NCBI RefSeq assembly: GCF_000153225.1
Contig: NZ_CH724148.1
Location: 1,120,640 to 1,184,639, forward strand
Length of the DNA stretch: 64,000 bases
Origin: Polaribacter irgensii 23-P
Lineage (GTDB): Bacteria > Bacteroidota > Bacteroidia > Flavobacteriales > Flavobacteriaceae
Reading direction: 5' to 3'
In this document: piece by piece, positions 1 to 64,000 of the stretch
How the letters are laid out: every line of letters starts with the position of its first letter
Numbering within the stretch: the first letter of the stretch is position 1
The notes under the pieces: generated by a model
The model's input: the letters and a program-made list of their open reading frames with translations, nothing else
Databases searched by the model: none
What the model was told of the DNA's origin: nothing
Translations under genes and position numbers: made by a program

Positions 1-1
1 T

Positions 2-469
2 CCAACCACAGCTTTAGATGTGGTGATGATGGGAACTTACGGAAAGTTAGGTTGGATTAAAAGACCAGGTAAAAGCGAACGAAAAACAGCATTGGAGTCC
101 TTAGAAAAAGTAGGAATGCTTTCTTTTAAAGACCGACAAATAAATCAGCTATCAGGTGGACAACAGCAGCGCGTTTTTTTGGCGAGAGCACTAGCGCAAG
201 ATGCGGATATTTATTTTATGGATGAACCTTTTCAAGGAGTAGATGCTACCACAGAAATTACCATTATTAATATTTTGAAAGAATTGCGGAAAGCAGGAAA
301 AACAGTGGTTGTAGTCCATCACGACTTACAAACAGTGCCGGAATATTTTGATTGGGTAACATTTTTAAATGTTAAAAAGATAGCAACCGGACCTGTGAAA
401 GAGATTTTTAATGACGATAATCTGACCAAAACATATGGCATAAATTATAAGGTAAGTGTCCAAAAATAG
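2..469 (+). CDS. Metal ABC transporter ATP-binding protein, 5'-truncated by window edge
   Basis: This is the C-terminal part of the ATPase of a manganese/zinc/iron-type ABC importer; it hydrolyses ATP on the cytoplasmic side to drive the two permeases encoded just downstream. The reading frame is open from base 2, so the true start and the Walker A motif lie before the window. Visible motifs, in order, are the ABC signature LSGGQQQR, the Walker B segment IYFMDEP, the D-loop GVDATTE and the switch histidine in VVHHD. The short length after the H-loop and the neighbouring permeases fit the MntB/ZnuC/TroB class. About 140 bases separate it from the next gene. The metal cannot be read from this fragment; manganese or zinc is an inference from the family. 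Confidence 0.93.
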
Positions 470-668
470 TTTTTAAGAGAAGTAAAAAATAAGAAACAAA
501 TGTTAGAAAGTGATTTATGAAATATGTAGGTTTTTTCACCAATTCACAAGCATAAATAGATACTTTTAAACAACGAATAGCAAACAATAAACCTCTAAAA
601 CTTAAACCATCGATTTTTCAGAATACATAAAGCTCGTTTTTACAGATTATACCCTTCGGACCATAACC

Positions 669-1736
669 TTGGGCACGGCAATATTGGGCTCAATTTGCGG
701 GATGCTTGGTAGTTTTGCTGTACTGCGAAAACAAAGTTTATTGGGCGATGCTATTTCACACGCAGCATTGCCAGGAATTGCAATCGCTTTTCTAATTACA
801 GGAACAAAAGAAACCAATGTATTACTAATAGGCGCTTTGGTAAGTGGCTTGTTAGGTGCATTTTGGATTCGAGGTATTACTAAAAGAACACATTTAAAAT
901 CAGATACTGCTTTGGGTTTAATTTTATCTATTTTTTTTGGGTTTGGAATGTTGTTGCTAACCTATATCCAAAAGTTGCCAAATGCAAATCAATCCGGCTT
1001 GGATAAATTTTTATTTGGACAAGCAGCGACATTATTGGCAAGAGATGTTTGGTTTATGGCGTCTGTAACCTTTGTCTGTTTGGTCGTTCTACTGTTGTTT
1101 TGGAAAGAGTTTAAAATTTTATTGTTTGATGCTGATTATGCGAAGACTTTAGGCTTTAATATTCAACTGATTGATATTTTAATCACTTCATTTATTGTCA
1201 TTGCAATTGTTTTAGGTTTGCAGACAGTGGGTGTTGTATTGATGAGCGCGATGTTATTAGCACCGGCTGCAGCTGCTAGGCAATGGACCAATAGTCTAGG
1301 CATTATGGTGGTGCTAGCTGCATTTTTTGGAGCTAGTTCTGGGGTTATAGGTACAGCAATTAGTGCAAGTCAGAACAATCTATCAACAGGACCCGTTATT
1401 GTTTTAGTGGCAGCTGTTTTTGTGGGCTTCTCTTTTATTTTTTCTCCATCCAGGGGTTTGTTGTTCAGACAAATTAGATTTATCCAGAATAGAAAAGATT
1501 TAGAGTTGCATAAAACGTTGGCCTTTATGTTCGAGATCGTGAAAAGTCACGAGAATATATCGCACCCACATGCCGTAAAAATTTTAAATAATTTCCACGG
1601 GTATACGAGGAAGTCGCTTGGGAAATTAGAGCGAAAAGAATATATAAATGTATCGGGTTCTATGTGGTCTATGACCCCAAAAGGATATCATTTTGCAGCA
1701 AATTTATACAATCAACAAGGAAACGAAAATGAGTAG
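669..1736 (+). CDS. Metal ABC transporter permease with C-terminal winged-helix domain (start codon uncertain)
   Basis: Integral membrane subunit of the ABC-3 permease family (MntC/TroC/ZnuB type) that forms half of the metal channel. The sequence shows GSFAVLRKQSLLGDAISHAALPG, the family hallmark split across the first two helices, and about eight hydrophobic segments up to residue 265. A soluble tail of about 85 residues follows (from LLFRQIRFIQ onward) and ends in WSMTPKGYHFA, which looks like a DtxR-type winged helix. The coordinate given is the first conventional start, a TTG. However, family-like sequence continues upstream in frame (DFSEYIKLVFTDYTLRTIT) to base 609, where the codon is ATC; a TAA at 603 closes the frame and no ATG, GTG or TTG lies between. 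The real start may therefore be 609. The stop overlaps the next gene by 8 bases. Confidence 0.88.
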   Translation: MGTAILGSICGMLGSFAVLRKQSLLGDAISHAALPGIAIAFLITGTKETNVLLIGALVSGLLGAFWIRGITKRTHLKSDTALGLILSIFFGFGMLLLTYIQKLPNANQSGLDKFLFGQAATLLARDVWFMASVTFVCLVVLLLFWKEFKILLFDADYAKTLGFNIQLIDILITSFIVIAIVLGLQTVGVVLMSAMLLAPAAAARQWTNSLGIMVVLAAFFGASSGVIGTAISASQNNLSTGPVIVLVAAVFVGFSFIFSPSRGLLFRQIRFIQNRKDLELHKTLAFMFEIVKSHENISHPHAVKILNNFHGYTRKSLGKLERKEYINVSGSMWSMTPKGYHFAANLYNQQGNENE

Positions 1737-2889
1737 TGCTCAAATAGAAATACAATTAATTGCCAGTATTGTGGCAATTGCATGCGCAATTCCGGGTACC
1801 TTTTTAGTATTGAGAAAGATGGCGTTAATTAGTGATGCAATCAGCCATTCTATCCTACCGGGATTGGTGTTGGGTTTTTTTATCACACACGATTTAAATT
1901 CTCCTTTGTTAATTATTACGGCCGCTTTATCTGGGGTAGTTACCGTGGTGTTAGTAGAATTTATTCAGAAGACACAATTGGTAAAAGAAGATACTGCAAT
2001 TGGTTTGGTTTTCCCCGTGCTCTTTAGCATTGGTGTTATTATGATCGCAAAAAACGCCAATGATGTACATTTAGATACAGATGCCATTTTATTGGGAGAA
2101 TTGGCTTTTGCTCCTTTTGATCGGTTTTTACTCAATGGGTCTGATCTCGGGCCAAAATCTCTCTGGATCATAGGAACCATTTTACTAATAACCATAAGTT
2201 TATTATTTGCTTTTTTTAAAGAATTAAAAATTAGCACGTTTGATGCAGGTTTGGCAACAGCTTTAGGTTTTTCGCCAGTTGTAATTCATTATGGGCTAAT
2301 GAGCGTTGCATCCATTACTGTTGTAGGCTCTTTTGATGCCGTTGGAGCTATTTTAGTAGTCGCTTTAATGATTGCGCCAGCAGCCACTGCCTATCTATTA
2401 ACGGATAATTTAAAGAAAATGTTAGGCTTGTCTGTTGTGTTTGGTGTTTTTGCAGCGATTGCGGGCTATTGGTTGGCGCATTGGTTAGATGCTTCTATTT
2501 CTGGTTCTATGACCACAATTTTAGGAATCGTATTCTTAATTGTTTATTTATTTGCGCCAAAAAGAGGTTTGATTTCTGTATTGTATAGAAATAGACAGCA
2601 GCAAATAGAGGTCTCTCTATTGACTTTTTTATTGCATTTAAACAATCATCAAGAAATAAGTGAACGCCATATAAATCATTTAAATGAACACATTAATTGG
2701 CGGCGTGTAAAATCAAAATCAGTATTAGATTTAGCCACAAAAAACAACATGATTGTCATCGATAAAAGTATTATTTCTTTAACGGAGAAAGGAAAAGATT
2801 TTACTGATAAAGCGATTGACTACATTATTACCAATGATCATTCTAAAATAGAATCAATAAAAGAGGATTTCTTTTTATTTCGGGGATAA
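1729..2889 (+). CDS. Second metal ABC transporter permease with C-terminal winged-helix-like domain
   Basis: The partner permease of the metal importer (MntD/TroD type). It repeats the family pattern GTFLVLRKMALISDAISHSILPG near the N-terminus and has about eight hydrophobic segments ending at the motif LFAPKRGLI. A cytoplasmic tail of roughly 95 residues follows, including EISERHINHLNEHINW and ISLTEKGKDF, again with the helix-turn-helix then wing-like TEKG feature. The ATG at 1729 was chosen over an in-frame TTG at 1693 because it is preceded by AAGGAAA and sits in an 8-base ATGAGTAG overlap with the stop of the previous gene, the usual sign of translational coupling. Having two different permease subunits indicates a heterodimeric channel. 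The substrate is not determined. Confidence 0.92.
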   Translation: MSSAQIEIQLIASIVAIACAIPGTFLVLRKMALISDAISHSILPGLVLGFFITHDLNSPLLIITAALSGVVTVVLVEFIQKTQLVKEDTAIGLVFPVLFSIGVIMIAKNANDVHLDTDAILLGELAFAPFDRFLLNGSDLGPKSLWIIGTILLITISLLFAFFKELKISTFDAGLATALGFSPVVIHYGLMSVASITVVGSFDAVGAILVVALMIAPAATAYLLTDNLKKMLGLSVVFGVFAAIAGYWLAHWLDASISGSMTTILGIVFLIVYLFAPKRGLISVLYRNRQQQIEVSLLTFLLHLNNHQEISERHINHLNEHINWRRVKSKSVLDLATKNNMIVIDKSIISLTEKGKDFTDKAIDYIITNDHSKIESIKEDFFLFRG

Positions 2890-2928
2890 CAATCTCTATA
2901 TTTTGTATTTTGCAGTTAAAATAACGCT

Positions 2929-5900
2929 GTGCATCAATCTTCTTCTTTTCAAGTATATAACGCTTCTGCGGGAAGCGGAAAAACGTTCACCTTAGTAAAA
3001 CAGTACCTAAAAGTGCTCCTGACTTCAGAGGATCTTTTTATGTTCCAGAAAGTATTGGCAATTACATTTACGAACAAAGCTGCGGGTGAAATGAAGGAGC
3101 GAGTTTTGTCGAGTTTAGAGGGCTTTTCGGAGGGAAATACGAATGATTTATTAAAAATGATTCTTGAAGAAACAAATATAAATCAAAGGACAGTTCAAGA
3201 GCGAAGTAAAAATATTTTAGATGCTATTCTAAAAAATTACGCTGCTTTTTCAATCACTACGATCGATAGTTTTACTCATAAAATCATTAAAAGCTTTGCG
3301 CATGATTTGGGCTTGTCAGGCAACTTTGAAGTAGAGATGGATGCCATTTCTTTGTTGAATGAGGCTGTAGACGTTCTAGTTTCTAAGATTGGAACCCATA
3401 AAAAGCTTACGCAGCTTTTAATCGATTATTCTTTAGACAAAGCAGATGACGATAAATCCTGGGATATTTCTAAAGATTTAAATGATTTTGCCCGAGTGCT
3501 TTTGAATGAAGATGATGTAAAACACTTCAGAAAACTTGCAGACAAAGAGTTGGATGACTTTTTTGAACTTAAAAAGAAATTACAGGGCGCAAATAAAGAA
3601 ATAGAGACAACATATAGCAAGCTTGGAAACGAAGTTTTATCCTTTATTGAGAGTAGTGGAATCTCAAGTACAGATTTTGCGCAAACCGGTGAGCTTGTAA
3701 AGCACTTTAAAAAGTTAAGAAATTTGCGCTTTTTAAAAAGTGAAGATCTGAAGTTTGACGGCAGATTAGATGCGACTATTAAAGGATGTAAAAATCTTTT
3801 TGCAGCAAAAGCATCTCCAGCGACAAAACAAGCTATCGAAGAAATTTCAGACCGATTAAGGCAGTATTATTTGGAGTCTAAAGAAGTCTATAATGCCACA
3901 TTTTCTGACTATCTACTCAATAAAATTACGCTAAAAAGTATTATACCATTAGCTGTTTTAAATAATATTAATACAGAGCTAAATACCATAAAAGAGGATA
4001 ATAATATTCGTTTAAATGCAGAATTTAATCAACTGATTTCAGACAATATTAAAGACCAGCCTGCGCCCTTTATATATGAAAGAATTGGACAGCGTTTTCA
4101 GCACTATTTTATTGACGAGATGCAAGATACTTCGGTGTTGCAGTGGGAAAATTTAATCCCCTTAATAGAAAATGCATTGGCGCAAGAGAACAGTAATCTG
4201 TTGTTGGTTGGTGACGGTAAACAAGCTATTTATAGATGGCGTGGAGGGAAAGCAGAACAATTTATAGCTTTAGGCTCGAAGGAAGAAAATCCTTTTAACG
4301 TTCATAAAGAGGTGAAAGATTTAGCAACGAATTATAGAAGCTATTCAGAAATCATCAGTTTTAATAATTCTTTTTTCCAACACACCGTTAATTTTCTCCA
4401 GAACGAATCCTATAAGAAACTTTTTTATGAGGGAAATAAGCAATTGGAGAATTTAAAAAAAGGAGGTTTTGTTTCCCTGTCTTTTTTAAACAAAGAAGAC
4501 CACAAGGATGCAGAGAAAATAAAGTATCCAAAAAAAGTTTTAGAGAAAATTAAGCAGTTGGAAAAAGATTTTTATCTAAATGAGATTTGCGTACTGACAA
4601 GAACAAAAAAAGATGGTATCGCAGTTGCGGATTACCTTTCAGAAAATGGGATTGCTATTGTTTCTTCGGAAACACTATTATTAAAAAGTAATGCTAAGAT
4701 CAATTTTATCATTAATATTTTACACAGTTTTCAGAATGCAAATGATGAAGAGAGGAGATTTGAGTTTTTATATTTCTTGTATGAGCATTTGCAGGTAAAA
4801 ATACCGAAACACGCTTTCTTTGAAAAATACGTGAAATCAACAAATGATTTAATTTTTGAAGATTTAAAGTCTTTTGGGGTTGTATTTAATTTTACAGCGT
4901 TTCAGCAAGTGCCCTTCTACGAAAAAATTGAGGAGATTATTCGAGGATTCAATTTGGTCACTTCTTCAAATGCGTACGTGCAGTTTTTTTTAGATATTGT
5001 GTTAGAGCAACAGCGAAAGGCGACAGATATTGGTGATTTTTTAGAATTCTGGGAACGCAAGAAAGACTCTTTAAGTATTATTGCCTCAGAAAATTTGGAT
5101 GCGGTGCAAGTAATGACCATTCACAAGTCTAAGGGATTGGAATTTCCGGTAGTAATTTTTCCTTGTGATGTAGAAATTCATGGACAAATTAAACCTAAAG
5201 TTTGGTTTGATGATTTGCCAAAAGACTACAATTTTAAAGAGCTTTTGATAGATTATAAGAAGGATTTGAGTTTGATTAGTGCACGAGGGATCGAAATTTA
5301 TAATGCACAAAGAGAGGCTTTGGAATTAGATAATTTTAACTTATTATATGTAGCATTAACAAGGGCTTCAGAACAGTTACATATTATTACTGAAAATAAA
5401 ATTTCGGCAAAAGGACTTGAAAACACAAACTATTATTCAGGTATTTTTCTAAACTACTTAAAAGAGCAAAATCTTTGGCAAGAGGACTGTTTAGAGTATC
5501 GTTTTGGTGAAGATCTCAGGGTTCAAAATAAAGAAAAACAAGTTTCTTTAACTACGGTGCATGAGAAGTTTATTTCAACACCTTGGCAAGAACACAATAT
5601 TGTGTTATTGGCGAGTTCTTCAAAATTATGGGATACAGCCCAAGGAGATGCAATTGACTTTGGAAATTTATTTCATGAAATATTGTCAAAAATTATTACA
5701 GTTAAGGACGTTTCGTCTGTGTTAAATCAGTACCACCAGAGAGGGCTTATAAATGATTATCAGTTAGTTGAAATAAAATCGAAGATTTATGCTATTGTAA
5801 ATCATCCAAAATTAACTCCTTATTATGCAGCGGATGTTGTGGTTTTTAATGAACGAGAAATTGTAGACGTAGACAATCAAGTAATCATTCCAGACAGATT

Positions 5901-6087
5901 GGTTTTTAATCGTAAAAATGAAGTTACAATCATCGATTATAAGACGGGAAATCCCACTAACGACCATAAACAGCAGCTGCTTAAGTATGAAAGAGTTTTG
6001 AAATCGATGCATTTTATTATCGATAAAAAAATACTTATTTACAGGAATGAAAAAATTGATGTCGTTGAGGTATCAGCAAAAAAATAA
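2929..6087 (+). CDS. UvrD/Rep-type helicase with C-terminal nuclease domain (AddA/RecB-like)
   Basis: A 1052-residue superfamily 1A helicase fused to a PD-(D/E)XK nuclease, expected to process double-strand DNA ends before RecA loading. Motifs in order: Walker A SAGSGKT (residues 13-19), Ia TFTNKAAGEMKERV, II FIDEMQDTS (about 395), III VGDGKQAIYRWRGG, IV NYRS, V MTIHKSKGLEFP (about 728), VI LLYVALTRA (about 804). The C-terminus has GNLFHEIL, then DRLVF (about 988) and IIDYKTG (about 1001), the order of the RecB-family nuclease site. In Bacteroidota this protein normally pairs with an AddB-like exonuclease; no such partner lies downstream here, so it may lie before the window or elsewhere. The start is a GTG; no better in-frame start is seen close to the Walker A motif. 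Confidence 0.93.
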   Translation: MHQSSSFQVYNASAGSGKTFTLVKQYLKVLLTSEDLFMFQKVLAITFTNKAAGEMKERVLSSLEGFSEGNTNDLLKMILEETNINQRTVQERSKNILDAILKNYAAFSITTIDSFTHKIIKSFAHDLGLSGNFEVEMDAISLLNEAVDVLVSKIGTHKKLTQLLIDYSLDKADDDKSWDISKDLNDFARVLLNEDDVKHFRKLADKELDDFFELKKKLQGANKEIETTYSKLGNEVLSFIESSGISSTDFAQTGELVKHFKKLRNLRFLKSEDLKFDGRLDATIKGCKNLFAAKASPATKQAIEEISDRLRQYYLESKEVYNATFSDYLLNKITLKSIIPLAVLNNINTELNTIKEDNNIRLNAEFNQLISDNIKDQPAPFIYERIGQRFQHYFIDEMQDTSVLQWENLIPLIENALAQENSNLLLVGDGKQAIYRWRGGKAEQFIALGSKEENPFNVHKEVKDLATNYRSYSEIISFNNSFFQHTVNFLQNESYKKLFYEGNKQLENLKKGGFVSLSFLNKEDHKDAEKIKYPKKVLEKIKQLEKDFYLNEICVLTRTKKDGIAVADYLSENGIAIVSSETLLLKSNAKINFIINILHSFQNANDEERRFEFLYFLYEHLQVKIPKHAFFEKYVKSTNDLIFEDLKSFGVVFNFTAFQQVPFYEKIEEIIRGFNLVTSSNAYVQFFLDIVLEQQRKATDIGDFLEFWERKKDSLSIIASENLDAVQVMTIHKSKGLEFPVVIFPCDVEIHGQIKPKVWFDDLPKDYNFKELLIDYKKDLSLISARGIEIYNAQREALELDNFNLLYVALTRASEQLHIITENKISAKGLENTNYYSGIFLNYLKEQNLWQEDCLEYRFGEDLRVQNKEKQVSLTTVHEKFISTPWQEHNIVLLASSSKLWDTAQGDAIDFGNLFHEILSKIITVKDVSSVLNQYHQRGLINDYQLVEIKSKIYAIVNHPKLTPYYAADVVVFNEREIVDVDNQVIIPDRLVFNRKNEVTIIDYKTGNPTNDHKQQLLKYERVLKSMHFIIDKKILIYRNEKIDVVEVSAKK

Positions 6088-6093
6088 ACTTTG

Positions 6094-6101
6094 TAACTTT
6101 G
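6094..6101 (+). promoter_or_regulatory. Probable Bacteroidota -7 box for kbl
   Basis: TAACTTTG matches the TAnnTTTG -7 consensus of the Bacteroidota primary sigma factor and lies 21 bases before the kbl start codon. No convincing -33 TTTG is seen at the usual distance, so the promoter may be weak or the match fortuitous. Confidence 0.45.
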
Positions 6102-6122
6102 TCTTTTTTAAATCAATAAAAA

Positions 6123-7316
6123 ATGTACGGAAAAATTAAGGATACTTTAAGAAAAGAGCTTCAAGAAATTAAGGAAGCAGGTTTGTATAAAACAGAAAGA
6201 ATTATAACTTCTGCGCAAGACGCAGTCATTACAATTTCGACAGGAGAAAAGGTGCTAAATTTTTGTTCAAACAATTATTTAGGCTTGTCCAATCATCCAG
6301 CAGTGGTACAAGCTGCAAAAGACACTATGGATACGCATGGTTTTGGAGTTTCTTCAGTACGGTTTATTTGTGGTACTCAAGATATTCATAAAAAATTAGA
6401 AAAGAAAATAGCAGATTTCTACACGACAGAAGAAACTATTTTATATGCTGCTTGTTTTGACGCAAATGGAGGAGTTTTTGAACCATTATTAACAAAAGAG
6501 GATGCTATTATTTCAGATAGTTTAAACCATGCATCGGTTATTGATGGGGTTCGCTTGTGTAAAGCAGCGCGCTACCGGTACGATAACAATGACATGCAGT
6601 CTTTAGAGGAGCAATTGATTAAAGCGAATAAAGAGAACCATCGTTTTAAATTGATTGTCACCGATGGTGTTTTCTCTATGGACGGGATTGTTGCGAAACT
6701 GGACAAAATATGTGATTTAGCAGACAAATATGACGCGCTGGTAATGGTAGATGAATGTCATGCTACTGGTTTTATCGGAAAAACGGGTCGTGGAACTGTA
6801 GAACTAAAAAATGTATTGGACAGAGTAGATATTGTTACAGGAACTTTGGGGAAAGCTTTGGGTGGCGCAATGGGCGGATATACTACAGGTAAAAAAGAAA
6901 TTATTGAAATCCTAAGACAACGCTCGAGACCTTATTTGTTTTCAAATTCCTTAGCACCCGCTATTGTAGGAGCAACTTTAAAGGTTTTCGAATTAATTTC
7001 TGAAGATACTTCATTGCGAGATCAGTTAGAATGGAACACAAACTATTTCAGAGAAGAAATGGGAAATGCAGGATTTGATTTGGTAGGTGCAGATGCGGCT
7101 ATCGTGCCAGTGATGCTTTATGATGCAAAATTATCCCAAATAATGGCAGATAAGCTTCTAGAAAAAGGCATCTATGTAATTGGATTTTTTTTCCCGGTAG
7201 TACCGAAAGGAAAAGCAAGAATAAGAGTGCAATTGTCAGCTGCCCACACAAAAGAACATTTAGACAAAGCAATAGCCTCTTTTATTGCAGTAGGTAAGGA
7301 ATTAAAGGTTATTTAA
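6123..7316 (+). CDS. kbl: Glycine C-acetyltransferase (2-amino-3-ketobutyrate CoA ligase)
   Basis: PLP-dependent enzyme of the alpha-oxoamine synthase family that cleaves 2-amino-3-oxobutyrate with CoA to glycine and acetyl-CoA, the second step of threonine breakdown in the cytoplasm. The 397-residue length is that of Kbl. Motifs seen: [14 protein letters not shown] near the N-terminus, [30 protein letters not shown], and the PLP lysine in [12 protein letters not shown] (Lys244). The ECHATGF and GGVFEPL wording separates it from serine palmitoyltransferase and BioF. The usual partner, threonine dehydrogenase (tdh), is not adjacent. The gene follows the AddA-like gene by 35 bases and probably has its own promoter. 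Confidence 0.95.
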
Positions 7317-7362
7317 AAAAAAACTAAAAAAATAGCGTAATATGAATATTTTTTCAATTTAT

Positions 7363-7393
7363 TTTGTTAATTCGTATTAAGAGCCTATTTTTG
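7363..7393 (+). promoter_or_regulatory. Promoter of the OmpA-family gene
   Basis: TTTG at 7363-7366, a 19-base spacer and TATTTTTG at 7386-7393 match the Bacteroidota -33/-7 promoter closely. Transcription would start near 7400, giving an untranslated leader of about 30 bases. Confidence 0.65.
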
Positions 7394-7431
7394 TTTTTGA
7401 AAATAGAGATATTAATTTTAAAAATTCGACA

Positions 7432-8784
7432 ATGAAAACATTAAAAACAGTTGCAATCGCCTTATTTGTATTCGCATTAACCAGTAATGTAAATGCACAA
7501 GACGCTAACAATCCTTGGGTTGTAGGTTTTGGAATAAATGCGGTAGATTTTAATACTAATAGCGATTTTAAGTCACAGTTTAAAGACCTTACAGAGATTA
7601 AAGATTGGAATACAATACCTTCAGTTTCAAGAATTTCAGTTGAGAAATATTTAGAAAAAGGTTTTACATTACAAGTCGCAGGTGCTCTTAATAAAATTGA
7701 AACCTTAATGGTTGAAGGAGATTCAGATTTCCTGTACTATGCGCTGGATGCAAATGTAAAGTATGATTTAAATACTTTAGTAGGTGAAACTGCTTGGTTT
7801 GATCCTTATGTATTTATCGGTGGAGGTTATGTGGCTGTTGACGATCAAGGAGAGGGGATGTTGAATGTAGGATTGGGTTTCAATACTTGGTTTAATGACA
7901 ATTTGGGTTTAAATTTTCAAACAGGAGTTAAGAAAGGATTTTCTCAGAATGTAGCAACGCATGTGCAGCACTCTATAGGTTTAGTTATTAAATTTGGAGG
8001 TACTGATACAGACGGAGATGGTGTATATGATAAATTCGATGCATGTCCTGAGGTTGTTGGTTTAGAGCAGTTTAATGGATGTCCTGATGCGGATGGTGAT
8101 GGAGTAAAGGATTCTGACGATGCATGTCCAGAGGTAGCTGGTTTAGTAGCTATGAACGGCTGTCCTGACGCTGACGGTGACGGTATTGCAGATAAAGACG
8201 ATATGTGTCCTGATGAAAAAGGTACAAAAGGAAATAAAGGCTGCCCCGACACGGATGGTGACGGAACTTTTGATAAAGATGACAAGTGTTCTGATGTTGC
8301 AGGACCAACTGCAAATGCAGGATGTCCTTGGCCAGATACAGATGGAGATAGTATTTTAGATAAAGATGACAAATGTCCAACAGTTGCAGGTATTGCCTCA
8401 GAGGGAGGTTGTCCAGAAGTAATTACTAATGAAGCTAAAATGGGAATGGATACGTTTGCAGAGGCGATCTTGTTTACTTTAGAAAGTGCAAACTTTCAAA
8501 GAGGAGTAAGGAAAGATTTAGACGGTATGTTAGCTATTATTAATGAATTTCCGCAGGCTAATTTTGCAATTAGAGGGTATACAGATGTTTCTGGAAGTGT
8601 TTCTGGAAATTTGAAATTATCGAACTCAAGAGCAAATGCGGTAAAAGATTATTTAGTTAAAAACGGAATAGATGCTGCAAGATTAACTGTTGCTGGTTTT
8701 GGTCAAGAAAGTCCAACCGCTTCAAACAAAACAAGAGCAGGTAGAATTCAGAATAGAAGAGTAGAAGTGAAGGTAACCAACTAG
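7432..8784 (+). CDS. OmpA-family outer-membrane protein with thrombospondin type 3 repeats
   Basis: A 450-residue cell-envelope protein in three parts. Residues 1-23 are a signal peptide ending VNAQ. Residues about 24-185 form a membrane beta-barrel-like domain. Residues about 187-320 hold five calcium-binding thrombospondin type 3 repeats of the form DxDGDGxxDxxDxCP, each ending in a GCP. The C-terminal OmpA domain carries the peptidoglycan-binding signature around [25 protein letters not shown] and NRRVEVKV. It should tether the outer membrane to peptidoglycan, with the acidic repeats as a calcium-stiffened linker. This architecture is very common and highly expressed in Flavobacteriaceae. 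It has a strong promoter and a terminator of its own, so it is transcribed alone. Confidence 0.95.
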
Positions 8785-8802
8785 TTATTGCCATAAAATA
8801 CC

Positions 8803-8841
8803 AAAAAGGTTTCATCATAACAGATGAGACCTTTTTTTTTT
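8803..8841 (+). terminator. Rho-independent terminator after the OmpA-family gene
   Basis: AAAAAGGTTTCATC and GATGAGACCTTTTT pair as a 14-base stem with one G-U pair and a six-base loop, followed by a run of T. It ends 19-57 bases after the stop codon. Confidence 0.85.
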
Positions 8842-8870
8842 AAAACCTTTTTTTATTCCCCGCAAAAAAG

Positions 8871-8878
8871 TACCTTTG
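8871..8878 (+). promoter_or_regulatory. -7 box of the atpD-atpC promoter
   Basis: TACCTTTG matches TAnnTTTG and lies 60 bases before the atpD start, right after the previous gene's terminator. No clear -33 TTTG is present; the upstream region is a T-rich tract. Confidence 0.55.
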
Positions 8879-8931
8879 CAACCTAAAATTGGGAGTGCAA
8901 TTCTCAATATATAAATAATAATTATAATTAG

Positions 8932-10449
<1,518 letters not shown>

Positions 10450-10519
10450 ACAGTTGTTATTTTTTAGTAGATATGCTTTAGCAATCAACTAAGAACAAAC
10501 TACAAAAAAATAGAAAATT

Positions 10520-10813
10520 ATGTTTTTAGAAATTGTAACACCAGAGGCCATATTATTTTCTTCGGAAGTTGATCTATTTTCAGCTCCAGGAAACGATGGA
10601 GAGTTTCAGATATTAAACAATCACGCACCAATAGTCGCTATTTTAAAAGAGGGCGAAATAAAAATTCATGTACACAGTCAAAAACATTTAGTTTTAGATG
10701 ATTTGCATGGGAAGTTAGAAGTGCACGCAGATGATGATAACGTTTTAATTTTAAAAATTAAATCTGGAACGTTAGAATTAAGTGAGAATAAAGCGATTAT
10801 TTTAGCGGATTAG
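10520..10813 (+). CDS. atpC: ATP synthase F1 subunit epsilon (short form)
   Basis: Central-stalk subunit that couples rotor and catalytic head. The 97 residues cover only the N-terminal beta-sandwich: LEIVTPEAILFSSEVDLFSAPGNDGEFQILNNHAPIVAIL is the conserved start, including the GDxGxxxILxxHAP pattern in degenerate form. The usual C-terminal two-helix domain of about 45 residues, which inhibits ATP hydrolysis in many bacteria, is absent; short epsilon subunits are normal in Bacteroidota. It lies 70 bases after atpD and is followed by a terminator. Confidence 0.93.
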   Translation: MFLEIVTPEAILFSSEVDLFSAPGNDGEFQILNNHAPIVAILKEGEIKIHVHSQKHLVLDDLHGKLEVHADDDNVLILKIKSGTLELSENKAIILAD

Positions 10814-10837
10814 GTGCCTCAGCAAGTAAAAAAATAG

Positions 10838-10870
10838 ACCTCACAGCATTTTTGTTTTGAGGTTTTTTTA
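10838..10870 (+). terminator. Rho-independent terminator after atpC
   Basis: ACCTCA (10838-10843) pairs with TGAGGT (10858-10863) and is followed by TTTTTTT. The stem is short with a 14-base loop. Confidence 0.6.
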
Positions 10871-11006
10871 TGCGCAAAAAATAGTGTTTGCAGAGTGGAT
10901 TTTGCGGTGTTAATTCTGTATTATTTATAAAATAGTTGTGATAGTATTTGTAATGTTTTGTGATGTGTGCTTTTAAAAATAACAGATATACTTCATAAAA
11001 ATATTG

Positions 11007-11014
11007 TAGCTTTG
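11007..11014 (+). promoter_or_regulatory. -7 box of rbfA, possibly giving a leaderless message
   Basis: TAGCTTTG matches TAnnTTTG and ends only four bases before the rbfA ATG at 11019. If used, transcription would begin at or next to the start codon. A -33 element is not obvious. Confidence 0.45.
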
Positions 11015-11018
11015 TGCC

Positions 11019-11414
11019 ATGGAAGAAACGAACAGACAGCGTAAAATTGCAGGAGTTTTACAGAAAGATTTGGTAGATGTGTTACAAAAAGCAGCACAAG
11101 ATGGTATGAAAGGAGTCATAATCTCTGTTTCTAAAGTTCATGTTACAGCAGACTTAGGAGTTGCAAAAGTGTATTTAAGTATTTTTCCTTCAGAAAATAG
11201 AGATGAAATAGTAAAAGGAGTTCAGTCTAATACGCCTTTGATTCGTCATGAAATGGCAAAGAGAACGCGCAATCAATTGCGAAGGATGCCAGAATTATTA
11301 TTTTTCGGGGATGATACGTTAGATTATATTGAAGAAATTGACAAGTCGTTAAAAGGAAATGATGTGGATCCTATAAAGAATCCAGATGTACTAGAAAGAC
11401 GTCGAAAAAAATAA
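11019..11414 (+). CDS. rbfA: 30S ribosome-binding factor A
   Basis: Assembly factor that binds the immature 30S subunit and helps 16S rRNA 5'-end maturation. The 131 residues match the family: N-terminal RQRKIAGVLQKDLVDVLQ, the KH-type fold core ISVSKVHVTADLGVAKVYLSIFP, and the RRMPELLFFGDDTLDYIEEID signature near the C-terminus. It stands 10 bases before a LolC/E-type permease gene, a pairing often seen in Flavobacteriaceae, and the two are probably co-transcribed. Confidence 0.95.
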   Translation: MEETNRQRKIAGVLQKDLVDVLQKAAQDGMKGVIISVSKVHVTADLGVAKVYLSIFPSENRDEIVKGVQSNTPLIRHEMAKRTRNQLRRMPELLFFGDDTLDYIEEIDKSLKGNDVDPIKNPDVLERRRKK

Positions 11415-11424
11415 AATACGTTCT

Positions 11425-12627
11425 TTGAGTTTTTCCTACTACATAGCTAAAAGATATTTATTTTCTAAGACTGGTAATAATGCGATTAACATTATTACTA
11501 TTATTGCGTCTTTCGGTGTCATTGTCAGTTCTTTGGCATTGTTTGTAATTCTATCAGGTTTCTCTGGACTGAGAACATTTAGTTACAACTTGTTAGATGT
11601 TTCCGATCCAGATATAAAAATCACAGCTACAAAAGGCAAATCTTTTCTAGTGGTGCGTAGTTTGTTAGAAGACTTGCAAAATAATGCTTCAATCAAAGAA
11701 ACGTCAAGCATTATTGAAGAGCGCGTTTTTTTAGAGTACAACGATAAAACTGAAATTGCCTACATCAAAGGTGTGGAGGAAAATTACACAAAAATTTCCA
11801 AAATAGACGCTGCTTTGACTACAGGGACTTGGCTTCAAACAGACTATAGTAATACTGCAGTTGTTGGTAGAGGAATTTCAAATAAACTTTCTCTTGGCAT
11901 TTTAAATTATGGAGCTCCCTTAAAAATAATGGTTCCAAAACCAGGGACAGGATTTATCAATCCTAGAAACCCTTTTTATAAAATAGAAACACAAATTGTA
12001 GGTATTTATGAGGGCACGGAAGAGTTCGAAAGTAAATTTGTATTTACATCGATTGGTCAGGCTCGCAGTTTATTGCACTTTAAGGAAAATCAAGTGACAG
12101 CATTGGCGCTAAAGTTAACGGACTCTCAAGATGCAGACGCGGTTGCTGATCTTTTAAGAATGCGTTTAGGTAAAATGTTTAAAGTACAAACGAAAGCCCA
12201 ATTGAATGCAGTGTTTTATAAGGTAATAAATACCGAAAATTTCGTTTCCTATTTAATTTTCACATTGATTGTGATCATTGCATTATTCAATGTAATAGGG
12301 GCTATAATTATGATGATAATTGACAAAAAGAAAAATTTAAAAACTCTACTTAATTTAGGAGCAACACTCAAAGAAATTAAAAAAATATTTATTTTTCAGG
12401 GATTCTTATTGACTTTTTTTGGAATGTCTACGGGTTTGTTATTGGGGACTGTGTTGGTCTTTATTCAAAAGAAATTTGAGCTGTTTATGATTGTGCCAAA
12501 TTTAGCATATCCGGTAGAATTTAGCTTTTCAAATCTGCTAATTGTGTTTTTCACAATTACAATATTGGGCTTTATTGCCGCTAAAATAGCAAGCAGTAGA
12601 ATTTCTGTATCTTTTATAGAAAAGTAA
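11425..12627 (+). CDS. ABC transporter permease of the LolC/LolE (FtsX/MacB) family
   Basis: Inner-membrane permease expected to help release lipoproteins for transport to the outer membrane. The 400 residues have one transmembrane helix near the N-terminus (NIITIIASFGVIVSSLALFVILSG), a large periplasmic domain (about residues 50-265), then three helices of the FtsX domain including LIFTLIVIIALFNVIGAII and the cytoplasmic KKKNLKTLLNLGAT coupling segment. This is the one-plus-three topology of LolC/E and MacB. The start is TTG, with SFSYYIAKRYL following, which matches the family start; no ATG is available in frame nearby. It ends two bases from the convergent dusB stop. The matching ATPase is not in the window. 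Confidence 0.88.
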   Translation: MSFSYYIAKRYLFSKTGNNAINIITIIASFGVIVSSLALFVILSGFSGLRTFSYNLLDVSDPDIKITATKGKSFLVVRSLLEDLQNNASIKETSSIIEERVFLEYNDKTEIAYIKGVEENYTKISKIDAALTTGTWLQTDYSNTAVVGRGISNKLSLGILNYGAPLKIMVPKPGTGFINPRNPFYKIETQIVGIYEGTEEFESKFVFTSIGQARSLLHFKENQVTALALKLTDSQDADAVADLLRMRLGKMFKVQTKAQLNAVFYKVINTENFVSYLIFTLIVIIALFNVIGAIIMMIIDKKKNLKTLLNLGATLKEIKKIFIFQGFLLTFFGMSTGLLLGTVLVFIQKKFELFMIVPNLAYPVEFSFSNLLIVFFTITILGFIAAKIASSRISVSFIEK

Positions 12628-12629
12628 AT

Positions 12630-13631
12630 TTATATAGCTTCAGGAATAATTAGGTTTCCAAACTTTGCTTCCACTTCGTCAAATGCATTAAAAACATTTT
12701 CTGCATCGTCAGAAGTAACCATTTTCATCCGGTGTTCCTTAAAGTGAGGAATTCCTTTAAAATAATTGGTGTAATGTCGCCTTGTTTCAAAAACCCCTAA
12801 CAATGGACCTTTCCAATCAATAGCCATCTGTAAATGTCTTCGGGCCATCTCTACGCGTTGCGCAATAGTAGGTTGTCCTAGGTGTTCACCTGTTTTAAAA
12901 TAGTGTTTTACTTCATTAAAGAACCAAGGGTAGCCGATTGCAGCCCGCCCAATCATTGCACCGTCTAAGCCATAAGAATCTCTCATTTCCATTGCCTTTT
13001 CGGGCGTAGTAACGTCTCCATTCCCAAAGACAGGAATGTGCATTCTTTGGTTGTTTTTTACAGCCGCAATTGGTTTCCAATCTGCCTCTCCTTTATACAT
13101 TTGTGCGCGGGTTCTACCATGAATAGAAATTGCAGCGCAGCCAACATCTTGCAAGCGTTCTGCAACTTCCACGATACGAATAGAATCGTGATCCCAGCCC
13201 AAACGTGTTTTTACTGTTATGGGGAGATTGGTGTGTTTTACCATTGCTTCGGTTAGGGAAACCATTAAGTCAATGTCTTTTAATATCCCCGCGCCAGCTC
13301 CTTTAGAAACTACTTTTTTAACAGGACAACCAAAATTAATATCGATAATATCAGGATTCGATTTTTCGACAATCTCAATCGTTCGCAACATAGATTCTAA
13401 GTTCGCTCCAAAAATCTGGATTCCTACAGGTCGCTCTTTCTCGTAGATATCTAATTTCATCAAGCTTTTCGCCGCATCGCGAATTAAGCCTTCCGAAGAA
13501 ATAAATTCTGTATATACAACGTCTGCACCATTTTCTTTGCACAATGCTCTAAACGGGGGATCTGATACGTCTTCCATAGGTGCTAATAATAGCGGAAATT
13601 CAGGGAGTTCTATGTTGCCTATTTTTACCAA
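12630..13631 (-). CDS. dusB: tRNA-dihydrouridine synthase (Dus family, DusB-like)
   Basis: FMN-dependent reductase that converts specific uridines of the tRNA D-loop to dihydrouridine. The 333-residue protein shows the N-terminal LLAPMEDVSDPPFRALC motif, IQIFGAN, the catalytic cysteine in DINFGCPVKKV, PITVKTRLGWD, ISIHGRTRAQMYKGEADW and FGNGDVTTPEKA, all family signatures. The subfamily assignment (DusB rather than DusA or DusC) rests on the KKVVSKGAGAG and YKGEADW wording. It is transcribed alone, convergent with the Lol-type permease. Confidence 0.93.
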   Translation of the reverse strand: MVKIGNIELPEFPLLLAPMEDVSDPPFRALCKENGADVVYTEFISSEGLIRDAAKSLMKLDIYEKERPVGIQIFGANLESMLRTIEIVEKSNPDIIDINFGCPVKKVVSKGAGAGILKDIDLMVSLTEAMVKHTNLPITVKTRLGWDHDSIRIVEVAERLQDVGCAAISIHGRTRAQMYKGEADWKPIAAVKNNQRMHIPVFGNGDVTTPEKAMEMRDSYGLDGAMIGRAAIGYPWFFNEVKHYFKTGEHLGQPTIAQRVEMARRHLQMAIDWKGPLLGVFETRRHYTNYFKGIPHFKEHRMKMVTSDDAENVFNAFDEVEAKFGNLIIPEAI

Positions 13632-13952
13632 AATACTTTATTTTTTTGCAAAACTAGTGTTTTTATTGGTGAGAACCCAAATTCTGAAGGATCCTAAAGA
13701 AAGTTGTGGGTACGTTCTGAGGTATTGCTCTAAAAAGGGTGTTTATTTTGAGTAAAAAAAAGTTTTTTAAGATAAAACCAGATAGTGATGGATGTGCTCT
13801 TAAAATGATACGTTTCCAATGCTTGAGTGTCTTCAGCAATTCAAAAGAAAATACATGCTCTATTAATGAGATGTAAAAGACATGGAAAACGCGAAGGTTT
13901 CCTGTTTTAAATTTAAACAGGTATCTTTAGGTGAAACAAAAAGGCTAGAAGT
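13632..13952. other. Gene-poor spacer of 321 bases
   Basis: Between dusB and the EF-hand gene, which are divergent. Both should have promoters here, but I see no clear TTTG/TAnnTTTG pair, no strong hairpin and no convincing small gene. The open frame at 13537-13755 on the plus strand mostly lies antisense to dusB and looks accidental. Confidence 0.5.
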
Positions 13953-14249
13953 ATGGAAGTTAAAGAAACGGTTTTACGAAAAGTAAGAATTTTAATTACC
14001 AATCAGTTTGATTCTCCTGAAGAGGCCCTTTGTTTCTTTGATTCTGAGAATGAGGGAAGATTGAAAAAGCATGAGTTAAAAAAAATGTTGAGGGCAGGGG
14101 TCATAAATGATTTTATAAGTGCTGGTGTGGGTAACGCATTGCTAAAAGGATGCGATATTTCAAGCGATGAGACTATAAATTGGGAGGAGTTTAAAAAAGA
14201 AATTTATGAGTATGAAGCAAAAGCACAATTGAAGATACTTGGAACCTGA
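13953..14249 (+). CDS. Small cytoplasmic protein with two EF-hand-like calcium-binding loops
   Basis: A 98-residue protein with no signal peptide. It contains two 12-residue loops that fit the EF-hand pattern: residues 30-41 (DSENEGRLKKHE, with Asp1, Glu3, Glu5, Gly6, Leu8, Glu12) and residues 68-79 (DISSDETINWEE, with Asp1, Ser3, Asp5, Ile8, Glu12; Gly6 is replaced by Glu). The helices flanking each loop (EEALCFF and ELKKMLRAGV; FISAGVGNALLKG and FKKEIYEYEAK) complete a paired EF-hand fold. Calcium binding is an inference from the loops. The gene stands alone upstream of lepA. I cannot name an ortholog or a process. Confidence 0.75.
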   Translation: MEVKETVLRKVRILITNQFDSPEEALCFFDSENEGRLKKHELKKMLRAGVINDFISAGVGNALLKGCDISSDETINWEEFKKEIYEYEAKAQLKILGT

Positions 14250-14279
14250 AGTTCAGTGAACTTCAATCTATTTTTTTTA

Positions 14280-14310
14280 TTTGTCAAAGGGTGTAATTAT
14301 CATATCTTTG
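14280..14310 (+). promoter_or_regulatory. lepA promoter
   Basis: TTTG at 14280-14283, a 19-base spacer and TATCTTTG at 14303-14310 match the Bacteroidota promoter exactly. The start codon follows 28 bases after the -7 box. Confidence 0.7.
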
Positions 14311-14338
14311 CGCACTGAAAGTAGATAGACAACGACCT

Positions 14339-16135
14339 ATGAAGAACATTAGAAACTTTTGCATTATTGCACATATCGATCACGGTAAAAGTACATTAGC
14401 GGATAGATTATTAGAATTTACAGGCACAATAACAGATCGGGAAAAGAAAGATCAGCTATTAGATAGTATGGATTTAGAACGCGAACGCGGAATTACCATA
14501 AAATCTCATGCCATCCAAATGGACTACACACACAATGGAGAGCAGTATATTTTAAACTTAATAGATACTCCAGGGCACGTTGATTTTTCCTACGAAGTTT
14601 CGCGTTCTATTGCTGCTTGTGAAGGCGCTTTATTAATTGTAGATGCAGCGCAAAGTATACAGGCACAAACAATTTCTAATTTATACCTCGCATTAGAAAA
14701 CGATTTGGAAATTATTCCTATTTTAAACAAAGTAGATTTGCCTTCTGCAAATCCAGAAGAAGTAACCGATGATATTGTAGATCTTTTAGGGTGTGCACCG
14801 GAAGATGTAATTCATGCAAGTGGAAAGACTGGTTTTGGGGTTGAAAATATTTTAGAAGCAATTATCGCAAGAATACCAGCTCCTAAGGGAGACCCAGATG
14901 CTCCGTTACAAGCTTTAATATTTGATTCCGTATACAATTCGTACAGAGGAATCGAAACGTATTTTCGTGTTTTCAATGGAGAAATTAAAAAAGGGCAACG
15001 GATCAAATTCATTGCAACGAATAAAGAATATATCGCTGACGAAGTAGGAACTTTAAAGTTAGAGCAGGTAGTCAAAAAATCAGTAAAAACTGGTGATGTA
15101 GGGTATTTAGTTACAGGAATTAAAACTGCAAAAGAGGTCAAAGTAGGAGACACTATTACAGATGCTGCCAATCCAACAAAAGAAAGTATTGTTGGTTTTG
15201 AAAATGTGAAGCCAATGGTTTTTGCAGGAATATATCCTGTGGATACAGAAGATTATGAAGAGTTGCGGTATTCTATGGAAAAGTTGCAATTGAATGATGC
15301 TTCTTTGGTGTTTGTGCCGGAAAGTTCCGCTGCTTTAGGTTTTGGATTTCGTTGCGGATTCTTAGGAATGCTGCACATGGAAATCATTCAAGAACGTCTA
15401 GAGCGTGAATTTAATATGACGGTGATTACCACAGTGCCCAATGTATCTTACCATGCGTATACCAAGAAAAATCCAAATGAGATATTGCTCTTAAACAATC
15501 CTACCGATTTACCAGATCCATCCAGATTAGACAGAGTAGAGGAACCCTTTATAAAAGCAAGTATTATTACGAAGTCAGATTTTGTGGGTCAAGTAATGAG
15601 TCTGTGTATTGAAAAACGTGGGGAAATTACCAACCAAACATACTTAACAACTGAGAGAGTAGAACTAACTTTTGACATGCCTTTGGCAGAAATTGTATTT
15701 GATTTTTATGATCGTTTAAAAACAGTTTCTAAAGGATATGCATCTTTTGATTATTCGCCCATTGGAATGCGAGAGTCAAAATTAGTAAGGGTAGATCTTT
15801 TATTAAACGGTACGCCGGTAGACGCTCTTTCAGCTCTTTTACACGCGGATAATGCGTATTCAATTGGGAAGAGAATTGTTGAGAAGCTGAAAGAGTTGTT
15901 GCCGAGACAACAGTTTGATATTCCTATTCAAGCAGCAATTGGTGCAAAAATTATTGCAAGGGAAACTACAAAAGCACTTCGTAAAGATGTAACTGCAAAA
16001 TGTTATGGAGGAGATATCTCTAGAAAGCGAAAGTTGCTGGAAAAGCAGAAAAAAGGGAAGAAGAGAATGCGTCAAGTGGGGAATGTAGAAATCCCACAAG
16101 AGGCATTTATGGCCGTTCTAAAATTGAATGACTAA
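14339..16135 (+). CDS. lepA: Elongation factor 4 (LepA), ribosome back-translocating GTPase
   Basis: Translational GTPase that acts on the elongating or assembling ribosome, notably under ionic or cold stress. The 598-residue protein begins [20 protein letters not shown], with the G1 loop at residues 10-18, G2 in [10 protein letters not shown]3 DTPGHVDF and G4 NKVDLP. Domain II, the EF-G-like domains and the LepA-specific C-terminal domain ([20 protein letters not shown] near the end) are all present, so it is full length. A good promoter precedes it and terminator-like hairpins follow. Confidence 0.97.
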
Positions 16136-16142
16136 AACGAGC

Positions 16143-16312
16143 ATGATTAAATTCAAATATTTGTCTTTTTCATTGCATTTGTCAATGCGGCAATAGTAAG
16201 TTTATTTGTATCCCTTTCAAATATTTTTTTGGTCATTATAGTTGCTATTGTTAGGGATGTTATTTTTGAGGCAATGCCAATCAGATTGAAGAAAAGAAGT
16301 GCTGCTGTTTAA
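16143..16312 (+). pseudogene. Possible small membrane protein gene with a one-base frameshift
   Basis: An ATG at 16143 starts MIKFKY, then the frame runs off after 15 residues. One frame over, bases 16161-16312 read as a strongly hydrophobic stretch (FVFFIAFVNAAIV, then SNIFLVIIVAIV) followed by a basic tail (MPIRLKKRSAAV) and a stop, but that frame has a stop and no normal start in front. Adding a single T to the TTT run at 16160-16162 joins both parts into a 56-residue protein with one or two membrane helices and a positively charged end. I do not recognise it. It could be a decayed gene, a sequencing error in a homopolymer, or coincidence. Confidence 0.35.
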
Positions 16313-16412
16313 ATATAAAAAAAACGCTCTTTTTTAAAAAATAAAGAAGGTGTTTTTTGATTTTTTTTAGGCATTCTTGGTTTTAATTTTAGGTACAATC
16401 TAAAAGAACTAT

Positions 16413-16466
16413 CTTCTTGCAATGAAAAAAGCTTCGATAAACCGAAGCTTTTTTCATTGTAAGAAG
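16413..16466. terminator. Long bidirectional terminator hairpin between lepA and a convergent gene
   Basis: Bases 16413-16436 and 16443-16466 form a 24-base-pair stem with one G-U pair and the six-base loop ATAAAC. Runs of A on the left arm and T on the right arm allow it to act in both directions. It sits between convergent lepA and the zinc peptidase gene, 30 bases from the latter's stop. Confidence 0.75.
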
Positions 16467-16496
16467 TTGATTGAGAAACCAAACAGTATAAGCATT

Positions 16497-17195
16497 TTAG
16501 TCTCTACCTCCTAAGATGCTCATTCCCCAATATAGAAGCATCGCAAGAGAACCCAATGCAGCAACTAAATAAGTTCTTGCAGCCCACTTGAGCGCATCTT
16601 TAGCACCCACCAATTCTTGCTGTGAAACCATATTTTTGCTCTGTAGCCAAGCCAAAGCTCTGTTGCTTGCGTCATATTCAACAGGCAATGTTATAAAACT
16701 AAAAACAGTTGCAAATCCCATAAAAATTAGACCAGTTACAGCAATGTAGAATCCAATTCCAGTTGCTTCAGAAGCAGCACCTAAAATAAGACCACCAATA
16801 ACGAGCCATTGCGAAAATTTAGAAGTGAGACTGACAATAGGGACTAATTTAGATCGCATTGTCAGATAGCTATACGCTTTTTCGTGTTGCACTGCATGCC
16901 CTACTTCATGCGCAGCAACAGCCGCAGCAGCGATATTTCTCTGATTGTAAACAGATTCACTTAGGTTAACCGTTTTGTCTTTCGGGTTGTAATGATCCGT
17001 TAATCTACCTGGTGTTGAGATTACTTTGACATTAAAAATACCGTTATCAGCTAGCATTTTTTCTGCAATTTCGGCACCACTCATTCCGTTGCGAAGCTGA
17101 ACCAACGAATATTTTTCAAACTTACTCTTAAGTTTATTGCTTATCCACCAGCTTACCAAGGAGATTAGGCCAATTAGAATATAGAACTGCATCAT
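16497..17195 (-). CDS. Neutral zinc metallopeptidase, YugP-like membrane protein
   Basis: A 232-residue membrane protein of the Zn-dependent peptidase family typified by Bacillus YugP. It has an N-terminal helix (MMQFYILIGLISLVSWWI), the GMSGAEIAEKML segment, the zinc-binding HExxH motif within AAHEVGHAVQHEKAY (about residues 94-104), and two or three further membrane helices. The third zinc ligand is probably in the VEYDASNRAL region (Glu or Asp), as in the family. The active site is expected to face the cytoplasm or lie at the membrane surface. The substrate is unknown. It is a single gene, divergent from ansA by 95 bases. Confidence 0.87.
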   Translation of the reverse strand: MMQFYILIGLISLVSWWISNKLKSKFEKYSLVQLRNGMSGAEIAEKMLADNGIFNVKVISTPGRLTDHYNPKDKTVNLSESVYNQRNIAAAAVAAHEVGHAVQHEKAYSYLTMRSKLVPIVSLTSKFSQWLVIGGLILGAASEATGIGFYIAVTGLIFMGFATVFSFITLPVEYDASNRALAWLQSKNMVSQQELVGAKDALKWAARTYLVAALGSLAMLLYWGMSILGGRD

Positions 17196-17290
17196 AATTT
17201 ATATTGTTTTAAAATTGTATTTGGTTTTAGTTTAATAAATTTACAACATAAAGTATTCCAATTTATAATTTGGTGTATTAAAATGACAAA

Positions 17291-18328
17291 ATGACAAACA
17301 AACCCAAGATTCTTATTGTATATACTGGAGGGACTATTGGAATGGTAAAAGATTACCAAACAAAGGCTTTGCGAGCATTTGATTTTAGTCGTATCATAGA
17401 TAAAATTCCAGAATTAGAGCAGTTAGATTGTGAAATAGAAAGTGTTTCTTTTAAGGAACCAATAGATTCATCCAACATGAATACAACATACTATGTTGAT
17501 ATTCTTGAGATTATTGAAACAAATTATAGCAGGGTTGATGGTTTTGTAATACTTACAGGTTCAGACACAATGTCTTACACTTCTTCTGCAATTAGTTTTA
17601 TGATAGAGAATTTACAAAAGCCTATTATTTTTACTGGGTCCCAATTGCCTATTGGAGACTTAAGAACAGACGCTAAAGAAAACTTAATTACCTCTATCGA
17701 AATTGCCGCTTCAAGAAAAAAGGATGTACCCATAATTTCTGAAGTCTGTTTGTATTTTGAATACAAACTATATAGAGCAAATAGAACTACAAAAATAAGT
17801 GCAGAACAGTTTGAGGCGTTTGCATCAAAGAATTATCCTGCCTTGGCAGAAAGTGGTGTTCATTTAAACTTCAATGAGCACTTATTATCGCAACCAATAC
17901 GCGCCAAGAGCGCGCTTGTTATTCGGAAGAAATTGGTAACAGATGTTGTTATTTTAAAATTGTTTCCAGGAATTACTGCAGAGGTGGTGAAAGCAATTTT
18001 ATCTATACAGCACTTAAAAGGGGTTGTGTTAGAAACCTACGGAGCTGGAAATGCACCGAACAAACCTTGGTTTTTAGACCTTATTGAGAAAGCCATACAA
18101 AATGGTATAAAAATTATCAATGTAACACAGTGTTCAGGAGGGAGTGTAATTCTAGGTCATTATGACACTAGTCTTGGTTTAAAATCGATTGGAGTGATCG
18201 GAGGAATAGATATTACAACGGAGTCCGCAATTGCTAAATTAATGTATTTACTGAGCGAAGATTTGGATGCAGAAGCTTTTAAACTATATTTTCAGAAATC
18301 TTTAAGAGGTGAGATAAGTGAGAAATAA
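17291..18328 (+). CDS. ansA: Type I L-asparaginase
   Basis: Hydrolyses asparagine to aspartate and ammonia. The 345-residue protein has no signal peptide, so it is the cytoplasmic type I enzyme. Catalytic motifs: ILIVYTGGTIGMV with the first threonine nucleophile at Thr15, and FVILTGSDTMSYTSSAISFM containing the second Thr-Asp pair. Lys in DLRTDAKENLI is the third conserved catalytic residue. The C-terminal domain carries GVVLETYGAGNAP and CSGGSVILGHYDTS, as in bacterial AnsA. It lies between a divergent peptidase gene and the exbB cluster. Confidence 0.93.
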   Translation: MTNKPKILIVYTGGTIGMVKDYQTKALRAFDFSRIIDKIPELEQLDCEIESVSFKEPIDSSNMNTTYYVDILEIIETNYSRVDGFVILTGSDTMSYTSSAISFMIENLQKPIIFTGSQLPIGDLRTDAKENLITSIEIAASRKKDVPIISEVCLYFEYKLYRANRTTKISAEQFEAFASKNYPALAESGVHLNFNEHLLSQPIRAKSALVIRKKLVTDVVILKLFPGITAEVVKAILSIQHLKGVVLETYGAGNAPNKPWFLDLIEKAIQNGIKIINVTQCSGGSVILGHYDTSLGLKSIGVIGGIDITTESAIAKLMYLLSEDLDAEAFKLYFQKSLRGEISEK

Positions 18329-18480
18329 ATATTTTGGTCAAATTATGCAACTGAAATAAAAATATTATTTTTACACAAATTAGATGGATTTATTTTTGAG
18401 GAGCAACAATTTTTTTGTTACTTGCCGTTCTATTCAAGACAAATATATTATTATTAGTTGTAAAAAGTATATATATTCTA

Positions 18481-18510
18481 TTTGTGTGAAATGAAAAATT
18501 TATATCTTTA
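18481..18510 (+). promoter_or_regulatory. Probable promoter of the exbB cluster
   Basis: TTTG at 18481-18484, an 18-base spacer and TATCTTTA at 18503-18510 (one mismatch to TAnnTTTG). The exbB start is 32 bases further on. Confidence 0.5.
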
Positions 18511-18542
18511 ACCCGTTAACTATTAAATTAATTATAACAAAG

Positions 18543-19265
18543 ATGAAAAAAGTAGTAAATGTCCTATCTGTAACAGGATTCATGTTTTTTGGAGCTATTC
18601 AATCAACTTTTGCACAAGATGCAACAGCAGAGTCAAGAACTTTTCACCAAGAATTAAAACTACGTTTTATAGAAGGTGGTCCCGTATTTATGGGAATTGT
18701 ACTAGTCGCCTTAATTTTAGGTTTGGCAATTGCAATTGAAAGAATTATTTATTTAAACTTAGCAACAACAAACACTAAAAAGCTAGTAGCAGATGTTGAT
18801 GAGGCTTTAAGCTCCGGAGGTGTAGAAGCGGCAAAAGAGGTTTGTAGAAATACAAAAGGGCCTGTTGCATCTATCTTTTACCAGGGTTTAGACAGAGCAG
18901 ATGAAGGCGTGGAAAGTGCAGAAAAAGCAGTAGTTTCTTACGGTGGAGTTCAAATGGGACTTTTAGAGAAGAATGTTTCTTGGTTGTCTTTATTTATTGC
19001 TTTAGCTCCTATGTTAGGTTTTATGGGTACAGTAATTGGTATGATTGGAGCCTTTGATGCAATTGCACAAGCAAATGACATTTCTCCTTCTGTAGTTGCC
19101 GTAGGTATTAAAGTTGCCTTGTTAACAACCGTATTTGGTTTGGTAGTTGCAATTATTTTGCAAGTTTTTTATAATTACATTGTGTCTAAAATTGACAGTA
19201 TTGTAAATAATATGGAAGATGCGTCTATTCAGTTGATAGACATGCTAGTAAAATTTAAAAAATAA
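18543..19265 (+). CDS. exbB: MotA/TolQ/ExbB proton channel family protein
   Basis: Inner-membrane channel subunit that, with ExbD, uses the proton motive force to energise TonB-dependent or related outer-membrane processes. The 240-residue protein has an N-terminal hydrophobic segment that resembles a signal peptide (ending STFAQ), then the ExbB topology: a first helix FMGIVLVALILGLAIAIERII, a cytoplasmic region, and two C-terminal helices including WLSLFIALAPMLGFMGTVIGMIGAFDAI and VAVGIKVALLTTVFGLVVAIILQ, the family hallmark. It leads a four-gene operon with an unknown membrane protein and two ExbD proteins. Confidence 0.93.
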   Translation: MKKVVNVLSVTGFMFFGAIQSTFAQDATAESRTFHQELKLRFIEGGPVFMGIVLVALILGLAIAIERIIYLNLATTNTKKLVADVDEALSSGGVEAAKEVCRNTKGPVASIFYQGLDRADEGVESAEKAVVSYGGVQMGLLEKNVSWLSLFIALAPMLGFMGTVIGMIGAFDAIAQANDISPSVVAVGIKVALLTTVFGLVVAIILQVFYNYIVSKIDSIVNNMEDASIQLIDMLVKFKK

Positions 19266-19272
19266 TTTTATT

Positions 19273-19743
19273 ATGACAGATAATAAATTTTCAAAAATTA
19301 TCACATATGTTGTGACGGGACTCGCTTTAATTGGTATTATCCTATTGGGAAGGGTGCTAATGGCGGGAGAAGATGCTGTGAAAAATGACGTGTTGGTTCA
19401 GAATAATGTTGTGAGCCCATTGGTTTCTTTTTCTCAGTACTTATTTTACGGGGTAGTACTCGTAACAATTGTTTTGTCCATGTGGGGCTTGTTTAAAAAT
19501 CCAGAAAACTTAAAGAAAACTTTATTTAGTTTGTTAGCTTTGGGTGTTTTATTTGTAATTGCTTATTTTTTAGCAGATAGTAATGTTGTGCTAGACAATG
19601 CAGACAAGGTATTAGAAGGAGGAGAAGCAGGTGCAACGATCAATCAATTGACAGGAACAGGAATTTGGTTTAGCGTTATATTAGGCTTAATTGGTTTTGG
19701 TTTTTTTGTATTCGATTTAGTGAAAGGTTTAATAAAATCATAA
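19273..19743 (+). CDS. Four-helix membrane protein of the ExbB-ExbD cluster, unknown function
   Basis: A 156-residue protein with four predicted membrane helices: ITYVVTGLALIGIILLGRVLM, SQYLFYGVVLVTIVLSMWGLF, TLFSLLALGVLFVIAYFL and IWFSVILGLIGFGFFVFDLV. A loop of about 35 polar residues lies between helices 3 and 4 (SNVVLDNADKVLEGGEAG). It lies 7 bases after exbB and 4 bases before exbD, so it is co-translated with them and probably belongs to the same energy-transducing complex. I know no biochemical function for this Bacteroidota-specific protein. Confidence 0.8.
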   Translation: MTDNKFSKIITYVVTGLALIGIILLGRVLMAGEDAVKNDVLVQNNVVSPLVSFSQYLFYGVVLVTIVLSMWGLFKNPENLKKTLFSLLALGVLFVIAYFLADSNVVLDNADKVLEGGEAGATINQLTGTGIWFSVILGLIGFGFFVFDLVKGLIKS

Positions 19744-19747
19744 ATTT

Positions 19748-20371
19748 ATGGCAAGAAGAGAGAATCCAGAAATTAATGCAGGTTCTATGGCAGACATTGC
19801 CTTCTTGTTATTAATATTCTTTTTAGTAACAACAACGATGAATGTAGATTCGGGTGTTTCTAAAAAGTTATCTGAAAAACCACCAGAAGATTACGTACCA
19901 CCAATTATAAAGGAAAAGAATATTTTTGAGGTAAATATTAATAGAAATAATGATCTTCTTGTAGAGGGAGAGCGAATGGATATTAAGGATCTTAAAATTA
20001 CTGCAATGGCTTTTATAGACAATGGTGGTGGTGAAGGTAAAATAGATGAAGGAGTTGTAACGGGTCCTTGTACATATTGTCAAGGGGAGAGGAGCATTAG
20101 TTCTTCAGATCATCCGAACAAAGCAATTATTTCGGTTCAAAGTGACAGAGGTACAGAATATGGAACCTATTTAAAAGTTCAAGACGAACTGATAAAGGCA
20201 TATTCTGTTCTTCGGGATAGACTTTCTAAGCAACGGTACGGAATTTCGTTTGTAGAATTAGAAGAGTCTTATAAAGAGGATCGGAATAATTTAGAGTTGA
20301 AGAAGAAAGTAGAGGATATTAAGAATAGTTATCCTGAAATTATTTCGGATGCGGAACCAACATCAAATTAA
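19748..20371 (+). CDS. exbD: ExbD/TolR family biopolymer transport protein, first copy, with CxxC insert
   Basis: A 207-residue partner of the ExbB channel. A cytoplasmic N-terminus (MARRENPEINAGSMAD) leads into the single helix IAFLLLIFFLVTTTM, which contains the proton-carrying Asp (Asp16) at its edge, as in ExbD. The periplasmic domain includes an insert around residues 91-120 with GPCTYCQGERS (Cys108 and Cys111), followed by KAIISVQSDRGTEYGTYLKVQDEL, the ExbD core. It is longer than Escherichia coli ExbD (141 residues). The CxxC pair could form a disulfide or bind metal. Confidence 0.92.
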   Translation: MARRENPEINAGSMADIAFLLLIFFLVTTTMNVDSGVSKKLSEKPPEDYVPPIIKEKNIFEVNINRNNDLLVEGERMDIKDLKITAMAFIDNGGGEGKIDEGVVTGPCTYCQGERSISSSDHPNKAIISVQSDRGTEYGTYLKVQDELIKAYSVLRDRLSKQRYGISFVELEESYKEDRNNLELKKKVEDIKNSYPEIISDAEPTSN

Positions 20372-20389
20372 TTTTTAAAATAAAATAAT

Positions 20390-20857
20390 ATGTCTAAATT
20401 TAGAAAAAAGAAAAAGGGTATGCCAGCGGTAAATACAGCTTCTTTGCCAGACATCGTTTTTATGTTGTTGTTTTTCTTTATGGTAACTACTACTATGAGA
20501 GAGACTGATTTAAAATTAGAGAATCCAAAATTACCAAGTGCTACAGAAGTACAAAAGCTAGAGCATAAAAGTTTGGTAAGTACAATCTATGTTGGTAAAT
20601 CTAAGGATCCAGCCAGACATGGAGTGGGGTTCAATAGAATACAATTAAACGACAAGATTGCAACTGCAGCAGATGTACCTGCTTTTATTATTAATTCTAG
20701 ATCTAAAGTATCAGAAGCGGAAGTGCCATTTATGACAACATCAATAAAGGCAGATAAAGAGTCTAACGTGGGTACGATTATAGATATTCGATTAAAATTA
20801 AGAGATGCAAACGCTTTGAAAATTAGTTATTCAGCTTCAAAAGCAGTTGATAATTAA
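20390..20857 (+). CDS. exbD: ExbD/TolR family biopolymer transport protein, second copy
   Basis: A 155-residue ExbD paralogue. The N-terminus MSKFRKKKKGMPAVNTASLPD is strongly basic, then the helix IVFMLLFFFMVTTTM follows, with the conserved Asp (Asp21) just before it. The periplasmic domain is short and lacks the cysteine insert of the first copy. Two dissimilar ExbD proteins with one ExbB are typical for Bacteroidota and point to an asymmetric complex. It lies 18 bases after the first copy and ends the operon, with a terminator behind it. Confidence 0.92.
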   Translation: MSKFRKKKKGMPAVNTASLPDIVFMLLFFFMVTTTMRETDLKLENPKLPSATEVQKLEHKSLVSTIYVGKSKDPARHGVGFNRIQLNDKIATAADVPAFIINSRSKVSEAEVPFMTTSIKADKESNVGTIIDIRLKLRDANALKISYSASKAVDN

Positions 20858-20874
20858 TTTGAACTATAGTTTTT

Positions 20875-20911
20875 AAAAAGGATAATTCTTTCGAATTATC
20901 CTTTTTTTTTT
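20875..20911 (+). terminator. Rho-independent terminator of the exbB operon
   Basis: AAAAAGGATAATTC (20875-20888) pairs perfectly with GAATTATCCTTTTT (20893-20906) across a four-base loop, and a T run continues to 20911. Confidence 0.85.
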
Positions 20912-20963
20912 GCTTTTTTATAAAAAAGGAATTAGTGTATCTTTATCCTTCAATCGTATTTTT

Positions 20964-21641
20964 ATGAGAGGTCGTATTATCTTAATAATTTTATTGACAA
21001 TTCCGATGCTGGCATTTGGGCAGAAAAATACCTTGCGCTTGGGAGATGCATATGCCGAGGATCAGGTGTATATATCGGTCTCTTATAATCAGTTAATTGG
21101 ACAGCCTTCTAGGATTACAAAAAGTGGTTTTTCATATGGTTTTTCAGGGGGTTTTATAAAAGATGTGTCTTTAAATAAAAAGGGTACAATCGCTGTTGCA
21201 GCTGGGGTTGGTTACGGGTATGATTTCTTTAATCACGAATTAAGGGTAGATGAGGTTGCTGAAAATACTGTTTTTGATAGTGCGAATTCGATTTCTAAAA
21301 ATATTTTTACTTCTCATAATTTGGAGCTACCATTTGAGTTTAGGTGGAGAAGTTCAACAGCCTTGAAGTACAGTTTTTGGAGAGTATATGCAGGGGTAAA
21401 GGCATTGTACAACTTAAAGAATAATTTTGAATACATAGATGCAAACGCGACGTCGTATCAGTATGAGAACGTATCGGCTTATAACAGATGGCAATATGGA
21501 CTGACCATGTCCGCCGGTTATGATGCCTTTAATGTGCATTTATTCTATGGAATAACACCATTATTTGAGAAGGCTGCGATAAACGAAGAGGTCGTGGATT
21601 CGAAAATTATAAAATTTGGCTTAATTTTTTATATCTTATAA
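20964..21641 (+). CDS. Secreted beta-barrel-like outer-membrane protein, unknown function
   Basis: A 225-residue protein. The ATG at 20964 was chosen because it begins a clean signal peptide (MRGRIILIILLTIPMLAFGQ); the longer frame from a TTG at 20910 would start inside the preceding terminator. The mature part has many alternating hydrophobic-polar strands and aromatic residues (GVGYGYDFF, LPFEFRWRSS, RVYAGVKALYNLK, WQYGLTMSAGYDAF, FGLIFYIL at the very end), the look of a small outer-membrane porin or PorT-like barrel, with a strand ending on a hydrophobic residue. The specific family is not clear to me. Confidence 0.75.
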   Translation: MRGRIILIILLTIPMLAFGQKNTLRLGDAYAEDQVYISVSYNQLIGQPSRITKSGFSYGFSGGFIKDVSLNKKGTIAVAAGVGYGYDFFNHELRVDEVAENTVFDSANSISKNIFTSHNLELPFEFRWRSSTALKYSFWRVYAGVKALYNLKNNFEYIDANATSYQYENVSAYNRWQYGLTMSAGYDAFNVHLFYGITPLFEKAAINEEVVDSKIIKFGLIFYIL

Positions 21642-21724
21642 AGCTATCTAGCTAAAATGTGAGTGCGAATACACTGTTGACATTTATATCGATATTGCGT
21701 TTTGCTTTTGATTAGCAATAGTTT

Positions 21725-23182
21725 CTATATTTCTTTACGCAATCTTGCAACAGATAGGTCCAATTGTTCTCGATATTTGGCAACGGTTCTACGCGCGATG
21801 GGATAGCCTTTTTCTTTTAATAGAACAGCCAGTCGTTCATCTGTGAGGGGTTTCTTTTTATTCTCTTCCGCAATTACAGTTTCTAATATTTTTTTAATTT
21901 CTTTTGTAGAAACGTCTTCTCCCTGGTCATTTTTCATGGATTCAGAAAAGAATTCTTTGATCAGTTTGGTTCCATAAGGTGTGGAAACATATTTACTATT
22001 TGCAACTCGGGATACTGTGGAAATATCCATATTGATTCTATCAGCAATATCTTTTAAAATCATTGGTCTTAACTTGCGCTCATCGCCGGTTAGAAAGTAG
22101 TCATATTGATAGACCATGATCGTGTTCATCGTTACTAAAAGTGTCTGTTGACGTTGACGTATGGCGTCGATAAACCATTTTGCAGCATCTAGCTTCTGTT
22201 TGATGAAAAACACGGCATCCTTTTGTGACTTAGATTTTATAGTTGATTCTTGGTATCCTTTTAGCATGTTGTTGTATTCCCTTGAAATATGCAATTCTGG
22301 TGCATTTCTTGAGTTTAGAACTAAGTCTAACTCACCGTCTAAAAGTTTTATAGAAAAGTCTGGAACAATCTGTTCTGCAATTTTATTGTTACCAGCATAA
22401 GAACTTCCTGGCTTTGGGTTTAACTTAGAAATTTCCTGAATAACTTCTTTTAATTCAGCTTCCGATACTGTAAATTTCTCTTGCAGCTTTTGATAATGCT
22501 TTTTTACAAAATGGTCAAAGGCATCCTCTAAAACTTCAATAGCGATGCTTCTAAACTTTGTTTTATCTTTTGCTTTGAGCTGTATAATTAAACATTCTCT
22601 TAAGTTTCTGGCACCAACTCCAATAGGATCTAATGTTTGAATTACCTTTTTAAGAATACTGATTACAACCGTTTCTGTTGTAAAAATATTTTCGGTAAAA
22701 GCCAAATCATCAACGATATCTATAAGTGCTCTTCGTATGTAGCCACTGTCATCTATACTTCCCAATAAAAACTCTGCGATCGCATATTCTTCGTCGTTTA
22801 ATCGAAATGTATTTAACTGACTTTCTAAGGATTGGTGAAAACTAGTGCCCGCGGCATACGGAATGTTTTTTTCTTCATCATCTGCAGAATAGTTGTTTGC
22901 TTGTGTTTTGTAATTAGGAATCTCGTCATCACTTAAATAATCTTCAATATTGAGATCTTCACTTTCTTTTTTTTCAGTTCGATCGTCGTCAAATTCATTT
23001 GATAAATCATCATCTAATTCATTAGAAGCTTCTTTTCCAGTGTCTAGAGCGGGGTTTTCTTCAATTTCTAATTTTAAGCGCTCCTCGAATGCTTGTGTAG
23101 GCAATTGAATTAACTTCATCAATTGAATTTGTTGAGGAGATAATTTTTGTAAAAGTTTATATTGTAAGCCTTGTTTAAGCAT
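21725..23182 (-). CDS. rpoN: RNA polymerase sigma-54 factor
   Basis: Alternative sigma factor that recognises -24/-12 promoters and needs AAA+ activators. The 485 residues contain region I, glutamine and leucine rich (KLSPQQIQLMKLIQLPTQAFEERL), an acidic region II (residues about 50-110, full of Asp and Glu), the core-binding domain, the helix-turn-helix (DISTVSRVANSKYVSTPYGT) and the RpoN box ARRTVAKYRE at residues 463-472. It lies 23 bases after asnS and is probably co-transcribed with it. No enhancer-binding protein is nearby. Confidence 0.96.
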   Translation of the reverse strand: MLKQGLQYKLLQKLSPQQIQLMKLIQLPTQAFEERLKLEIEENPALDTGKEASNELDDDLSNEFDDDRTEKKESEDLNIEDYLSDDEIPNYKTQANNYSADDEEKNIPYAAGTSFHQSLESQLNTFRLNDEEYAIAEFLLGSIDDSGYIRRALIDIVDDLAFTENIFTTETVVISILKKVIQTLDPIGVGARNLRECLIIQLKAKDKTKFRSIAIEVLEDAFDHFVKKHYQKLQEKFTVSEAELKEVIQEISKLNPKPGSSYAGNNKIAEQIVPDFSIKLLDGELDLVLNSRNAPELHISREYNNMLKGYQESTIKSKSQKDAVFFIKQKLDAAKWFIDAIRQRQQTLLVTMNTIMVYQYDYFLTGDERKLRPMILKDIADRINMDISTVSRVANSKYVSTPYGTKLIKEFFSESMKNDQGEDVSTKEIKKILETVIAEENKKKPLTDERLAVLLKEKGYPIARRTVAKYREQLDLSVARLRKEI

Positions 23183-23205
23183 GTTTTAAAGATACAAAAA
23201 TCTGA

Positions 23206-24639
23206 TTAAAAATCTGCATTTTGTGGTGTTCTCGGAAAGGGTATAACATCTCTTATGTTTCCCATCCCTGTGGTAAATTGAACCAATCTTTCAAATCCTA
23301 GTCCAAATCCAGAATGCACGGCTGTTCCAAATTTTCTCAAATCTAAATACCACCAAAGCTCTTTCTCGTCAATATGCATCGCTTTCATTTTTGCTATTAA
23401 TACATCATAGCGTTCCTCACGTTGTGCACCACCAACCATTTCTCCAATTCCAGGAAATAAAACGTCCATGGCTCTAACTGTTTTTCCATCTTCATTTAAA
23501 CGCATATAAAATGCTTTAATATCGGCTGGGTAGTCAAAGAGTATCACTGGACATTTAAAGTGTTTTTCAACTAAAAAACGCTCATGTTCAGATTGTAAAT
23601 CTGCTCCCCATGCGTTAATAGGGTATTGAAATTTTTTCTTTTTATTTGGCTTCGAGTTTCTCAGAATGTCTATTGCTTCTGTGTAAGAGACCCTTTTAAA
23701 ATTATTGTCGGCAACAAATTTTAGTTTTTCTAATAGACTCATCTCGCTTCTTTGCAGTTGTGGCTTTGCTTTTTCTTCTTGCACAAAACGTTCATCTAAA
23801 AAGGCTAAATCGTCTTTACAGTGTTCTAAAACATATGTTAAAACTGATTTTATGAAATCTTCAGCTAAGTCCATGTTACCATCCAAGTCCATAAAGGCAA
23901 CTTCGGGCTCTATCATCCAAAATTCTGCTAAATGCCGCGTAGTATTTGAGTTTTCCGCTCTAAAAGTAGGGCCAAAAGTGTATACCTTTCCGAGAGCCAT
24001 GGCATAGGCTTCTGCTTCTAGTTGTCCTGAAACGGTAAGATTGGTTTCTTTTCCAAAAAAGTCTTTGGTATAATCTATTTTCCCATCTTCTGTAACTGGT
24101 GCTTTGTTATCTTCGAAAGAAGTAACTCTAAACATTTCTCCAGCACCCTCCGCATCAGAGCCTGTAACAATAGGTGTGTTTACGTAATTAAAACCATTGT
24201 CTTGAAAGTATTTGTGCACTGCAAAAGAGAGCTTAGAGCGCACTCTCATTACAGCACTAAAAGTGTTTGTACGAATGCGCAAGTGCGCATTTTCTCTTAA
24301 GAATTCAAAACTATGTTTCTTGGGTTGAATCGGATATTCGTCAGGATTAGAATCTCCTAAAATTTCTATTTCAAGAACCTGTAGCTCTAAAGACTGTCCT
24401 TTTCCTTGACTTTCTAACAGAGTTCCTTTTACGCAAACTGCAGCTCCGGTTGTGATTCTTTTTAAGGTTTCTTCTGAAGTGTTTTCAAAGTCAATTACAC
24501 ATTGTATGTTGTGAATAGTTGAACCATCATTTAGAGCAATAAAACGATTACTTCTAAAGGTTCTAACCCATCCCTTGAGAACCACCTCTTGCAATATTTG
24601 TCCAGAAATTAATAATTCTTTTACTGTATTTTTTATCAT
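23206..24639 (-). CDS. asnS: Asparaginyl-tRNA synthetase
   Basis: Class IIb aminoacyl-tRNA synthetase that charges tRNA-Asn. The 477-residue protein has an N-terminal OB-fold anticodon-binding domain (LKGWVRTFRSNRFIALNDGST), motif 2 around FGPTFRAENSNTTRHLAEFWMIEPE and motif 3 HSGFGLGFERLVQFTTGMGNIRDVIPFPRTP. The AENSNTTRHLAEF wording is specific for AsnRS as opposed to AspRS. Gene order asnS-rpoN is common in Flavobacteriaceae. Almost 100 bases separate it from the RND exporter gene upstream. Confidence 0.97.
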   Translation of the reverse strand: MIKNTVKELLISGQILQEVVLKGWVRTFRSNRFIALNDGSTIHNIQCVIDFENTSEETLKRITTGAAVCVKGTLLESQGKGQSLELQVLEIEILGDSNPDEYPIQPKKHSFEFLRENAHLRIRTNTFSAVMRVRSKLSFAVHKYFQDNGFNYVNTPIVTGSDAEGAGEMFRVTSFEDNKAPVTEDGKIDYTKDFFGKETNLTVSGQLEAEAYAMALGKVYTFGPTFRAENSNTTRHLAEFWMIEPEVAFMDLDGNMDLAEDFIKSVLTYVLEHCKDDLAFLDERFVQEEKAKPQLQRSEMSLLEKLKFVADNNFKRVSYTEAIDILRNSKPNKKKKFQYPINAWGADLQSEHERFLVEKHFKCPVILFDYPADIKAFYMRLNEDGKTVRAMDVLFPGIGEMVGGAQREERYDVLIAKMKAMHIDEKELWWYLDLRKFGTAVHSGFGLGFERLVQFTTGMGNIRDVIPFPRTPQNADF

Positions 24640-24736
24640 TGTGTGAGTATAATTTGTAAGAAAGCAATTTTCTTATTGTGTAAAGGATCTTTATCATTGT
24701 AAAATAAGCAATGAATAGAGGTTTTGTAAACTTTTC

Positions 24737-27112
24737 TTAATTGTCCTGTGGGTCTTCAGCCGGAGGAAAAATCCTCATTTTAGGTTCTTTAAATACTTTT
24801 TTATTCGCAATTTTCTTTTCAAAGGTTAAGAGCAGGGAAGGTAACAATAATAAGTTGGATACCATTGCTAATAGCAGGGTGACTGACACAAGGCCTCCTA
24901 GTGCGATCGTTCCACCAAAACTTGAAAGTGTAAAGACTAAAAACCCAAAGAACAGCACAATAGAAGTATAAAACATACTAACACCTGTTTCTCTTAACGC
25001 AGCATACACTGAAGGTTTCACTTTCCATTTATTTGCAATCAGTTCTTGTCTGTATTTTGCTAAAAAATGGATGGTATCGTCAACGGATATTCCGAAGGCA
25101 ATACTGAACACCAAAATGGTTGATGGTTTTATAGGAATATTTAAAAAGCCCATCAATCCTGCAGTAATTAAAAGTGGCAGCATGTTAGGAACTAAAGAAA
25201 TGAGAATCATTTGCGGAGAGCGAAACATCCACGCCATAAAGACGGCGATCAGTAAAATTGCAAGCGACAAAGAAATAACCAAGTTCTTAATTAGATAATT
25301 AGTTCCTTTTATAAAGACTAAGGCTTTTCCCGTGAGCGAAACGGTGTATTTATCTGCAGGAAACTCTTTGGCAATGACTGTTTTTATTCTTTCTTGAATA
25401 ACATCCATTTTATCGGTACCGATGTCCTTCATGAACGTTGTAATTCGTGCATAGCGGCCTGTTGTATCTACAAATGTTTTTAGCATTCCTGTATCACTGT
25501 TCGAATTTTTAGCGTACGAAAAAATATAACTTTGTTCTTGATTTGTAGGTAATTGATAGTACTTGGGGTTTCCGTTGTAATATGCTTGTTTGGAAAACTT
25601 TACAAGGTTCACCACAGAAATTGGTTTTGATAACTCTGGAAATGTTTCGATGATGTCATTTAGCTTTTCCATCTTTTTTAAAATGGAAAGTTTCATGACG
25701 CCGTTTTCTTTCCTGGTGTCTATTAAAATTTCTAAGGGCATGATACCACCAAACTCTTTTTCAAAGAATTTTATGTCTTTGTAAAAGTCTGTGTTTTTAG
25801 GCATGTCCTCTATTAAGCTGCCCGAAACAGTTATTTTGTACACACCAATGATGCTTAAAACAATAACTAATACCGTTGCAAAATAAATAGTTATTCTTTG
25901 GTTTTTTACCATTTTCTCCATCCAATTGACCACATTTTCAATCCATTTTGTTTCTAAATGGCTCAAGTGCTTTTTCTTAGGAATGGGCATAAAGCTGTAA
26001 ATAATCGGAATGATTAATAGCGCTAATATGAAAATACTAATGATGTTAACCGAAGCTAATATTCCAAATTCGCGCAATAAATCACTTTTTACAAATACAA
26101 AAGTCGCAAAACCAGAGGCGGTTGTAATATTGGTCATCAAAGTGGCATTTCCAATTTTAGAGATGACCCGCTGAAGTGCTTTGGCCTGTTGGCCATGCTT
26201 TTTTATTTCTTGTTGGTATTTGTTGATGAGAAAGACTGCGTTTGGGACTCCTATTACAATGATTAATGGCGGAATCAGCGCAGAAAGTACGGTAATTTCG
26301 TAGCGGAATAATCCAATGAAACCAAAAGCCCAAATTACGCCAATAATTACTACGAGTAGCGTGATGAAAGTTGCTCTGAACGAGCGAAAGAAGAAAAAGA
26401 ATATTAAGGCGGTAATACCGAGAGCACCAAGTACAAAAAGTAGAATTTCGTCTTGAATATTTTGCGCGTTTAGCGTACGAATGTAGGGCATCCCTGATAC
26501 GCGAACATCTAGATTATTTTCTTTTTCAAATTTTTCTATTTCAGGAATTAAGTCATCAAATATAAAGTCTCTACGTTTCGGAGTGTTGATGAGTTCCTTT
26601 TTTATATAAATTGCAGTTTGTAATGTTCCTGTTTCTTTGTTATATAACAGATTGTCATAAAAAGGGAGATTTTCAAAGAGGTCTTTTTTAATGGCTTCTA
26701 CCTGTTTCTTCGTTGTTGGTTTTTTTTCAAATAAAGGTGCAACTACAAATTTCTTTTGTTCTCTGTCCGCTTTTAATTTCTGAACATCCGCAATGGAAAT
26801 GGTAAAGTCTACGGCTTCTTTTTGATCAAACTTTGCAACTAAGGCATTCCAAGCGTTAAATTTTTCAGGAGTGAACACGGTAGTGTCTTTTACTCCTAGA
26901 ATAACTAAATTCCCCTCTTCTCCGAAAATTTCTAAAAACTTGTTGTACTCTAGATTTGCTTGATGATCTTCTGGCAATAGATTTGCTTCGGTATATGAAA
27001 ATTTCATATACTTTGTTTGGGACGCTAAGAAAGCTGTAATCAATGCAATAATTAATAAAACCACATAGCGGTTTCTTAATATAAGCCCTGCGGCTTTTGG
27101 CCAAAAGTTCAT
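24737..27112 (-). CDS. RND superfamily (MMPL-type) exporter
   Basis: A 791-residue inner-membrane protein with the RND duplicated layout: helix 1 near the N-terminus (YVVLLIIALITAFLASQ), a large periplasmic loop, helices 2-6 (including VLGALGITALIFFFFFRSF and IPPLIIVIGVPNAVFLINKYQQE), helix 7 and a second loop, then helices 8-12 (FSIAFGISVDDTIHFLAKYR). The GxxxDD-type signature in helix 10 (ISVDDTIHF) fits MMPL and hopanoid/lipid exporters, more than drug pumps. There is no adaptor or outer-membrane partner adjacent. Its substrate may be a lipid, but that is inference. Confidence 0.85.
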   Translation of the reverse strand: MNFWPKAAGLILRNRYVVLLIIALITAFLASQTKYMKFSYTEANLLPEDHQANLEYNKFLEIFGEEGNLVILGVKDTTVFTPEKFNAWNALVAKFDQKEAVDFTISIADVQKLKADREQKKFVVAPLFEKKPTTKKQVEAIKKDLFENLPFYDNLLYNKETGTLQTAIYIKKELINTPKRRDFIFDDLIPEIEKFEKENNLDVRVSGMPYIRTLNAQNIQDEILLFVLGALGITALIFFFFFRSFRATFITLLVVIIGVIWAFGFIGLFRYEITVLSALIPPLIIVIGVPNAVFLINKYQQEIKKHGQQAKALQRVISKIGNATLMTNITTASGFATFVFVKSDLLREFGILASVNIISIFILALLIIPIIYSFMPIPKKKHLSHLETKWIENVVNWMEKMVKNQRITIYFATVLVIVLSIIGVYKITVSGSLIEDMPKNTDFYKDIKFFEKEFGGIMPLEILIDTRKENGVMKLSILKKMEKLNDIIETFPELSKPISVVNLVKFSKQAYYNGNPKYYQLPTNQEQSYIFSYAKNSNSDTGMLKTFVDTTGRYARITTFMKDIGTDKMDVIQERIKTVIAKEFPADKYTVSLTGKALVFIKGTNYLIKNLVISLSLAILLIAVFMAWMFRSPQMILISLVPNMLPLLITAGLMGFLNIPIKPSTILVFSIAFGISVDDTIHFLAKYRQELIANKWKVKPSVYAALRETGVSMFYTSIVLFFGFLVFTLSSFGGTIALGGLVSVTLLLAMVSNLLLLPSLLLTFEKKIANKKVFKEPKMRIFPPAEDPQDN

Positions 27113-27203
27113 GTATTTGTTTTTAGATATAAATGAATTATTTAGAGACTTGTAAAGTGTGAAAATGAAATCTTAAAAAAGATCTTTTTTATTTCAACAG
27201 GTA

Positions 27204-27758
27204 TTAGACGGTCATAATTTCTCTTTCTTTCACCGCAAGCTTTTCTTCTATAACTTTTACGAAAGAATCTGTCAAATTTTGAATATCTAGCTCCGAATCT
27301 TTTTTGAGGTCATCAGAAATGTCAGTCTTTTTAATGTCATTGTTTGCATCTTTACGAGCATTTCGTATACCCACTTTAGCGTGTTCAGCTTCAGCTTTTG
27401 CTTGTTTGGCTAAGCCAATTCTTCTTTCTTCTGTTAGTGGTGGCACATTGATCATAATAATATCACCATTATTCATAGGGTTGAATCCAAGATTTGCGGC
27501 CATAATAGCCTTTTCAATTGGCTGTAACATACTTTTTTCCCAGGGTTGTATTGCGATGGTTCTGGGATCGGGTGTGTTTACATTTGCAACCTGACTTAAA
27601 GGTGTCTGAGATCCGTAATAATCGACCATGACATTTGCCAGCATTGCGGGAGTGGCTTTACCTGCGCGTATTGCTCTTAATTCTTTTTCTAAATGAGCAA
27701 TTGCATCGCCCATTGCTTCTTTCGTAGTGTCTATTATAAATTCAACTTCTTCACTCAT
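27204..27758 (-). CDS. frr: Ribosome recycling factor
   Basis: Splits post-termination ribosomes together with EF-G. The 184 residues show the family core LRAIRAGKATPAMLANVMVDYYGSQTPLSQVANV, PWEKSMLQPIEKAI, INVPPLTEERRIGLAKQAKAEAEHAKVGIRNARKDAN. It follows pyrH by 24 bases, the conserved pyrH-frr pair. The start ATG gives MSEEVEFIIDTTKEAM, typical for Bacteroidota. Confidence 0.97.
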   Translation of the reverse strand: MSEEVEFIIDTTKEAMGDAIAHLEKELRAIRAGKATPAMLANVMVDYYGSQTPLSQVANVNTPDPRTIAIQPWEKSMLQPIEKAIMAANLGFNPMNNGDIIMINVPPLTEERRIGLAKQAKAEAEHAKVGIRNARKDANNDIKKTDISDDLKKDSELDIQNLTDSFVKVIEEKLAVKEREIMTV

Positions 27759-27782
27759 CTCCTTAGTCGTTTAAAGATTTTA

Positions 27783-28490
27783 TTAATTTGTTACAATAGT
27801 TCCAATTTTCTCCCCAGACACTAGTTTTAGCAAGTTTCCGTTGGTATTCATATCAAATACCGTTATTGGTAGTTTATTTTCCTCACTTAGCGTAAATGCA
27901 GTCATATCCATTACTTTTAGACCTTTTGCAATGACTTCTTTAAAAGTAATTGTTTCGTATTTTACGGCATTTTTATTTTTTTCTGGATCTACATCAAATA
28001 TTCCAGCAACACGGGTTCCTTTTAATATGGCGTCCGCATCTATTTCGATTGCTCTTAGAACGGCCGCAGTATCTGTTGTAAAGTAGGGGTTTCCAGTTCC
28101 TGCTCCGAAAATAACAACACGTCCTTTTTCTAAATGACGAATCGCTTTTCTTTTTATATAGGGTTCTGCAACTTCTTTAATTTCTAAGGCTGTTTGCAAA
28201 CGTGTATTTACATCTTGATCTTCTAGGGCACTTTGCAGCGCTAATCCATTTATACAAGTGGCTAACATACCCATGTGATCGCCTTGTACTCGATCCATTC
28301 CGTTTGCAGCACCAGCGACACCTCTAAAGATGTTTCCACCACCAATTACAATCGCTACTTGTATCCCTTTTTGCACTACTTCTTTAATTTCTTTTGCATA
28401 TTCAGAGAGACGCTTTGGGTCAATTCCATACTGCCTTTCGCCCATCAGTGCTTCTCCGCTTAATTTTAAAAGAATTCTTTTGTATTCCAT
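27783..28490 (-). CDS. pyrH: Uridylate kinase (UMP kinase)
   Basis: Phosphorylates UMP to UDP using ATP; hexameric cytoplasmic enzyme of the amino acid kinase fold. The 235 residues begin [20 protein letters not shown], then [52 protein letters not shown] and [10 protein letters not shown], all PyrH signatures. It heads the pyrH-frr unit and is separated from tsf by a terminator. A TAATTTTG box (28511-28518 on the plus coordinates, reading on the minus strand) could be its -7 element. Confidence 0.97.
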
Positions 28491-28549
28491 AGTTTTTTTT
28501 AAGAGTTGTGCAAAATTACGTTTTTTTTTTGAGTTTCTTTTTTTTGAAC

Positions 28550-28588
28550 AAAAAAAAACCTCGTTTTCAAACAGTTTGAAAACGAGGT
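28550..28588 (-). terminator. Rho-independent terminator of the rplM-rpsI-rpsB-tsf operon
   Basis: On the minus strand ACCTCGTTTTCAAA and TTTGAAAACGAGGT pair as a perfect 14-base stem with a three-base loop, followed by nine T. It lies 27 bases after the tsf stop codon and separates the ribosomal operon from pyrH-frr. Confidence 0.9.
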
Positions 28589-28615
28589 CTTAGTATATGT
28601 TTTTAAGATGAATAC

Positions 28616-29581
28616 TTATCCTAAAGTCACTCTTTTAAAGCCAGTTACAACAACATCTCCGTAGGTCTGCACATACTGGGCAACATTTTTCTTATCATCT
28701 TTAATAAAAGATTGGTCTAAAAGACATTGCTCTAGGTCTAAAGTCGTGTTGTCAGAAATAAATCGCTCCATTTTACCGGGTAAAATTCGATCCCAAATTT
28801 GCTCTGGTTTGCCTTCCGCTTTTAATTCAGCTTTGGCAGCTTCTTCCGCTTTTGTTAAGATAGTTTCAGATAATTGTGACATTGAAATGAATTCTGGAAC
28901 GTTCTTTAAAGTTTTCCCTAATCTTCCCAATTCAATATTATCTTTTTCTATAACTGCAATTCTAGCTTCTGTCTCTGCTGCTACGAATGCAGGATCAAAA
29001 TCTTTGTACGATAAGGTAGATGCTCCCATGGATGCTATTTGCATAGCAATATCTTTTGCGAGTGTTTCTGCATTTTCTACTACCGCAGATAAACCAACAA
29101 TTGCAGCAATTTTTCCAATGTGAGTGTAACCACCAACATAGGCAGCTTCGATTTTATCAAAAGCAGTGATTTCTATCTTTTCTCCAATAACTCCAGTTTG
29201 TTCTATTAGCTTTTCAGCAACCGTCATACCGTCAAAATCGGCAGCTAAGAAAGCTTCCTTATCAGCTGTATGTAATGCAATGTCTGCAAATTGTCCGCCT
29301 AAAGCTACAAAAGAATCATTTTTACCAACAAAGTCAGTTTCACATGCCAATACGATTGCTACACCTGCAGTTTTCGCATCGTTGATTCTTGTTACTGCAA
29401 CTCCTTCTGTAGATTCTCTATCTGCTCTTTTCGCTGCAATTTTCTGACCTTTTTTACGTAAAATACTAATGGCTTCGTCGAAGTTGTTTTCCGCTTCTAC
29501 CAATGCATTTTTACAGTCCATCATTCCAGCACCAGTTGCTTCTCTTAAATTTTTAACATCAGCAGCACTTACTTTTACCAT
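28616..29581 (-). CDS. tsf: Elongation factor Ts
   Basis: Nucleotide exchange factor for EF-Tu. The 321 residues start MVKVSAADVKNLREATGAGMMDCKNALVEAENNFDEA, the diagnostic N-terminal domain with the TGAGMMDCKNAL motif, and go on with ALACETDFV-like IVLACETDFVGKNDSF. Length is slightly above the E. coli protein (283). It lies 48 bases after rpsB, the universal rpsB-tsf pair. Confidence 0.97.
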   Translation of the reverse strand: MVKVSAADVKNLREATGAGMMDCKNALVEAENNFDEAISILRKKGQKIAAKRADRESTEGVAVTRINDAKTAGVAIVLACETDFVGKNDSFVALGGQFADIALHTADKEAFLAADFDGMTVAEKLIEQTGVIGEKIEITAFDKIEAAYVGGYTHIGKIAAIVGLSAVVENAETLAKDIAMQIASMGASTLSYKDFDPAFVAAETEARIAVIEKDNIELGRLGKTLKNVPEFISMSQLSETILTKAEEAAKAELKAEGKPEQIWDRILPGKMERFISDNTTLDLEQCLLDQSFIKDDKKNVAQYVQTYGDVVVTGFKRVTLG

Positions 29582-29629
29582 GTCACTTATTTTTTGTTAA
29601 GAAACCAAAGTCTCTTAGGAGTTATTAAT

Positions 29630-30469
29630 TTATTTTTTTTCTTCAGCAGACGCATTCGTATCTTCAGCCTTTGTTTCTTCAACTTTAGCTTCTTCTACTT
29701 TTGGAGTTTCAGCTTTTGGAGCTACTTCTTCCGTTTCTGGAGCAGCAACTTCTTTGGTGTCCTTCACTTTTTCTTTGTCCGCCTTTCTGTCTGATAAGCC
29801 TTCTGCAATCGCATCTGTAACAAAAGATAATACTTTGTCAATAGATTTAGAAGCATCATCATTTGCAGGAATTACATAGTCCACTTGTCTTGGGTCAGAG
29901 TTGGTATCAACCATGGCAAAAATTGGAATATTTAATTTCTGAGCTTCAGCTACTGCAATGTGTTCTTTTTTGATATCAACAATAAACAACGCACCAGGTA
30001 AACGAGTCATGTCGGAAATAGAACCTAAATTCTTTTCTAACTTTTCTCTTTGACGATTGATTTGTAGTTTTTCTCTTTTAGACAATGCATCAAAAGAACC
30101 ATCCGTCTTCATTCTATCAATTAAAGCCATTTTCTTAACAGCTTTTCTGATCGTAACAAAGTTTGTTAGCATTCCACCAGGCCATCTTTCTGTAATGTAT
30201 GGCATGTTGATTGCTTTTGCTTTTTCAGCAACGATGTCTTTTGCTTGTTTTTTAGTTGCAACAAATAAAATTTTACGTCCAGAATTTGCAATTTTATTTA
30301 AAGCTTCTGAAGTTTCTTCTATTTTTGCTGCAGTTTTATACAAATCAATGATGTGCACACCATTTCTTTCTGTATAAATGTACGGAGCCATGTTTGGGTT
30401 CCATTTTCTAGTAAGGTGTCCGAAATGTACACCGTTGTCCAATAATTCTTGAATGTTTACTTTTGCCAT
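29630..30469 (-). CDS. rpsB: 30S ribosomal protein uS2 with an acidic C-terminal extension
   Basis: Structural protein of the small subunit. The ATG at 30469 was chosen: it yields MAKVNIQELLDNGVHFGHLTRKWNP, the family start, whereas the longer open frame adds 11 non-conserved residues. Signatures include RNGVHIIDLYKT, FVATKKQAKDIV and WPGGMLTNFVTIRKAV. The 279 residues are longer than E. coli S2 (241) because of a tail of about 50 residues made almost only of Glu, Lys, Ala, Thr, Pro and Val, probably disordered. It precedes tsf. Confidence 0.96.
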   Translation of the reverse strand: MAKVNIQELLDNGVHFGHLTRKWNPNMAPYIYTERNGVHIIDLYKTAAKIEETSEALNKIANSGRKILFVATKKQAKDIVAEKAKAINMPYITERWPGGMLTNFVTIRKAVKKMALIDRMKTDGSFDALSKREKLQINRQREKLEKNLGSISDMTRLPGALFIVDIKKEHIAVAEAQKLNIPIFAMVDTNSDPRQVDYVIPANDDASKSIDKVLSFVTDAIAEGLSDRKADKEKVKDTKEVAAPETEEVAPKAETPKVEEAKVEETKAEDTNASAEEKK

Positions 30470-30621
30470 TTTAAATGTGTTTACGTTCTGTTTTGAAATC
30501 AATATACAAGTAGTCGTTTAAGAGTCGGGTATATTTAGATGCTAAACTGTTTACTATTAATTTTTTATAATAATAACAGTTCTCGATATAATAGAGCACA
30601 GCATTTAAGCTGCATGCTGTA

Positions 30622-31008
30622 TTAACGTTTCGAGAATTGGAATTTTTTACGTGCTTTCTTCTGACCAAATTTCTTACGTTCAACCATTCTAGGATCCCGT
30701 GTTAATAATCCTTCTGGTTTTAGGATAATTCGGTGATCAGCATCAATGTGAACAAGTGCTCTTGTGATTGCTAAACGAATTGCCTCTGCTTGACCAGTGA
30801 TTCCTCCTCCGTACACATTCACTTTGATATCATACGATTCTAAGTTTTCTGTTAACATCAAAGGCTGTTGCACTTTATACTGTAAAGTACCGGTGGTAAA
30901 GTAGCTTTTGTAATCTTTTTTATTTACAGTGATGTCACCTTTACCTTCTGTAAGATAAATACGAGCAACTGCTGTTTTTCTTCTACCTATTTTGTGAACT
31001 GTCTCCAT
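30622..31008 (-). CDS. rpsI: 30S ribosomal protein uS9
   Basis: Small-subunit protein whose C-terminal tail reaches the P-site tRNA. The 128 residues have IGRRKTAVARIYL, the GGGITGQAEAIRLAITRALV core and the basic C-terminal end KKFGQKKARKKFQFSKR, with Lys-Arg at the terminus as in all uS9. Its ATG shares the A of the rplM TAA stop (a one-base overlap), so the two are translationally coupled. Confidence 0.97.
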   Translation of the reverse strand: METVHKIGRRKTAVARIYLTEGKGDITVNKKDYKSYFTTGTLQYKVQQPLMLTENLESYDIKVNVYGGGITGQAEAIRLAITRALVHIDADHRIILKPEGLLTRDPRMVERKKFGQKKARKKFQFSKR

Positions 31009-31463
31009 TATATAAGATCGTTAAGGTTAATAGCTTTAGGTTCTTGACCTGCTTGTTTGTGCTCTGTTCCTGCATATACATACAAGTTTCTGAATAAAGC
31101 TGCTCCCAAAATATTTTTTGGCAACATTCCTTTTACTGCTTTTTCGACCAATCTTGTAGGATCCTTCTCAAACATTTCTGTTGCAGTTAATGATCTTTGT
31201 CCACCTGGATACCCCGTGTGACGGATGTAAGATTTCTCTTTCCATTTGTTTCCAGATAATACAATTTTTTCTGCGTTGATGACAACCACGTTGTCTCCAC
31301 AATCTACGTGAGGAGTAAAGTTTGGTTTGTACTTACCTCTAATTAGCTTCGCTATAATAGAAGAAAGACGACCCAACGTTTGCCCGTCCGCATCAACTAA
31401 AACCCACTCCTTGTTTACGGTAGCGCTGTTTGCTGATACTGTTTTGTAACTTAATGTGTTCAT
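31008..31463 (-). CDS. rplM: 50S ribosomal protein uL13
   Basis: Early-assembly protein of the large subunit. The ATG at 31463 was chosen; it gives MNTLSYKTVSANSATVNKEW, the Bacteroidota start, and the eight extra residues of the longer frame are not conserved. Signatures: LVDADGQTLGRLSSIIAKLIRGKYKPNFTPHVDCGD, VVINAEKIVLSG and GMLPKNILGAALFRNLYVYAG. It leads the four-gene rplM-rpsI-rpsB-tsf operon. Confidence 0.97.
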   Translation of the reverse strand: MNTLSYKTVSANSATVNKEWVLVDADGQTLGRLSSIIAKLIRGKYKPNFTPHVDCGDNVVVINAEKIVLSGNKWKEKSYIRHTGYPGGQRSLTATEMFEKDPTRLVEKAVKGMLPKNILGAALFRNLYVYAGTEHKQAGQEPKAINLNDLI

Positions 31464-31520
31464 AATTACACTTTTAGTTTTTGTCAATTAATAATAGTTA
31501 TTTTCCTTAAAAAAGGAGTG

Positions 31521-31551
31521 CAAATGTAATGCTATTTATTCGATTGACAAA
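31521..31551 (-). promoter_or_regulatory. Promoter of the rplM ribosomal operon
   Basis: On the minus strand, TTTG (31548-31551) is followed after 19 bases by TACATTTG (31521-31528), a perfect Bacteroidota promoter. The leader to the rplM ATG would be about 50 bases. Confidence 0.8.
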
Positions 31552-31587
31552 TTGTGTTTTGATTATTTTGCAGCAGTTACTGTGAAA

Positions 31588-31612
31588 CAAGAAAGACTGC
31601 TCTAAAGCAGCC
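31588..31612 (-). terminator. Terminator of the RND efflux operon
   Basis: On the minus strand GGCTGCT, loop TTAG and AGCAGTC pair with one G-U pair, followed by TTTCTTG. It lies about 50 bases after the stop of the outer-membrane factor gene and 36 bases before the ribosomal promoter. Confidence 0.6.
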
Positions 31613-31660
31613 TCTCTTAGAGAGTAGAAAAATAAAATCTACTTTACATAAATTATTTTT

Positions 31661-33112
31661 TTAACGCCATCCACCGCCTAAAGATTGATACAATTTGACA
31701 TTGGCGAGTAACTGGTCTCTCTTCGTTTCTATAATTTCTAATCTAGCGTCTAAAACCTCTCTTTGTGTTAACAAAACTTCGGTATATTCTGCTTTTGCAG
31801 ATTTGAAAAGTTGAATCGAAAGATCGATAGATTCTTTAAGAGCTTGCACTTGCTTTTCTTTTAATTCAAAGCTTTTCTGTAGGTTCTTAATATTAGAAAG
31901 TTGGTTCGAAACTTCCAAATAAGCAGTTAGTATGGTTTTTTCATACTCAAATACTGCTTGCAATTGTTTTGAATTGGCATTTTTATATGCCGCCTTTATG
32001 CCATTTCTGTTAATGAGAGGAGAAACAACATCACCAGCTAATGCATATAACAAGGATTCTGGAGTATTTTTTAGAAATGTTGTTTTAAACGCTTCTAAAC
32101 CCATGTTTGCCTTTATATCTATTGTTGGGTAAAAATTAGCTTTTGCTATTTTTACATTCAATTTTGAGGCAGACAATTCTAACTCTGCTCTTCTAATGTC
32201 TGGACGATTTTCTAATAATTGAAGAGGAATTCCAGCAGCTACCGAGTCAATCGCTTTTGTGATAAAATCATTAGAATTCCTCAGAACCGCTTGTGGATAC
32301 CTTCCTACAAGAAAGTTAATCTTATTTTCATTCTCTACAATTTTTTGGCGAACTTGGTACTTATTGCTTTGGTTCTTGAGAACTTCTGCTTCAAAACGCC
32401 TTACAGCAAGTTGTGTTGTTCTTGCTGCCTCTTTTTGAAGTTTCACCATTCTTAAAGCATTTTGTTGAATGCTTAAATTCTGGTCTATAATCTCTAGTTG
32501 ATTATCTAAAGTAATGAGTTCATAATAAACACTTGCTATCTCTGCAATTAATTGTGTTTTCATAAACTGAATTCCCTCAACAGACGCGAGATATTCTAGA
32601 ACAGCTGCTTTTTTACCATTTCGAAGTTTTTTCCAAATATCAATTTCCCAACTAGCAGAAAGTCCTCCAGTAAAGTTTTTTAAAGGTTCGGGAAATGCTC
32701 TGCCTTCGCGAATATTTAGATTTTTTTCTATAGCACCATTTCTGGTATATTCACCAACCTTTTCAACCTCTGCGCCTAGATAAATATTTACATAAGGTAC
32801 ATATTCTCCTTTTTTAGCCTGAATTTCATTTTGAGCAATGTTCATGTGTTGCAACATAATGTTCAACTCTTGGTTATTTGTAAGGGCAGTATGTATCAAC
32901 CCCTCTAAATTAGAATCCTTAAAGAAGTCTTTCCATTTAACCGTTACATCGTTTACCGTGTCTATTATTTGTCCTTTGTATTGCTCAGGTACTATTTTAC
33001 TTTCAGCTCTAATTATTGCTTTACCAGGAACGCACGAATATAAAATTGTCAGAATGCTAACAAAAAGAACAGAATATTTTCTCGTATTTAAAATTTTTAA
33101 AGACTTATTCAT
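31661..33112 (-). CDS. Outer-membrane efflux lipoprotein of the TolC/OprM (NodT) family
   Basis: Outer-membrane channel of the tripartite efflux pump encoded upstream. The N-terminus is a lipoprotein signal with a lipobox LTILYSC (Cys about residue 27). The 483 residues contain the two repeated OEP domains with long helices, for example LASVEGIQFMKTQLIAEIASVYYELITL, and the NRPDIRRAELELSASKLNVKIAKANFYPTI motif of NodT-type factors. Its start overlaps the stop of the pump gene by 8 bases, so the operon is translationally coupled. Confidence 0.92.
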   Translation of the reverse strand: MNKSLKILNTRKYSVLFVSILTILYSCVPGKAIIRAESKIVPEQYKGQIIDTVNDVTVKWKDFFKDSNLEGLIHTALTNNQELNIMLQHMNIAQNEIQAKKGEYVPYVNIYLGAEVEKVGEYTRNGAIEKNLNIREGRAFPEPLKNFTGGLSASWEIDIWKKLRNGKKAAVLEYLASVEGIQFMKTQLIAEIASVYYELITLDNQLEIIDQNLSIQQNALRMVKLQKEAARTTQLAVRRFEAEVLKNQSNKYQVRQKIVENENKINFLVGRYPQAVLRNSNDFITKAIDSVAAGIPLQLLENRPDIRRAELELSASKLNVKIAKANFYPTIDIKANMGLEAFKTTFLKNTPESLLYALAGDVVSPLINRNGIKAAYKNANSKQLQAVFEYEKTILTAYLEVSNQLSNIKNLQKSFELKEKQVQALKESIDLSIQLFKSAKAEYTEVLLTQREVLDARLEIIETKRDQLLANVKLYQSLGGGWR

Positions 33113-36100
33113 TTTTATTTTTTTTAATTAATTTTTTTAAAAGTCCTCTTAATTTGCTAATTTGTGTTGTATTTTCTGCTGACTGTTTTCCCGAGTTTTC
33201 AATACTTCGAATGAATTCTTCAGACAAAGGTTCGTGAGTTTCATCTTTAATAAGACTCTTTCCTTCTGCCATTTTTGCAAAAATGTAATACAAACCTGGG
33301 ATTATTAATACACCACCAAGAGTTCCGATAAGCATTCCTCCTAAAGAGGAACCGCCAATAGTTCTGTTTCCAATAGCACCGGCGCCTGTTGCCATGACCA
33401 AAGGAATTAAGCCTGCTATAAAAGCAAAAGAGGTCATTAATATTGGTCTAAATCTTGCTCTTGATCCTTCAATAGCTGCTTCTAAAACGGTAGCACCTTG
33501 CTTTTGTTTTTGAACTGACAATTCTACAATTAATACGGCATTTTTACCGAGCAGACCTACTAGCATAATTACTCCAATTTGTGCATATACATCGTTCGCT
33601 AATCCCATAACTTTTAATAAGAAAAACGATCCAAAGACACCTACAGGAAGTGATAGTATAACGGCAAAGGGTAAAAGAAAGCTTTCGTATTGTGCTGCCA
33701 AAACAAAATAAACAAAGATTAATACCACAATAAAGATATAGGTAGATTCATTACCTCTGCTTGCTTCGTCATAAGACAAACCCTCCCAAGCAATATCATA
33801 TCCTTTCGGTAATTCTTTAGCAGCAACCTCTTTAATGGCGTTTATGGCATCTCCACTGGTAAATCCAGGAGCAGGCAAACCTCTTATGGAAGCCGAATTA
33901 TAAAGGTTGTACCGCGTAATTTCATTAGGACCTAATTTCTTTTTAATAGTCATAAAAGCAGAGTAAGGCACCATTTCCCCTTCTTCATTTTTCACGAAAA
34001 GCTTTTTAAGATCAGAAGGTAAACGTCTGTATTCTGGTGCAGCTTGTGTGTACACTTTAAAGAATCTACCAAAACGAATAAATCCTTGTTCATAGGTACT
34101 ACCGATTAAAATGTTTAGGTTTTCCATTGCATTGCTTACAGTAACCCCTTTTTGCATTGCAATTTTAGTGTTTATTTTTAATTCATATTGTGGATAATTT
34201 GCCGAATAGAATGTGAACAACCCTGTTATTTCTTTGCGTTTAGACAAAGCATCCATAAACTCGTTATTGATGCTTTCAAAATGATGATAATCTGTTGAGT
34301 TGGTCTTGTCTAACAGACGCATTGCAAATCCTCCAGAAGATCCAAATCCAGGAACTGCAGGTGGTTCAAAATATTCTATAATAGCACCCAAGTCTTTTGT
34401 CTCTTTTTCAAGTTCTTCCATAATTTCATGCACGGAATGCTCTCGTTTTGACCAGGGTTTTAAGTTAATTAAACAGGTACCGGCATTCGAACCACGACCT
34501 TCTGTCATAATTTCATAACCAGCTAAGGAAGATACAGATTCTACTCCTTCAGTCTCTTCACAAATTTTTTGAAGTTTTTTTGCAACTTCATTCGTGCGTT
34601 CAAGTGTTGCTCCAGGAGGTGTCTGAATAATAGCATAAATCATTCCTTGATCCTCATTTGGAATGAATCCAGCGGGTAATACTTTATTTGTAAAATAAAT
34701 TCCTATACAGAAAGCAGCGAGTATTCCGAAAGTAACAATACGTCTTGCTACAATTTTATTAAGAATTACGACATATTTTCCTGTTAGCCTTTCAAAGCCT
34801 TTGTTAAACCAGAAAATAAATTTATCTATCGGTGATTTCTTCGCTTTTCCATGATTATTTTTAAGCAACATTGCGCACAAAACAGGGGTTAATGTTAAAG
34901 CAACAATTGCCGAAATAACAATAGAGCCTGCCATCGTTATTGAAAACTGGCGGTAGAAAACTCCAACAGGACCTGTCATAAAACAAATTGGAATAAATAC
35001 AGAAACCATGACTAAAGTAATCGCAATAATTGCGCCTCCAATTTCACCTAAAACTTCGTAGGATGCTTTGTAAGGCGTGAGTTTCTCTTCTTCCATTTTG
35101 ACATGCACCGCTTCTACCACTACGATCGCATTATCTACGACAATACCAATGGCTAAGACCAATGCAAAAAGTGTTATCAAGTTTATAGACAATCCAAATA
35201 ATTGCATTACAAAAAAGGCCCCAATTAACGAGACAGGTACCGCTATAATTGGAATTAATGTAGAACGCCAATCTCCTAAAAACAAGAATACCACAATAGC
35301 AACTAGAATAAATGCATCTCTTAGCGTGTGCAATACTTGCTCTATAGAAGCGTCTAAAAAGTTAGATACATCATAACTAATTTGAAAGTCAACATCGGGC
35401 GGTAAATCCACTTCTAATTCCGCTAATTTTGCTTTTACTTCTTTGATAACATCGCTTCCATTGGTCCCTAAAGTTTGTTTTAAAACGATAGAGGCGGAAG
35501 GTTTACCATCTAAATTAGAATAGATATCAAAAAACTCACTTCCTAATCGTACGTTTGCAATGTCTTTTAATTGAATAATTTCCCCTTTTTTATTGGCACG
35601 AATAATGATTTCTTCATACTGCTCTGGCTCGTTATACCTGTTTTCATAGGTTAAAACATACTCTAAAGATTGAGAAGTCATACCAGAACTTCGGCCGAGA
35701 CGTCCGGGTCTCGCAAGAATACTTTGTGCTTCCATTGCTTTTAAAACTTCTTCTGCAGAAATATTATACGCTCTCATTCTGTCTGGTTTTAGCCAAACTC
35801 TCATAGCATATTTTCTACTTCCTAGTATTTGAGCACTTGCGATTCCCTTGATGCGCTGTATTTCTGGAATAACTATAGTGTATGCATAGTTGTATAGAAA
35901 TTTTTCATCATTGTTTTTATCAGTGCTAGAAAGGTTTACATACATCAACATACTAGGTTGAACCGGTGTTATAATAACACCCTCTCTTTGTACTAATTCT
36001 GGCAGCAGTGGCAGCACTTGATCTACACGCGTTTTAACTCGAACTACAGCTTCATTCGGGTCTGTGCCTGGTTCAAAAATAACACGAATAGTTGCTTCAC

Positions 36101-36356
36101 CTGCACTGGTCGCATCTGAAGCGATGTAACGCATATCTTGTACGCCATTAATTGCTGTTTCTAGCGGAATGAGTGTTGAATTAACGAGTACTTCTGCACT
36201 AGAGCCTGGGTATGCTATAAAAATATTTACAGTAGTTGGTGCTATTTGTGGAAACTGAGATATAGGGAGTTGCTTTATGGCAAGTCCACCTATAAATAAG
36301 ATAATTACCGAAATGACAATAGCCAGAACGGGTCTTTTTATAAATTGTTTAAACAT
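33105..36356 (-). CDS. RND efflux pump inner-membrane transporter (AcrB/MexB, HAE1 family)
   Basis: Proton-driven drug or solute pump of 1083 residues. Signatures: N-terminal FIKRPVLAIVISVIILFIGGLAIKQLPISQFPQIAPTTV, the helix 4 proton relay ALVLAIGIVVDNAIVVVEAVH with both aspartates, the FGSSGGFAMRLLDK region, and LVGLLGKNAVLIVELS in helix 10-11. The tail of about 40 residues after FAKMAEGKSL is longer than in AcrB and is polar. The substrate cannot be read from sequence; HAE1 pumps typically export hydrophobic and amphiphilic compounds. Adaptor, pump and outer-membrane factor are in one operon with no regulator next to it. Confidence 0.95.
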   Translation of the reverse strand: MFKQFIKRPVLAIVISVIILFIGGLAIKQLPISQFPQIAPTTVNIFIAYPGSSAEVLVNSTLIPLETAINGVQDMRYIASDATSAGEATIRVIFEPGTDPNEAVVRVKTRVDQVLPLLPELVQREGVIITPVQPSMLMYVNLSSTDKNNDEKFLYNYAYTIVIPEIQRIKGIASAQILGSRKYAMRVWLKPDRMRAYNISAEEVLKAMEAQSILARPGRLGRSSGMTSQSLEYVLTYENRYNEPEQYEEIIIRANKKGEIIQLKDIANVRLGSEFFDIYSNLDGKPSASIVLKQTLGTNGSDVIKEVKAKLAELEVDLPPDVDFQISYDVSNFLDASIEQVLHTLRDAFILVAIVVFLFLGDWRSTLIPIIAVPVSLIGAFFVMQLFGLSINLITLFALVLAIGIVVDNAIVVVEAVHVKMEEEKLTPYKASYEVLGEIGGAIIAITLVMVSVFIPICFMTGPVGVFYRQFSITMAGSIVISAIVALTLTPVLCAMLLKNNHGKAKKSPIDKFIFWFNKGFERLTGKYVVILNKIVARRIVTFGILAAFCIGIYFTNKVLPAGFIPNEDQGMIYAIIQTPPGATLERTNEVAKKLQKICEETEGVESVSSLAGYEIMTEGRGSNAGTCLINLKPWSKREHSVHEIMEELEKETKDLGAIIEYFEPPAVPGFGSSGGFAMRLLDKTNSTDYHHFESINNEFMDALSKRKEITGLFTFYSANYPQYELKINTKIAMQKGVTVSNAMENLNILIGSTYEQGFIRFGRFFKVYTQAAPEYRRLPSDLKKLFVKNEEGEMVPYSAFMTIKKKLGPNEITRYNLYNSASIRGLPAPGFTSGDAINAIKEVAAKELPKGYDIAWEGLSYDEASRGNESTYIFIVVLIFVYFVLAAQYESFLLPFAVILSLPVGVFGSFFLLKVMGLANDVYAQIGVIMLVGLLGKNAVLIVELSVQKQKQGATVLEAAIEGSRARFRPILMTSFAFIAGLIPLVMATGAGAIGNRTIGGSSLGGMLIGTLGGVLIIPGLYYIFAKMAEGKSLIKDETHEPLSEEFIRSIENSGKQSAENTTQISKLRGLLKKLIKKNKNE

Positions 36357-36381
36357 GTCTTTTGTAGATTAAATTCTAAAA

Positions 36382-37464
36382 TTATTCAGCGTATAAGTCT
36401 AATTCAGACATCACTTTGGTTGGTTCTAAGAACTTGGTGCGTATTTTTTGGTTGTTTTTCACCATTCTAACACCTTCAAGTAAAATGGTATCATTTTCAG
36501 AAAGCCCTCTATCGATGATAAAAAGATTCGGTAATTCTGCAGCTACCTTTATTTCACGTTGCTTTGCAACATTGTTTTTATCAATTACAAAAACATAGGT
36601 TTTGTCTAAAATTTGAAAAGTTGCCTTTTGAGGAATTAAAATTGCATTCTTAAAAGGAACCGTCATTAATATACTTCCAGTTTCTCCGTGTCTTAAAATT
36701 TGATTAGGGTTTGGAAAGGTAGCTCTAAAAGCAATGTTACCAGTTTCACTGTTAAATTCACCTCCAATAGTTTCAACAATGCCGGTTTGATTAAAACGTT
36801 GGTTGTTAGCCATTAAAAGTTCTACTTTTTGTTTAGAATCTTTGCTAGCACTCGTGATATAATCTAAATATTCAGCTTCTGGAACGTTAAAATAGACCCA
36901 CATTTTACTGTTGTCCGATAATTTAGTTAGTAGTTCACCTTCACCTAAAAGACTTCCCTCCCGTACTTCAAGATGATCCATAATTCCATCAAAAGGAGCT
37001 TTAATTTGCGTGAAATTAAGATGGGTTTGTGCAAGTGTTACTGCTGCATTTACTTTGTCTAAATTTGCTTTTGCTAAAGCCAATTCGTTTTTAGAAACAA
37101 CATTACCGTCTGCTAAAAGTTGTGTATTCGCTAATTCTATTTCAGCAGTTCGAGATTCTGCTTTCGCTTTTTGTAATTCAGCTTGATAGATGTTGGGCAT
37201 TATTTGAAACATCGCTTGTCCCTTTTTTACATATTGCCCTTCGTCTACAGATATGTTTTCTAAATATCCTTTTTCTAGGGCTCTTAGTTCGATGTGTCTA
37301 ATAGCGTGTATTTGACTTACGTAATCTTTTGTAAGTGCGGTGTCTTTTTTTACTGGGTTGGTTACCTCAAAGGCAACAATTTCTTCTTTTTCTTCTTTCT
37401 TTGTTTGGCAACTTGTGTATATAAACAATACAGACAAGACAATGAAAATGCTTATTTTTTTCAT
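36382..37464 (-). CDS. RND efflux adaptor (membrane fusion protein, AcrA family), lipoprotein
   Basis: Periplasmic adaptor linking pump and outer-membrane channel. A lipoprotein signal MKKISIFIVLSVLFIYTSC (Cys19) anchors it in the membrane. The 360 residues have the biotinyl-lipoyl-like domain (RALEKGYLENISVDEGQYVKKGQAMFQI), an alpha-hairpin (residues about 95-150), and LNFTQIKAPFDGIMDHLEVREGSLL, a family signature. First gene of the pump operon; 25 bases separate it from the pump. Confidence 0.94.
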   Translation of the reverse strand: MKKISIFIVLSVLFIYTSCQTKKEEKEEIVAFEVTNPVKKDTALTKDYVSQIHAIRHIELRALEKGYLENISVDEGQYVKKGQAMFQIMPNIYQAELQKAKAESRTAEIELANTQLLADGNVVSKNELALAKANLDKVNAAVTLAQTHLNFTQIKAPFDGIMDHLEVREGSLLGEGELLTKLSDNSKMWVYFNVPEAEYLDYITSASKDSKQKVELLMANNQRFNQTGIVETIGGEFNSETGNIAFRATFPNPNQILRHGETGSILMTVPFKNAILIPQKATFQILDKTYVFVIDKNNVAKQREIKVAAELPNLFIIDRGLSENDTILLEGVRMVKNNQKIRTKFLEPTKVMSELDLYAE

Positions 37465-37606
37465 AGTAGTACTATCTTAAAAAAAATTAATTTTATAAAT
37501 TGATTGGTGTTGAAAACAGGTATAAATATGTGTTCTGTTTTTTTTCTAATGGAAGTGTGGATGCAATTAAATTAGGCCGTAAAAAGCCTATTTAATTGGT
37601 AAAAAA

Positions 37607-38020
37607 TCAAATTATAAAAACCTGATACTTCGCGTGTAGTCTGAAGGGTTTTTGGCGAGTATAAGAATAGTGCGCAAAAGAATTTACGTACTTTTTTTGA
37701 GAAGTTTTATTTGAAATATGGATGTAAAAAACAGCTAATAAATGATCTGAAAAATTACGAACTTTATCTTTATTTGATACTCTTTCTTCATTTTCTTCTA
37801 GGTCTTTTAGATCAATAAACCTGACAGAAAGTGCGTTTCTGTGCGCGTTATCAAGAGGAGAAAAAAATGAATTTAAATTTTGATATGGTTTACTTAATGT
37901 AGTTTTAATACCAGTTTCTGAAAGTTTGCTAATCTTGCTTTTTTGTAAGGTGTCAATATGTGAAATATTCCACACACATAAAAAACCTGACAAAACTAAA
38001 TATTTTAAAACTTTATTCAT
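37607..38020 (-). CDS. Small protein with N-terminal hydrophobic segment, unknown function
   Basis: A 137-residue protein that I do not recognise. It starts with a short hydrophobic stretch (VLKYLVLSGFLCVWNIS) that could be a weak signal peptide or anchor. The rest is basic and polar; there are acidic residues in the middle (DLKDLEENEERVSNKDK) and an aromatic, basic C-terminal part (HYSYTRQKPFRLHAKYQ). It stands on its own 142 bases upstream of the efflux operon. It may be a small secreted or membrane-tethered protein. Confidence 0.5.
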   Translation of the reverse strand: MNKVLKYLVLSGFLCVWNISHIDTLQKSKISKLSETGIKTTLSKPYQNLNSFFSPLDNAHRNALSVRFIDLKDLEENEERVSNKDKVRNFSDHLLAVFYIHISNKTSQKKYVNSFAHYSYTRQKPFRLHAKYQVFII

Positions 38021-38296
38021 GCCTTCAGTAAAATTGGAGCAATTAAATGAGACAACTGCAGTGTTTTAGATAACACAAAATGCAATTACTTTTAAAAGAG
38101 GTTTAAAGGTAATACTATTTATTTTTTTCTAAATAATGTTTTAGGATATTTTTTAAGCTTTTTTTCGGTTAAAATTCGCGTTTTAAAATTAACACAACCT
38201 TATGAAAACCTTAAGAAAATAGAAAGTTACTTTTGTGATTATGTGTTGCCACTACTACAAAATAATTTTCACTAGATTAATTCAACCCCAAAAGCG

Positions 38297-40936
38297 ATGA
38301 AATTTTATACGTTAATTCTCCTATCTCTTTGTTTTTGTACCACTAAACTTTGTGCGCAAAAGCTTTCTTCGGAGAAAATTTCTAAAAGAGTATACTCCAC
38401 AAAGAAGCTAGTAAAAGTACCAATTATAGACGGTAGTATTGTTGAAGATGCTTGGGATGTTGTTTCTTGGTCTTCAAGTTTTGTAGAAAAAGCTCCAGAT
38501 GAAGGAACTGCACCCACTTTTCAAACAAAATTCAAAGTAATGTACGATGAAAAGTATTTATACATTGCGTTGAGAGCTTTTGATGACAATCCGGAATTAA
38601 TTGAAAAAAGATTGAGCAGAAGAGATGGATTTGCGGGAGATCGGATTAATGTAGTGATAGACAGTTACCATGATAAAAGAACCGCTTTTGTTTTTACAAC
38701 AACAGCAGCAGGAGTAAAGGGCGAAGAAATTGCGACAGGAAATGGAGATAATTTTGATGAAAGTTGGAATCCAGTATGGTATACCGCCGCAAATGTAGAT
38801 GAGAAAGGTTGGACCGCAGAAATGAAAATACCTTTTAGTCAATTGCGCTTTGGAAATTCAAAAGAACAAATCTGGGGATTTAATGTAATTCGAAATCTTT
38901 TTAGAACAAATGAACGTTCTCTTTGGCAGAGAATACCAAACGCCCAGGCAGGGTTTATAAGCGAAGCGGGAGAATTGCATGGTTTGGTGAATTTAACATC
39001 ACAAAAGCAGTTGGAAATTCAACCTTTTGTAGTTTTACAATATGATTCATATCCTAAGGAAGGCAAAAATCCGTACAGAGATGGAAATGATTTTAAGGTC
39101 AATGCTGGATTGGATGCGAAAATAGGAATTACCAATGATCTGACGTTAGATTTGACAATTAACCCAGATTTTGGCCAAGTAGAAGCAGATCCAGGAACCA
39201 TTGCACTAGACGGTTTCCAAATTTTCTTTAGAGAGCAAAGACCTTTTTTTGTGGAAAATAAAAATATTTTTGATTTTGAATTTGCAAATGGAAGAGACAA
39301 TCTTTTTTACAGCAGAAGAATCGGTCGCAATCCGCACAGAAATCCAAATTTAACAGATGGCGAATTTGCAGATGTTCCCAAAAATTCAACAATATTAGGA
39401 GCTGCAAAATTTTCAGGAAAAACCAAAAATGGATGGTCTGTTGGTGTCTTAGAAAGTGTTACCTCCAATGAGTTTGCTGAAATTAAACAAACGGACGGTA
39501 GTAAAAGGGAAGAAATTGTAGAGCCGCTAACAAATTATTTTGTGGCTAGAGCGCAAAAAGATTTTAATGAACGAAATTCTTATATTGGTGGAATCTTTAC
39601 AGCAACGAATAGAAATTTAAGCGGTAATTTTTCTGAATTACACAAAGCAGCATATACGGGTGGAGTCGATTTTAGGCATACTTGGCATAAAAGGGATTTT
39701 TATTTAGAAGGAAATACAATTATGAGCCATGTAATGGGAAGTGAAAGAGCAATAGAAAACACACAACGCTCTATTACCAGATTGTTTCAAAGAACAGATG
39801 CAGATCATGTAAATGTTAACGCAAGAAGGACCTCTTTAACGGGAACTGGAGGGAAAATTAATATTGGAAAACAAGGTGGAGGGAATTGGCGATACAATGC
39901 AGGTCTTTTTTGGCGTTCTCCAGAACTAGAATTAAATGATGTTGGTTTTTTAAGGCAAACAGACGAGGTGATTCAGTTTGCAGAGATAAATTATTTATGG
40001 CAGGTGCCCACAAACACGTACAGAGATATTCGAGTAAGTTTAGAACAGGTTTCAAATTTTGATTTTCAGGGAAATCAGAATAAAATGGAGTACAGGTTAG
40101 AGGGAAGAGTAAATTGGATAAACAACTGGTCAACAAATCTGGGACTTGGTCACAACCCGTTAACCTACGAAAATGCCTATTTAAGAGGTGGTCCACGTTG
40201 GCGCTTTGCGGATAAAGACTTCATATACCTTTACCTTAATTCAGACAGTACCAAGAAGCTGAGCTTTACGCTGGGATACGTTAACCGTAAAACAGAAGAG
40301 AATTTAAATAATTTAAGCAAATATGTTTTTAGAATGAATTATCAGCCTTTTGATGCTTTTAGTATGTCTTTAAATACAGAATTAGTGAAATCGATAGATA
40401 AAACACAATACGTTGCTACAAAGGATTTTGGTTCTGAGAAAAGATATATTTTAGGAAAAATAAACAATCAAAATTGGTCTACAACTTTGCGTTTAAACTA
40501 CAGTTTAAACCCGAATTTTTCTGTGCAATTCTATGGACAGCCTTTCATTTCTAGAGGAAGATATTCTGACTTTAGTTTTGTAGACAATCCGACGGCAAGT
40601 TCTTTCAACCAACGCGTGCGTTTATACAACCAAGAGCAGATTTCATTTGGTGCCAATGCGAAGGGGGCCGCTGCGTTTTTAGTAGATGAAAATTCAGATA
40701 ATATAACAGATTATTCTTTTAAAAAGCCAGACTTTTCCTTTGTGCAGTTGCAAACAAATTTAGTGGTAAGATGGGAATACATTCCAGGTTCAGAATTATT
40801 CTTTGTTTGGGCAAGAGGCTCTAGCGGCTCACAAGATTTTAACAATTCATTGACTAGTAGCGTTCAAAATCAGGTTTTTGACGTCCCTGCTAATGATACT
40901 TTTTTAATTAAAGCAACCTATCGTTTTGTGCGTTAA
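38297..40936 (+). CDS. DUF5916 protein with CBM9-like N-terminal domain, outer-membrane associated
   Basis: An 879-residue secreted protein. Residues 1-20 are a signal peptide (ends TKLCAQ). Residues about 35-220 match the carbohydrate-binding family 9-like domain (VPIIDGSIVEDAWD, FKVMYDEKYLYIALRAFDDNPE, WTAEMKIPFSQLRFG). The remainder is the DUF5916 region, rich in alternating beta strands, with DLTINPDFGQVEADPGTIAL and FFREQRPFFVENKNIF, the family's most conserved motifs. It ends FLIKATYRFVR, an outer-membrane-barrel-like last strand. Function is unknown; despite frequent automatic naming as hydrolase I see no catalytic motif. It has its own upstream region of about 275 bases. Confidence 0.87.
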   Translation: MKFYTLILLSLCFCTTKLCAQKLSSEKISKRVYSTKKLVKVPIIDGSIVEDAWDVVSWSSSFVEKAPDEGTAPTFQTKFKVMYDEKYLYIALRAFDDNPELIEKRLSRRDGFAGDRINVVIDSYHDKRTAFVFTTTAAGVKGEEIATGNGDNFDESWNPVWYTAANVDEKGWTAEMKIPFSQLRFGNSKEQIWGFNVIRNLFRTNERSLWQRIPNAQAGFISEAGELHGLVNLTSQKQLEIQPFVVLQYDSYPKEGKNPYRDGNDFKVNAGLDAKIGITNDLTLDLTINPDFGQVEADPGTIALDGFQIFFREQRPFFVENKNIFDFEFANGRDNLFYSRRIGRNPHRNPNLTDGEFADVPKNSTILGAAKFSGKTKNGWSVGVLESVTSNEFAEIKQTDGSKREEIVEPLTNYFVARAQKDFNERNSYIGGIFTATNRNLSGNFSELHKAAYTGGVDFRHTWHKRDFYLEGNTIMSHVMGSERAIENTQRSITRLFQRTDADHVNVNARRTSLTGTGGKINIGKQGGGNWRYNAGLFWRSPELELNDVGFLRQTDEVIQFAEINYLWQVPTNTYRDIRVSLEQVSNFDFQGNQNKMEYRLEGRVNWINNWSTNLGLGHNPLTYENAYLRGGPRWRFADKDFIYLYLNSDSTKKLSFTLGYVNRKTEENLNNLSKYVFRMNYQPFDAFSMSLNTELVKSIDKTQYVATKDFGSEKRYILGKINNQNWSTTLRLNYSLNPNFSVQFYGQPFISRGRYSDFSFVDNPTASSFNQRVRLYNQEQISFGANAKGAAAFLVDENSDNITDYSFKKPDFSFVQLQTNLVVRWEYIPGSELFFVWARGSSGSQDFNNSLTSSVQNQVFDVPANDTFLIKATYRFVR

Positions 40937-40937
40937 A

Positions 40938-41894
40938 TTATTTAAAAGTTGCGCGTTGTAAGCGGTCATTTATAGATTTCCCCAATCCAACTTCAGGAAA
41001 TTTTTCTGCGATAATTAGGTCTAGCTCTTGGGCGTCTAAGGCATGCATCGCGGCGTATAAGTTCGCCGCTGCTTCTTGCATAGATCCAGTTTTTGATAAA
41101 ATTATCTCAGAGATATTTGGAGCATTCAAAGAAGTTTTAAATACGAGCACACCAATTTTTTTATTGGTGTACTTTTGAATTTCAGCGGCTACATCGTTTA
41201 CTAAAAAAGTATTGGTATTAGGAGCGTAGTGCCTTGCTAACATTCCTGGAGCTTCTGGATGTTCTTCTTCTTTATTTTTGATTGTGATTTTACCAACAAC
41301 TGCCTCAATATCTTCTAATGCCAGCGCACCCAATCGATAAATAATCGGGGTGTCATTTTCAAATCCAATGATGGTGGATTCAATGCCGTTTGCACAAGAA
41401 CCTCCGTCTAAAATCATTTGAATATCATTTTTAAAATAGGCTTCTACGTGCGCAGCCTTTGTAGGGCTTATGCTTCCAAAAGGATTTGCACTTGGTGCAG
41501 CCAGTGGAAAAGGTAATTGTTGAAGCAAAGCTAAAGTTACAGGGTGATTTGGCACTCTCACCGCGACCGTGTCTTTGCCTGCAGTAATAAGGTCAGGTAT
41601 ACTCCGGTTCTTTTTTAAGACTAAAGTCAAAGAACCCGGCCAAAATGCAGCAGCCAATAATTTTGCTTTTTCAGGAATATGGGTAACAATACTCTCTAAA
41701 GAAGCGATGGAAGGGATGTGTACAATTAAAGGATTAAAAAAGGGCCGTTTCTTTGTTGAGAAAATGCGATGAATCGCTTTTTCGCTGTAAATGTTTCCCG
41801 CGAGGCCATAGACGGTTTCAGTAGGTATTGCTACTAATTGCGCGTCTGTTAATAATTGCACTGCCTTTTCGATATCTGTAGAAATAATACTCAT
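40938..41894 (-). CDS. Threonylcarbamoyl-AMP synthase (Sua5/YrdC family)
   Basis: Makes threonylcarbamoyl-AMP for the t6A modification at position 37 of ANN-decoding tRNAs. The 318-residue protein has the YrdC domain (VAIPTETVYGLAGNIY, NPLIVHI, WPGSLTLVLKK, PLAAPSANPFGSISPTKA, ILDGGSCANGIESTIIG) and the C-terminal Sua5 domain beginning at PGMLARHYAP. It is therefore the two-domain Sua5 type. The ATG at 41894 was chosen as giving MSIISTDIEKAVQLL; another in-frame ATG seven codons upstream is possible. It is convergent with the DUF5916 gene, one base apart. Confidence 0.92.
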   Translation of the reverse strand: MSIISTDIEKAVQLLTDAQLVAIPTETVYGLAGNIYSEKAIHRIFSTKKRPFFNPLIVHIPSIASLESIVTHIPEKAKLLAAAFWPGSLTLVLKKNRSIPDLITAGKDTVAVRVPNHPVTLALLQQLPFPLAAPSANPFGSISPTKAAHVEAYFKNDIQMILDGGSCANGIESTIIGFENDTPIIYRLGALALEDIEAVVGKITIKNKEEEHPEAPGMLARHYAPNTNTFLVNDVAAEIQKYTNKKIGVLVFKTSLNAPNISEIILSKTGSMQEAAANLYAAMHALDAQELDLIIAEKFPEVGLGKSINDRLQRATFK

Positions 41895-42103
41895 AACTAT
41901 CGCAAAACTACACATAAAAATTAATAATTTCTACGCAAATAATTGTTTTTAAAATTCCGAATATAAATTCAGACTTATGCGTCGTTTTATGGGTTGACAA
42001 GGAACGTATCCCTTAAAACGTTTCATATAAATGTAAACTGTTTTAGTAGCAAATAGGAAGAATGGAATAGTTATTGTTCTTGCAACTTATTCAAACGCAA
42101 CTA

Positions 42104-42670
42104 ATGAAAAGACAGCTTCTCGTTTCAGTCTTAATTTTATTTTTTCAATTTTCAATATCACAAGAAAAGCCAGGGCGCGTCTTTTTCTTAGGAGATGCAA
42201 ATTTCACCCTCGGAATTAACGAGAATTATCAAATAGGTTCTGAGGACGAAAGCGGTCCTTTAATTGTGCCTTCGGCTTTATTTTTTAGAGTTGGTTTTGG
42301 TTATGAGTTCAAAAGAAAAATAGCGATTGCTTTTAATTCAGGATATGATCTCCATTGGAATTATAACGTCAAGGCTTTCCCTACATGTGGCAGTTTAAAA
42401 TATAACATTATAGAAAAAGAGGACAACACTCATTTTGTTGAAATTAGGGTAGGTAAAATGTGGACGCCATCCTCTATTTATTCCGATGGAAATTACTTCG
42501 GTATTGGATTGGGAATTCAAGTGGCTGGCGAAGAACGATGGAATACTATTTTTAGAATAGATTTCCATCGGAAAAGAAGTGTCGGATTTGAAAATAATCG
42601 GTTGGATAGCGTTTCTTTTGGTTTTGGATTTTCATTTTTTAATAGAAATCTTTACAGGTCTCCATTATAG
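42104..42670 (+). CDS. Small secreted outer-membrane-like protein, unknown function
   Basis: A 189-residue protein. The ATG at 42104 gives a clear signal peptide (MKRQLLVSVLILFFQFSISQ). The mature part shows beta-barrel-type alternation: FFRVGFGYEFKRKIAIAFNSGYDLHW, TIFRIDFHRKRSVGF, SFGFGFSFFNR. Similar barrels occur widely in Bacteroidota but I cannot assign a family. One cysteine (ACFPTCGSLKY region) remains in the mature protein. It stands alone, convergent with the membrane-protein gene. Confidence 0.7.
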   Translation: MKRQLLVSVLILFFQFSISQEKPGRVFFLGDANFTLGINENYQIGSEDESGPLIVPSALFFRVGFGYEFKRKIAIAFNSGYDLHWNYNVKAFPTCGSLKYNIIEKEDNTHFVEIRVGKMWTPSSIYSDGNYFGIGLGIQVAGEERWNTIFRIDFHRKRSVGFENNRLDSVSFGFGFSFFNRNLYRSPL

Positions 42671-42691
42671 TCCAAAGAAAAAGAGCTTATT

Positions 42692-43597
42692 TTAGTTTAA
42701 TTTTTTGTCTGTAAACGAGTCCATTTCATATTTGTTATGAATTGTAATTATTGCCAACCCAAAAAGCACAGCAGCAACAATTAAGACGGTGCTAATCAAT
42801 CCGCTAACTCCAAATGACATCCGGATTAGAATCGTGGAAATAACAAATCCTGAGTTCCTGATGATTTTATGAAATTGATCAGTGTAAAAAAAAGAAATTA
42901 AAAGAAGTATTACATCGACGAGAATCAATACCGTAAAAAATTGATCAAAAAACAGGTTGTTAATACTTTCGAAAGAAGGTAGTTTTGTGGAGGGTGCGGA
43001 GATTCCTGCAGACCAATCAATAAAAGTATACAGTCCAATAACAAAAAATAAGGGCACTAATATAATAGCAATTAGCTTTTTCTTTTGAACAAATTTTTCA
43101 ATTATGGGTTTGGTAATGGTTTCTTGAGATGCTTTACGTTTTCCTTGTTTTTGAAAAAGATAGATGAGATAAAATAGTACGAGAGAAGCCACTAAATCAT
43201 AGGTAAATTGCAAATCTCCTTTGATTTCAAACCAATCTGCAGTCAGTTCTAATGCTGACAAATCTTTAAATAATTTACGGATAATAATTAGTGTTATAAT
43301 TTCGTATTGTTTGGTAATGTAGGTTGTAAAAGATTTTGGTAAATAGTAAATCAATAAGTATACCTCATACACAAGGATAAAAGAAAAGGGCGTGTATGCT
43401 GCTGATATTGGATTTTTAAGCAGTTCAGAATTTGAAGGGAAATCTACAAAGTCTAATTTTAAAAAGTAAATAATAGCTAAATGAATAAAAAAACTAAGGA
43501 TTGCTAATTTAAGAATGATATTCTCCGCTTTTCCTCGCGTTTTGTCAGAGAGCAGTTTTTCGAAGATAAATGGTACTATGTTCTTTATTTTAATCAT
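42692..43597 (-). CDS. Multi-spanning membrane protein, unknown function
   Basis: A 301-residue protein with about seven predicted membrane segments (IILKLAILSFFIHLAIIYFL, AAYTPFSFILVYEVYLLIYYL, YDLVASLVLFYLIYLF, LIAIILVPLFFVIGLYTFI, FDQFFTVLILVDVILLLISFF, SGFVISTILIRMSF, ISTVLIVAAVLFGLAIITI). Basic residues are concentrated on the KRKASQETITK loop, which should be cytoplasmic. I do not recognise a family. Its promoter region (43598 onwards) holds a small palindrome at 43654-43671. Confidence 0.65.
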   Translation of the reverse strand: MIKIKNIVPFIFEKLLSDKTRGKAENIILKLAILSFFIHLAIIYFLKLDFVDFPSNSELLKNPISAAYTPFSFILVYEVYLLIYYLPKSFTTYITKQYEIITLIIIRKLFKDLSALELTADWFEIKGDLQFTYDLVASLVLFYLIYLFQKQGKRKASQETITKPIIEKFVQKKKLIAIILVPLFFVIGLYTFIDWSAGISAPSTKLPSFESINNLFFDQFFTVLILVDVILLLISFFYTDQFHKIIRNSGFVISTILIRMSFGVSGLISTVLIVAAVLFGLAIITIHNKYEMDSFTDKKLN

Positions 43598-44001
43598 ATC
43601 CCTAATTTTTAAACAACCTGTTCATTAATTATTTTTGAAGTAAACAACACAAGTACACTTATGCAAGTGTAAAGATAATTAAATTACATGAATTTTCAAT
43701 TTGTTAAACTTTTTTGGGGGCAATTGTGTTTTTTTTAAAAGATATTTTTTTAGTCTTAAAAATGCACTTCGCTGCATTTGGTAGTTTAAATTTTTATCGA
43801 GTTATTTTGATGCTATTTTCTAAAGGGATATCTGCAAGTTTCTTTGCTATAAAAGTTCGGTTTTTGAAGGATCATGTACCATTTTATTCTTTCAGCATCT
43901 TATGATTTTTCATCTAAATACATTGTAAAGAAGAGAATGCAATTATTTTTTAGCGTAAAGTCTGGACGTTACTCTCTAAAGACTTAGAAATATTTAAACT
44001 T
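43598..44001. other. Spacer of 404 bases, no convincing gene
   Basis: This stretch lies upstream of the 301-residue membrane protein and downstream of the esterase, both on the minus strand. It is AT-rich with many T runs. A palindrome TACACTT-ATGC-AAGTGTA stands at 43654-43671, which may be an operator. One open frame of 63 codons (plus strand, 43714-43905, TTG start) has no coding signs and I reject it. Otherwise I see nothing. Confidence 0.5.
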
Positions 44002-44901
44002 TTAAGGGCGTGTTTTTAATTTCTCTTTTGATGGCGTTGAGCAGTGTAGGTTTGTTATATATTTAGAGGTAGTTGAATTTTGAATTAAGGTTTGAACCTT
44101 TAGCATCTTGCAATAGCAAGTGCTGTCTTCTAAGAACAGCTGTAGCCATGCAATCGCAATATTCCCAATATCTTCGTTTCCTGTTAACGGATTTAAAGGA
44201 GTAGCGTGGTTGCCTCCAGCAATTTCAAGAAGTAATTTACTGGTAGTGGTTGGGGTATAATTATAATGTACATCTGCATGCTTATTTGTAGGAGCCACCT
44301 CGTCTAATTGGCCACTAATAATGAGTACAGGTACTTTATGGTCTAGGCTTGAAGTAGTCAAGGTGCTTTCCAACAACCAGGGGGCGATTGCGAGCACTGC
44401 TTTTATTGTAGGATTTATTTGAGCAGCTAATTGAGCGCCGCCACCACCCATTGACCACCCACCAACCGCAATGCTATTGGTGTCAATTTTTTGGTATAAA
44501 GGAGAAGCTATTCTTTGATTCTCTTGTCGCAATGTAACCATTGCATCGATTAACGCATTGGCTCTTACTTTTGGGAGGTCATAGATAGAATTTGTACCAA
44601 TTGTCATGCATAAAAATCCGCGTGAAGCTAAATATTTTGCCCAGCCTTCAATGGATGTTTGAGTAGCTCTGTAACCAGGAACTAAAACAATGCTTTTCAA
44701 AAGGCTATTTGCATTCAAAGGAAAATATAAGGTAGCACCGGCATAATCTGGTCCATTTCGAAGTCCATCAGATTCTTTTAAGGAACCGAATGTCAATGGT
44801 GTGTAATTGCTGATGTTTTCAATTGTAAGAGATTCACATTGGCTAAAAGAGGCAGTTGCGTGAATGAAAAGAGATAGCAAAAGTATAAATGGAATTTTCA
44901 T
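44002..44901 (-). CDS. Secreted alpha/beta hydrolase resembling PETase and cutinase-type polyester hydrolases
   Basis: A 299-residue enzyme with a signal peptide (residues 1-20, ending FSQ). It shows the features of bacterial polyesterases: the oxyanion segment VPGYRATQTSIEGWAKYLASRGF with Tyr77, the nucleophile elbow GGWSMGGGGA (Ser150, Met151), the aromatic IAPW (Trp175), the catalytic Asp200 in SGQLDEVAP, and His232 in GGNHATP. All agree with the order and spacing of Ideonella PETase and Thermobifida cutinase. It has one Cys at residue 22 and more at 262, 264 and 287 that could form disulfides. No T9SS sorting domain follows; the catalytic domain is closely followed by the stop. The natural substrate (aliphatic polyester, cutin-like or wax) is not known. 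Confidence 0.85.
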   Translation of the reverse strand: MKIPFILLLSLFIHATASFSQCESLTIENISNYTPLTFGSLKESDGLRNGPDYAGATLYFPLNANSLLKSIVLVPGYRATQTSIEGWAKYLASRGFLCMTIGTNSIYDLPKVRANALIDAMVTLRQENQRIASPLYQKIDTNSIAVGGWSMGGGGAQLAAQINPTIKAVLAIAPWLLESTLTTSSLDHKVPVLIISGQLDEVAPTNKHADVHYNYTPTTTSKLLLEIAGGNHATPLNPLTGNEDIGNIAIAWLQLFLEDSTCYCKMLKVQTLIQNSTTSKYITNLHCSTPSKEKLKTRP

Positions 44902-44962
44902 GTTTATTTTGATTAGTGGTGTTTATTGGTTGTGGAGGTATTTGCAGAATTTTTAGCGGCTG

Positions 44963-45645
44963 TTAATCGGAGCAATTGGCAGAAACCATGATTTTTGAAA
45001 GGAAGTTGGAGTAGGTGCCGAAAAACAAACTTTTAAAGAAACATGCTGCTCGGTTCACTCTCAAAATAGCGCCTTTTTTGTTGCCAGAAACGGCACGATC
45101 TCCTTTTGGATCAATGGTGAAATCGTTGCAAATGTGCTGTTCATTTAACATGTTGTAAATTTTTTAGAATTAAAGTCAGTATATGGACTGATGTCAATCG
45201 ACAGGATCTTGTCAAGTTCGCCATGAAAAGAAATCATTGGAAGTAGTTCTTCTGGTTTTATCGCGATAAGAGAAACAGCTCCCCAATTGTTAAAAAGGGC
45301 TGTAATTGAAAAAGTATGAGTAAAAGAGTTTCCTGACGCATCCAAAAGTTCGAGTTTTGCTCCTAGCGTTGGAATAAATTTATTCCACTTTTCCTGACTT
45401 CCATAGGCTGTCATTAATGCGGTAATTGATCGTGCAGTGCTCTTTCGAAAGAAAAGATCTATGAATAGCTCTTGGGGTGTACCACGGACGCCCATTGCAG
45501 TCCCATACCTGCTATTTTTTAAAGAGTCAGTTTTAGTTTTAGAGAAAAATTCAGCAGTATTATATCTACCTGCCTGCGAGCAGTATTGAGCAGTTACGCT
45601 AGTTGTGGACAGTATTGCCACAAAAATAAAACGAATGGTATCCAT
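44963..45645 (-). pseudogene. Broken secreted esterase gene (alpha/beta hydrolase) with internal deletion and frameshift
   Basis: Two reading frames on the minus strand look like remains of one secreted carboxylesterase. The first, 45645 to 45145, has a signal peptide (MDTIRFIFVAILSTTSVTAQ), a typical N-terminus (YCSQAGRYN, then ELFIDLFF) and later parts of the same family (FNNWGAVSL, LLPMISFHGELDKI). Between LFIDLFF and ITALMTAYG the oxyanion HGGG and nucleophile GxSxG regions (over 100 residues) are missing. The second frame, 45151 to 44963, carries the C-terminal part (HICNDFTIDPKGD, VNRAACFFKSLF, SANCSD). The frames join if one A is added to the A6 run at 45160-45165. The conserved catalytic His seems replaced by Arg (GDRAV). 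Certainly inactive as read. Confidence 0.7.
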
Positions 45646-45703
45646 GTTTTTTAGCGGTACAAAGATCAAATTTAGTCAATAAAAAGATTGGGAAATTTTT
45701 ATT

Positions 45704-48550
45704 TTAATGCGCTTCCAACCAATTCTCTCCAATACCAACTTCAACATCTAATGGTACACTCATTTTAAAAGCATGTTCCATTTCGTATTTTATAATTGGC
45801 TTAATAATTTCTAATTCATCTTTGTGGGTGTCAAAAACCAATTCGTCATGGACTTGTAATAACATTCTCGACCGAAAACCTTCTTTTTCAAAACGCTTTT
45901 GAATGTTGATCATTGCCAACTTTATAATATCTGCAGCTGAACCTTGAATGGGCGCATTTACCGCATTTCTTTCAGCACCGTTCCTCACCACTGCGTTTCT
46001 AGAGTTGATGTCTTTCAAATAGCGACGTCTGTTTAACACGGTTTCGACATAACCGTGCTCTCTGGCAAAATCTACCTGTGCAGACATGTATGCTTTCAAC
46101 TTTGGATACGTTTCGTAATACGTGTCAATTAGTTCTTTGGCTTCGCTTCTTGATAGATCCGTTTGATTGCTCAATCCGAAGGCAGAGACTCCATAGACAA
46201 TTCCGAAATTCACTGTTTTTGCGTTGCTACGTTGATCGCGTGTAACTTCGTTTAGAGGAACATTAAAAACTTTAGCAGCGGTGGACGCGTGTATGTCTTC
46301 TCCGTTTTTAAACGCATTTATCATGTTTTCTTCTTCACTTAAAGCAGCAATAATTCGCAATTCTATTTGAGAATAATCTGCGGCTAACAACACATGATTT
46401 TCATCTCTTGGGACAAATGCTTTTCGAACTTCTCTTCCGCGTGCTGTTCTAATGGGGATATTTTGTAAATTAGGATTGTTAGAACTCAAACGACCTGTAG
46501 CCGCAACAGCCTGCATGTATTGCGTGTGAATTCTTCCTGTTTTTGGATTTACTTCATTTGGCAAGGCATCTACATAGGTGCTTTGTAGTTTTTTATACTG
46601 CCTATATTCTTGAATGTCTTTAATAATATCATGCTCTTTTGCCAAGTAAGATAAAATGTCTTCACCTGTAGCATATTGACCGGTCTTCGTTTTTTTAGGT
46701 TTTTTTACCAATTCCATTTTTTCAAACAAAACAATTCCTAATTGTTTCGGAGAGGCGATGTTAAATTCTTCACCTGCTTGCTCATAAATGCTTTTTTCTA
46801 AGCGGTCGATATCTGCAGTTAAGGCAACAGAAAGTTCTTTTAAGAAGTCTGTATTGACATTGATCCCTTCAATTTCCATAGCTGTTAAAACAGAGACCAA
46901 AGGCAATTCAATATCATTGAAGAGTTTCGTAACATTTCCGTTTTCTAATTCTCCGGTAAAAAGCTGTTTCAGTTGAAAGGTGATGTCTGCATCTTCTACA
47001 GCATATTCCGTTTGCTCTTTTAGAGGCACACTGCGCATAGAAAGCTGGTTCTTTCCTTTTTTCCCGATAAGCTCCGCAATGGAGATAGGTTGGTAATTTA
47101 AATAGGTCTCCGCCAAGACATCCATGTTGTGCCGCATGTCTGGATTGATTAAATAATGCGCAATCATCGTATCAAATAATTTACCTTTTACAGGCATCTT
47201 ATAGGTAGACAGTACTTTGATATCATATTTTAAGTTGTGTCCAATTTTTTCAATTTCCGACTCGAAAAAGGGTCTAAAATCTTCTAATATACGTTGAGTT
47301 TCTGCTTGGTCTTCAGGAAAAGACACATAATACCCCTTTCCGGTTTCATAGGAAAAAGCAATGCCAATTAACTCAACTTCTAGGGCTTTTAAACCGGTAG
47401 TTTCAGTGTCAAAACAAACCGCAGTTTGTTTCATTAAATTTCGAAGTAATAAGGTTCTTGCGAAAGGAGAATCTATATGTTGGTAAAAATGATTTGTGGT
47501 TGAAATGGTTTTAAAACCAGAGGCAATCTCTTCTTCAGAAACACTTCCGGTTCCGGGAGCTGCAAATAAATCGAATTGGCCCTCAGGGATAAGAGTTTCC
47601 TTTTTTGGAGTTGCTTTTATTTTTTCTTCTGAACCATTTTTAGAGGCACCTGTTTCTTCTGCAGTATCAATGGCGAATGTTTTTGTGAAATTTTTCAATA
47701 AGTTTCTGAACTCTAATTCGTTAAAAAGTTCAGTAACTTTTGGCATGTCTGGTTGGTCAAGTTCAAAATCTTTGGCATTAAAAGTAACGGGGACATCTAA
47801 CATGATGGTAGCTAATTTTTTAGAGAGTAGGCCTAAATCTTTCGCCGCTTCTACTTTCTCTCTCATCTTTCCTTTGAGTTCATGTGTGTTTGCTAAGAGG
47901 TTTTCCATCGTGCCATAAGTAGTTAAAAACTTTTTTGCAGTTTTTTCACCAACCCCTGGTAAACCAGGAATATTATCGGCAGAATCGCCCATCATTCCCA
48001 AGAAATCAATCACTTGTAAGGGATCAGTAACACCAAATTTTTCTTGTACTTCGGGAACGCCCCAAATATCGTACCCACCTCCAAAACGCGGTTTGTACAT
48101 AAAAATATTATCAGAAACTAGCTGTGCAAAATCTTTGTCTGGGGTTACCATAAAAGTTTTATAGCCTTCTTTTTCTGCCTGTTTAGAAAGGGTTCCAATA
48201 ACGTCATCTGCCTCAAAACCTGCCTTTACCATAATAGGGATGTGCATTGCTTTTAGAATTTCTTGGATGTAAGGCACTGCAATTTTAATCGCTTCTGGCG
48301 TTTCGTCTCTGTTTGCTTTATACGCTTCAAACATTTCCACACGATCCACACTTCCGCCCTTGTCAAAGCAGACGGCTAAGTGATCGGGCTTTTCTCGTTT
48401 GATTACATCTAAAAGAGAATTCATAAAACCCATAATAGCAGAGGTATCTAATCCTTTAGAATTAATTTGTGGATTCTTGATAAATGCATAATATCCTCTA
48501 AAAATTAATGCAAAAGCATCTACTAAAAAAACTCTTTTTTGATCTGACAT
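45704..48550 (-). CDS. polA: DNA polymerase I
   Basis: Repair and Okazaki-fragment polymerase of 948 residues with all three activities. The 5' nuclease domain has LVDAFALIFRGYYAF and GFEADDVIGTL; the 3'-5' exonuclease domain keeps its acidic residues (FDTETTGL, HNLKYDIKVL, YAVEDADITF); the polymerase domain shows motif A DYSQIELRIIAALS, motif B RSNAKTVNFGIVYG (Phe at the dNTP-discriminating site) and motif C QVHDELVFD. The ATG at 48550 was chosen because MSDQKRVFLVDAFAL is the family start; the longer frame adds 37 residues of no relevance. It faces away from the metallophosphoesterase gene. Confidence 0.97.
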   Translation of the reverse strand: MSDQKRVFLVDAFALIFRGYYAFIKNPQINSKGLDTSAIMGFMNSLLDVIKREKPDHLAVCFDKGGSVDRVEMFEAYKANRDETPEAIKIAVPYIQEILKAMHIPIMVKAGFEADDVIGTLSKQAEKEGYKTFMVTPDKDFAQLVSDNIFMYKPRFGGGYDIWGVPEVQEKFGVTDPLQVIDFLGMMGDSADNIPGLPGVGEKTAKKFLTTYGTMENLLANTHELKGKMREKVEAAKDLGLLSKKLATIMLDVPVTFNAKDFELDQPDMPKVTELFNELEFRNLLKNFTKTFAIDTAEETGASKNGSEEKIKATPKKETLIPEGQFDLFAAPGTGSVSEEEIASGFKTISTTNHFYQHIDSPFARTLLLRNLMKQTAVCFDTETTGLKALEVELIGIAFSYETGKGYYVSFPEDQAETQRILEDFRPFFESEIEKIGHNLKYDIKVLSTYKMPVKGKLFDTMIAHYLINPDMRHNMDVLAETYLNYQPISIAELIGKKGKNQLSMRSVPLKEQTEYAVEDADITFQLKQLFTGELENGNVTKLFNDIELPLVSVLTAMEIEGINVNTDFLKELSVALTADIDRLEKSIYEQAGEEFNIASPKQLGIVLFEKMELVKKPKKTKTGQYATGEDILSYLAKEHDIIKDIQEYRQYKKLQSTYVDALPNEVNPKTGRIHTQYMQAVAATGRLSSNNPNLQNIPIRTARGREVRKAFVPRDENHVLLAADYSQIELRIIAALSEEENMINAFKNGEDIHASTAAKVFNVPLNEVTRDQRSNAKTVNFGIVYGVSAFGLSNQTDLSRSEAKELIDTYYETYPKLKAYMSAQVDFAREHGYVETVLNRRRYLKDINSRNAVVRNGAERNAVNAPIQGSAADIIKLAMINIQKRFEKEGFRSRMLLQVHDELVFDTHKDELEIIKPIIKYEMEHAFKMSVPLDVEVGIGENWLEAH

Positions 48551-48708
48551 ATTCGTTTTGTAACCTATTTGTGGATGATTTTTTTTAAGTAGCGTCCAAT
48601 TAATTGTATCCAAAGTACCTGCAGTAAAGCTACAAAACTTTAACATCCTATTAAAATTCATTCGGTATTATAACTGTTATCTTTGACAAAAATTTTTAAA
48701 CATCTTCT

Positions 48709-49932
48709 ATGTCTCGTTGGTTGCTTCCACTTCTTATTCTTACTATTTTAATAATTGTAGTTGAAATTTATACATTTCAAGCAGTTAAAACGGTTTCTAA
48801 AAACAAATTACTTCGTTTCTTTTTTTTAACGGCGAGCATTGGAATTTATATTTATTCTTTTATTGTACTTATTACATATGATAGGAGCAATGGACAGACT
48901 CCAGAGTTTCAGATGGCCATGGGATTGCTACTGACTGCATCAATTCCAAAATTAGTGGTCATATTTGTTCTTTTCGGTGAAGATCTGTATCGTGGGGTTT
49001 TAAAATTAATTTCCGCAATTTCTTCCGGTGAAACAGAATCTTTGGCAGGTAGAAGAAAATTTATTTCCCAAATAGCATTGGGTTTGGCAGCAATCCCTTT
49101 TGTTTCTTTTATTTACGGAATTGTTCAAGGGAAATACAACTATAAAGTACTAAAATATCAATTGACTTTTAAAGATTTACCCGCTGCTTTTGATGGGTTC
49201 ACCATTACACAGATTTCAGACATTCACTCTGGGAGTTTTACCAACAAAGAAAAAATTCAATATGGCGTAGACTTAATCAACCAACAAAATTCTGATATGC
49301 TTTTATTTACTGGGGATATTGTAAATAATAAAGCAGATGAGATGGATAATTGGATGGATGTTTTTGATAAATTATCAGCAAAAGAAGGTAAATATTCAAT
49401 TCTAGGGAACCATGATTATGGCGATTATATGGATTGGGAAAATCCACAGGACAAAATAGACAACTTTCAAAAAGTAAAAGATATTCACGAAAAAATAGGT
49501 TTTGATCTCTTACTTGACGAACATCGATATTTAGAGAGAGATGGGCAAAAAATAGCACTTCTTGGAGTGGAGAATTGGGGAAAAGGATTCAATCAAGCAG
49601 GAGATTTGCAACGCGCTGCTGCTGGAATTCACAAAGAAGATTTTAAAATTTTAATGTCTCACGATCCCAGTCACTGGGAAGAGAAGGTGAAAAAGGATCC
49701 TTTAAATTATCAGCTCACTTTAAGTGGACATACACATGGCTTGCAAATGGGTATTGAAATTCCGGGTTGGTTCAAATGGAGTCCTTCTCAATATGTGTAT
49801 AAGCAATGGGCAGGATTGTACGAAGAAGGGGGGCGTTTTATAAATGTAAATCGTGGTTTTGGTTACCATGCATTTCCAGGACGTGTGGGTATTTGGCCAG
49901 AAATTACTGTCATAGAGCTTAAAAAAGGCTGA
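48709..49932 (+). CDS. Membrane-anchored metallophosphoesterase (YkuE/YaeI-like)
   Basis: A 407-residue protein with three or four N-terminal membrane helices (residues 3-20, 36-57, 70-90, 120-140) and a calcineurin-like phosphoesterase domain from about 165. Metal-binding motifs are all present: ISDIHSG, FTGDIVNN, LGNHDYGD, SHDPSHW and SGHTHGLQ. A twin-arginine motif RRKFIS (Arg115-Arg116) directly precedes the last helix, so the catalytic domain may be exported by Tat to the periplasmic side. The neighbours and family suggest a UDP-diacylglucosamine or cell-wall phospholipid target, but this is inference. A TATCTTTG box 24 bases upstream of the start is a candidate -7 element. Confidence 0.88.
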   Translation: MSRWLLPLLILTILIIVVEIYTFQAVKTVSKNKLLRFFFLTASIGIYIYSFIVLITYDRSNGQTPEFQMAMGLLLTASIPKLVVIFVLFGEDLYRGVLKLISAISSGETESLAGRRKFISQIALGLAAIPFVSFIYGIVQGKYNYKVLKYQLTFKDLPAAFDGFTITQISDIHSGSFTNKEKIQYGVDLINQQNSDMLLFTGDIVNNKADEMDNWMDVFDKLSAKEGKYSILGNHDYGDYMDWENPQDKIDNFQKVKDIHEKIGFDLLLDEHRYLERDGQKIALLGVENWGKGFNQAGDLQRAAAGIHKEDFKILMSHDPSHWEEKVKKDPLNYQLTLSGHTHGLQMGIEIPGWFKWSPSQYVYKQWAGLYEEGGRFINVNRGFGYHAFPGRVGIWPEITVIELKKG

Positions 49933-50019
49933 TAATCAAAACATTTAGATGCTTTTGCATTATCTTTATATCTAAAGAAACAACGGTTTTACGTTTTACC
50001 TCCTTTAAACATTTACAAT

Positions 50020-50313
50020 ATGGCGAAATTTGGTGAGTTAATTAATGTTGAAAGACCTGTATTAATCGACTTTTATACAGATGCTAATGATGCTGAAAAC
50101 ACATTAGAGATATTGAGAAGCGTAGTGGCTACTCTAGGAGATAGTGCAAAGGTAATTAAGATAGACATTAGTAAAAATAAAATACTGGCAGATGCATTGC
50201 GGGTGAAAGGAAATCCGACCTTTATGATCTATAAAAATGGTGAAATGAAATGGCGTCAAACGGGGTTTCAAGATGCCAATACGCTAATTGGTTTAGTGCA
50301 ACAATACGTTTAG
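50020..50313 (+). CDS. Thioredoxin-fold protein lacking the catalytic cysteines
   Basis: A 97-residue cytoplasmic protein with the thioredoxin order of elements: VLIDFYTD strand (residues 14-21), the helix that normally carries CGPC, VIKIDISKN, LRVKGNPTFMIYKNGE (with the cis-proline Pro66), then the last helix. Where a canonical thioredoxin reads WCGPC it has ANDAE (residues 22-26), and there is no cysteine anywhere in the protein. It therefore cannot be a disulfide reductase; a structural or binding role is likely. It follows the phosphoesterase gene by 87 bases. Confidence 0.85.
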   Translation: MAKFGELINVERPVLIDFYTDANDAENTLEILRSVVATLGDSAKVIKIDISKNKILADALRVKGNPTFMIYKNGEMKWRQTGFQDANTLIGLVQQYV

Positions 50314-50489
50314 TTTTATTAAGGTGCTGTCAGCTACCAAGCTTTTACATCGTTTTTAACGACTGCCGTAGTGTTAAAAGATTAGAGTTGCCTAGAAAAA
50401 GTATCTTTTGTTATGTTCAAAAGATGGGTACTCTAAAGCTTACGGTTACTTTAAGTACATTCTTTTGCAAATCAGGGTGTCTTCCAGCA

Positions 50490-51149
50490 TTAAATAGCTT
50501 TAAAAATATACCCTTGAGAAGTCAATTCTGCAAGTACAATAGGCAAGGTAAATTGTACTTTTGCACGTGCCTTTATACTATCGTGGAAAACAACAATACT
50601 ACCGTTTTGAACATTTTCCAAAACATTTTTTAAGCATTTTTCTTTGGAGATATTTTTGTCAAAGTCAGCAGAAAGTACATCCCATAGCACTATTTTATAG
50701 TCCTTTTTAAGAAGTGCTGTGGTCTGACTTTTCTTTATTTTTCCATAAGGAGGTCGAAACAATTTTTGTTCTTGACGCGTGGATCCTGTTTTGTGATGCC
50801 CCTCTGAAGTATCTATAATCTGCTCACACTTCAGGATGTTTTCAAGATAGTCCTCTTTATTGGTCTTCCAGCCATTCAGGTGCTGTTGTGTGTGATTTCC
50901 AACACGATGACCATTGTTTTTTATTTTTTTAAAAATTTCGGGATGCGCTTGTATGTTTTTTCCCAAACAAAAAAAAGTTGCTTTTGCATCGTATTTATGA
51001 AGTTCTTTCAATACAAAATCGGTAATCTCTTCAGTAGGTCCGTCGTCAAAGGTGAGGTAGATTTCTTTTTTACTGGAAGAAAAACGCCAAACATAGCGAG
51101 AGAGAAGTCTCATTATTACATTTGGCGTTTTAGGGAGGTAAAAGTTCAA
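50490..51149 (-). CDS. Polysaccharide deacetylase family protein (NodB homology domain)
   Basis: A 219-residue enzyme that removes acetyl groups from an envelope glycan such as peptidoglycan. The NodB fold carries YLTFDDGPTEE (metal and catalytic Asp), HRVGNHTQQH (metal-binding histidines; motif 2) and FRPPYGKIK (motif 3). The start MNFYLPKTPNVI matches the family start. No signal peptide is clear, so it may be cytoplasmic or weakly membrane bound; short Bacteroidota members often lack one. Whether it acts on peptidoglycan is not proven. Confidence 0.88.
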   Translation of the reverse strand: MNFYLPKTPNVIMRLLSRYVWRFSSSKKEIYLTFDDGPTEEITDFVLKELHKYDAKATFFCLGKNIQAHPEIFKKIKNNGHRVGNHTQQHLNGWKTNKEDYLENILKCEQIIDTSEGHHKTGSTRQEQKLFRPPYGKIKKSQTTALLKKDYKIVLWDVLSADFDKNISKEKCLKNVLENVQNGSIVVFHDSIKARAKVQFTLPIVLAELTSQGYIFKAI

Positions 51150-51177
51150 TATTTTTTAGGTATAAAATTTAAATATA

Positions 51178-54100
51178 TTAATCTGCATTTTCTCCATCTG
51201 GCATTAAATACTCAAAAAGATTTACGGTGTTCATAAAGTCTTTTTGGATTTTAGAAACAAAATCTTTTTCAGTACTTCCGCTTTCAACTTGATCAATTAA
51301 GTTTTTAAACATATACAAGGATCGATCAATTTCATCAAAAATAAGAGCACTGTCTTTCTTGTCAAAAGTGCTTAACCAGGTTAGTTGCTCGGTAATGAGC
51401 CGCACTAAAGTGTTTGTAACCTGTTTTGCTTTTTCCTGTTCACCTAATTTAAAATACATTTCAGGATATCCTAGGGACAGGCTATAATGGTCAAAATCTT
51501 CTATTGGTAGCTTGTTTAAAGACAGATCTAATACAGTCACTGCTTTTGCAGTGTTGCCTTCTTTTGCGAAAGCATCAGATAGACGCATTAAACTGTTTCT
51601 TAAAGAAATCGCATTTCTTTTCGTTTGTTCATCTAAGTATATTTCACCATTATTTATGTTTTTCCATTCTAATTTTTGAATGTTGGTGTACATCTTTTCA
51701 GTATCGATTCTGCCAATATTAAATAAACTTATTTCACGATTTTGCCCAGTACTATCCACGTAGTTTGTGGCTGTTTTTATGGGCACTAATTTAAAAGCCA
51801 ATCCATCTAACTGTAAATAATCTTTCAACCAAATATATTCTTCATCTGCGTTTGCACCACCAGTAAAGTAAATCGGACGTTCCCAGTCGTTATTTGCTAA
51901 AATATCAAGCATTAAAATACGATTTTTAGTAATCCCCCTATCATCGATGGTAATGTCTATAAAATCTAAAATTTTATCGGCATCTTTTTGAGCAACAAGA
52001 CCATTTTTTAAAACATTCGCCTTGTTTACAGGAATTCGAATTCGATTTGTAGGGTAAAACTTTTCTTTAATGTCATTCTCTTCATCGATATAATAGGTGG
52101 CATCACTATCCGAGGAAATCCAACGCATTAAGTCCTTAATTCCGATAATAGAGTCTTTAAATCTTGGATGTTCTATGTGATAAGCAATGTCTAAACTTCC
52201 ATATTTATATTGATTATGTGTAAGTTGTGATGGGATTGGAGGTGATTTATAGGTGGCCCGTTTCATTTGATCGATGTACCAATCGGTTGCAAATAAACTG
52301 GTGTTTACGAGTTTTAAATCGGTTCTAATGCCTTCTACTTCTTGCATGTACCATAAGGGAAAAGTATCGTTGTCACCGATGGTAAACATAATGGCATTTT
52401 CATCACAGCTTTCTAGGTATGCTTGTGCATTTAGGCGTGTGGTGTAGCGATTAGATCTGTCGTGGTCATCCCAGTTCTCTGAGGCCATTAGTGTCGGAAC
52501 TGCTAGCAGCGAAATGATAGAAACCGCGAAAGCAACGGCTTTCTTATTGGCAACGTTCTTTAAATATTCGTAAAGTGCCAAGACTCCAAAACCAATCCAA
52601 ATGGCAAAAATATAAAAACTACCAACAACAGCGTAATCGCGCTCTCTTGGCTCAAAAGGTTTTGGATTGGTATAAAAGATAATAGCAAATCCGGTAAACG
52701 CAAAGAATAAAAAGAGAGTGAAGAAGTTTTTCTTATCCCATTTCAGCTGAAAAAACACACCGATAAGTCCTAGTATTAGCGGTAAAAAGTAGTATCTATT
52801 CCGTCCTTTGTTTTCTAAAGCCTGTGAGGGAAGTTGTTTCTGAGAACCCAGTCTTACTTCATCTATTGCATCAATGCCACTAATCCAATTTCCATTAAAT
52901 AGGTCTAATCTCCCTTGAGCATCGTTTTGTCTTCCTGCAAAATTCCACATAAAATAGCGACCGTACATATATCCAAATTGATAGCTAAACATGAATTTTA
53001 GGTTTTCTCCAAAAGTGGGTCTTCTTTTGCTGTTTGCTGGAATTCCAGCGATACTTTTGTACATTTCTTCCGCTGCAGGGTTCACCATTCGGGGGATGAA
53101 ACCCTTGTGCGTATCTGCATAATTTGGTATTATATTTTTGTATTTATTTACAATAATATATTTTCCATTTTTCTTTTCATACTTCGGTTTGTCGTCTTTG
53201 AATGGTTTTTTTGTGTCCTGCGTTCGTTCAAAGCTATTGGAGTAATAGGTATCATAAAAAACATTGGCATCACCGTATTGTTCACGTTCATAATACGCTA
53301 GTAGTTCGCGGGCACTAGAAGGATTGTTTTCATTAATTGTCGTATTTGCATTTGCTCTTATTGGAAGCATCATCCAAGAAGAAAAACCAATCATAATAAA
53401 AAGTACAGATAAAATTAAAGTATTGGCGTGTACTTTTTCGTTTTTTCGGGTGTACTTCAGACCGAAAAAGAAAAGGGCAATTAAAATTAGGGCAGCAATA
53501 ATGCTTCCTGAATTGTAGGGCATTCCAATCGTGTTTATAAAAAAGAGCTCAGCGCTACTAAAAAACTTTAGTGTGAACGGAAACAAGAACTTGAAGACAA
53601 AAGCCAAGACCAATACTGATAGGATTGTTGCAATAGCGGTTGTTTTTAAATTGATATTCTTATAGGTTTTAAAGAAGTATAACAACACAATTGCCGGAAT
53701 TACCAACAGCGATAAAATGTGAACACCAAAAGACAAGCCAACTATAAAACTGATTAATACCAACCATTTATTTCCTCTTGGAGTTTGCAGTTCACTTTCC
53801 CACTTTAGCCCCAACCAAAATAAAAGAGCCATTAAAAAAGAAGACATTGCATATACTTCCCCTTCGACTGCACTAAACCAAAAGCTGTCTGAAAATGTAT
53901 ACGCTAAAGAACCAACAATACTGCTTCCTAAAATAGCAACGTAGCTACCTGAAGTAATTTTACCTGCTTTTAAGGCTAATTTTTCGGATAAGTTGGTAAT
54001 GGTCCAAAACATAAATAATATGGTAAATGCACTTGCCAAGGCCGACATGAAATTTACCATTTTAGCAATTTCTGAACTCTCAGAAGAAAACATCGCAAAG

Positions 54101-54294
54101 AATGCACCTAGCATCTGGAACAAGGGTGCACCTGGCGGATGACCAACTTCAAGTTTTACAGAGGTTGCGATATACTCTCCAACATCCCAAGCACTAACGG
54201 TAGGCTCAATTGTTAATGAATATGTGATTAGTGCTAGTATAAATGTAATCCACCCTAAGATGATATTCCATTTTTTAAAGTTTGCTATTGTCAT
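51178..54294 (-). CDS. DUF2723 membrane protein (putative protein O-mannosyltransferase-like)
   Basis: A 1038-residue membrane protein with about ten N-terminal helices and a large C-terminal soluble domain. The DUF2723 motif is clear near the start: IEPTVSAWDVGEYIATSVKLEVGHPPGAPLFQM, where Asp-Glu and the HPPG turn fit GT-C glycosyltransferase active sites. In Bacteroidota such proteins have been proposed to attach sugars to secreted proteins, which is plausible but not established here. The C-terminal region has tetratricopeptide-like helices (AKEGNTAKAVTVLDLSL). The ATG at 54294 was chosen (MTIANFKKWNIILGW); the longer frame adds 12 residues. It is divergent from tRNA-Gln. Confidence 0.85.
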   Translation of the reverse strand: MTIANFKKWNIILGWITFILALITYSLTIEPTVSAWDVGEYIATSVKLEVGHPPGAPLFQMLGAFFAMFSSESSEIAKMVNFMSALASAFTILFMFWTITNLSEKLALKAGKITSGSYVAILGSSIVGSLAYTFSDSFWFSAVEGEVYAMSSFLMALLFWLGLKWESELQTPRGNKWLVLISFIVGLSFGVHILSLLVIPAIVLLYFFKTYKNINLKTTAIATILSVLVLAFVFKFLFPFTLKFFSSAELFFINTIGMPYNSGSIIAALILIALFFFGLKYTRKNEKVHANTLILSVLFIMIGFSSWMMLPIRANANTTINENNPSSARELLAYYEREQYGDANVFYDTYYSNSFERTQDTKKPFKDDKPKYEKKNGKYIIVNKYKNIIPNYADTHKGFIPRMVNPAAEEMYKSIAGIPANSKRRPTFGENLKFMFSYQFGYMYGRYFMWNFAGRQNDAQGRLDLFNGNWISGIDAIDEVRLGSQKQLPSQALENKGRNRYYFLPLILGLIGVFFQLKWDKKNFFTLFLFFAFTGFAIIFYTNPKPFEPRERDYAVVGSFYIFAIWIGFGVLALYEYLKNVANKKAVAFAVSIISLLAVPTLMASENWDDHDRSNRYTTRLNAQAYLESCDENAIMFTIGDNDTFPLWYMQEVEGIRTDLKLVNTSLFATDWYIDQMKRATYKSPPIPSQLTHNQYKYGSLDIAYHIEHPRFKDSIIGIKDLMRWISSDSDATYYIDEENDIKEKFYPTNRIRIPVNKANVLKNGLVAQKDADKILDFIDITIDDRGITKNRILMLDILANNDWERPIYFTGGANADEEYIWLKDYLQLDGLAFKLVPIKTATNYVDSTGQNREISLFNIGRIDTEKMYTNIQKLEWKNINNGEIYLDEQTKRNAISLRNSLMRLSDAFAKEGNTAKAVTVLDLSLNKLPIEDFDHYSLSLGYPEMYFKLGEQEKAKQVTNTLVRLITEQLTWLSTFDKKDSALIFDEIDRSLYMFKNLIDQVESGSTEKDFVSKIQKDFMNTVNLFEYLMPDGENAD

Positions 54295-54419
54295 AAGAAC
54301 TACAAAATATTGGTCAGGCGAATTTAACAATAAATATGAATAAATTGCTTCTTAAAGGCTTGAATTACGGGGGTAAAGGGATATAAAACTTTGTTAAATA
54401 AAAAATTCCTAAAAAAATG

Positions 54420-54450
54420 TTTGTGAAATTGAAAGAATAGACTAAATTTG
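54420..54450 (+). promoter_or_regulatory. Promoter of tRNA-Gln
   Basis: TTTG at 54420-54423, a 19-base spacer and TAAATTTG at 54443-54450 match the Bacteroidota consensus. The tRNA begins 18 bases after the -7 box. Confidence 0.75.
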
Positions 54451-54467
54451 CATCCGCTAAGCAGCAT

Positions 54468-54539
54468 TGGCCTATGGTGTAATTGGTAACACACCGGTTT
54501 TTGGTACCGACATTCAAGGTTCGAGTCCTTGTAGGCCAA
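54468..54539 (+). tRNA. tRNA-Gln (anticodon UUG)
   Basis: A 72-base cloverleaf: acceptor arms TGGCCTA and TAGGCCA pair over all seven bases and begin with U, as is typical of tRNA-Gln; the T-arm has GGTTCGAGTCC. The anticodon loop TTTTGGT puts TTG at 54501-54503, so it reads CAA and CAG. The anticodon stem has one C-A mismatch at its outer end. CCA is not encoded. A promoter and a perfect terminator flank it, so it is expressed as a single-gene unit. Confidence 0.95.
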
Positions 54540-54544
54540 CATAG

Positions 54545-54580
54545 AAATCCTAACAAATATAATTTGTTAGGATTTTTTAT
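54545..54580 (+). terminator. Terminator of tRNA-Gln
   Basis: AAATCCTAACAAAT and ATTTGTTAGGATTT form a perfect 14-base stem with a three-base loop, followed by TTT. Confidence 0.88.
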
Positions 54581-54645
54581 TGTGTAGCACACCGTGTTGT
54601 TTAAAGTGTGTTCTTTATTGTCTAAAAGTAAGTCAGTTATTTTTT

Positions 54646-55962
54646 TTATCGAGATATAGTAGCAGTCCATTTTTTCATTTTATGTCCCCAAATAGCAAAA
54701 AATAAGATGAGCGTATAGCACGGAATTAAAATCCAATAACTACTAGTAGAGGCAGCTGCCAAGGCTTCTGTTTCCCCTATTCCATTGGTAATTAGGTGTA
54801 CCTTGTTTGCATCTACAATCCGGCCATATAAAGGAGGAATAATAGCTCCACCGGAGATCGCCATTATTAAAAGTGCAGAGGCTGTTTTTGTAAACCTACC
54901 GAGACCTTCTAAGGTTAGTGGCCAAATTGCGGGCCAAACTAAAGCATTCGCAATGCCAAGTGCCGCCACAAGCATAATAGAAATAAATCCTGTGGTATTT
55001 ATAATACAGCAACTTAAAACAATTCCTAAAATAGCACTTGCAATCAAGGCCGTTTTTTGCTGTACATATTTTGGAATTAAAAAGACTCCAACGGCATAGG
55101 TTGCAACCATTGCCATTAAAGTGTATGTTGTAAAAAACTTCGCCTCTTCTCCTGTAAAACCAAGTGAAATTCCGTATGCAATAATTGTGTCTCCAGCAAG
55201 TACTTCTGCACCTACGTAAACAAACAATGCTAAAACACCCAGCCATAAATTTGGGAATTGGAAAATATTTGTTTTTGCAGTGGTTCCTGGTATTATTTCT
55301 TCTGTTGTATCTGCCTCAACAGGTGGCAAAGGTGCCTTTCTTATTAAAACACCTAGTACAAAAAGCACGATAGCCATAATTAAGTAGGGTATAAAAACGC
55401 TGTCTGCCATGGCATCTAGCAGGGTGTTTTTTTCTGCTATTGTTGCGCTGCTCAATTTTGCTTTTGTTTCGTCAATTCCTGATAATAACAAAGCTCCAAA
55501 AATCAGAGCGCCTAACGCACCTGCAGTTTTATTCGCAATTCCCATGATTGCAATGCGTTTTGCACCACTCTCAAGAGGTCCTAAAATTGTAATATATGGA
55601 TTTGCTGCTGTTTGTAAAATTGTCATTCCAACTCCTTGAATGAAAATACCTGTTAGGAAAATCCAATAGGTTCTTGCAGAGGCTGCGGGAATAAAAATCA
55701 ACGCTCCAACGGCCATAATTATGAGCCCTAAAGACATGCTTTTTTTGTAGCCAATTTTATTTAAAATGTAAGACGCGGGTAGTGCCATTACTACAAACGA
55801 AATGTAGGATGCAGAGGCTACTAAGTACGATTGTGCATCGGTAAGCTCGTTGATTGTTTTCATAAATGGAATTAAAGCGCCATTTATCCAAGTTACAAAA
55901 CCAAAAATGAAAAATAAACTTGCAATTATAATTATTGCGGTGGTATTCTTTTTTTCTTGCAT
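54646..55962 (-). CDS. Sugar MFS transporter of the FucP/GluP family
   Basis: A 438-residue proton-coupled sugar symporter with 12 predicted membrane helices. FGFVTWINGALIPFMK and QTAANPYITILGP are the hallmark motifs of the fucose/glucose/galactose porter family. The last helix ends before the basic tail WGHKMKKWTATISR. The substrate is probably a hexose but cannot be set from sequence. It lies 97 bases after thrC on the same strand; it may be the end of the thr operon or a separate unit. Confidence 0.88.
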   Translation of the reverse strand: MQEKKNTTAIIIIASLFFIFGFVTWINGALIPFMKTINELTDAQSYLVASASYISFVVMALPASYILNKIGYKKSMSLGLIIMAVGALIFIPAASARTYWIFLTGIFIQGVGMTILQTAANPYITILGPLESGAKRIAIMGIANKTAGALGALIFGALLLSGIDETKAKLSSATIAEKNTLLDAMADSVFIPYLIMAIVLFVLGVLIRKAPLPPVEADTTEEIIPGTTAKTNIFQFPNLWLGVLALFVYVGAEVLAGDTIIAYGISLGFTGEEAKFFTTYTLMAMVATYAVGVFLIPKYVQQKTALIASAILGIVLSCCIINTTGFISIMLVAALGIANALVWPAIWPLTLEGLGRFTKTASALLIMAISGGAIIPPLYGRIVDANKVHLITNGIGETEALAAASTSSYWILIPCYTLILFFAIWGHKMKKWTATISR

Positions 55963-56058
55963 GCTGTATGTTTTGATTTAACACCGCTAAAACTACATTG
56001 TTTATTCCGTAAAAAAAAGAGTTTTTAATTTCTAAATATAAAAGAGGTTGAGGTTGCT

Positions 56059-57342
56059 TTATTTTAATAAAAACGATTTTAAGCCTTCGTAGTTAGAAAT
56101 TGGTATCGCCACTTTTTTATTATTGATTACTTTCTGAATCTGTTCGGGAATTTCAATTTGAACAGGCAGGGTTTCTTCAACAACATCTAAAAATTTAACG
56201 GGATGCGCTGTTTCTAGAAAAACACCATATTCATTTTCTTTCAATCCGTATTTCTTTAAACCTAGATATCCAATAGCTCCGTGGGGCTCTGCAACATAAC
56301 CTGTATTGTAGTATATGTCTTTCATGGTAGTTCGTGTCTCGATATCAGAGAAACTATAAGAGGAAAAAGTGTTTTTAAGCAATTCGAGATCATTGTTAAA
56401 CAATTCTCGAATTCTTATAAAGTTGCTCGGGTTTCCAACATCCATCGCGTTTGAAATAGTTGTTTTTGATGGTTTGGGATTGTAAATGCCGTCTATTAGA
56501 TAATTGGGAACGGTATCATTTATATTGGTTGCAGCAATAAAATGTTGAATCGGTAAGCCTAATTTTTTTGCCATAATTCCGGCACATATATTTCCAAAAT
56601 TTCCACTTGGTACTGAAAAAACAAGCTCTTTATTTATTTTTTTTAATGCTTTGTAGGCAAAGAAAAAATAAAACATTTGTGGCAACCAGCGCGCAACATT
56701 AATAGAGTTTGCAGACGTTAATTTTTTAGTAATATCGGTATCTAAAAAAGCAGTTTTCACCATTTCTTGGCAGTCATCAAAAACACCATCTACTTCTAAG
56801 GCGGTTATGTTCTGGCCCAGTGTAGTTAGTTGTTTTTCTTGCACATCACTTACTTTTCCTGAAGGATACAGAATGACAACATTAACTCCCTTTGCTCCTA
56901 AGAAACCGTTTGCAACTGCGCCACCAGTATCTCCAGAAGTGGCAACTAAAACAGTGATCTCTTCTTTATGATCTTTGTTAAAGTACTCCAAGCATTGCGC
57001 CATAAACTTTGCTCCAACATCTTTAAAAGCCATTGTGGGACCATGAAACAACTCTAGAGAGGCAATGTTATCGTCTATTTTTATCAAAGGGAAATCGAAA
57101 GAAACAGTTGCTGCAATAATTGCTTTTAATTTTTTAGCGGGAATTTCGTCTCCCACAAATTGTTTAATTGCTTCAAATGCAATTTCATGGTTTGAATAAT
57201 CGGTAATATTTTCAATAAAATCTTTGGAAAGGGGTGTTGTATTCTCTGGAAAATAGATGCCTCTATCTTTTGCTAGACCTTGTACAACAGCATTTTTAAA
57301 AGTTGTATTCGGAGATGTGTGGTGCAGACTGTAGTAGTTCAT
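56059..57342 (-). CDS. thrC: Threonine synthase
   Basis: PLP enzyme that converts O-phosphohomoserine to threonine, the last step of the pathway. The 427 residues begin MNYYSLHHTSPNTTFKNAVVQGLAKDRGIYFP and have the PLP-lysine motif GPTMAFKDVGAKF (Lys107), ATSGDTGGAVANG and SVPSGNFGNICAG. The length and the QGLAKDRGIYFP start are those of the longer ThrC type found in E. coli. It is the third gene of thrA-thrB-thrC. Confidence 0.96.
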   Translation of the reverse strand: MNYYSLHHTSPNTTFKNAVVQGLAKDRGIYFPENTTPLSKDFIENITDYSNHEIAFEAIKQFVGDEIPAKKLKAIIAATVSFDFPLIKIDDNIASLELFHGPTMAFKDVGAKFMAQCLEYFNKDHKEEITVLVATSGDTGGAVANGFLGAKGVNVVILYPSGKVSDVQEKQLTTLGQNITALEVDGVFDDCQEMVKTAFLDTDITKKLTSANSINVARWLPQMFYFFFAYKALKKINKELVFSVPSGNFGNICAGIMAKKLGLPIQHFIAATNINDTVPNYLIDGIYNPKPSKTTISNAMDVGNPSNFIRIRELFNNDLELLKNTFSSYSFSDIETRTTMKDIYYNTGYVAEPHGAIGYLGLKKYGLKENEYGVFLETAHPVKFLDVVEETLPVQIEIPEQIQKVINNKKVAIPISNYEGLKSFLLK

Positions 57343-57462
57343 TTTATATTAGTTTTGGGTGCTCAATACTTTTTTTTTATTCCTAAAAAATCACTGGCAC
57401 AGACAAATATGCTTTCCTGTGCGGTGAATTTCGTCTTATATTAAATTTGTATCGCGCTGTTT

Positions 57463-58392
57463 TTATGTGCTTTTTATTATTTTGATTCCTATTTGGTTTA
57501 CTTTCGAAATAAACATCTCAAAATCAATTCCTTTATTTGAATAAGATTCTTCAATACTTTTATGAACTACCTCAGCAATTTTATCTCCTTTACAGAGTGC
57601 AAAAATGGTGGGTCCAGAGCCACTGATTCCAGCACCTAAGGCACCTGCTTTTCTAGCGGCATTTTGAACAGCGTCAAAAAATGGGATTAGACGTTTACGG
57701 GCAGGTTCTGCAACTACATCCACTAAGGAATTGCTAATTAGTTGATAATTTTCCGTGTACAAACCGCTCACTAAGCCACCAAGATTCGCCCATTGGATAA
57801 CGGCATTTTTTAATGGGATTTTTGTTGGTAGAACTGCTCTAGCATCTTTTGTTTTTATTTGTATTTGAGGATGGATTGCAACAACTCTCAATTTCTTAGG
57901 GACGGGTAATTTTATAATGTCTAATGGTTGGTAACTTCGGACTAAAACAAACCCGCCGTATATGGCAGCAGCTACATTGTCTGCGATGGCTGTACCGCAA
58001 GCAACTTGCTCTCCAAACATGGCAAACTTTGTCAGTTCTAATTTAGAGTACATAGCTCCTAAAAGTTGATTTGCACCAAAGGCAGCTCCAGCGGCGCTGG
58101 CAGCAGAGCTACCTAAGCCACTTCCTGGAGAAAACCCTTTATGTATGGTAAGCGCCACTCCGAAATTAGCATTGGCCTCATTTAACATTTTTTTGACAAC
58201 CGCACTTGCCGCATTTTCATCAACATTATAGGTGAGTTCAGCACCGGTAATCTGCAGTATCCTTACACCTTTTTCAGCTGTTTTTGTAAAGGTCATCTCA
58301 TCTCCAACGGCATCCACAGCAAAACCGAGAGAGTCGAATCCGCAAGAGACATTAGCGACGGTTGCAGGGGAAAATATTTTTAAATAATCCAT
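57463..58392 (-). CDS. thrB: Homoserine kinase
   Basis: GHMP-family kinase that phosphorylates homoserine. The 309 residues contain FSPATVANVSCGFDSLGFAVDAVGD, the ATP-binding GHMP motif GFSPGSGLGSSAASAAGAAFG, and GALGAGISGSGPTIFALC. All three GHMP motifs are present. It lies 63 bases after thrA and 120 bases before thrC. Confidence 0.96.
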   Translation of the reverse strand: MDYLKIFSPATVANVSCGFDSLGFAVDAVGDEMTFTKTAEKGVRILQITGAELTYNVDENAASAVVKKMLNEANANFGVALTIHKGFSPGSGLGSSAASAAGAAFGANQLLGAMYSKLELTKFAMFGEQVACGTAIADNVAAAIYGGFVLVRSYQPLDIIKLPVPKKLRVVAIHPQIQIKTKDARAVLPTKIPLKNAVIQWANLGGLVSGLYTENYQLISNSLVDVVAEPARKRLIPFFDAVQNAARKAGALGAGISGSGPTIFALCKGDKIAEVVHKSIEESYSNKGIDFEMFISKVNQIGIKIIKST

Positions 58393-58455
58393 TTATTTTA
58401 GTGTTCTGTATTCAGTATTTCGCAAACATTTTACTGCTTATTTTGAACTGAAGAC

Positions 58456-60894
58456 TTATTTATTCGCAATTCTAATGACATCCGCAAAAAGACCTGAAGC
58501 AGTTACATCTGCACCTGCGCCAGCACCTTTTATAATTAAGGGATTTTCAGGATATCTGTCCGTGAAAAATAAGACAATATTATCACTTCCATCTAAATTA
58601 TAGAAGGGATGTGTTGAAGCGATGTGCTGCAATCCTACATTTGCCTTTCCATCACTAAATTCTGCTACATATTTCAAGCGATTCCCCCGGTCGTTGGAAT
58701 CTTTATAGAGGTTTTGGAAATGTTTTTCATTTTTAGTTAACGCCGCATAAAATGAGGCATTGCTTGAAGTACTCAAGCTCTCTGTGGGTAAAAAAGAGTT
58801 GTTTGAAATATCTTCTAATTCTAGTTTATACCCACTTTCGCGCGCTAAAATTAGAATTTTTCGAGCAACATCAACACCACTCAAGTCGATTTTTGGATCT
58901 GGTTCTGTGTAGCCCTCTTTTTGAGCTGCTGCCACCACATCGTGAAAGCTTGTGTCTTCATTAAAGTTATTAAAGACAAAATTTAAACTTCCCGACAACA
59001 CTGCTTGGATTTTATGAACTCGATCCCCCGAATTAATTAAATTTTTCAGCGTGTCTATGATCGGCAATCCTGCACCAACATTAGTTTCAAATAAAAATGA
59101 TGCGTTGTATTTTCTGGAAAGTGCTTTTAAGTTTTTGTAATTTTCAAAACTAGAAGCGCAGGCAATTTTATTACAGGTAACAATAGAAATACTTTCACGA
59201 AGGTATTTTTCATAGACTTCAGATACCTGCTGGTTTGCGGTATTGTCTATAAAAACACTATTTCTTTGATTTGCTTTTTTTACTTTTTCACGAAAGAGCT
59301 CTAAGCTGGTTGGCGTGCCGTTTTCTAAGTTTTCTTTCCAGGTGTTAAGGTCGATACCAGTATTCTTAAAATACATTTTACGAGAATTTGAAATTCCTAT
59401 TACCCGTATATTTAATTTTAAATTTTCCAGTAAAAATTTGTTTTGTTGCTGTAGTTGCGCTAGAAAGCGTTCTCCAACATTTCCAACACCTGTTATAAAA
59501 AGGTTTAATTGTTTTGTTTTTTCTTCAAAAAACTGCTCATGTAAAATATTTAAAGCTTTTTTTGCGTTTTTTTTATTGATGACAGCAGAAATGTTTTTTT
59601 CTGAGGAACCTTGAGCGATCGCTCTAATATTTACATTATTTCTCCCCAATGCACTAAACATTTGTCCACTTAAGCCCTGATGGTTTTTCATGCTTTCTCC
59701 GACGACCGCAATAATTGCTAAGTCACTTTCAATAATTATAGGCTTTATTTTTTTTCTTTCGATGGCTGTGCTAAAAGTTTCATCTAAAAGCTCTTTTGCT
59801 TTTGAAGCATCATTTTCATAAACACCTACACAAATAGAGTGCTCAGAAGACGCTTGTGTGATAAAAATAACATTAATTTTTTCCAGTGATAATGTTTCAA
59901 ATAGTCGTTTGGAAAAACCTGGGATTCCGATCATCCCACCGCCTTCTAAAGTAATTAAGCTAATGTTTTCGATGTGTGAAATTCCTTTTACTTCATTCTT
60001 GTTTTTAGGGTGTTTGCAAATTAGAGTTCCAATACTTTCGGGGTTAAAAGTATTTTTAATTCGAATTGGAATTTCTTTTCTTAAAGCGGGTTGTATTGTT
60101 GGGGGATATAGAACTTTTGCTCCAAAATGAGAGAGCTCCATTGCTTCTTCGTAGGAAATTTCTGAGATTGGATATGCCTCTTTCACAACGCTGGGGTTTG
60201 CAGTGTACATTCCACTCACGTCGGTCCATATTTGAAGTTCCTCTGCGTTTAAGGCCGCGGCATAAATGGAAGCAGAAAAATCAGAACCTCCTCTTCCTAA
60301 GGTAGTCGTATTGCCAGAAATATTAGAAGATATAAAGCCTCCTAACATTACAACACGATTTTTATTCTCTTGAAAAAAAGAGCCGATGTTTTCATTTGTA
60401 AGTTTAAAATTTACCTGCGCGTTTAGATAGTCGTCATTCGTAAGAATCAAATCTCTACTTTCTTTATGTGCAGCGTCAAATAATTCTTTTGCCGCATTTG
60501 CGATAATAAGTGAAGAAAGTCGCTCTCCAAAGCTACATACTTTGGCAAGTGTTTTGTCAGATAATTCTTGAAGTAGAAAAATTCCTTCGCAGATAGAGGT
60601 CAAGCGATTAAATAAATAAGTAACTTCTTTTGAAACCTCTTTTTTATGGACAACAACCAAATCATTTATAATTTGGTTGTGAAGCGCTCTAATGGTTTCT
60701 AAAATTGATTTTGAAATGCTGATGTCTTGTAATGCACTATTCGCGGTAGCTAAAAGTTTGTCGGTAGTTTTGCCAAACGCAGACACAATAACGACCACTT
60801 TATTCTTTTGAGACGCGTGAGCAACAATAGTTAAGACTTTTTTTATGTTTTCTGAGTTTGCGACCGAAGAGCCGCCAAATTTTAATACTTTCAT
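58456..60894 (-). CDS. thrA: Bifunctional aspartokinase / homoserine dehydrogenase
   Basis: Fusion enzyme that catalyses the first and third steps of threonine synthesis. Residues 1 to about 290 form the aspartokinase (MKVLKFGGSSVAN, TTLGRGGSDFSASIYAAAL, QIWTDVSGMYTANP), about 310-460 two ACT domains for threonine feedback, and about 465-812 the homoserine dehydrogenase (LFITGVGNVGERFLAQL, ETNVGAGLPIIDTLKNLINSGD, AVLSGSLNFVFN, EGYTEPDPKIDLSGVDVARK). The 812-residue length matches E. coli ThrA (820). It is preceded by a threonine-rich leader peptide. Confidence 0.97.
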   Translation of the reverse strand: MKVLKFGGSSVANSENIKKVLTIVAHASQKNKVVVIVSAFGKTTDKLLATANSALQDISISKSILETIRALHNQIINDLVVVHKKEVSKEVTYLFNRLTSICEGIFLLQELSDKTLAKVCSFGERLSSLIIANAAKELFDAAHKESRDLILTNDDYLNAQVNFKLTNENIGSFFQENKNRVVMLGGFISSNISGNTTTLGRGGSDFSASIYAAALNAEELQIWTDVSGMYTANPSVVKEAYPISEISYEEAMELSHFGAKVLYPPTIQPALRKEIPIRIKNTFNPESIGTLICKHPKNKNEVKGISHIENISLITLEGGGMIGIPGFSKRLFETLSLEKINVIFITQASSEHSICVGVYENDASKAKELLDETFSTAIERKKIKPIIIESDLAIIAVVGESMKNHQGLSGQMFSALGRNNVNIRAIAQGSSEKNISAVINKKNAKKALNILHEQFFEEKTKQLNLFITGVGNVGERFLAQLQQQNKFLLENLKLNIRVIGISNSRKMYFKNTGIDLNTWKENLENGTPTSLELFREKVKKANQRNSVFIDNTANQQVSEVYEKYLRESISIVTCNKIACASSFENYKNLKALSRKYNASFLFETNVGAGLPIIDTLKNLINSGDRVHKIQAVLSGSLNFVFNNFNEDTSFHDVVAAAQKEGYTEPDPKIDLSGVDVARKILILARESGYKLELEDISNNSFLPTESLSTSSNASFYAALTKNEKHFQNLYKDSNDRGNRLKYVAEFSDGKANVGLQHIASTHPFYNLDGSDNIVLFFTDRYPENPLIIKGAGAGADVTASGLFADVIRIANK

Positions 60895-60992
60895 TGGTAC
60901 TGTGTAATTAATGGAACTTATTTGTTGTTGAATTTATTTCGAGATGTTTCGAAACGTTGTATGACCTAAATTAATATAAATATATAAAACCC

Positions 60993-61052
60993 TTAAAGGG
61001 TAATGGTTGTAGAAGAAGTACGCGTATTCTTAGCCATAGAAATACGAACCAT
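60993..61052 (-). CDS. thrL: thr operon leader peptide (threonine-rich)
   Basis: A 19-residue peptide, MVRISMAKNTRTSSTTITL, encoded 99 bases upstream of thrA on the same strand. Five of its last ten residues are threonine, with five different or mixed Thr codons (ACG, ACT, ACA, ACC, ACC), plus two isoleucines, and the end TTITL resembles the TTITIT core of E. coli thrL. A short hairpin overlaps its stop codon. Two tandem ATG-containing repeats (CTATGG, TTTCTATGG) give two in-frame possible starts, at residues 1 and 6. I infer an attenuation leader. Confidence 0.75.
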   Translation of the reverse strand: MVRISMAKNTRTSSTTITL

Positions 61053-61101
61053 AGAAATAGTTTGAATGTTTTTTATGTTGAATATTGTTGGACGCACAAA
61101 G

Positions 61102-61130
61102 CAAAAGTATTCTTTATATTTAATTTGCAA
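61102..61130 (-). promoter_or_regulatory. thr operon promoter
   Basis: On the minus strand TTG (61128-61130), an 18-base spacer and TACTTTTG (61102-61109) match the Bacteroidota promoter. Transcription would start about 45 bases before the leader peptide. Confidence 0.65.
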
Positions 61131-61213
61131 TTATGGAATGTGAATTATTTTAAAAAATAACCGCATTAATGTGATTTTGATAAAATTAAGAGCTTAAAAT
61201 TTAAAATTAAAAG

Positions 61214-62773
61214 TTACTTCGCAGATAGATTTGCTTTTTCCTTAATAATCGTAGCGATGGATTTATTTTGAATTTTACTTTCTAACCATGATAAAATATC
61301 TAAATACAAGAAGGCTCTTTTCTCGTAGGGGTGATTTTCGAATTTTTTTAATTTGGCATGAATTTTTTTGAATTCATTTTTAATTTCATGCGGAAATACA
61401 TCACTTAGGTCTCTAATAGAGGCTAAGAAAACCTTTTGAACTTCCTGTAAATTCTCCATTTTAAGCAAGAATTTATAGGTATCTACAAATTGGCGTTCTA
61501 GGTCGTAATCTAATCCGCACTCGTAATGTGCTATTAAATTTAAGATGCGCGCAAAGCACTGTAAATCTTCTGCAGAGCTTAAATTTTTAGAACGAATTAT
61601 TTTCTGTAGGTAAGCAATACAGCTTCTGTTCTCACCCATACCGAAGTATAAACAAGCAATTTTATAATTCAATAAAACAACATAATGATTGTCTAATCTA
61701 TTTTGATATTTTTCAATTTTAGCGTTAATCACAGCGACCAAATATTCTCCACTTTTAAAAGAACCCTCTAAAAAATGCAAATGCAATTTGTTAGAATATA
61801 AGTACATGAAAATCAATAATTCTGTATTTGTATTTAACGGAATTTCTTTGTTCTCAATTTCCGTTTCAAAAGCTGCTAACTCTTTTTTAAAAGTAGATGT
61901 TTTTTTTACTAAAAAAGATGCTTCTAGAAGATAGTTTTTTGATTTTAAATAAAAGACAGGATGTAAGTGGATGAGTTTTGAACTGTTGAATAAATCGACA
62001 CATTTTCTTGCATACTTATAACTCAATAAAAAATCTTGAATCAGAAAACTATACCATAAGTTGGCTTTGTAAAGCCACAGCTTTTCTCTAAAGCCTAAAG
62101 ACCGATAGTCATATTTTGGCATTTTTTTATTAAAATACACCTCGAGAAATGCCACTTCTTTTTCGTTTTTTACATAGCCGTTTTGTAAGAGGTGGCTATA
62201 TAGCTGTAGCGATAAATTAGAGAGTTTACTGGCAATTACATTTTGCTGACTTAACTCTTTTGCTTGCACAGAAAGTTGGTCAGCTCTGTTGCTTAAACTT
62301 CGAGTTATGTACTGCGTTTCGATAACCTTTTCTAGCTCTACAATTTCATAAGCGATATTTTTTTCTTCATTATCCAAAGCCATATTCTTGGCTTTTTCTA
62401 ATAGTTTTAAACTTTGTTTATACAACCCTTTTTGGTAGAGAACGGTTGCAAAATCTAGCTGCTCTCTAATTTGAATCCTTACATTTTTATGGGCAGGATT
62501 CAAACGTAGACTGATTAATATTTGTTTGTATAAATGTGCTTTTAAGTTAGAAAGTTGTTGTTTCGAAACAATACCACTTCCAATAATTACTTTCTCATCA
62601 TATATTTTTAACTTTTCTAAAAATTTAAATAAAGAGAAAAATTTAGCGTCAATATTTCCTCCCAATCTTCCAACATACAGATTGAATTGTCGCTTTTCGG
62701 ACTTGGTTAAGGACTTAATTAGTACAAAAAGAGCATCATTTTGCTGACTGGCGGATGTAATGATTTTGCTCAT
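61214..62773 (-). CDS. Conserved hypothetical protein, probably helical repeat
   Basis: A 519-residue cytoplasmic protein with no signal peptide and no membrane helices. It is predicted almost fully helical, with repeated patterns of about 35 residues (FATVLYQKGLYKQSLKLLEKAKNMAL; YKIACLYFGMGENRSCIAYLQKII) that resemble tetratricopeptide repeats, though no clear TPR consensus is met. It is not a known enzyme. It lies downstream of the leuA-facing promoter region and reads away from leuA. Related proteins appear common in Flavobacteriaceae, which is an impression and not a search result. Confidence 0.6.
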   Translation of the reverse strand: MSKIITSASQQNDALFVLIKSLTKSEKRQFNLYVGRLGGNIDAKFFSLFKFLEKLKIYDEKVIIGSGIVSKQQLSNLKAHLYKQILISLRLNPAHKNVRIQIREQLDFATVLYQKGLYKQSLKLLEKAKNMALDNEEKNIAYEIVELEKVIETQYITRSLSNRADQLSVQAKELSQQNVIASKLSNLSLQLYSHLLQNGYVKNEKEVAFLEVYFNKKMPKYDYRSLGFREKLWLYKANLWYSFLIQDFLLSYKYARKCVDLFNSSKLIHLHPVFYLKSKNYLLEASFLVKKTSTFKKELAAFETEIENKEIPLNTNTELLIFMYLYSNKLHLHFLEGSFKSGEYLVAVINAKIEKYQNRLDNHYVVLLNYKIACLYFGMGENRSCIAYLQKIIRSKNLSSAEDLQCFARILNLIAHYECGLDYDLERQFVDTYKFLLKMENLQEVQKVFLASIRDLSDVFPHEIKNEFKKIHAKLKKFENHPYEKRAFLYLDILSWLESKIQNKSIATIIKEKANLSAK

Positions 62774-62866
62774 AAAATATTGAGGTTCAAGTTTTTGAAT
62801 ATGGTTGACATGCTTTAGAAATCGTATGGTATCTTGCAGCGTAAATGCGAATAAGTAAGCAAGGTA

Positions 62867-62874
62867 TATATTTG
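62867..62874 (+). promoter_or_regulatory. Candidate -7 box for leuA
   Basis: TATATTTG matches TAnnTTTG, 31 bases before the leuA start. No leader peptide rich in leucine is visible, and no -33 TTTG at the right distance. Confidence 0.4.
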
Positions 62875-62905
62875 ATTTATAATAATTACAATCTTTTCAG
62901 AAATT

Positions 62906-64000
62906 ATGCAAGACAACCAAGTACAAATTTTCGATACAACACTTAGAGATGGAGAGCAAGTTCCGGGTTGTAAGTTGGATACAGCGCAAAAACTAGTAAT
63001 AGCTGAGCGCCTAGATTTATTAGGTGTAAACGTGATAGAGGCCGGTTTTCCAGTATCTAGTCCGGGAGACTTTACGTCCGTTTCTGAAATTTCAAAAATT
63101 ATAAAAAATGCAAGTGTTTGTGCTTTGACAAGAGCTGTAGAGAACGATATAAAAGTTGCTGCAGCAGCCTTAAAATATGCGAAGTTTCCTAGGATTCATA
63201 CAGGAATTGGAACAAGCGATTCTCATATAAAATTTAAATTTAACTCAACGAGAGAGCAAGTGATCGAGAGAGCTGTAAAAGCAGTTTCTTTTTCAAAGAC
63301 TTTTGTAGAAGATGTGGAGTTCTATGCTGAAGATGCTGGAAGAACAGACAATGCTTTTTTAGCCAAAGTTTGTGAAGCAGTTATAAAAGCAGGGGCAACT
63401 GTTCTTAACATCCCTGATACTACAGGGTATTGCCTCCCAGAAGAATACGGCGCGAAAATAAAGTATTTACGCGAAAATGTAAGGGGTATCGAAAATGTTA
63501 TACTTTCTTGTCATTGTCATAACGATTTGGGAATGGCCACTGCAAATTCTATTGCTGGAGTGATTCAAGGTGCGCGTCAAATTGAATGCACAATAAACGG
63601 AATTGGAGAACGTGCAGGAAATACAGCCTTAGAGGAAGTTGTAATGGTGTTAAAACAGCACCCTTATCTAAATTTAGAAACCAGTATCAACACAAAACTT
63701 TTATACGACACGAGCATTTTAGTGCGTGAAAGTATGGGGATGCCCGTGCAGCCAAACAAGGCAATTGTGGGCGCAAATGCATTTGCTCACAGTTCTGGAA
63801 TTCATCAGGATGGGGTCATAAAAAATAGAGAAACCTATGAGATTATGGATCCGGAAGATGTTGGAGTTACCGAAAGTGCTATTGTTTTAACAGCGCGAAG
63901 TGGAAGAGCTGCTTTGGCATACAGAGCAAAGAAAATTGGGTATGAATTGACAAAGATTCAATTAGACATTGCCTATGATGCGTTTTTAATTATTGCAGAT
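62906..64000 (+). CDS. leuA: 2-isopropylmalate synthase, 3'-truncated by window edge
   Basis: First enzyme of the leucine branch; condenses acetyl-CoA with 2-oxoisovalerate. The open frame starts with [21 protein letters not shown] and runs past the window end, so about 365 residues are visible. Family signatures are the metal site [50 protein letters not shown] (the catalytic HxH) and [30 protein letters not shown] [18 protein letters not shown] follows. Citramalate synthase and homocitrate synthase are relatives, but the [10 protein letters not shown] motif favours LeuA. The C-terminal regulatory domain is beyond the window. Confidence 0.9.

Follow-up and report, generated by a model that had tools for sequence, protein, structure and literature searches.

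A predicted PET30-type polyester hydrolase gene of Polaribacter irgensii 23-P followed by an apparent sorting-domain relic

The locus and the family of its hydrolase

The sequence analyzed here (the window) is a stretch of 64,000 nucleotides from Polaribacter irgensii 23-P, and the features at and around one of its hydrolase genes are listed in Table 1. The open reading frame reported in the initial annotation exists and lies on the minus strand, which had been left unsaid. The gene order is the same as that on contig L002 of Polaribacter sp. UBA8214 (genome G519), where the corresponding PETase gene encodes a P0003-like protein with the sorting domain present.

Table 1. Features of the hydrolase locus in window positions; rows are those of an alignment of 140 sequences, composed of 119 on the window's side (close rows) and 21 on the PET30 side
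Feature	Position	Strand	Basis or remark
PETase-family alpha/beta hydrolase CDS (PF12740), 299 aa	44002..44901	-	stop codon 44002-44004; profile and sequence matches
Putative Sec signal peptide, residues 1-21	44839..44901	-	by eye; sequence MKIPFILLLSLFIHATASFSQ before C22
Tyr77, oxyanion-loop aromatic of clamp	44671..44673	-	alignment; Tyr in 98/119 close rows
Ser150 (nucleophile) and Met151	44449..44454	-	Ser in 140/140 rows, Met in 139/140
Trp175, second clamp aromatic	44377..44379	-	Trp in 118/119 close rows and 11/21 PET30-side rows
Asp200, triad	44302..44304	-	140/140 rows
His232, triad	44206..44208	-	140/140 rows
Cys262 and Cys264, one a likely partner of Cys287	44110..44118	-	Cys262 in 140/140 rows, Cys264 in 112/140
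Cys287, likely C-terminal disulfide partner	44041..44043	-	probably corresponds to the PET30 disulfide (PMC8767016)
Decayed T9SS type A sorting-domain relic, first part	43891..44040	-	anchored alignment to L002
Remaining space, filled by sorting domain and following gap in the relative, unrecognizable here	43703..43890	-	379/1000 shuffles as high
Next gene, 301 aa, no family	42692..43597	-	syntenic in L002 (95%)
Preceding small ORF, 174 aa, no family	45145..45669	-	poorly conserved in L002
Large ORF, DNA polymerase I (named by eye)	45704..48661	-	91% identical in L002

The PETase profile PF12740 matched the ORF with 180.8 bits (E 4.3e-53; curated cut-off 28), and sequence searches with the protein gave 7pzj at 3.7e-82 and IsPETase chains at about 1e-40. 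PET30 (PDB 7PZJ) is the best solved match both by sequence and by fold, and the AlphaFold2 model has a mean pLDDT of 90.4. The membership in the PETase/cutinase-like family proposed in the initial annotation was thus borne out. A dienelactone hydrolase identity, which had been named there among the competing matches that would refute it, was rejected on the basis of Pfam and NCBIfam profiles, since PF01738 gave 21.2 bits, barely above its cut-off of 21 and far below the score of PF12740. No lysophospholipase family was found among the Pfam and NCBIfam matches at E<=1e-3, and the NCBIfam model of the BHET hydrolase BdeA (NF051441) gave 135.6 bits against an equivalog cut-off of 520. Judged by sequence and predicted structure, the gene product is a predicted polyester hydrolase of the PET30 type, and its catalytic domain is complete. 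The view that such enzymes are few in Bacteroidota is to be tempered, since 685 homologues, mostly from unlabelled organisms, were obtained at E<=1e-3, with the best 120 of them listed.

Several other observations were made in the neighborhood and in the family. The 174-aa ORF that separates the PETase gene from polA (DNA polymerase I) aligns with L002 in two pieces at 49-67%, far below its neighbors. The PETase gene adjoins polA in the window, in L002 and in L009, L022, L023, L028, L029 and L030; some of these six further loci belong to other genera, so the place looks old. At L032 (G233:C35:27824-29995), two PETase genes stand in tandem, both matched into the sorting domain. The protein P0004 appears by eye to be P0005-like in its N-terminal third and P0003-like in the rest, as would result from recombination within the family or from misassembly.

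Active site and cysteines

The Ser-Asp-His triad (S150, D200, H232), the GxSxG motif, the oxyanion Met (M151) and an aromatic clamp of Tyr/Phe and Trp/Tyr (Y77, W175) are all present. The residues picked out at the outset, i.e., Tyr77, Ser150/Met151 in GWSMGGGGA, Trp175 in APW, Asp200 and His232, were recovered without exception and far above chance, and their catalytic and clamp roles are supported by the sequence alignment, the AlphaFold2 model and the fold comparison.

IsPETase, a type II PET hydrolase, has the fold, the triad, Tyr-Met-Trp and the spacing up to Trp in common with the window protein. The PETase spacing stated earlier therefore holds up to Trp175; beyond it, the alignment with 8d1d, the spacing reference (titled PROSS PETase), has a 4-residue gap between Trp and Asp and a 1-residue gap between Asp and His. 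In the window protein, His208 and His212 occupy the places of Ser214 and Ile218 of wild-type IsPETase. The cysteines are at positions 22, 98, 262, 264 and 287; pairing of Cys287 with Cys262 (or Cys264) is the only combination that matches a known disulfide, namely the single one of PET30. The positions of the IsPETase active-site disulfide are occupied by G197 and T234 in the alignment. Among the stabilizing disulfides suggested before, the C-terminal pair with Cys287 is possible and the active-site pair is absent, and the two disulfides that define type II (IsPETase-like) PETases are not both available.

PET30 of Kaistella jeonii and PET27 of Aequorivita share the PETase family with the window protein. 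The window protein resembles PET30 in Ser-Asp-His, in the position of the C-terminal disulfide and in having no active-site disulfide (G195 and V232 in PET30; PMC8767016). The two known enzymes have a PorC-type T9SS sorting domain, whereas that of the window is decayed, and their binding residues are Phe-Met-Tyr or Phe-Met-Trp, as compared with Tyr-Met-Trp here (PMC8767016). At the sequence level, Tyr-Met-Trp is the norm of the window's subfamily and no special trait of the window, because 98 and 118 of the 119 rows on its side have Tyr77 and Trp175, respectively (position 77 is Phe in 19 more). On the PET30 side, position 77 is Phe in 19 of the 21 rows, and position 175 is Trp in 11, Tyr in 7 and Phe in 3. 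Residue swaps in PET30 towards Tyr and Trp are reported to have led to loss of activity, and the motif is therefore no predictor of PET hydrolysis; nor can it settle the question, since PET53 has Phe-Met-Trp like the active PET27, yet is inactive (PMC8767016).

The sorting-domain relic and the tag state across the family

The ORF ends 12 residues past Cys287 and is devoid of a C-terminal type A sorting domain, the relic of which lies downstream; the frame enters the relic out of phase and stops at 44002. Among the matches listed, those closest to the window protein that end in another C terminus are P0002 (76%) and P0003 (73%), both of 370 aa and with PF18962, and P0002 is also above the cut-off of the type A sorting-domain model TIGR04183. 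The space from Cys287 to the conserved block before the next gene measures 338 nt here, as against 334 nt in L002, and the three frames of the window's space contain 7, 8 and 9 stops. The anchored alignment of the whole space with L002 scored 378 and that of the first 150 nt scored 200, and in neither case was the score attained by any of 1000 shuffles (maximum 372 and 156, respectively). With a sorting-domain profile and no position constraint, the evidence was weak, since the score was attained by 15 shuffles out of 3000 and by 4 of the 954 window pieces; when the match had to be in register to within two positions, a single shuffle out of 3000 and a single piece out of 954 reached the score of the relic. 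Unanchored local alignment of the relic was not significant, its score of 170 (shuffle mean 124.9, sd 18.0, maximum 201) not exceeding those of the best shuffles or of other pieces of the window, and frame-tolerant alignment, with 60 shuffles per comparison, was borderline. The best reading of the sequence is that the sorting domain decayed in place and was not excised.

A second case was found in UBA2540 (Flavobacteriaceae; L003, the same place as L005 in genome G070), which is placed in the window's GTDB genus. In its gene, an in-frame stop immediately follows the catalytic domain, and beyond this stop lies the first half of a sorting domain (24.7 bits; 0 of 3000 shuffles as high). The tag is lacking in 38 of the 140 aligned rows, and its state changes at least four times on the 140-row tree, all forced by starred branches; on a careful 45-row tree, five changes are needed and four are forced. 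A single loss shared by the window and UBA2540 was rejected on the 45-row tree (one clade, p-AU 0.003, a somewhat favorable value, since the choice of the group followed inspection of the first tree). Since both lineages retain sorting-domain relics, it follows from their sequences that the direction was loss and not gain, and for the remaining tagless groups loss is presumably also the direction.

The absence of a sorting domain noted in the initial annotation is thus real, and the relatives show it to be a loss. Its novelty is to be tempered, since, besides these 38 rows, the tagless PET93 and PET94 of Maribacter and Arenibacter are already published (PMC13188925). These are flavobacterial, with Tyr-Met-Trp, a signal peptide and no PorC domain, like the window protein; they differ, and are here set apart by description, in having 433-434 aa, in lying outside the PET27/PET30 subcluster and in being called dienelactone hydrolases (PMC13188925). 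That article mentions Polaribacter once, in its reference list. Among the matches of a literature search that were covered by title or opening abstract, which were part of the total, none concerned sorting-domain decay in PETases or PETases of Polaribacter. Tagless Roseivirga-type homologues (P0046, P0099, P0103 and others; 25 rows) belong to the window's subfamily, with 55-63% identity and 278-302 aa, and form a tagless group separate from the window. To our knowledge, this group has no characterized member.

Secretion system, selection and the probable fate of the enzyme

The T9SS set examined comprised GldJ-N, PorV, SprA and PorU. In the window's genome (G000), GldJ, GldK, GldL, GldM, GldN and PorV are all over NCBIfam cut-offs, SprA has an open frame of 2400 codons, and the gldJ frame is open through the lipoprotein signal, though without an ATG start. 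By sequence, porU is broken into six pieces between gldJ and porV, five of which have internal stops. The pseudogene is located at L049:2818-6126 (G000:C1:1451317-1454625) with many stops and frame changes, the flanking gldJ and porV frames being open; at G083:C6:242414-245700, PorU is likewise fragmented and interrupted by stops, and this may be a further copy in decay.

In the genus, PorU is over the cut-off in 130 of 166 genomes and without a match in 15, while SprA was found in 164, including all 128 of good quality. These 128 comprise 30 genomes with PorU absent or weak (E 1.2e-7 or worse), 97 with PorU and the window's own. Sorting-domain matches are fewer without PorU (median 14.5, range 1 to at least 32) than with it (median at least 32, range 12 to at least 32; at least 32 in 75 of the 97), the Mann-Whitney p of 4e-14 not being clean because the genomes are related. 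The window's genome has 12 matches in this comparison, which puts it at the bottom of the range seen with PorU.

An explanation of tag loss by PorU decay alone was rejected. It is no sufficient cause, because UBA2540 lost its tag with PorU intact, G000 keeps 11 of 13 sorting-domain matches over the cut-off, and F. johnsoniae secretes ChiA, RemA and SprB without PorU (PMC9127263). Type B cargo, including SprB, is independent of PorU/PorV for secretion in F. johnsoniae (PMC9143113), and two flavobacteria without PorU have kept gliding (PMC7440613). A causal link between the two decays may serve as a lead.

The window enzyme had been called secreted, and this was not supported: its putative Sec signal peptide, a part of the earlier description that agrees with what is seen by eye, leads to the periplasm only, and crossing of the outer membrane via the T9SS needs the C-terminal domain (PMC10202324), which is here a decayed relic. 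An enzyme leaving the cell by some other route is quite improbable. PET93 and PET94 are called secreted on proteome data without a PorC domain (PMC13188925), and the window protein has the putative signal peptide; however, its nearest tagged relatives use the very T9SS domain that is broken here, and Pfam and NCBIfam searches of the ORF at E<=1e-3 gave no further export domain. Still harder to credit is an assembly or sequencing error, although the relic starts with a frame change, since P0001, from a separate source, has the same truncated end, a single error would not account for so degraded a relic, and long frames are intact (985 aa in the adjoining ORF, besides SprA).

It is unlikely, to a lesser degree, that the gene is on its way out, i.e., that the sorting domain was lost first, selection was relaxed and the catalytic domain is to follow. 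The 299 codons run without a stop or frame break beside a space rich in stops, the catalytic and clamp residues are all kept, and the same 299-aa form is found in P0001. Over 267 codons, the pair of window and L002 has an omega of 0.11, as compared with 0.027 for the next gene. A five-taxon codon model, judged unstable, gave 0.16 on the window branch versus 0.059 elsewhere and disfavored omega 1 on that branch (2dlnL 5.36); since the fit is better when L002 is freed in its place, with the estimate at its bound, we do not rely on the branch-specific omega. On the side of gene loss, the branch of the window exceeds that of the tagged sister P0002 in length (0.25 versus 0.08), the catalytic part is 77% identical to L002 versus 95, 91 and 88% for the neighbors, and matches at E<=1e-60 occur in 11 of 166 genomes of the genus, most genomes being without the gene. 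Thus, intact frame, invariant residues and the form of P0001 argue for use, and the longer branch argues for relaxed selection; neutral drift after tag loss is possible.

We consider it probable that the window encodes a PET30-type hydrolase with a complete catalytic domain and a T9SS domain decayed in place, which is exported by Sec, is likely periplasmic and acts on small esters or oligomers rather than on solid polyester outside. The preprotein would be exported by Sec and fold in the periplasm, and it would no longer be recognized by the T9SS, because the C-terminal domain is the signal (PMC10202324). By analogy, catalysis should survive, since PET30 without this domain keeps its activity (PMC8767016). 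Small esters or oligomers would be the likely substrates, because a periplasmic enzyme cannot reach solid polymer; exit by lysis or vesicles could occur. A PET-degradation pathway in this genome is not supported: for the only partner sought, an MHETase-type tannase (PF07519), the sole match had 18.9 bits, below the cut-off of 29.8.

We tentatively put forward, as a possibility, that sorting-domain decay has repeatedly turned Bacteroidota PET-hydrolase-type enzymes, once secreted to the surface by the T9SS, into esterases of the periplasm, and that the window's genome is in the middle of this change, with the PorU sortase for type A cargo decaying and the T9SS core kept, perhaps for gliding. 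The in-place relic, the independent second loss and the tagged syntenic sister together amount to a clean natural experiment in which one catalytic domain can be compared in the presence and absence of export. It is on the strength of PETase-like genes that marine Bacteroidota are regarded as potential degraders of plastic. If many such enzymes have lost the export tag, gene counts would overstate extracellular attack on polyesters, and in nature the tagless enzymes may in that case serve to cleave small esters within the envelope.
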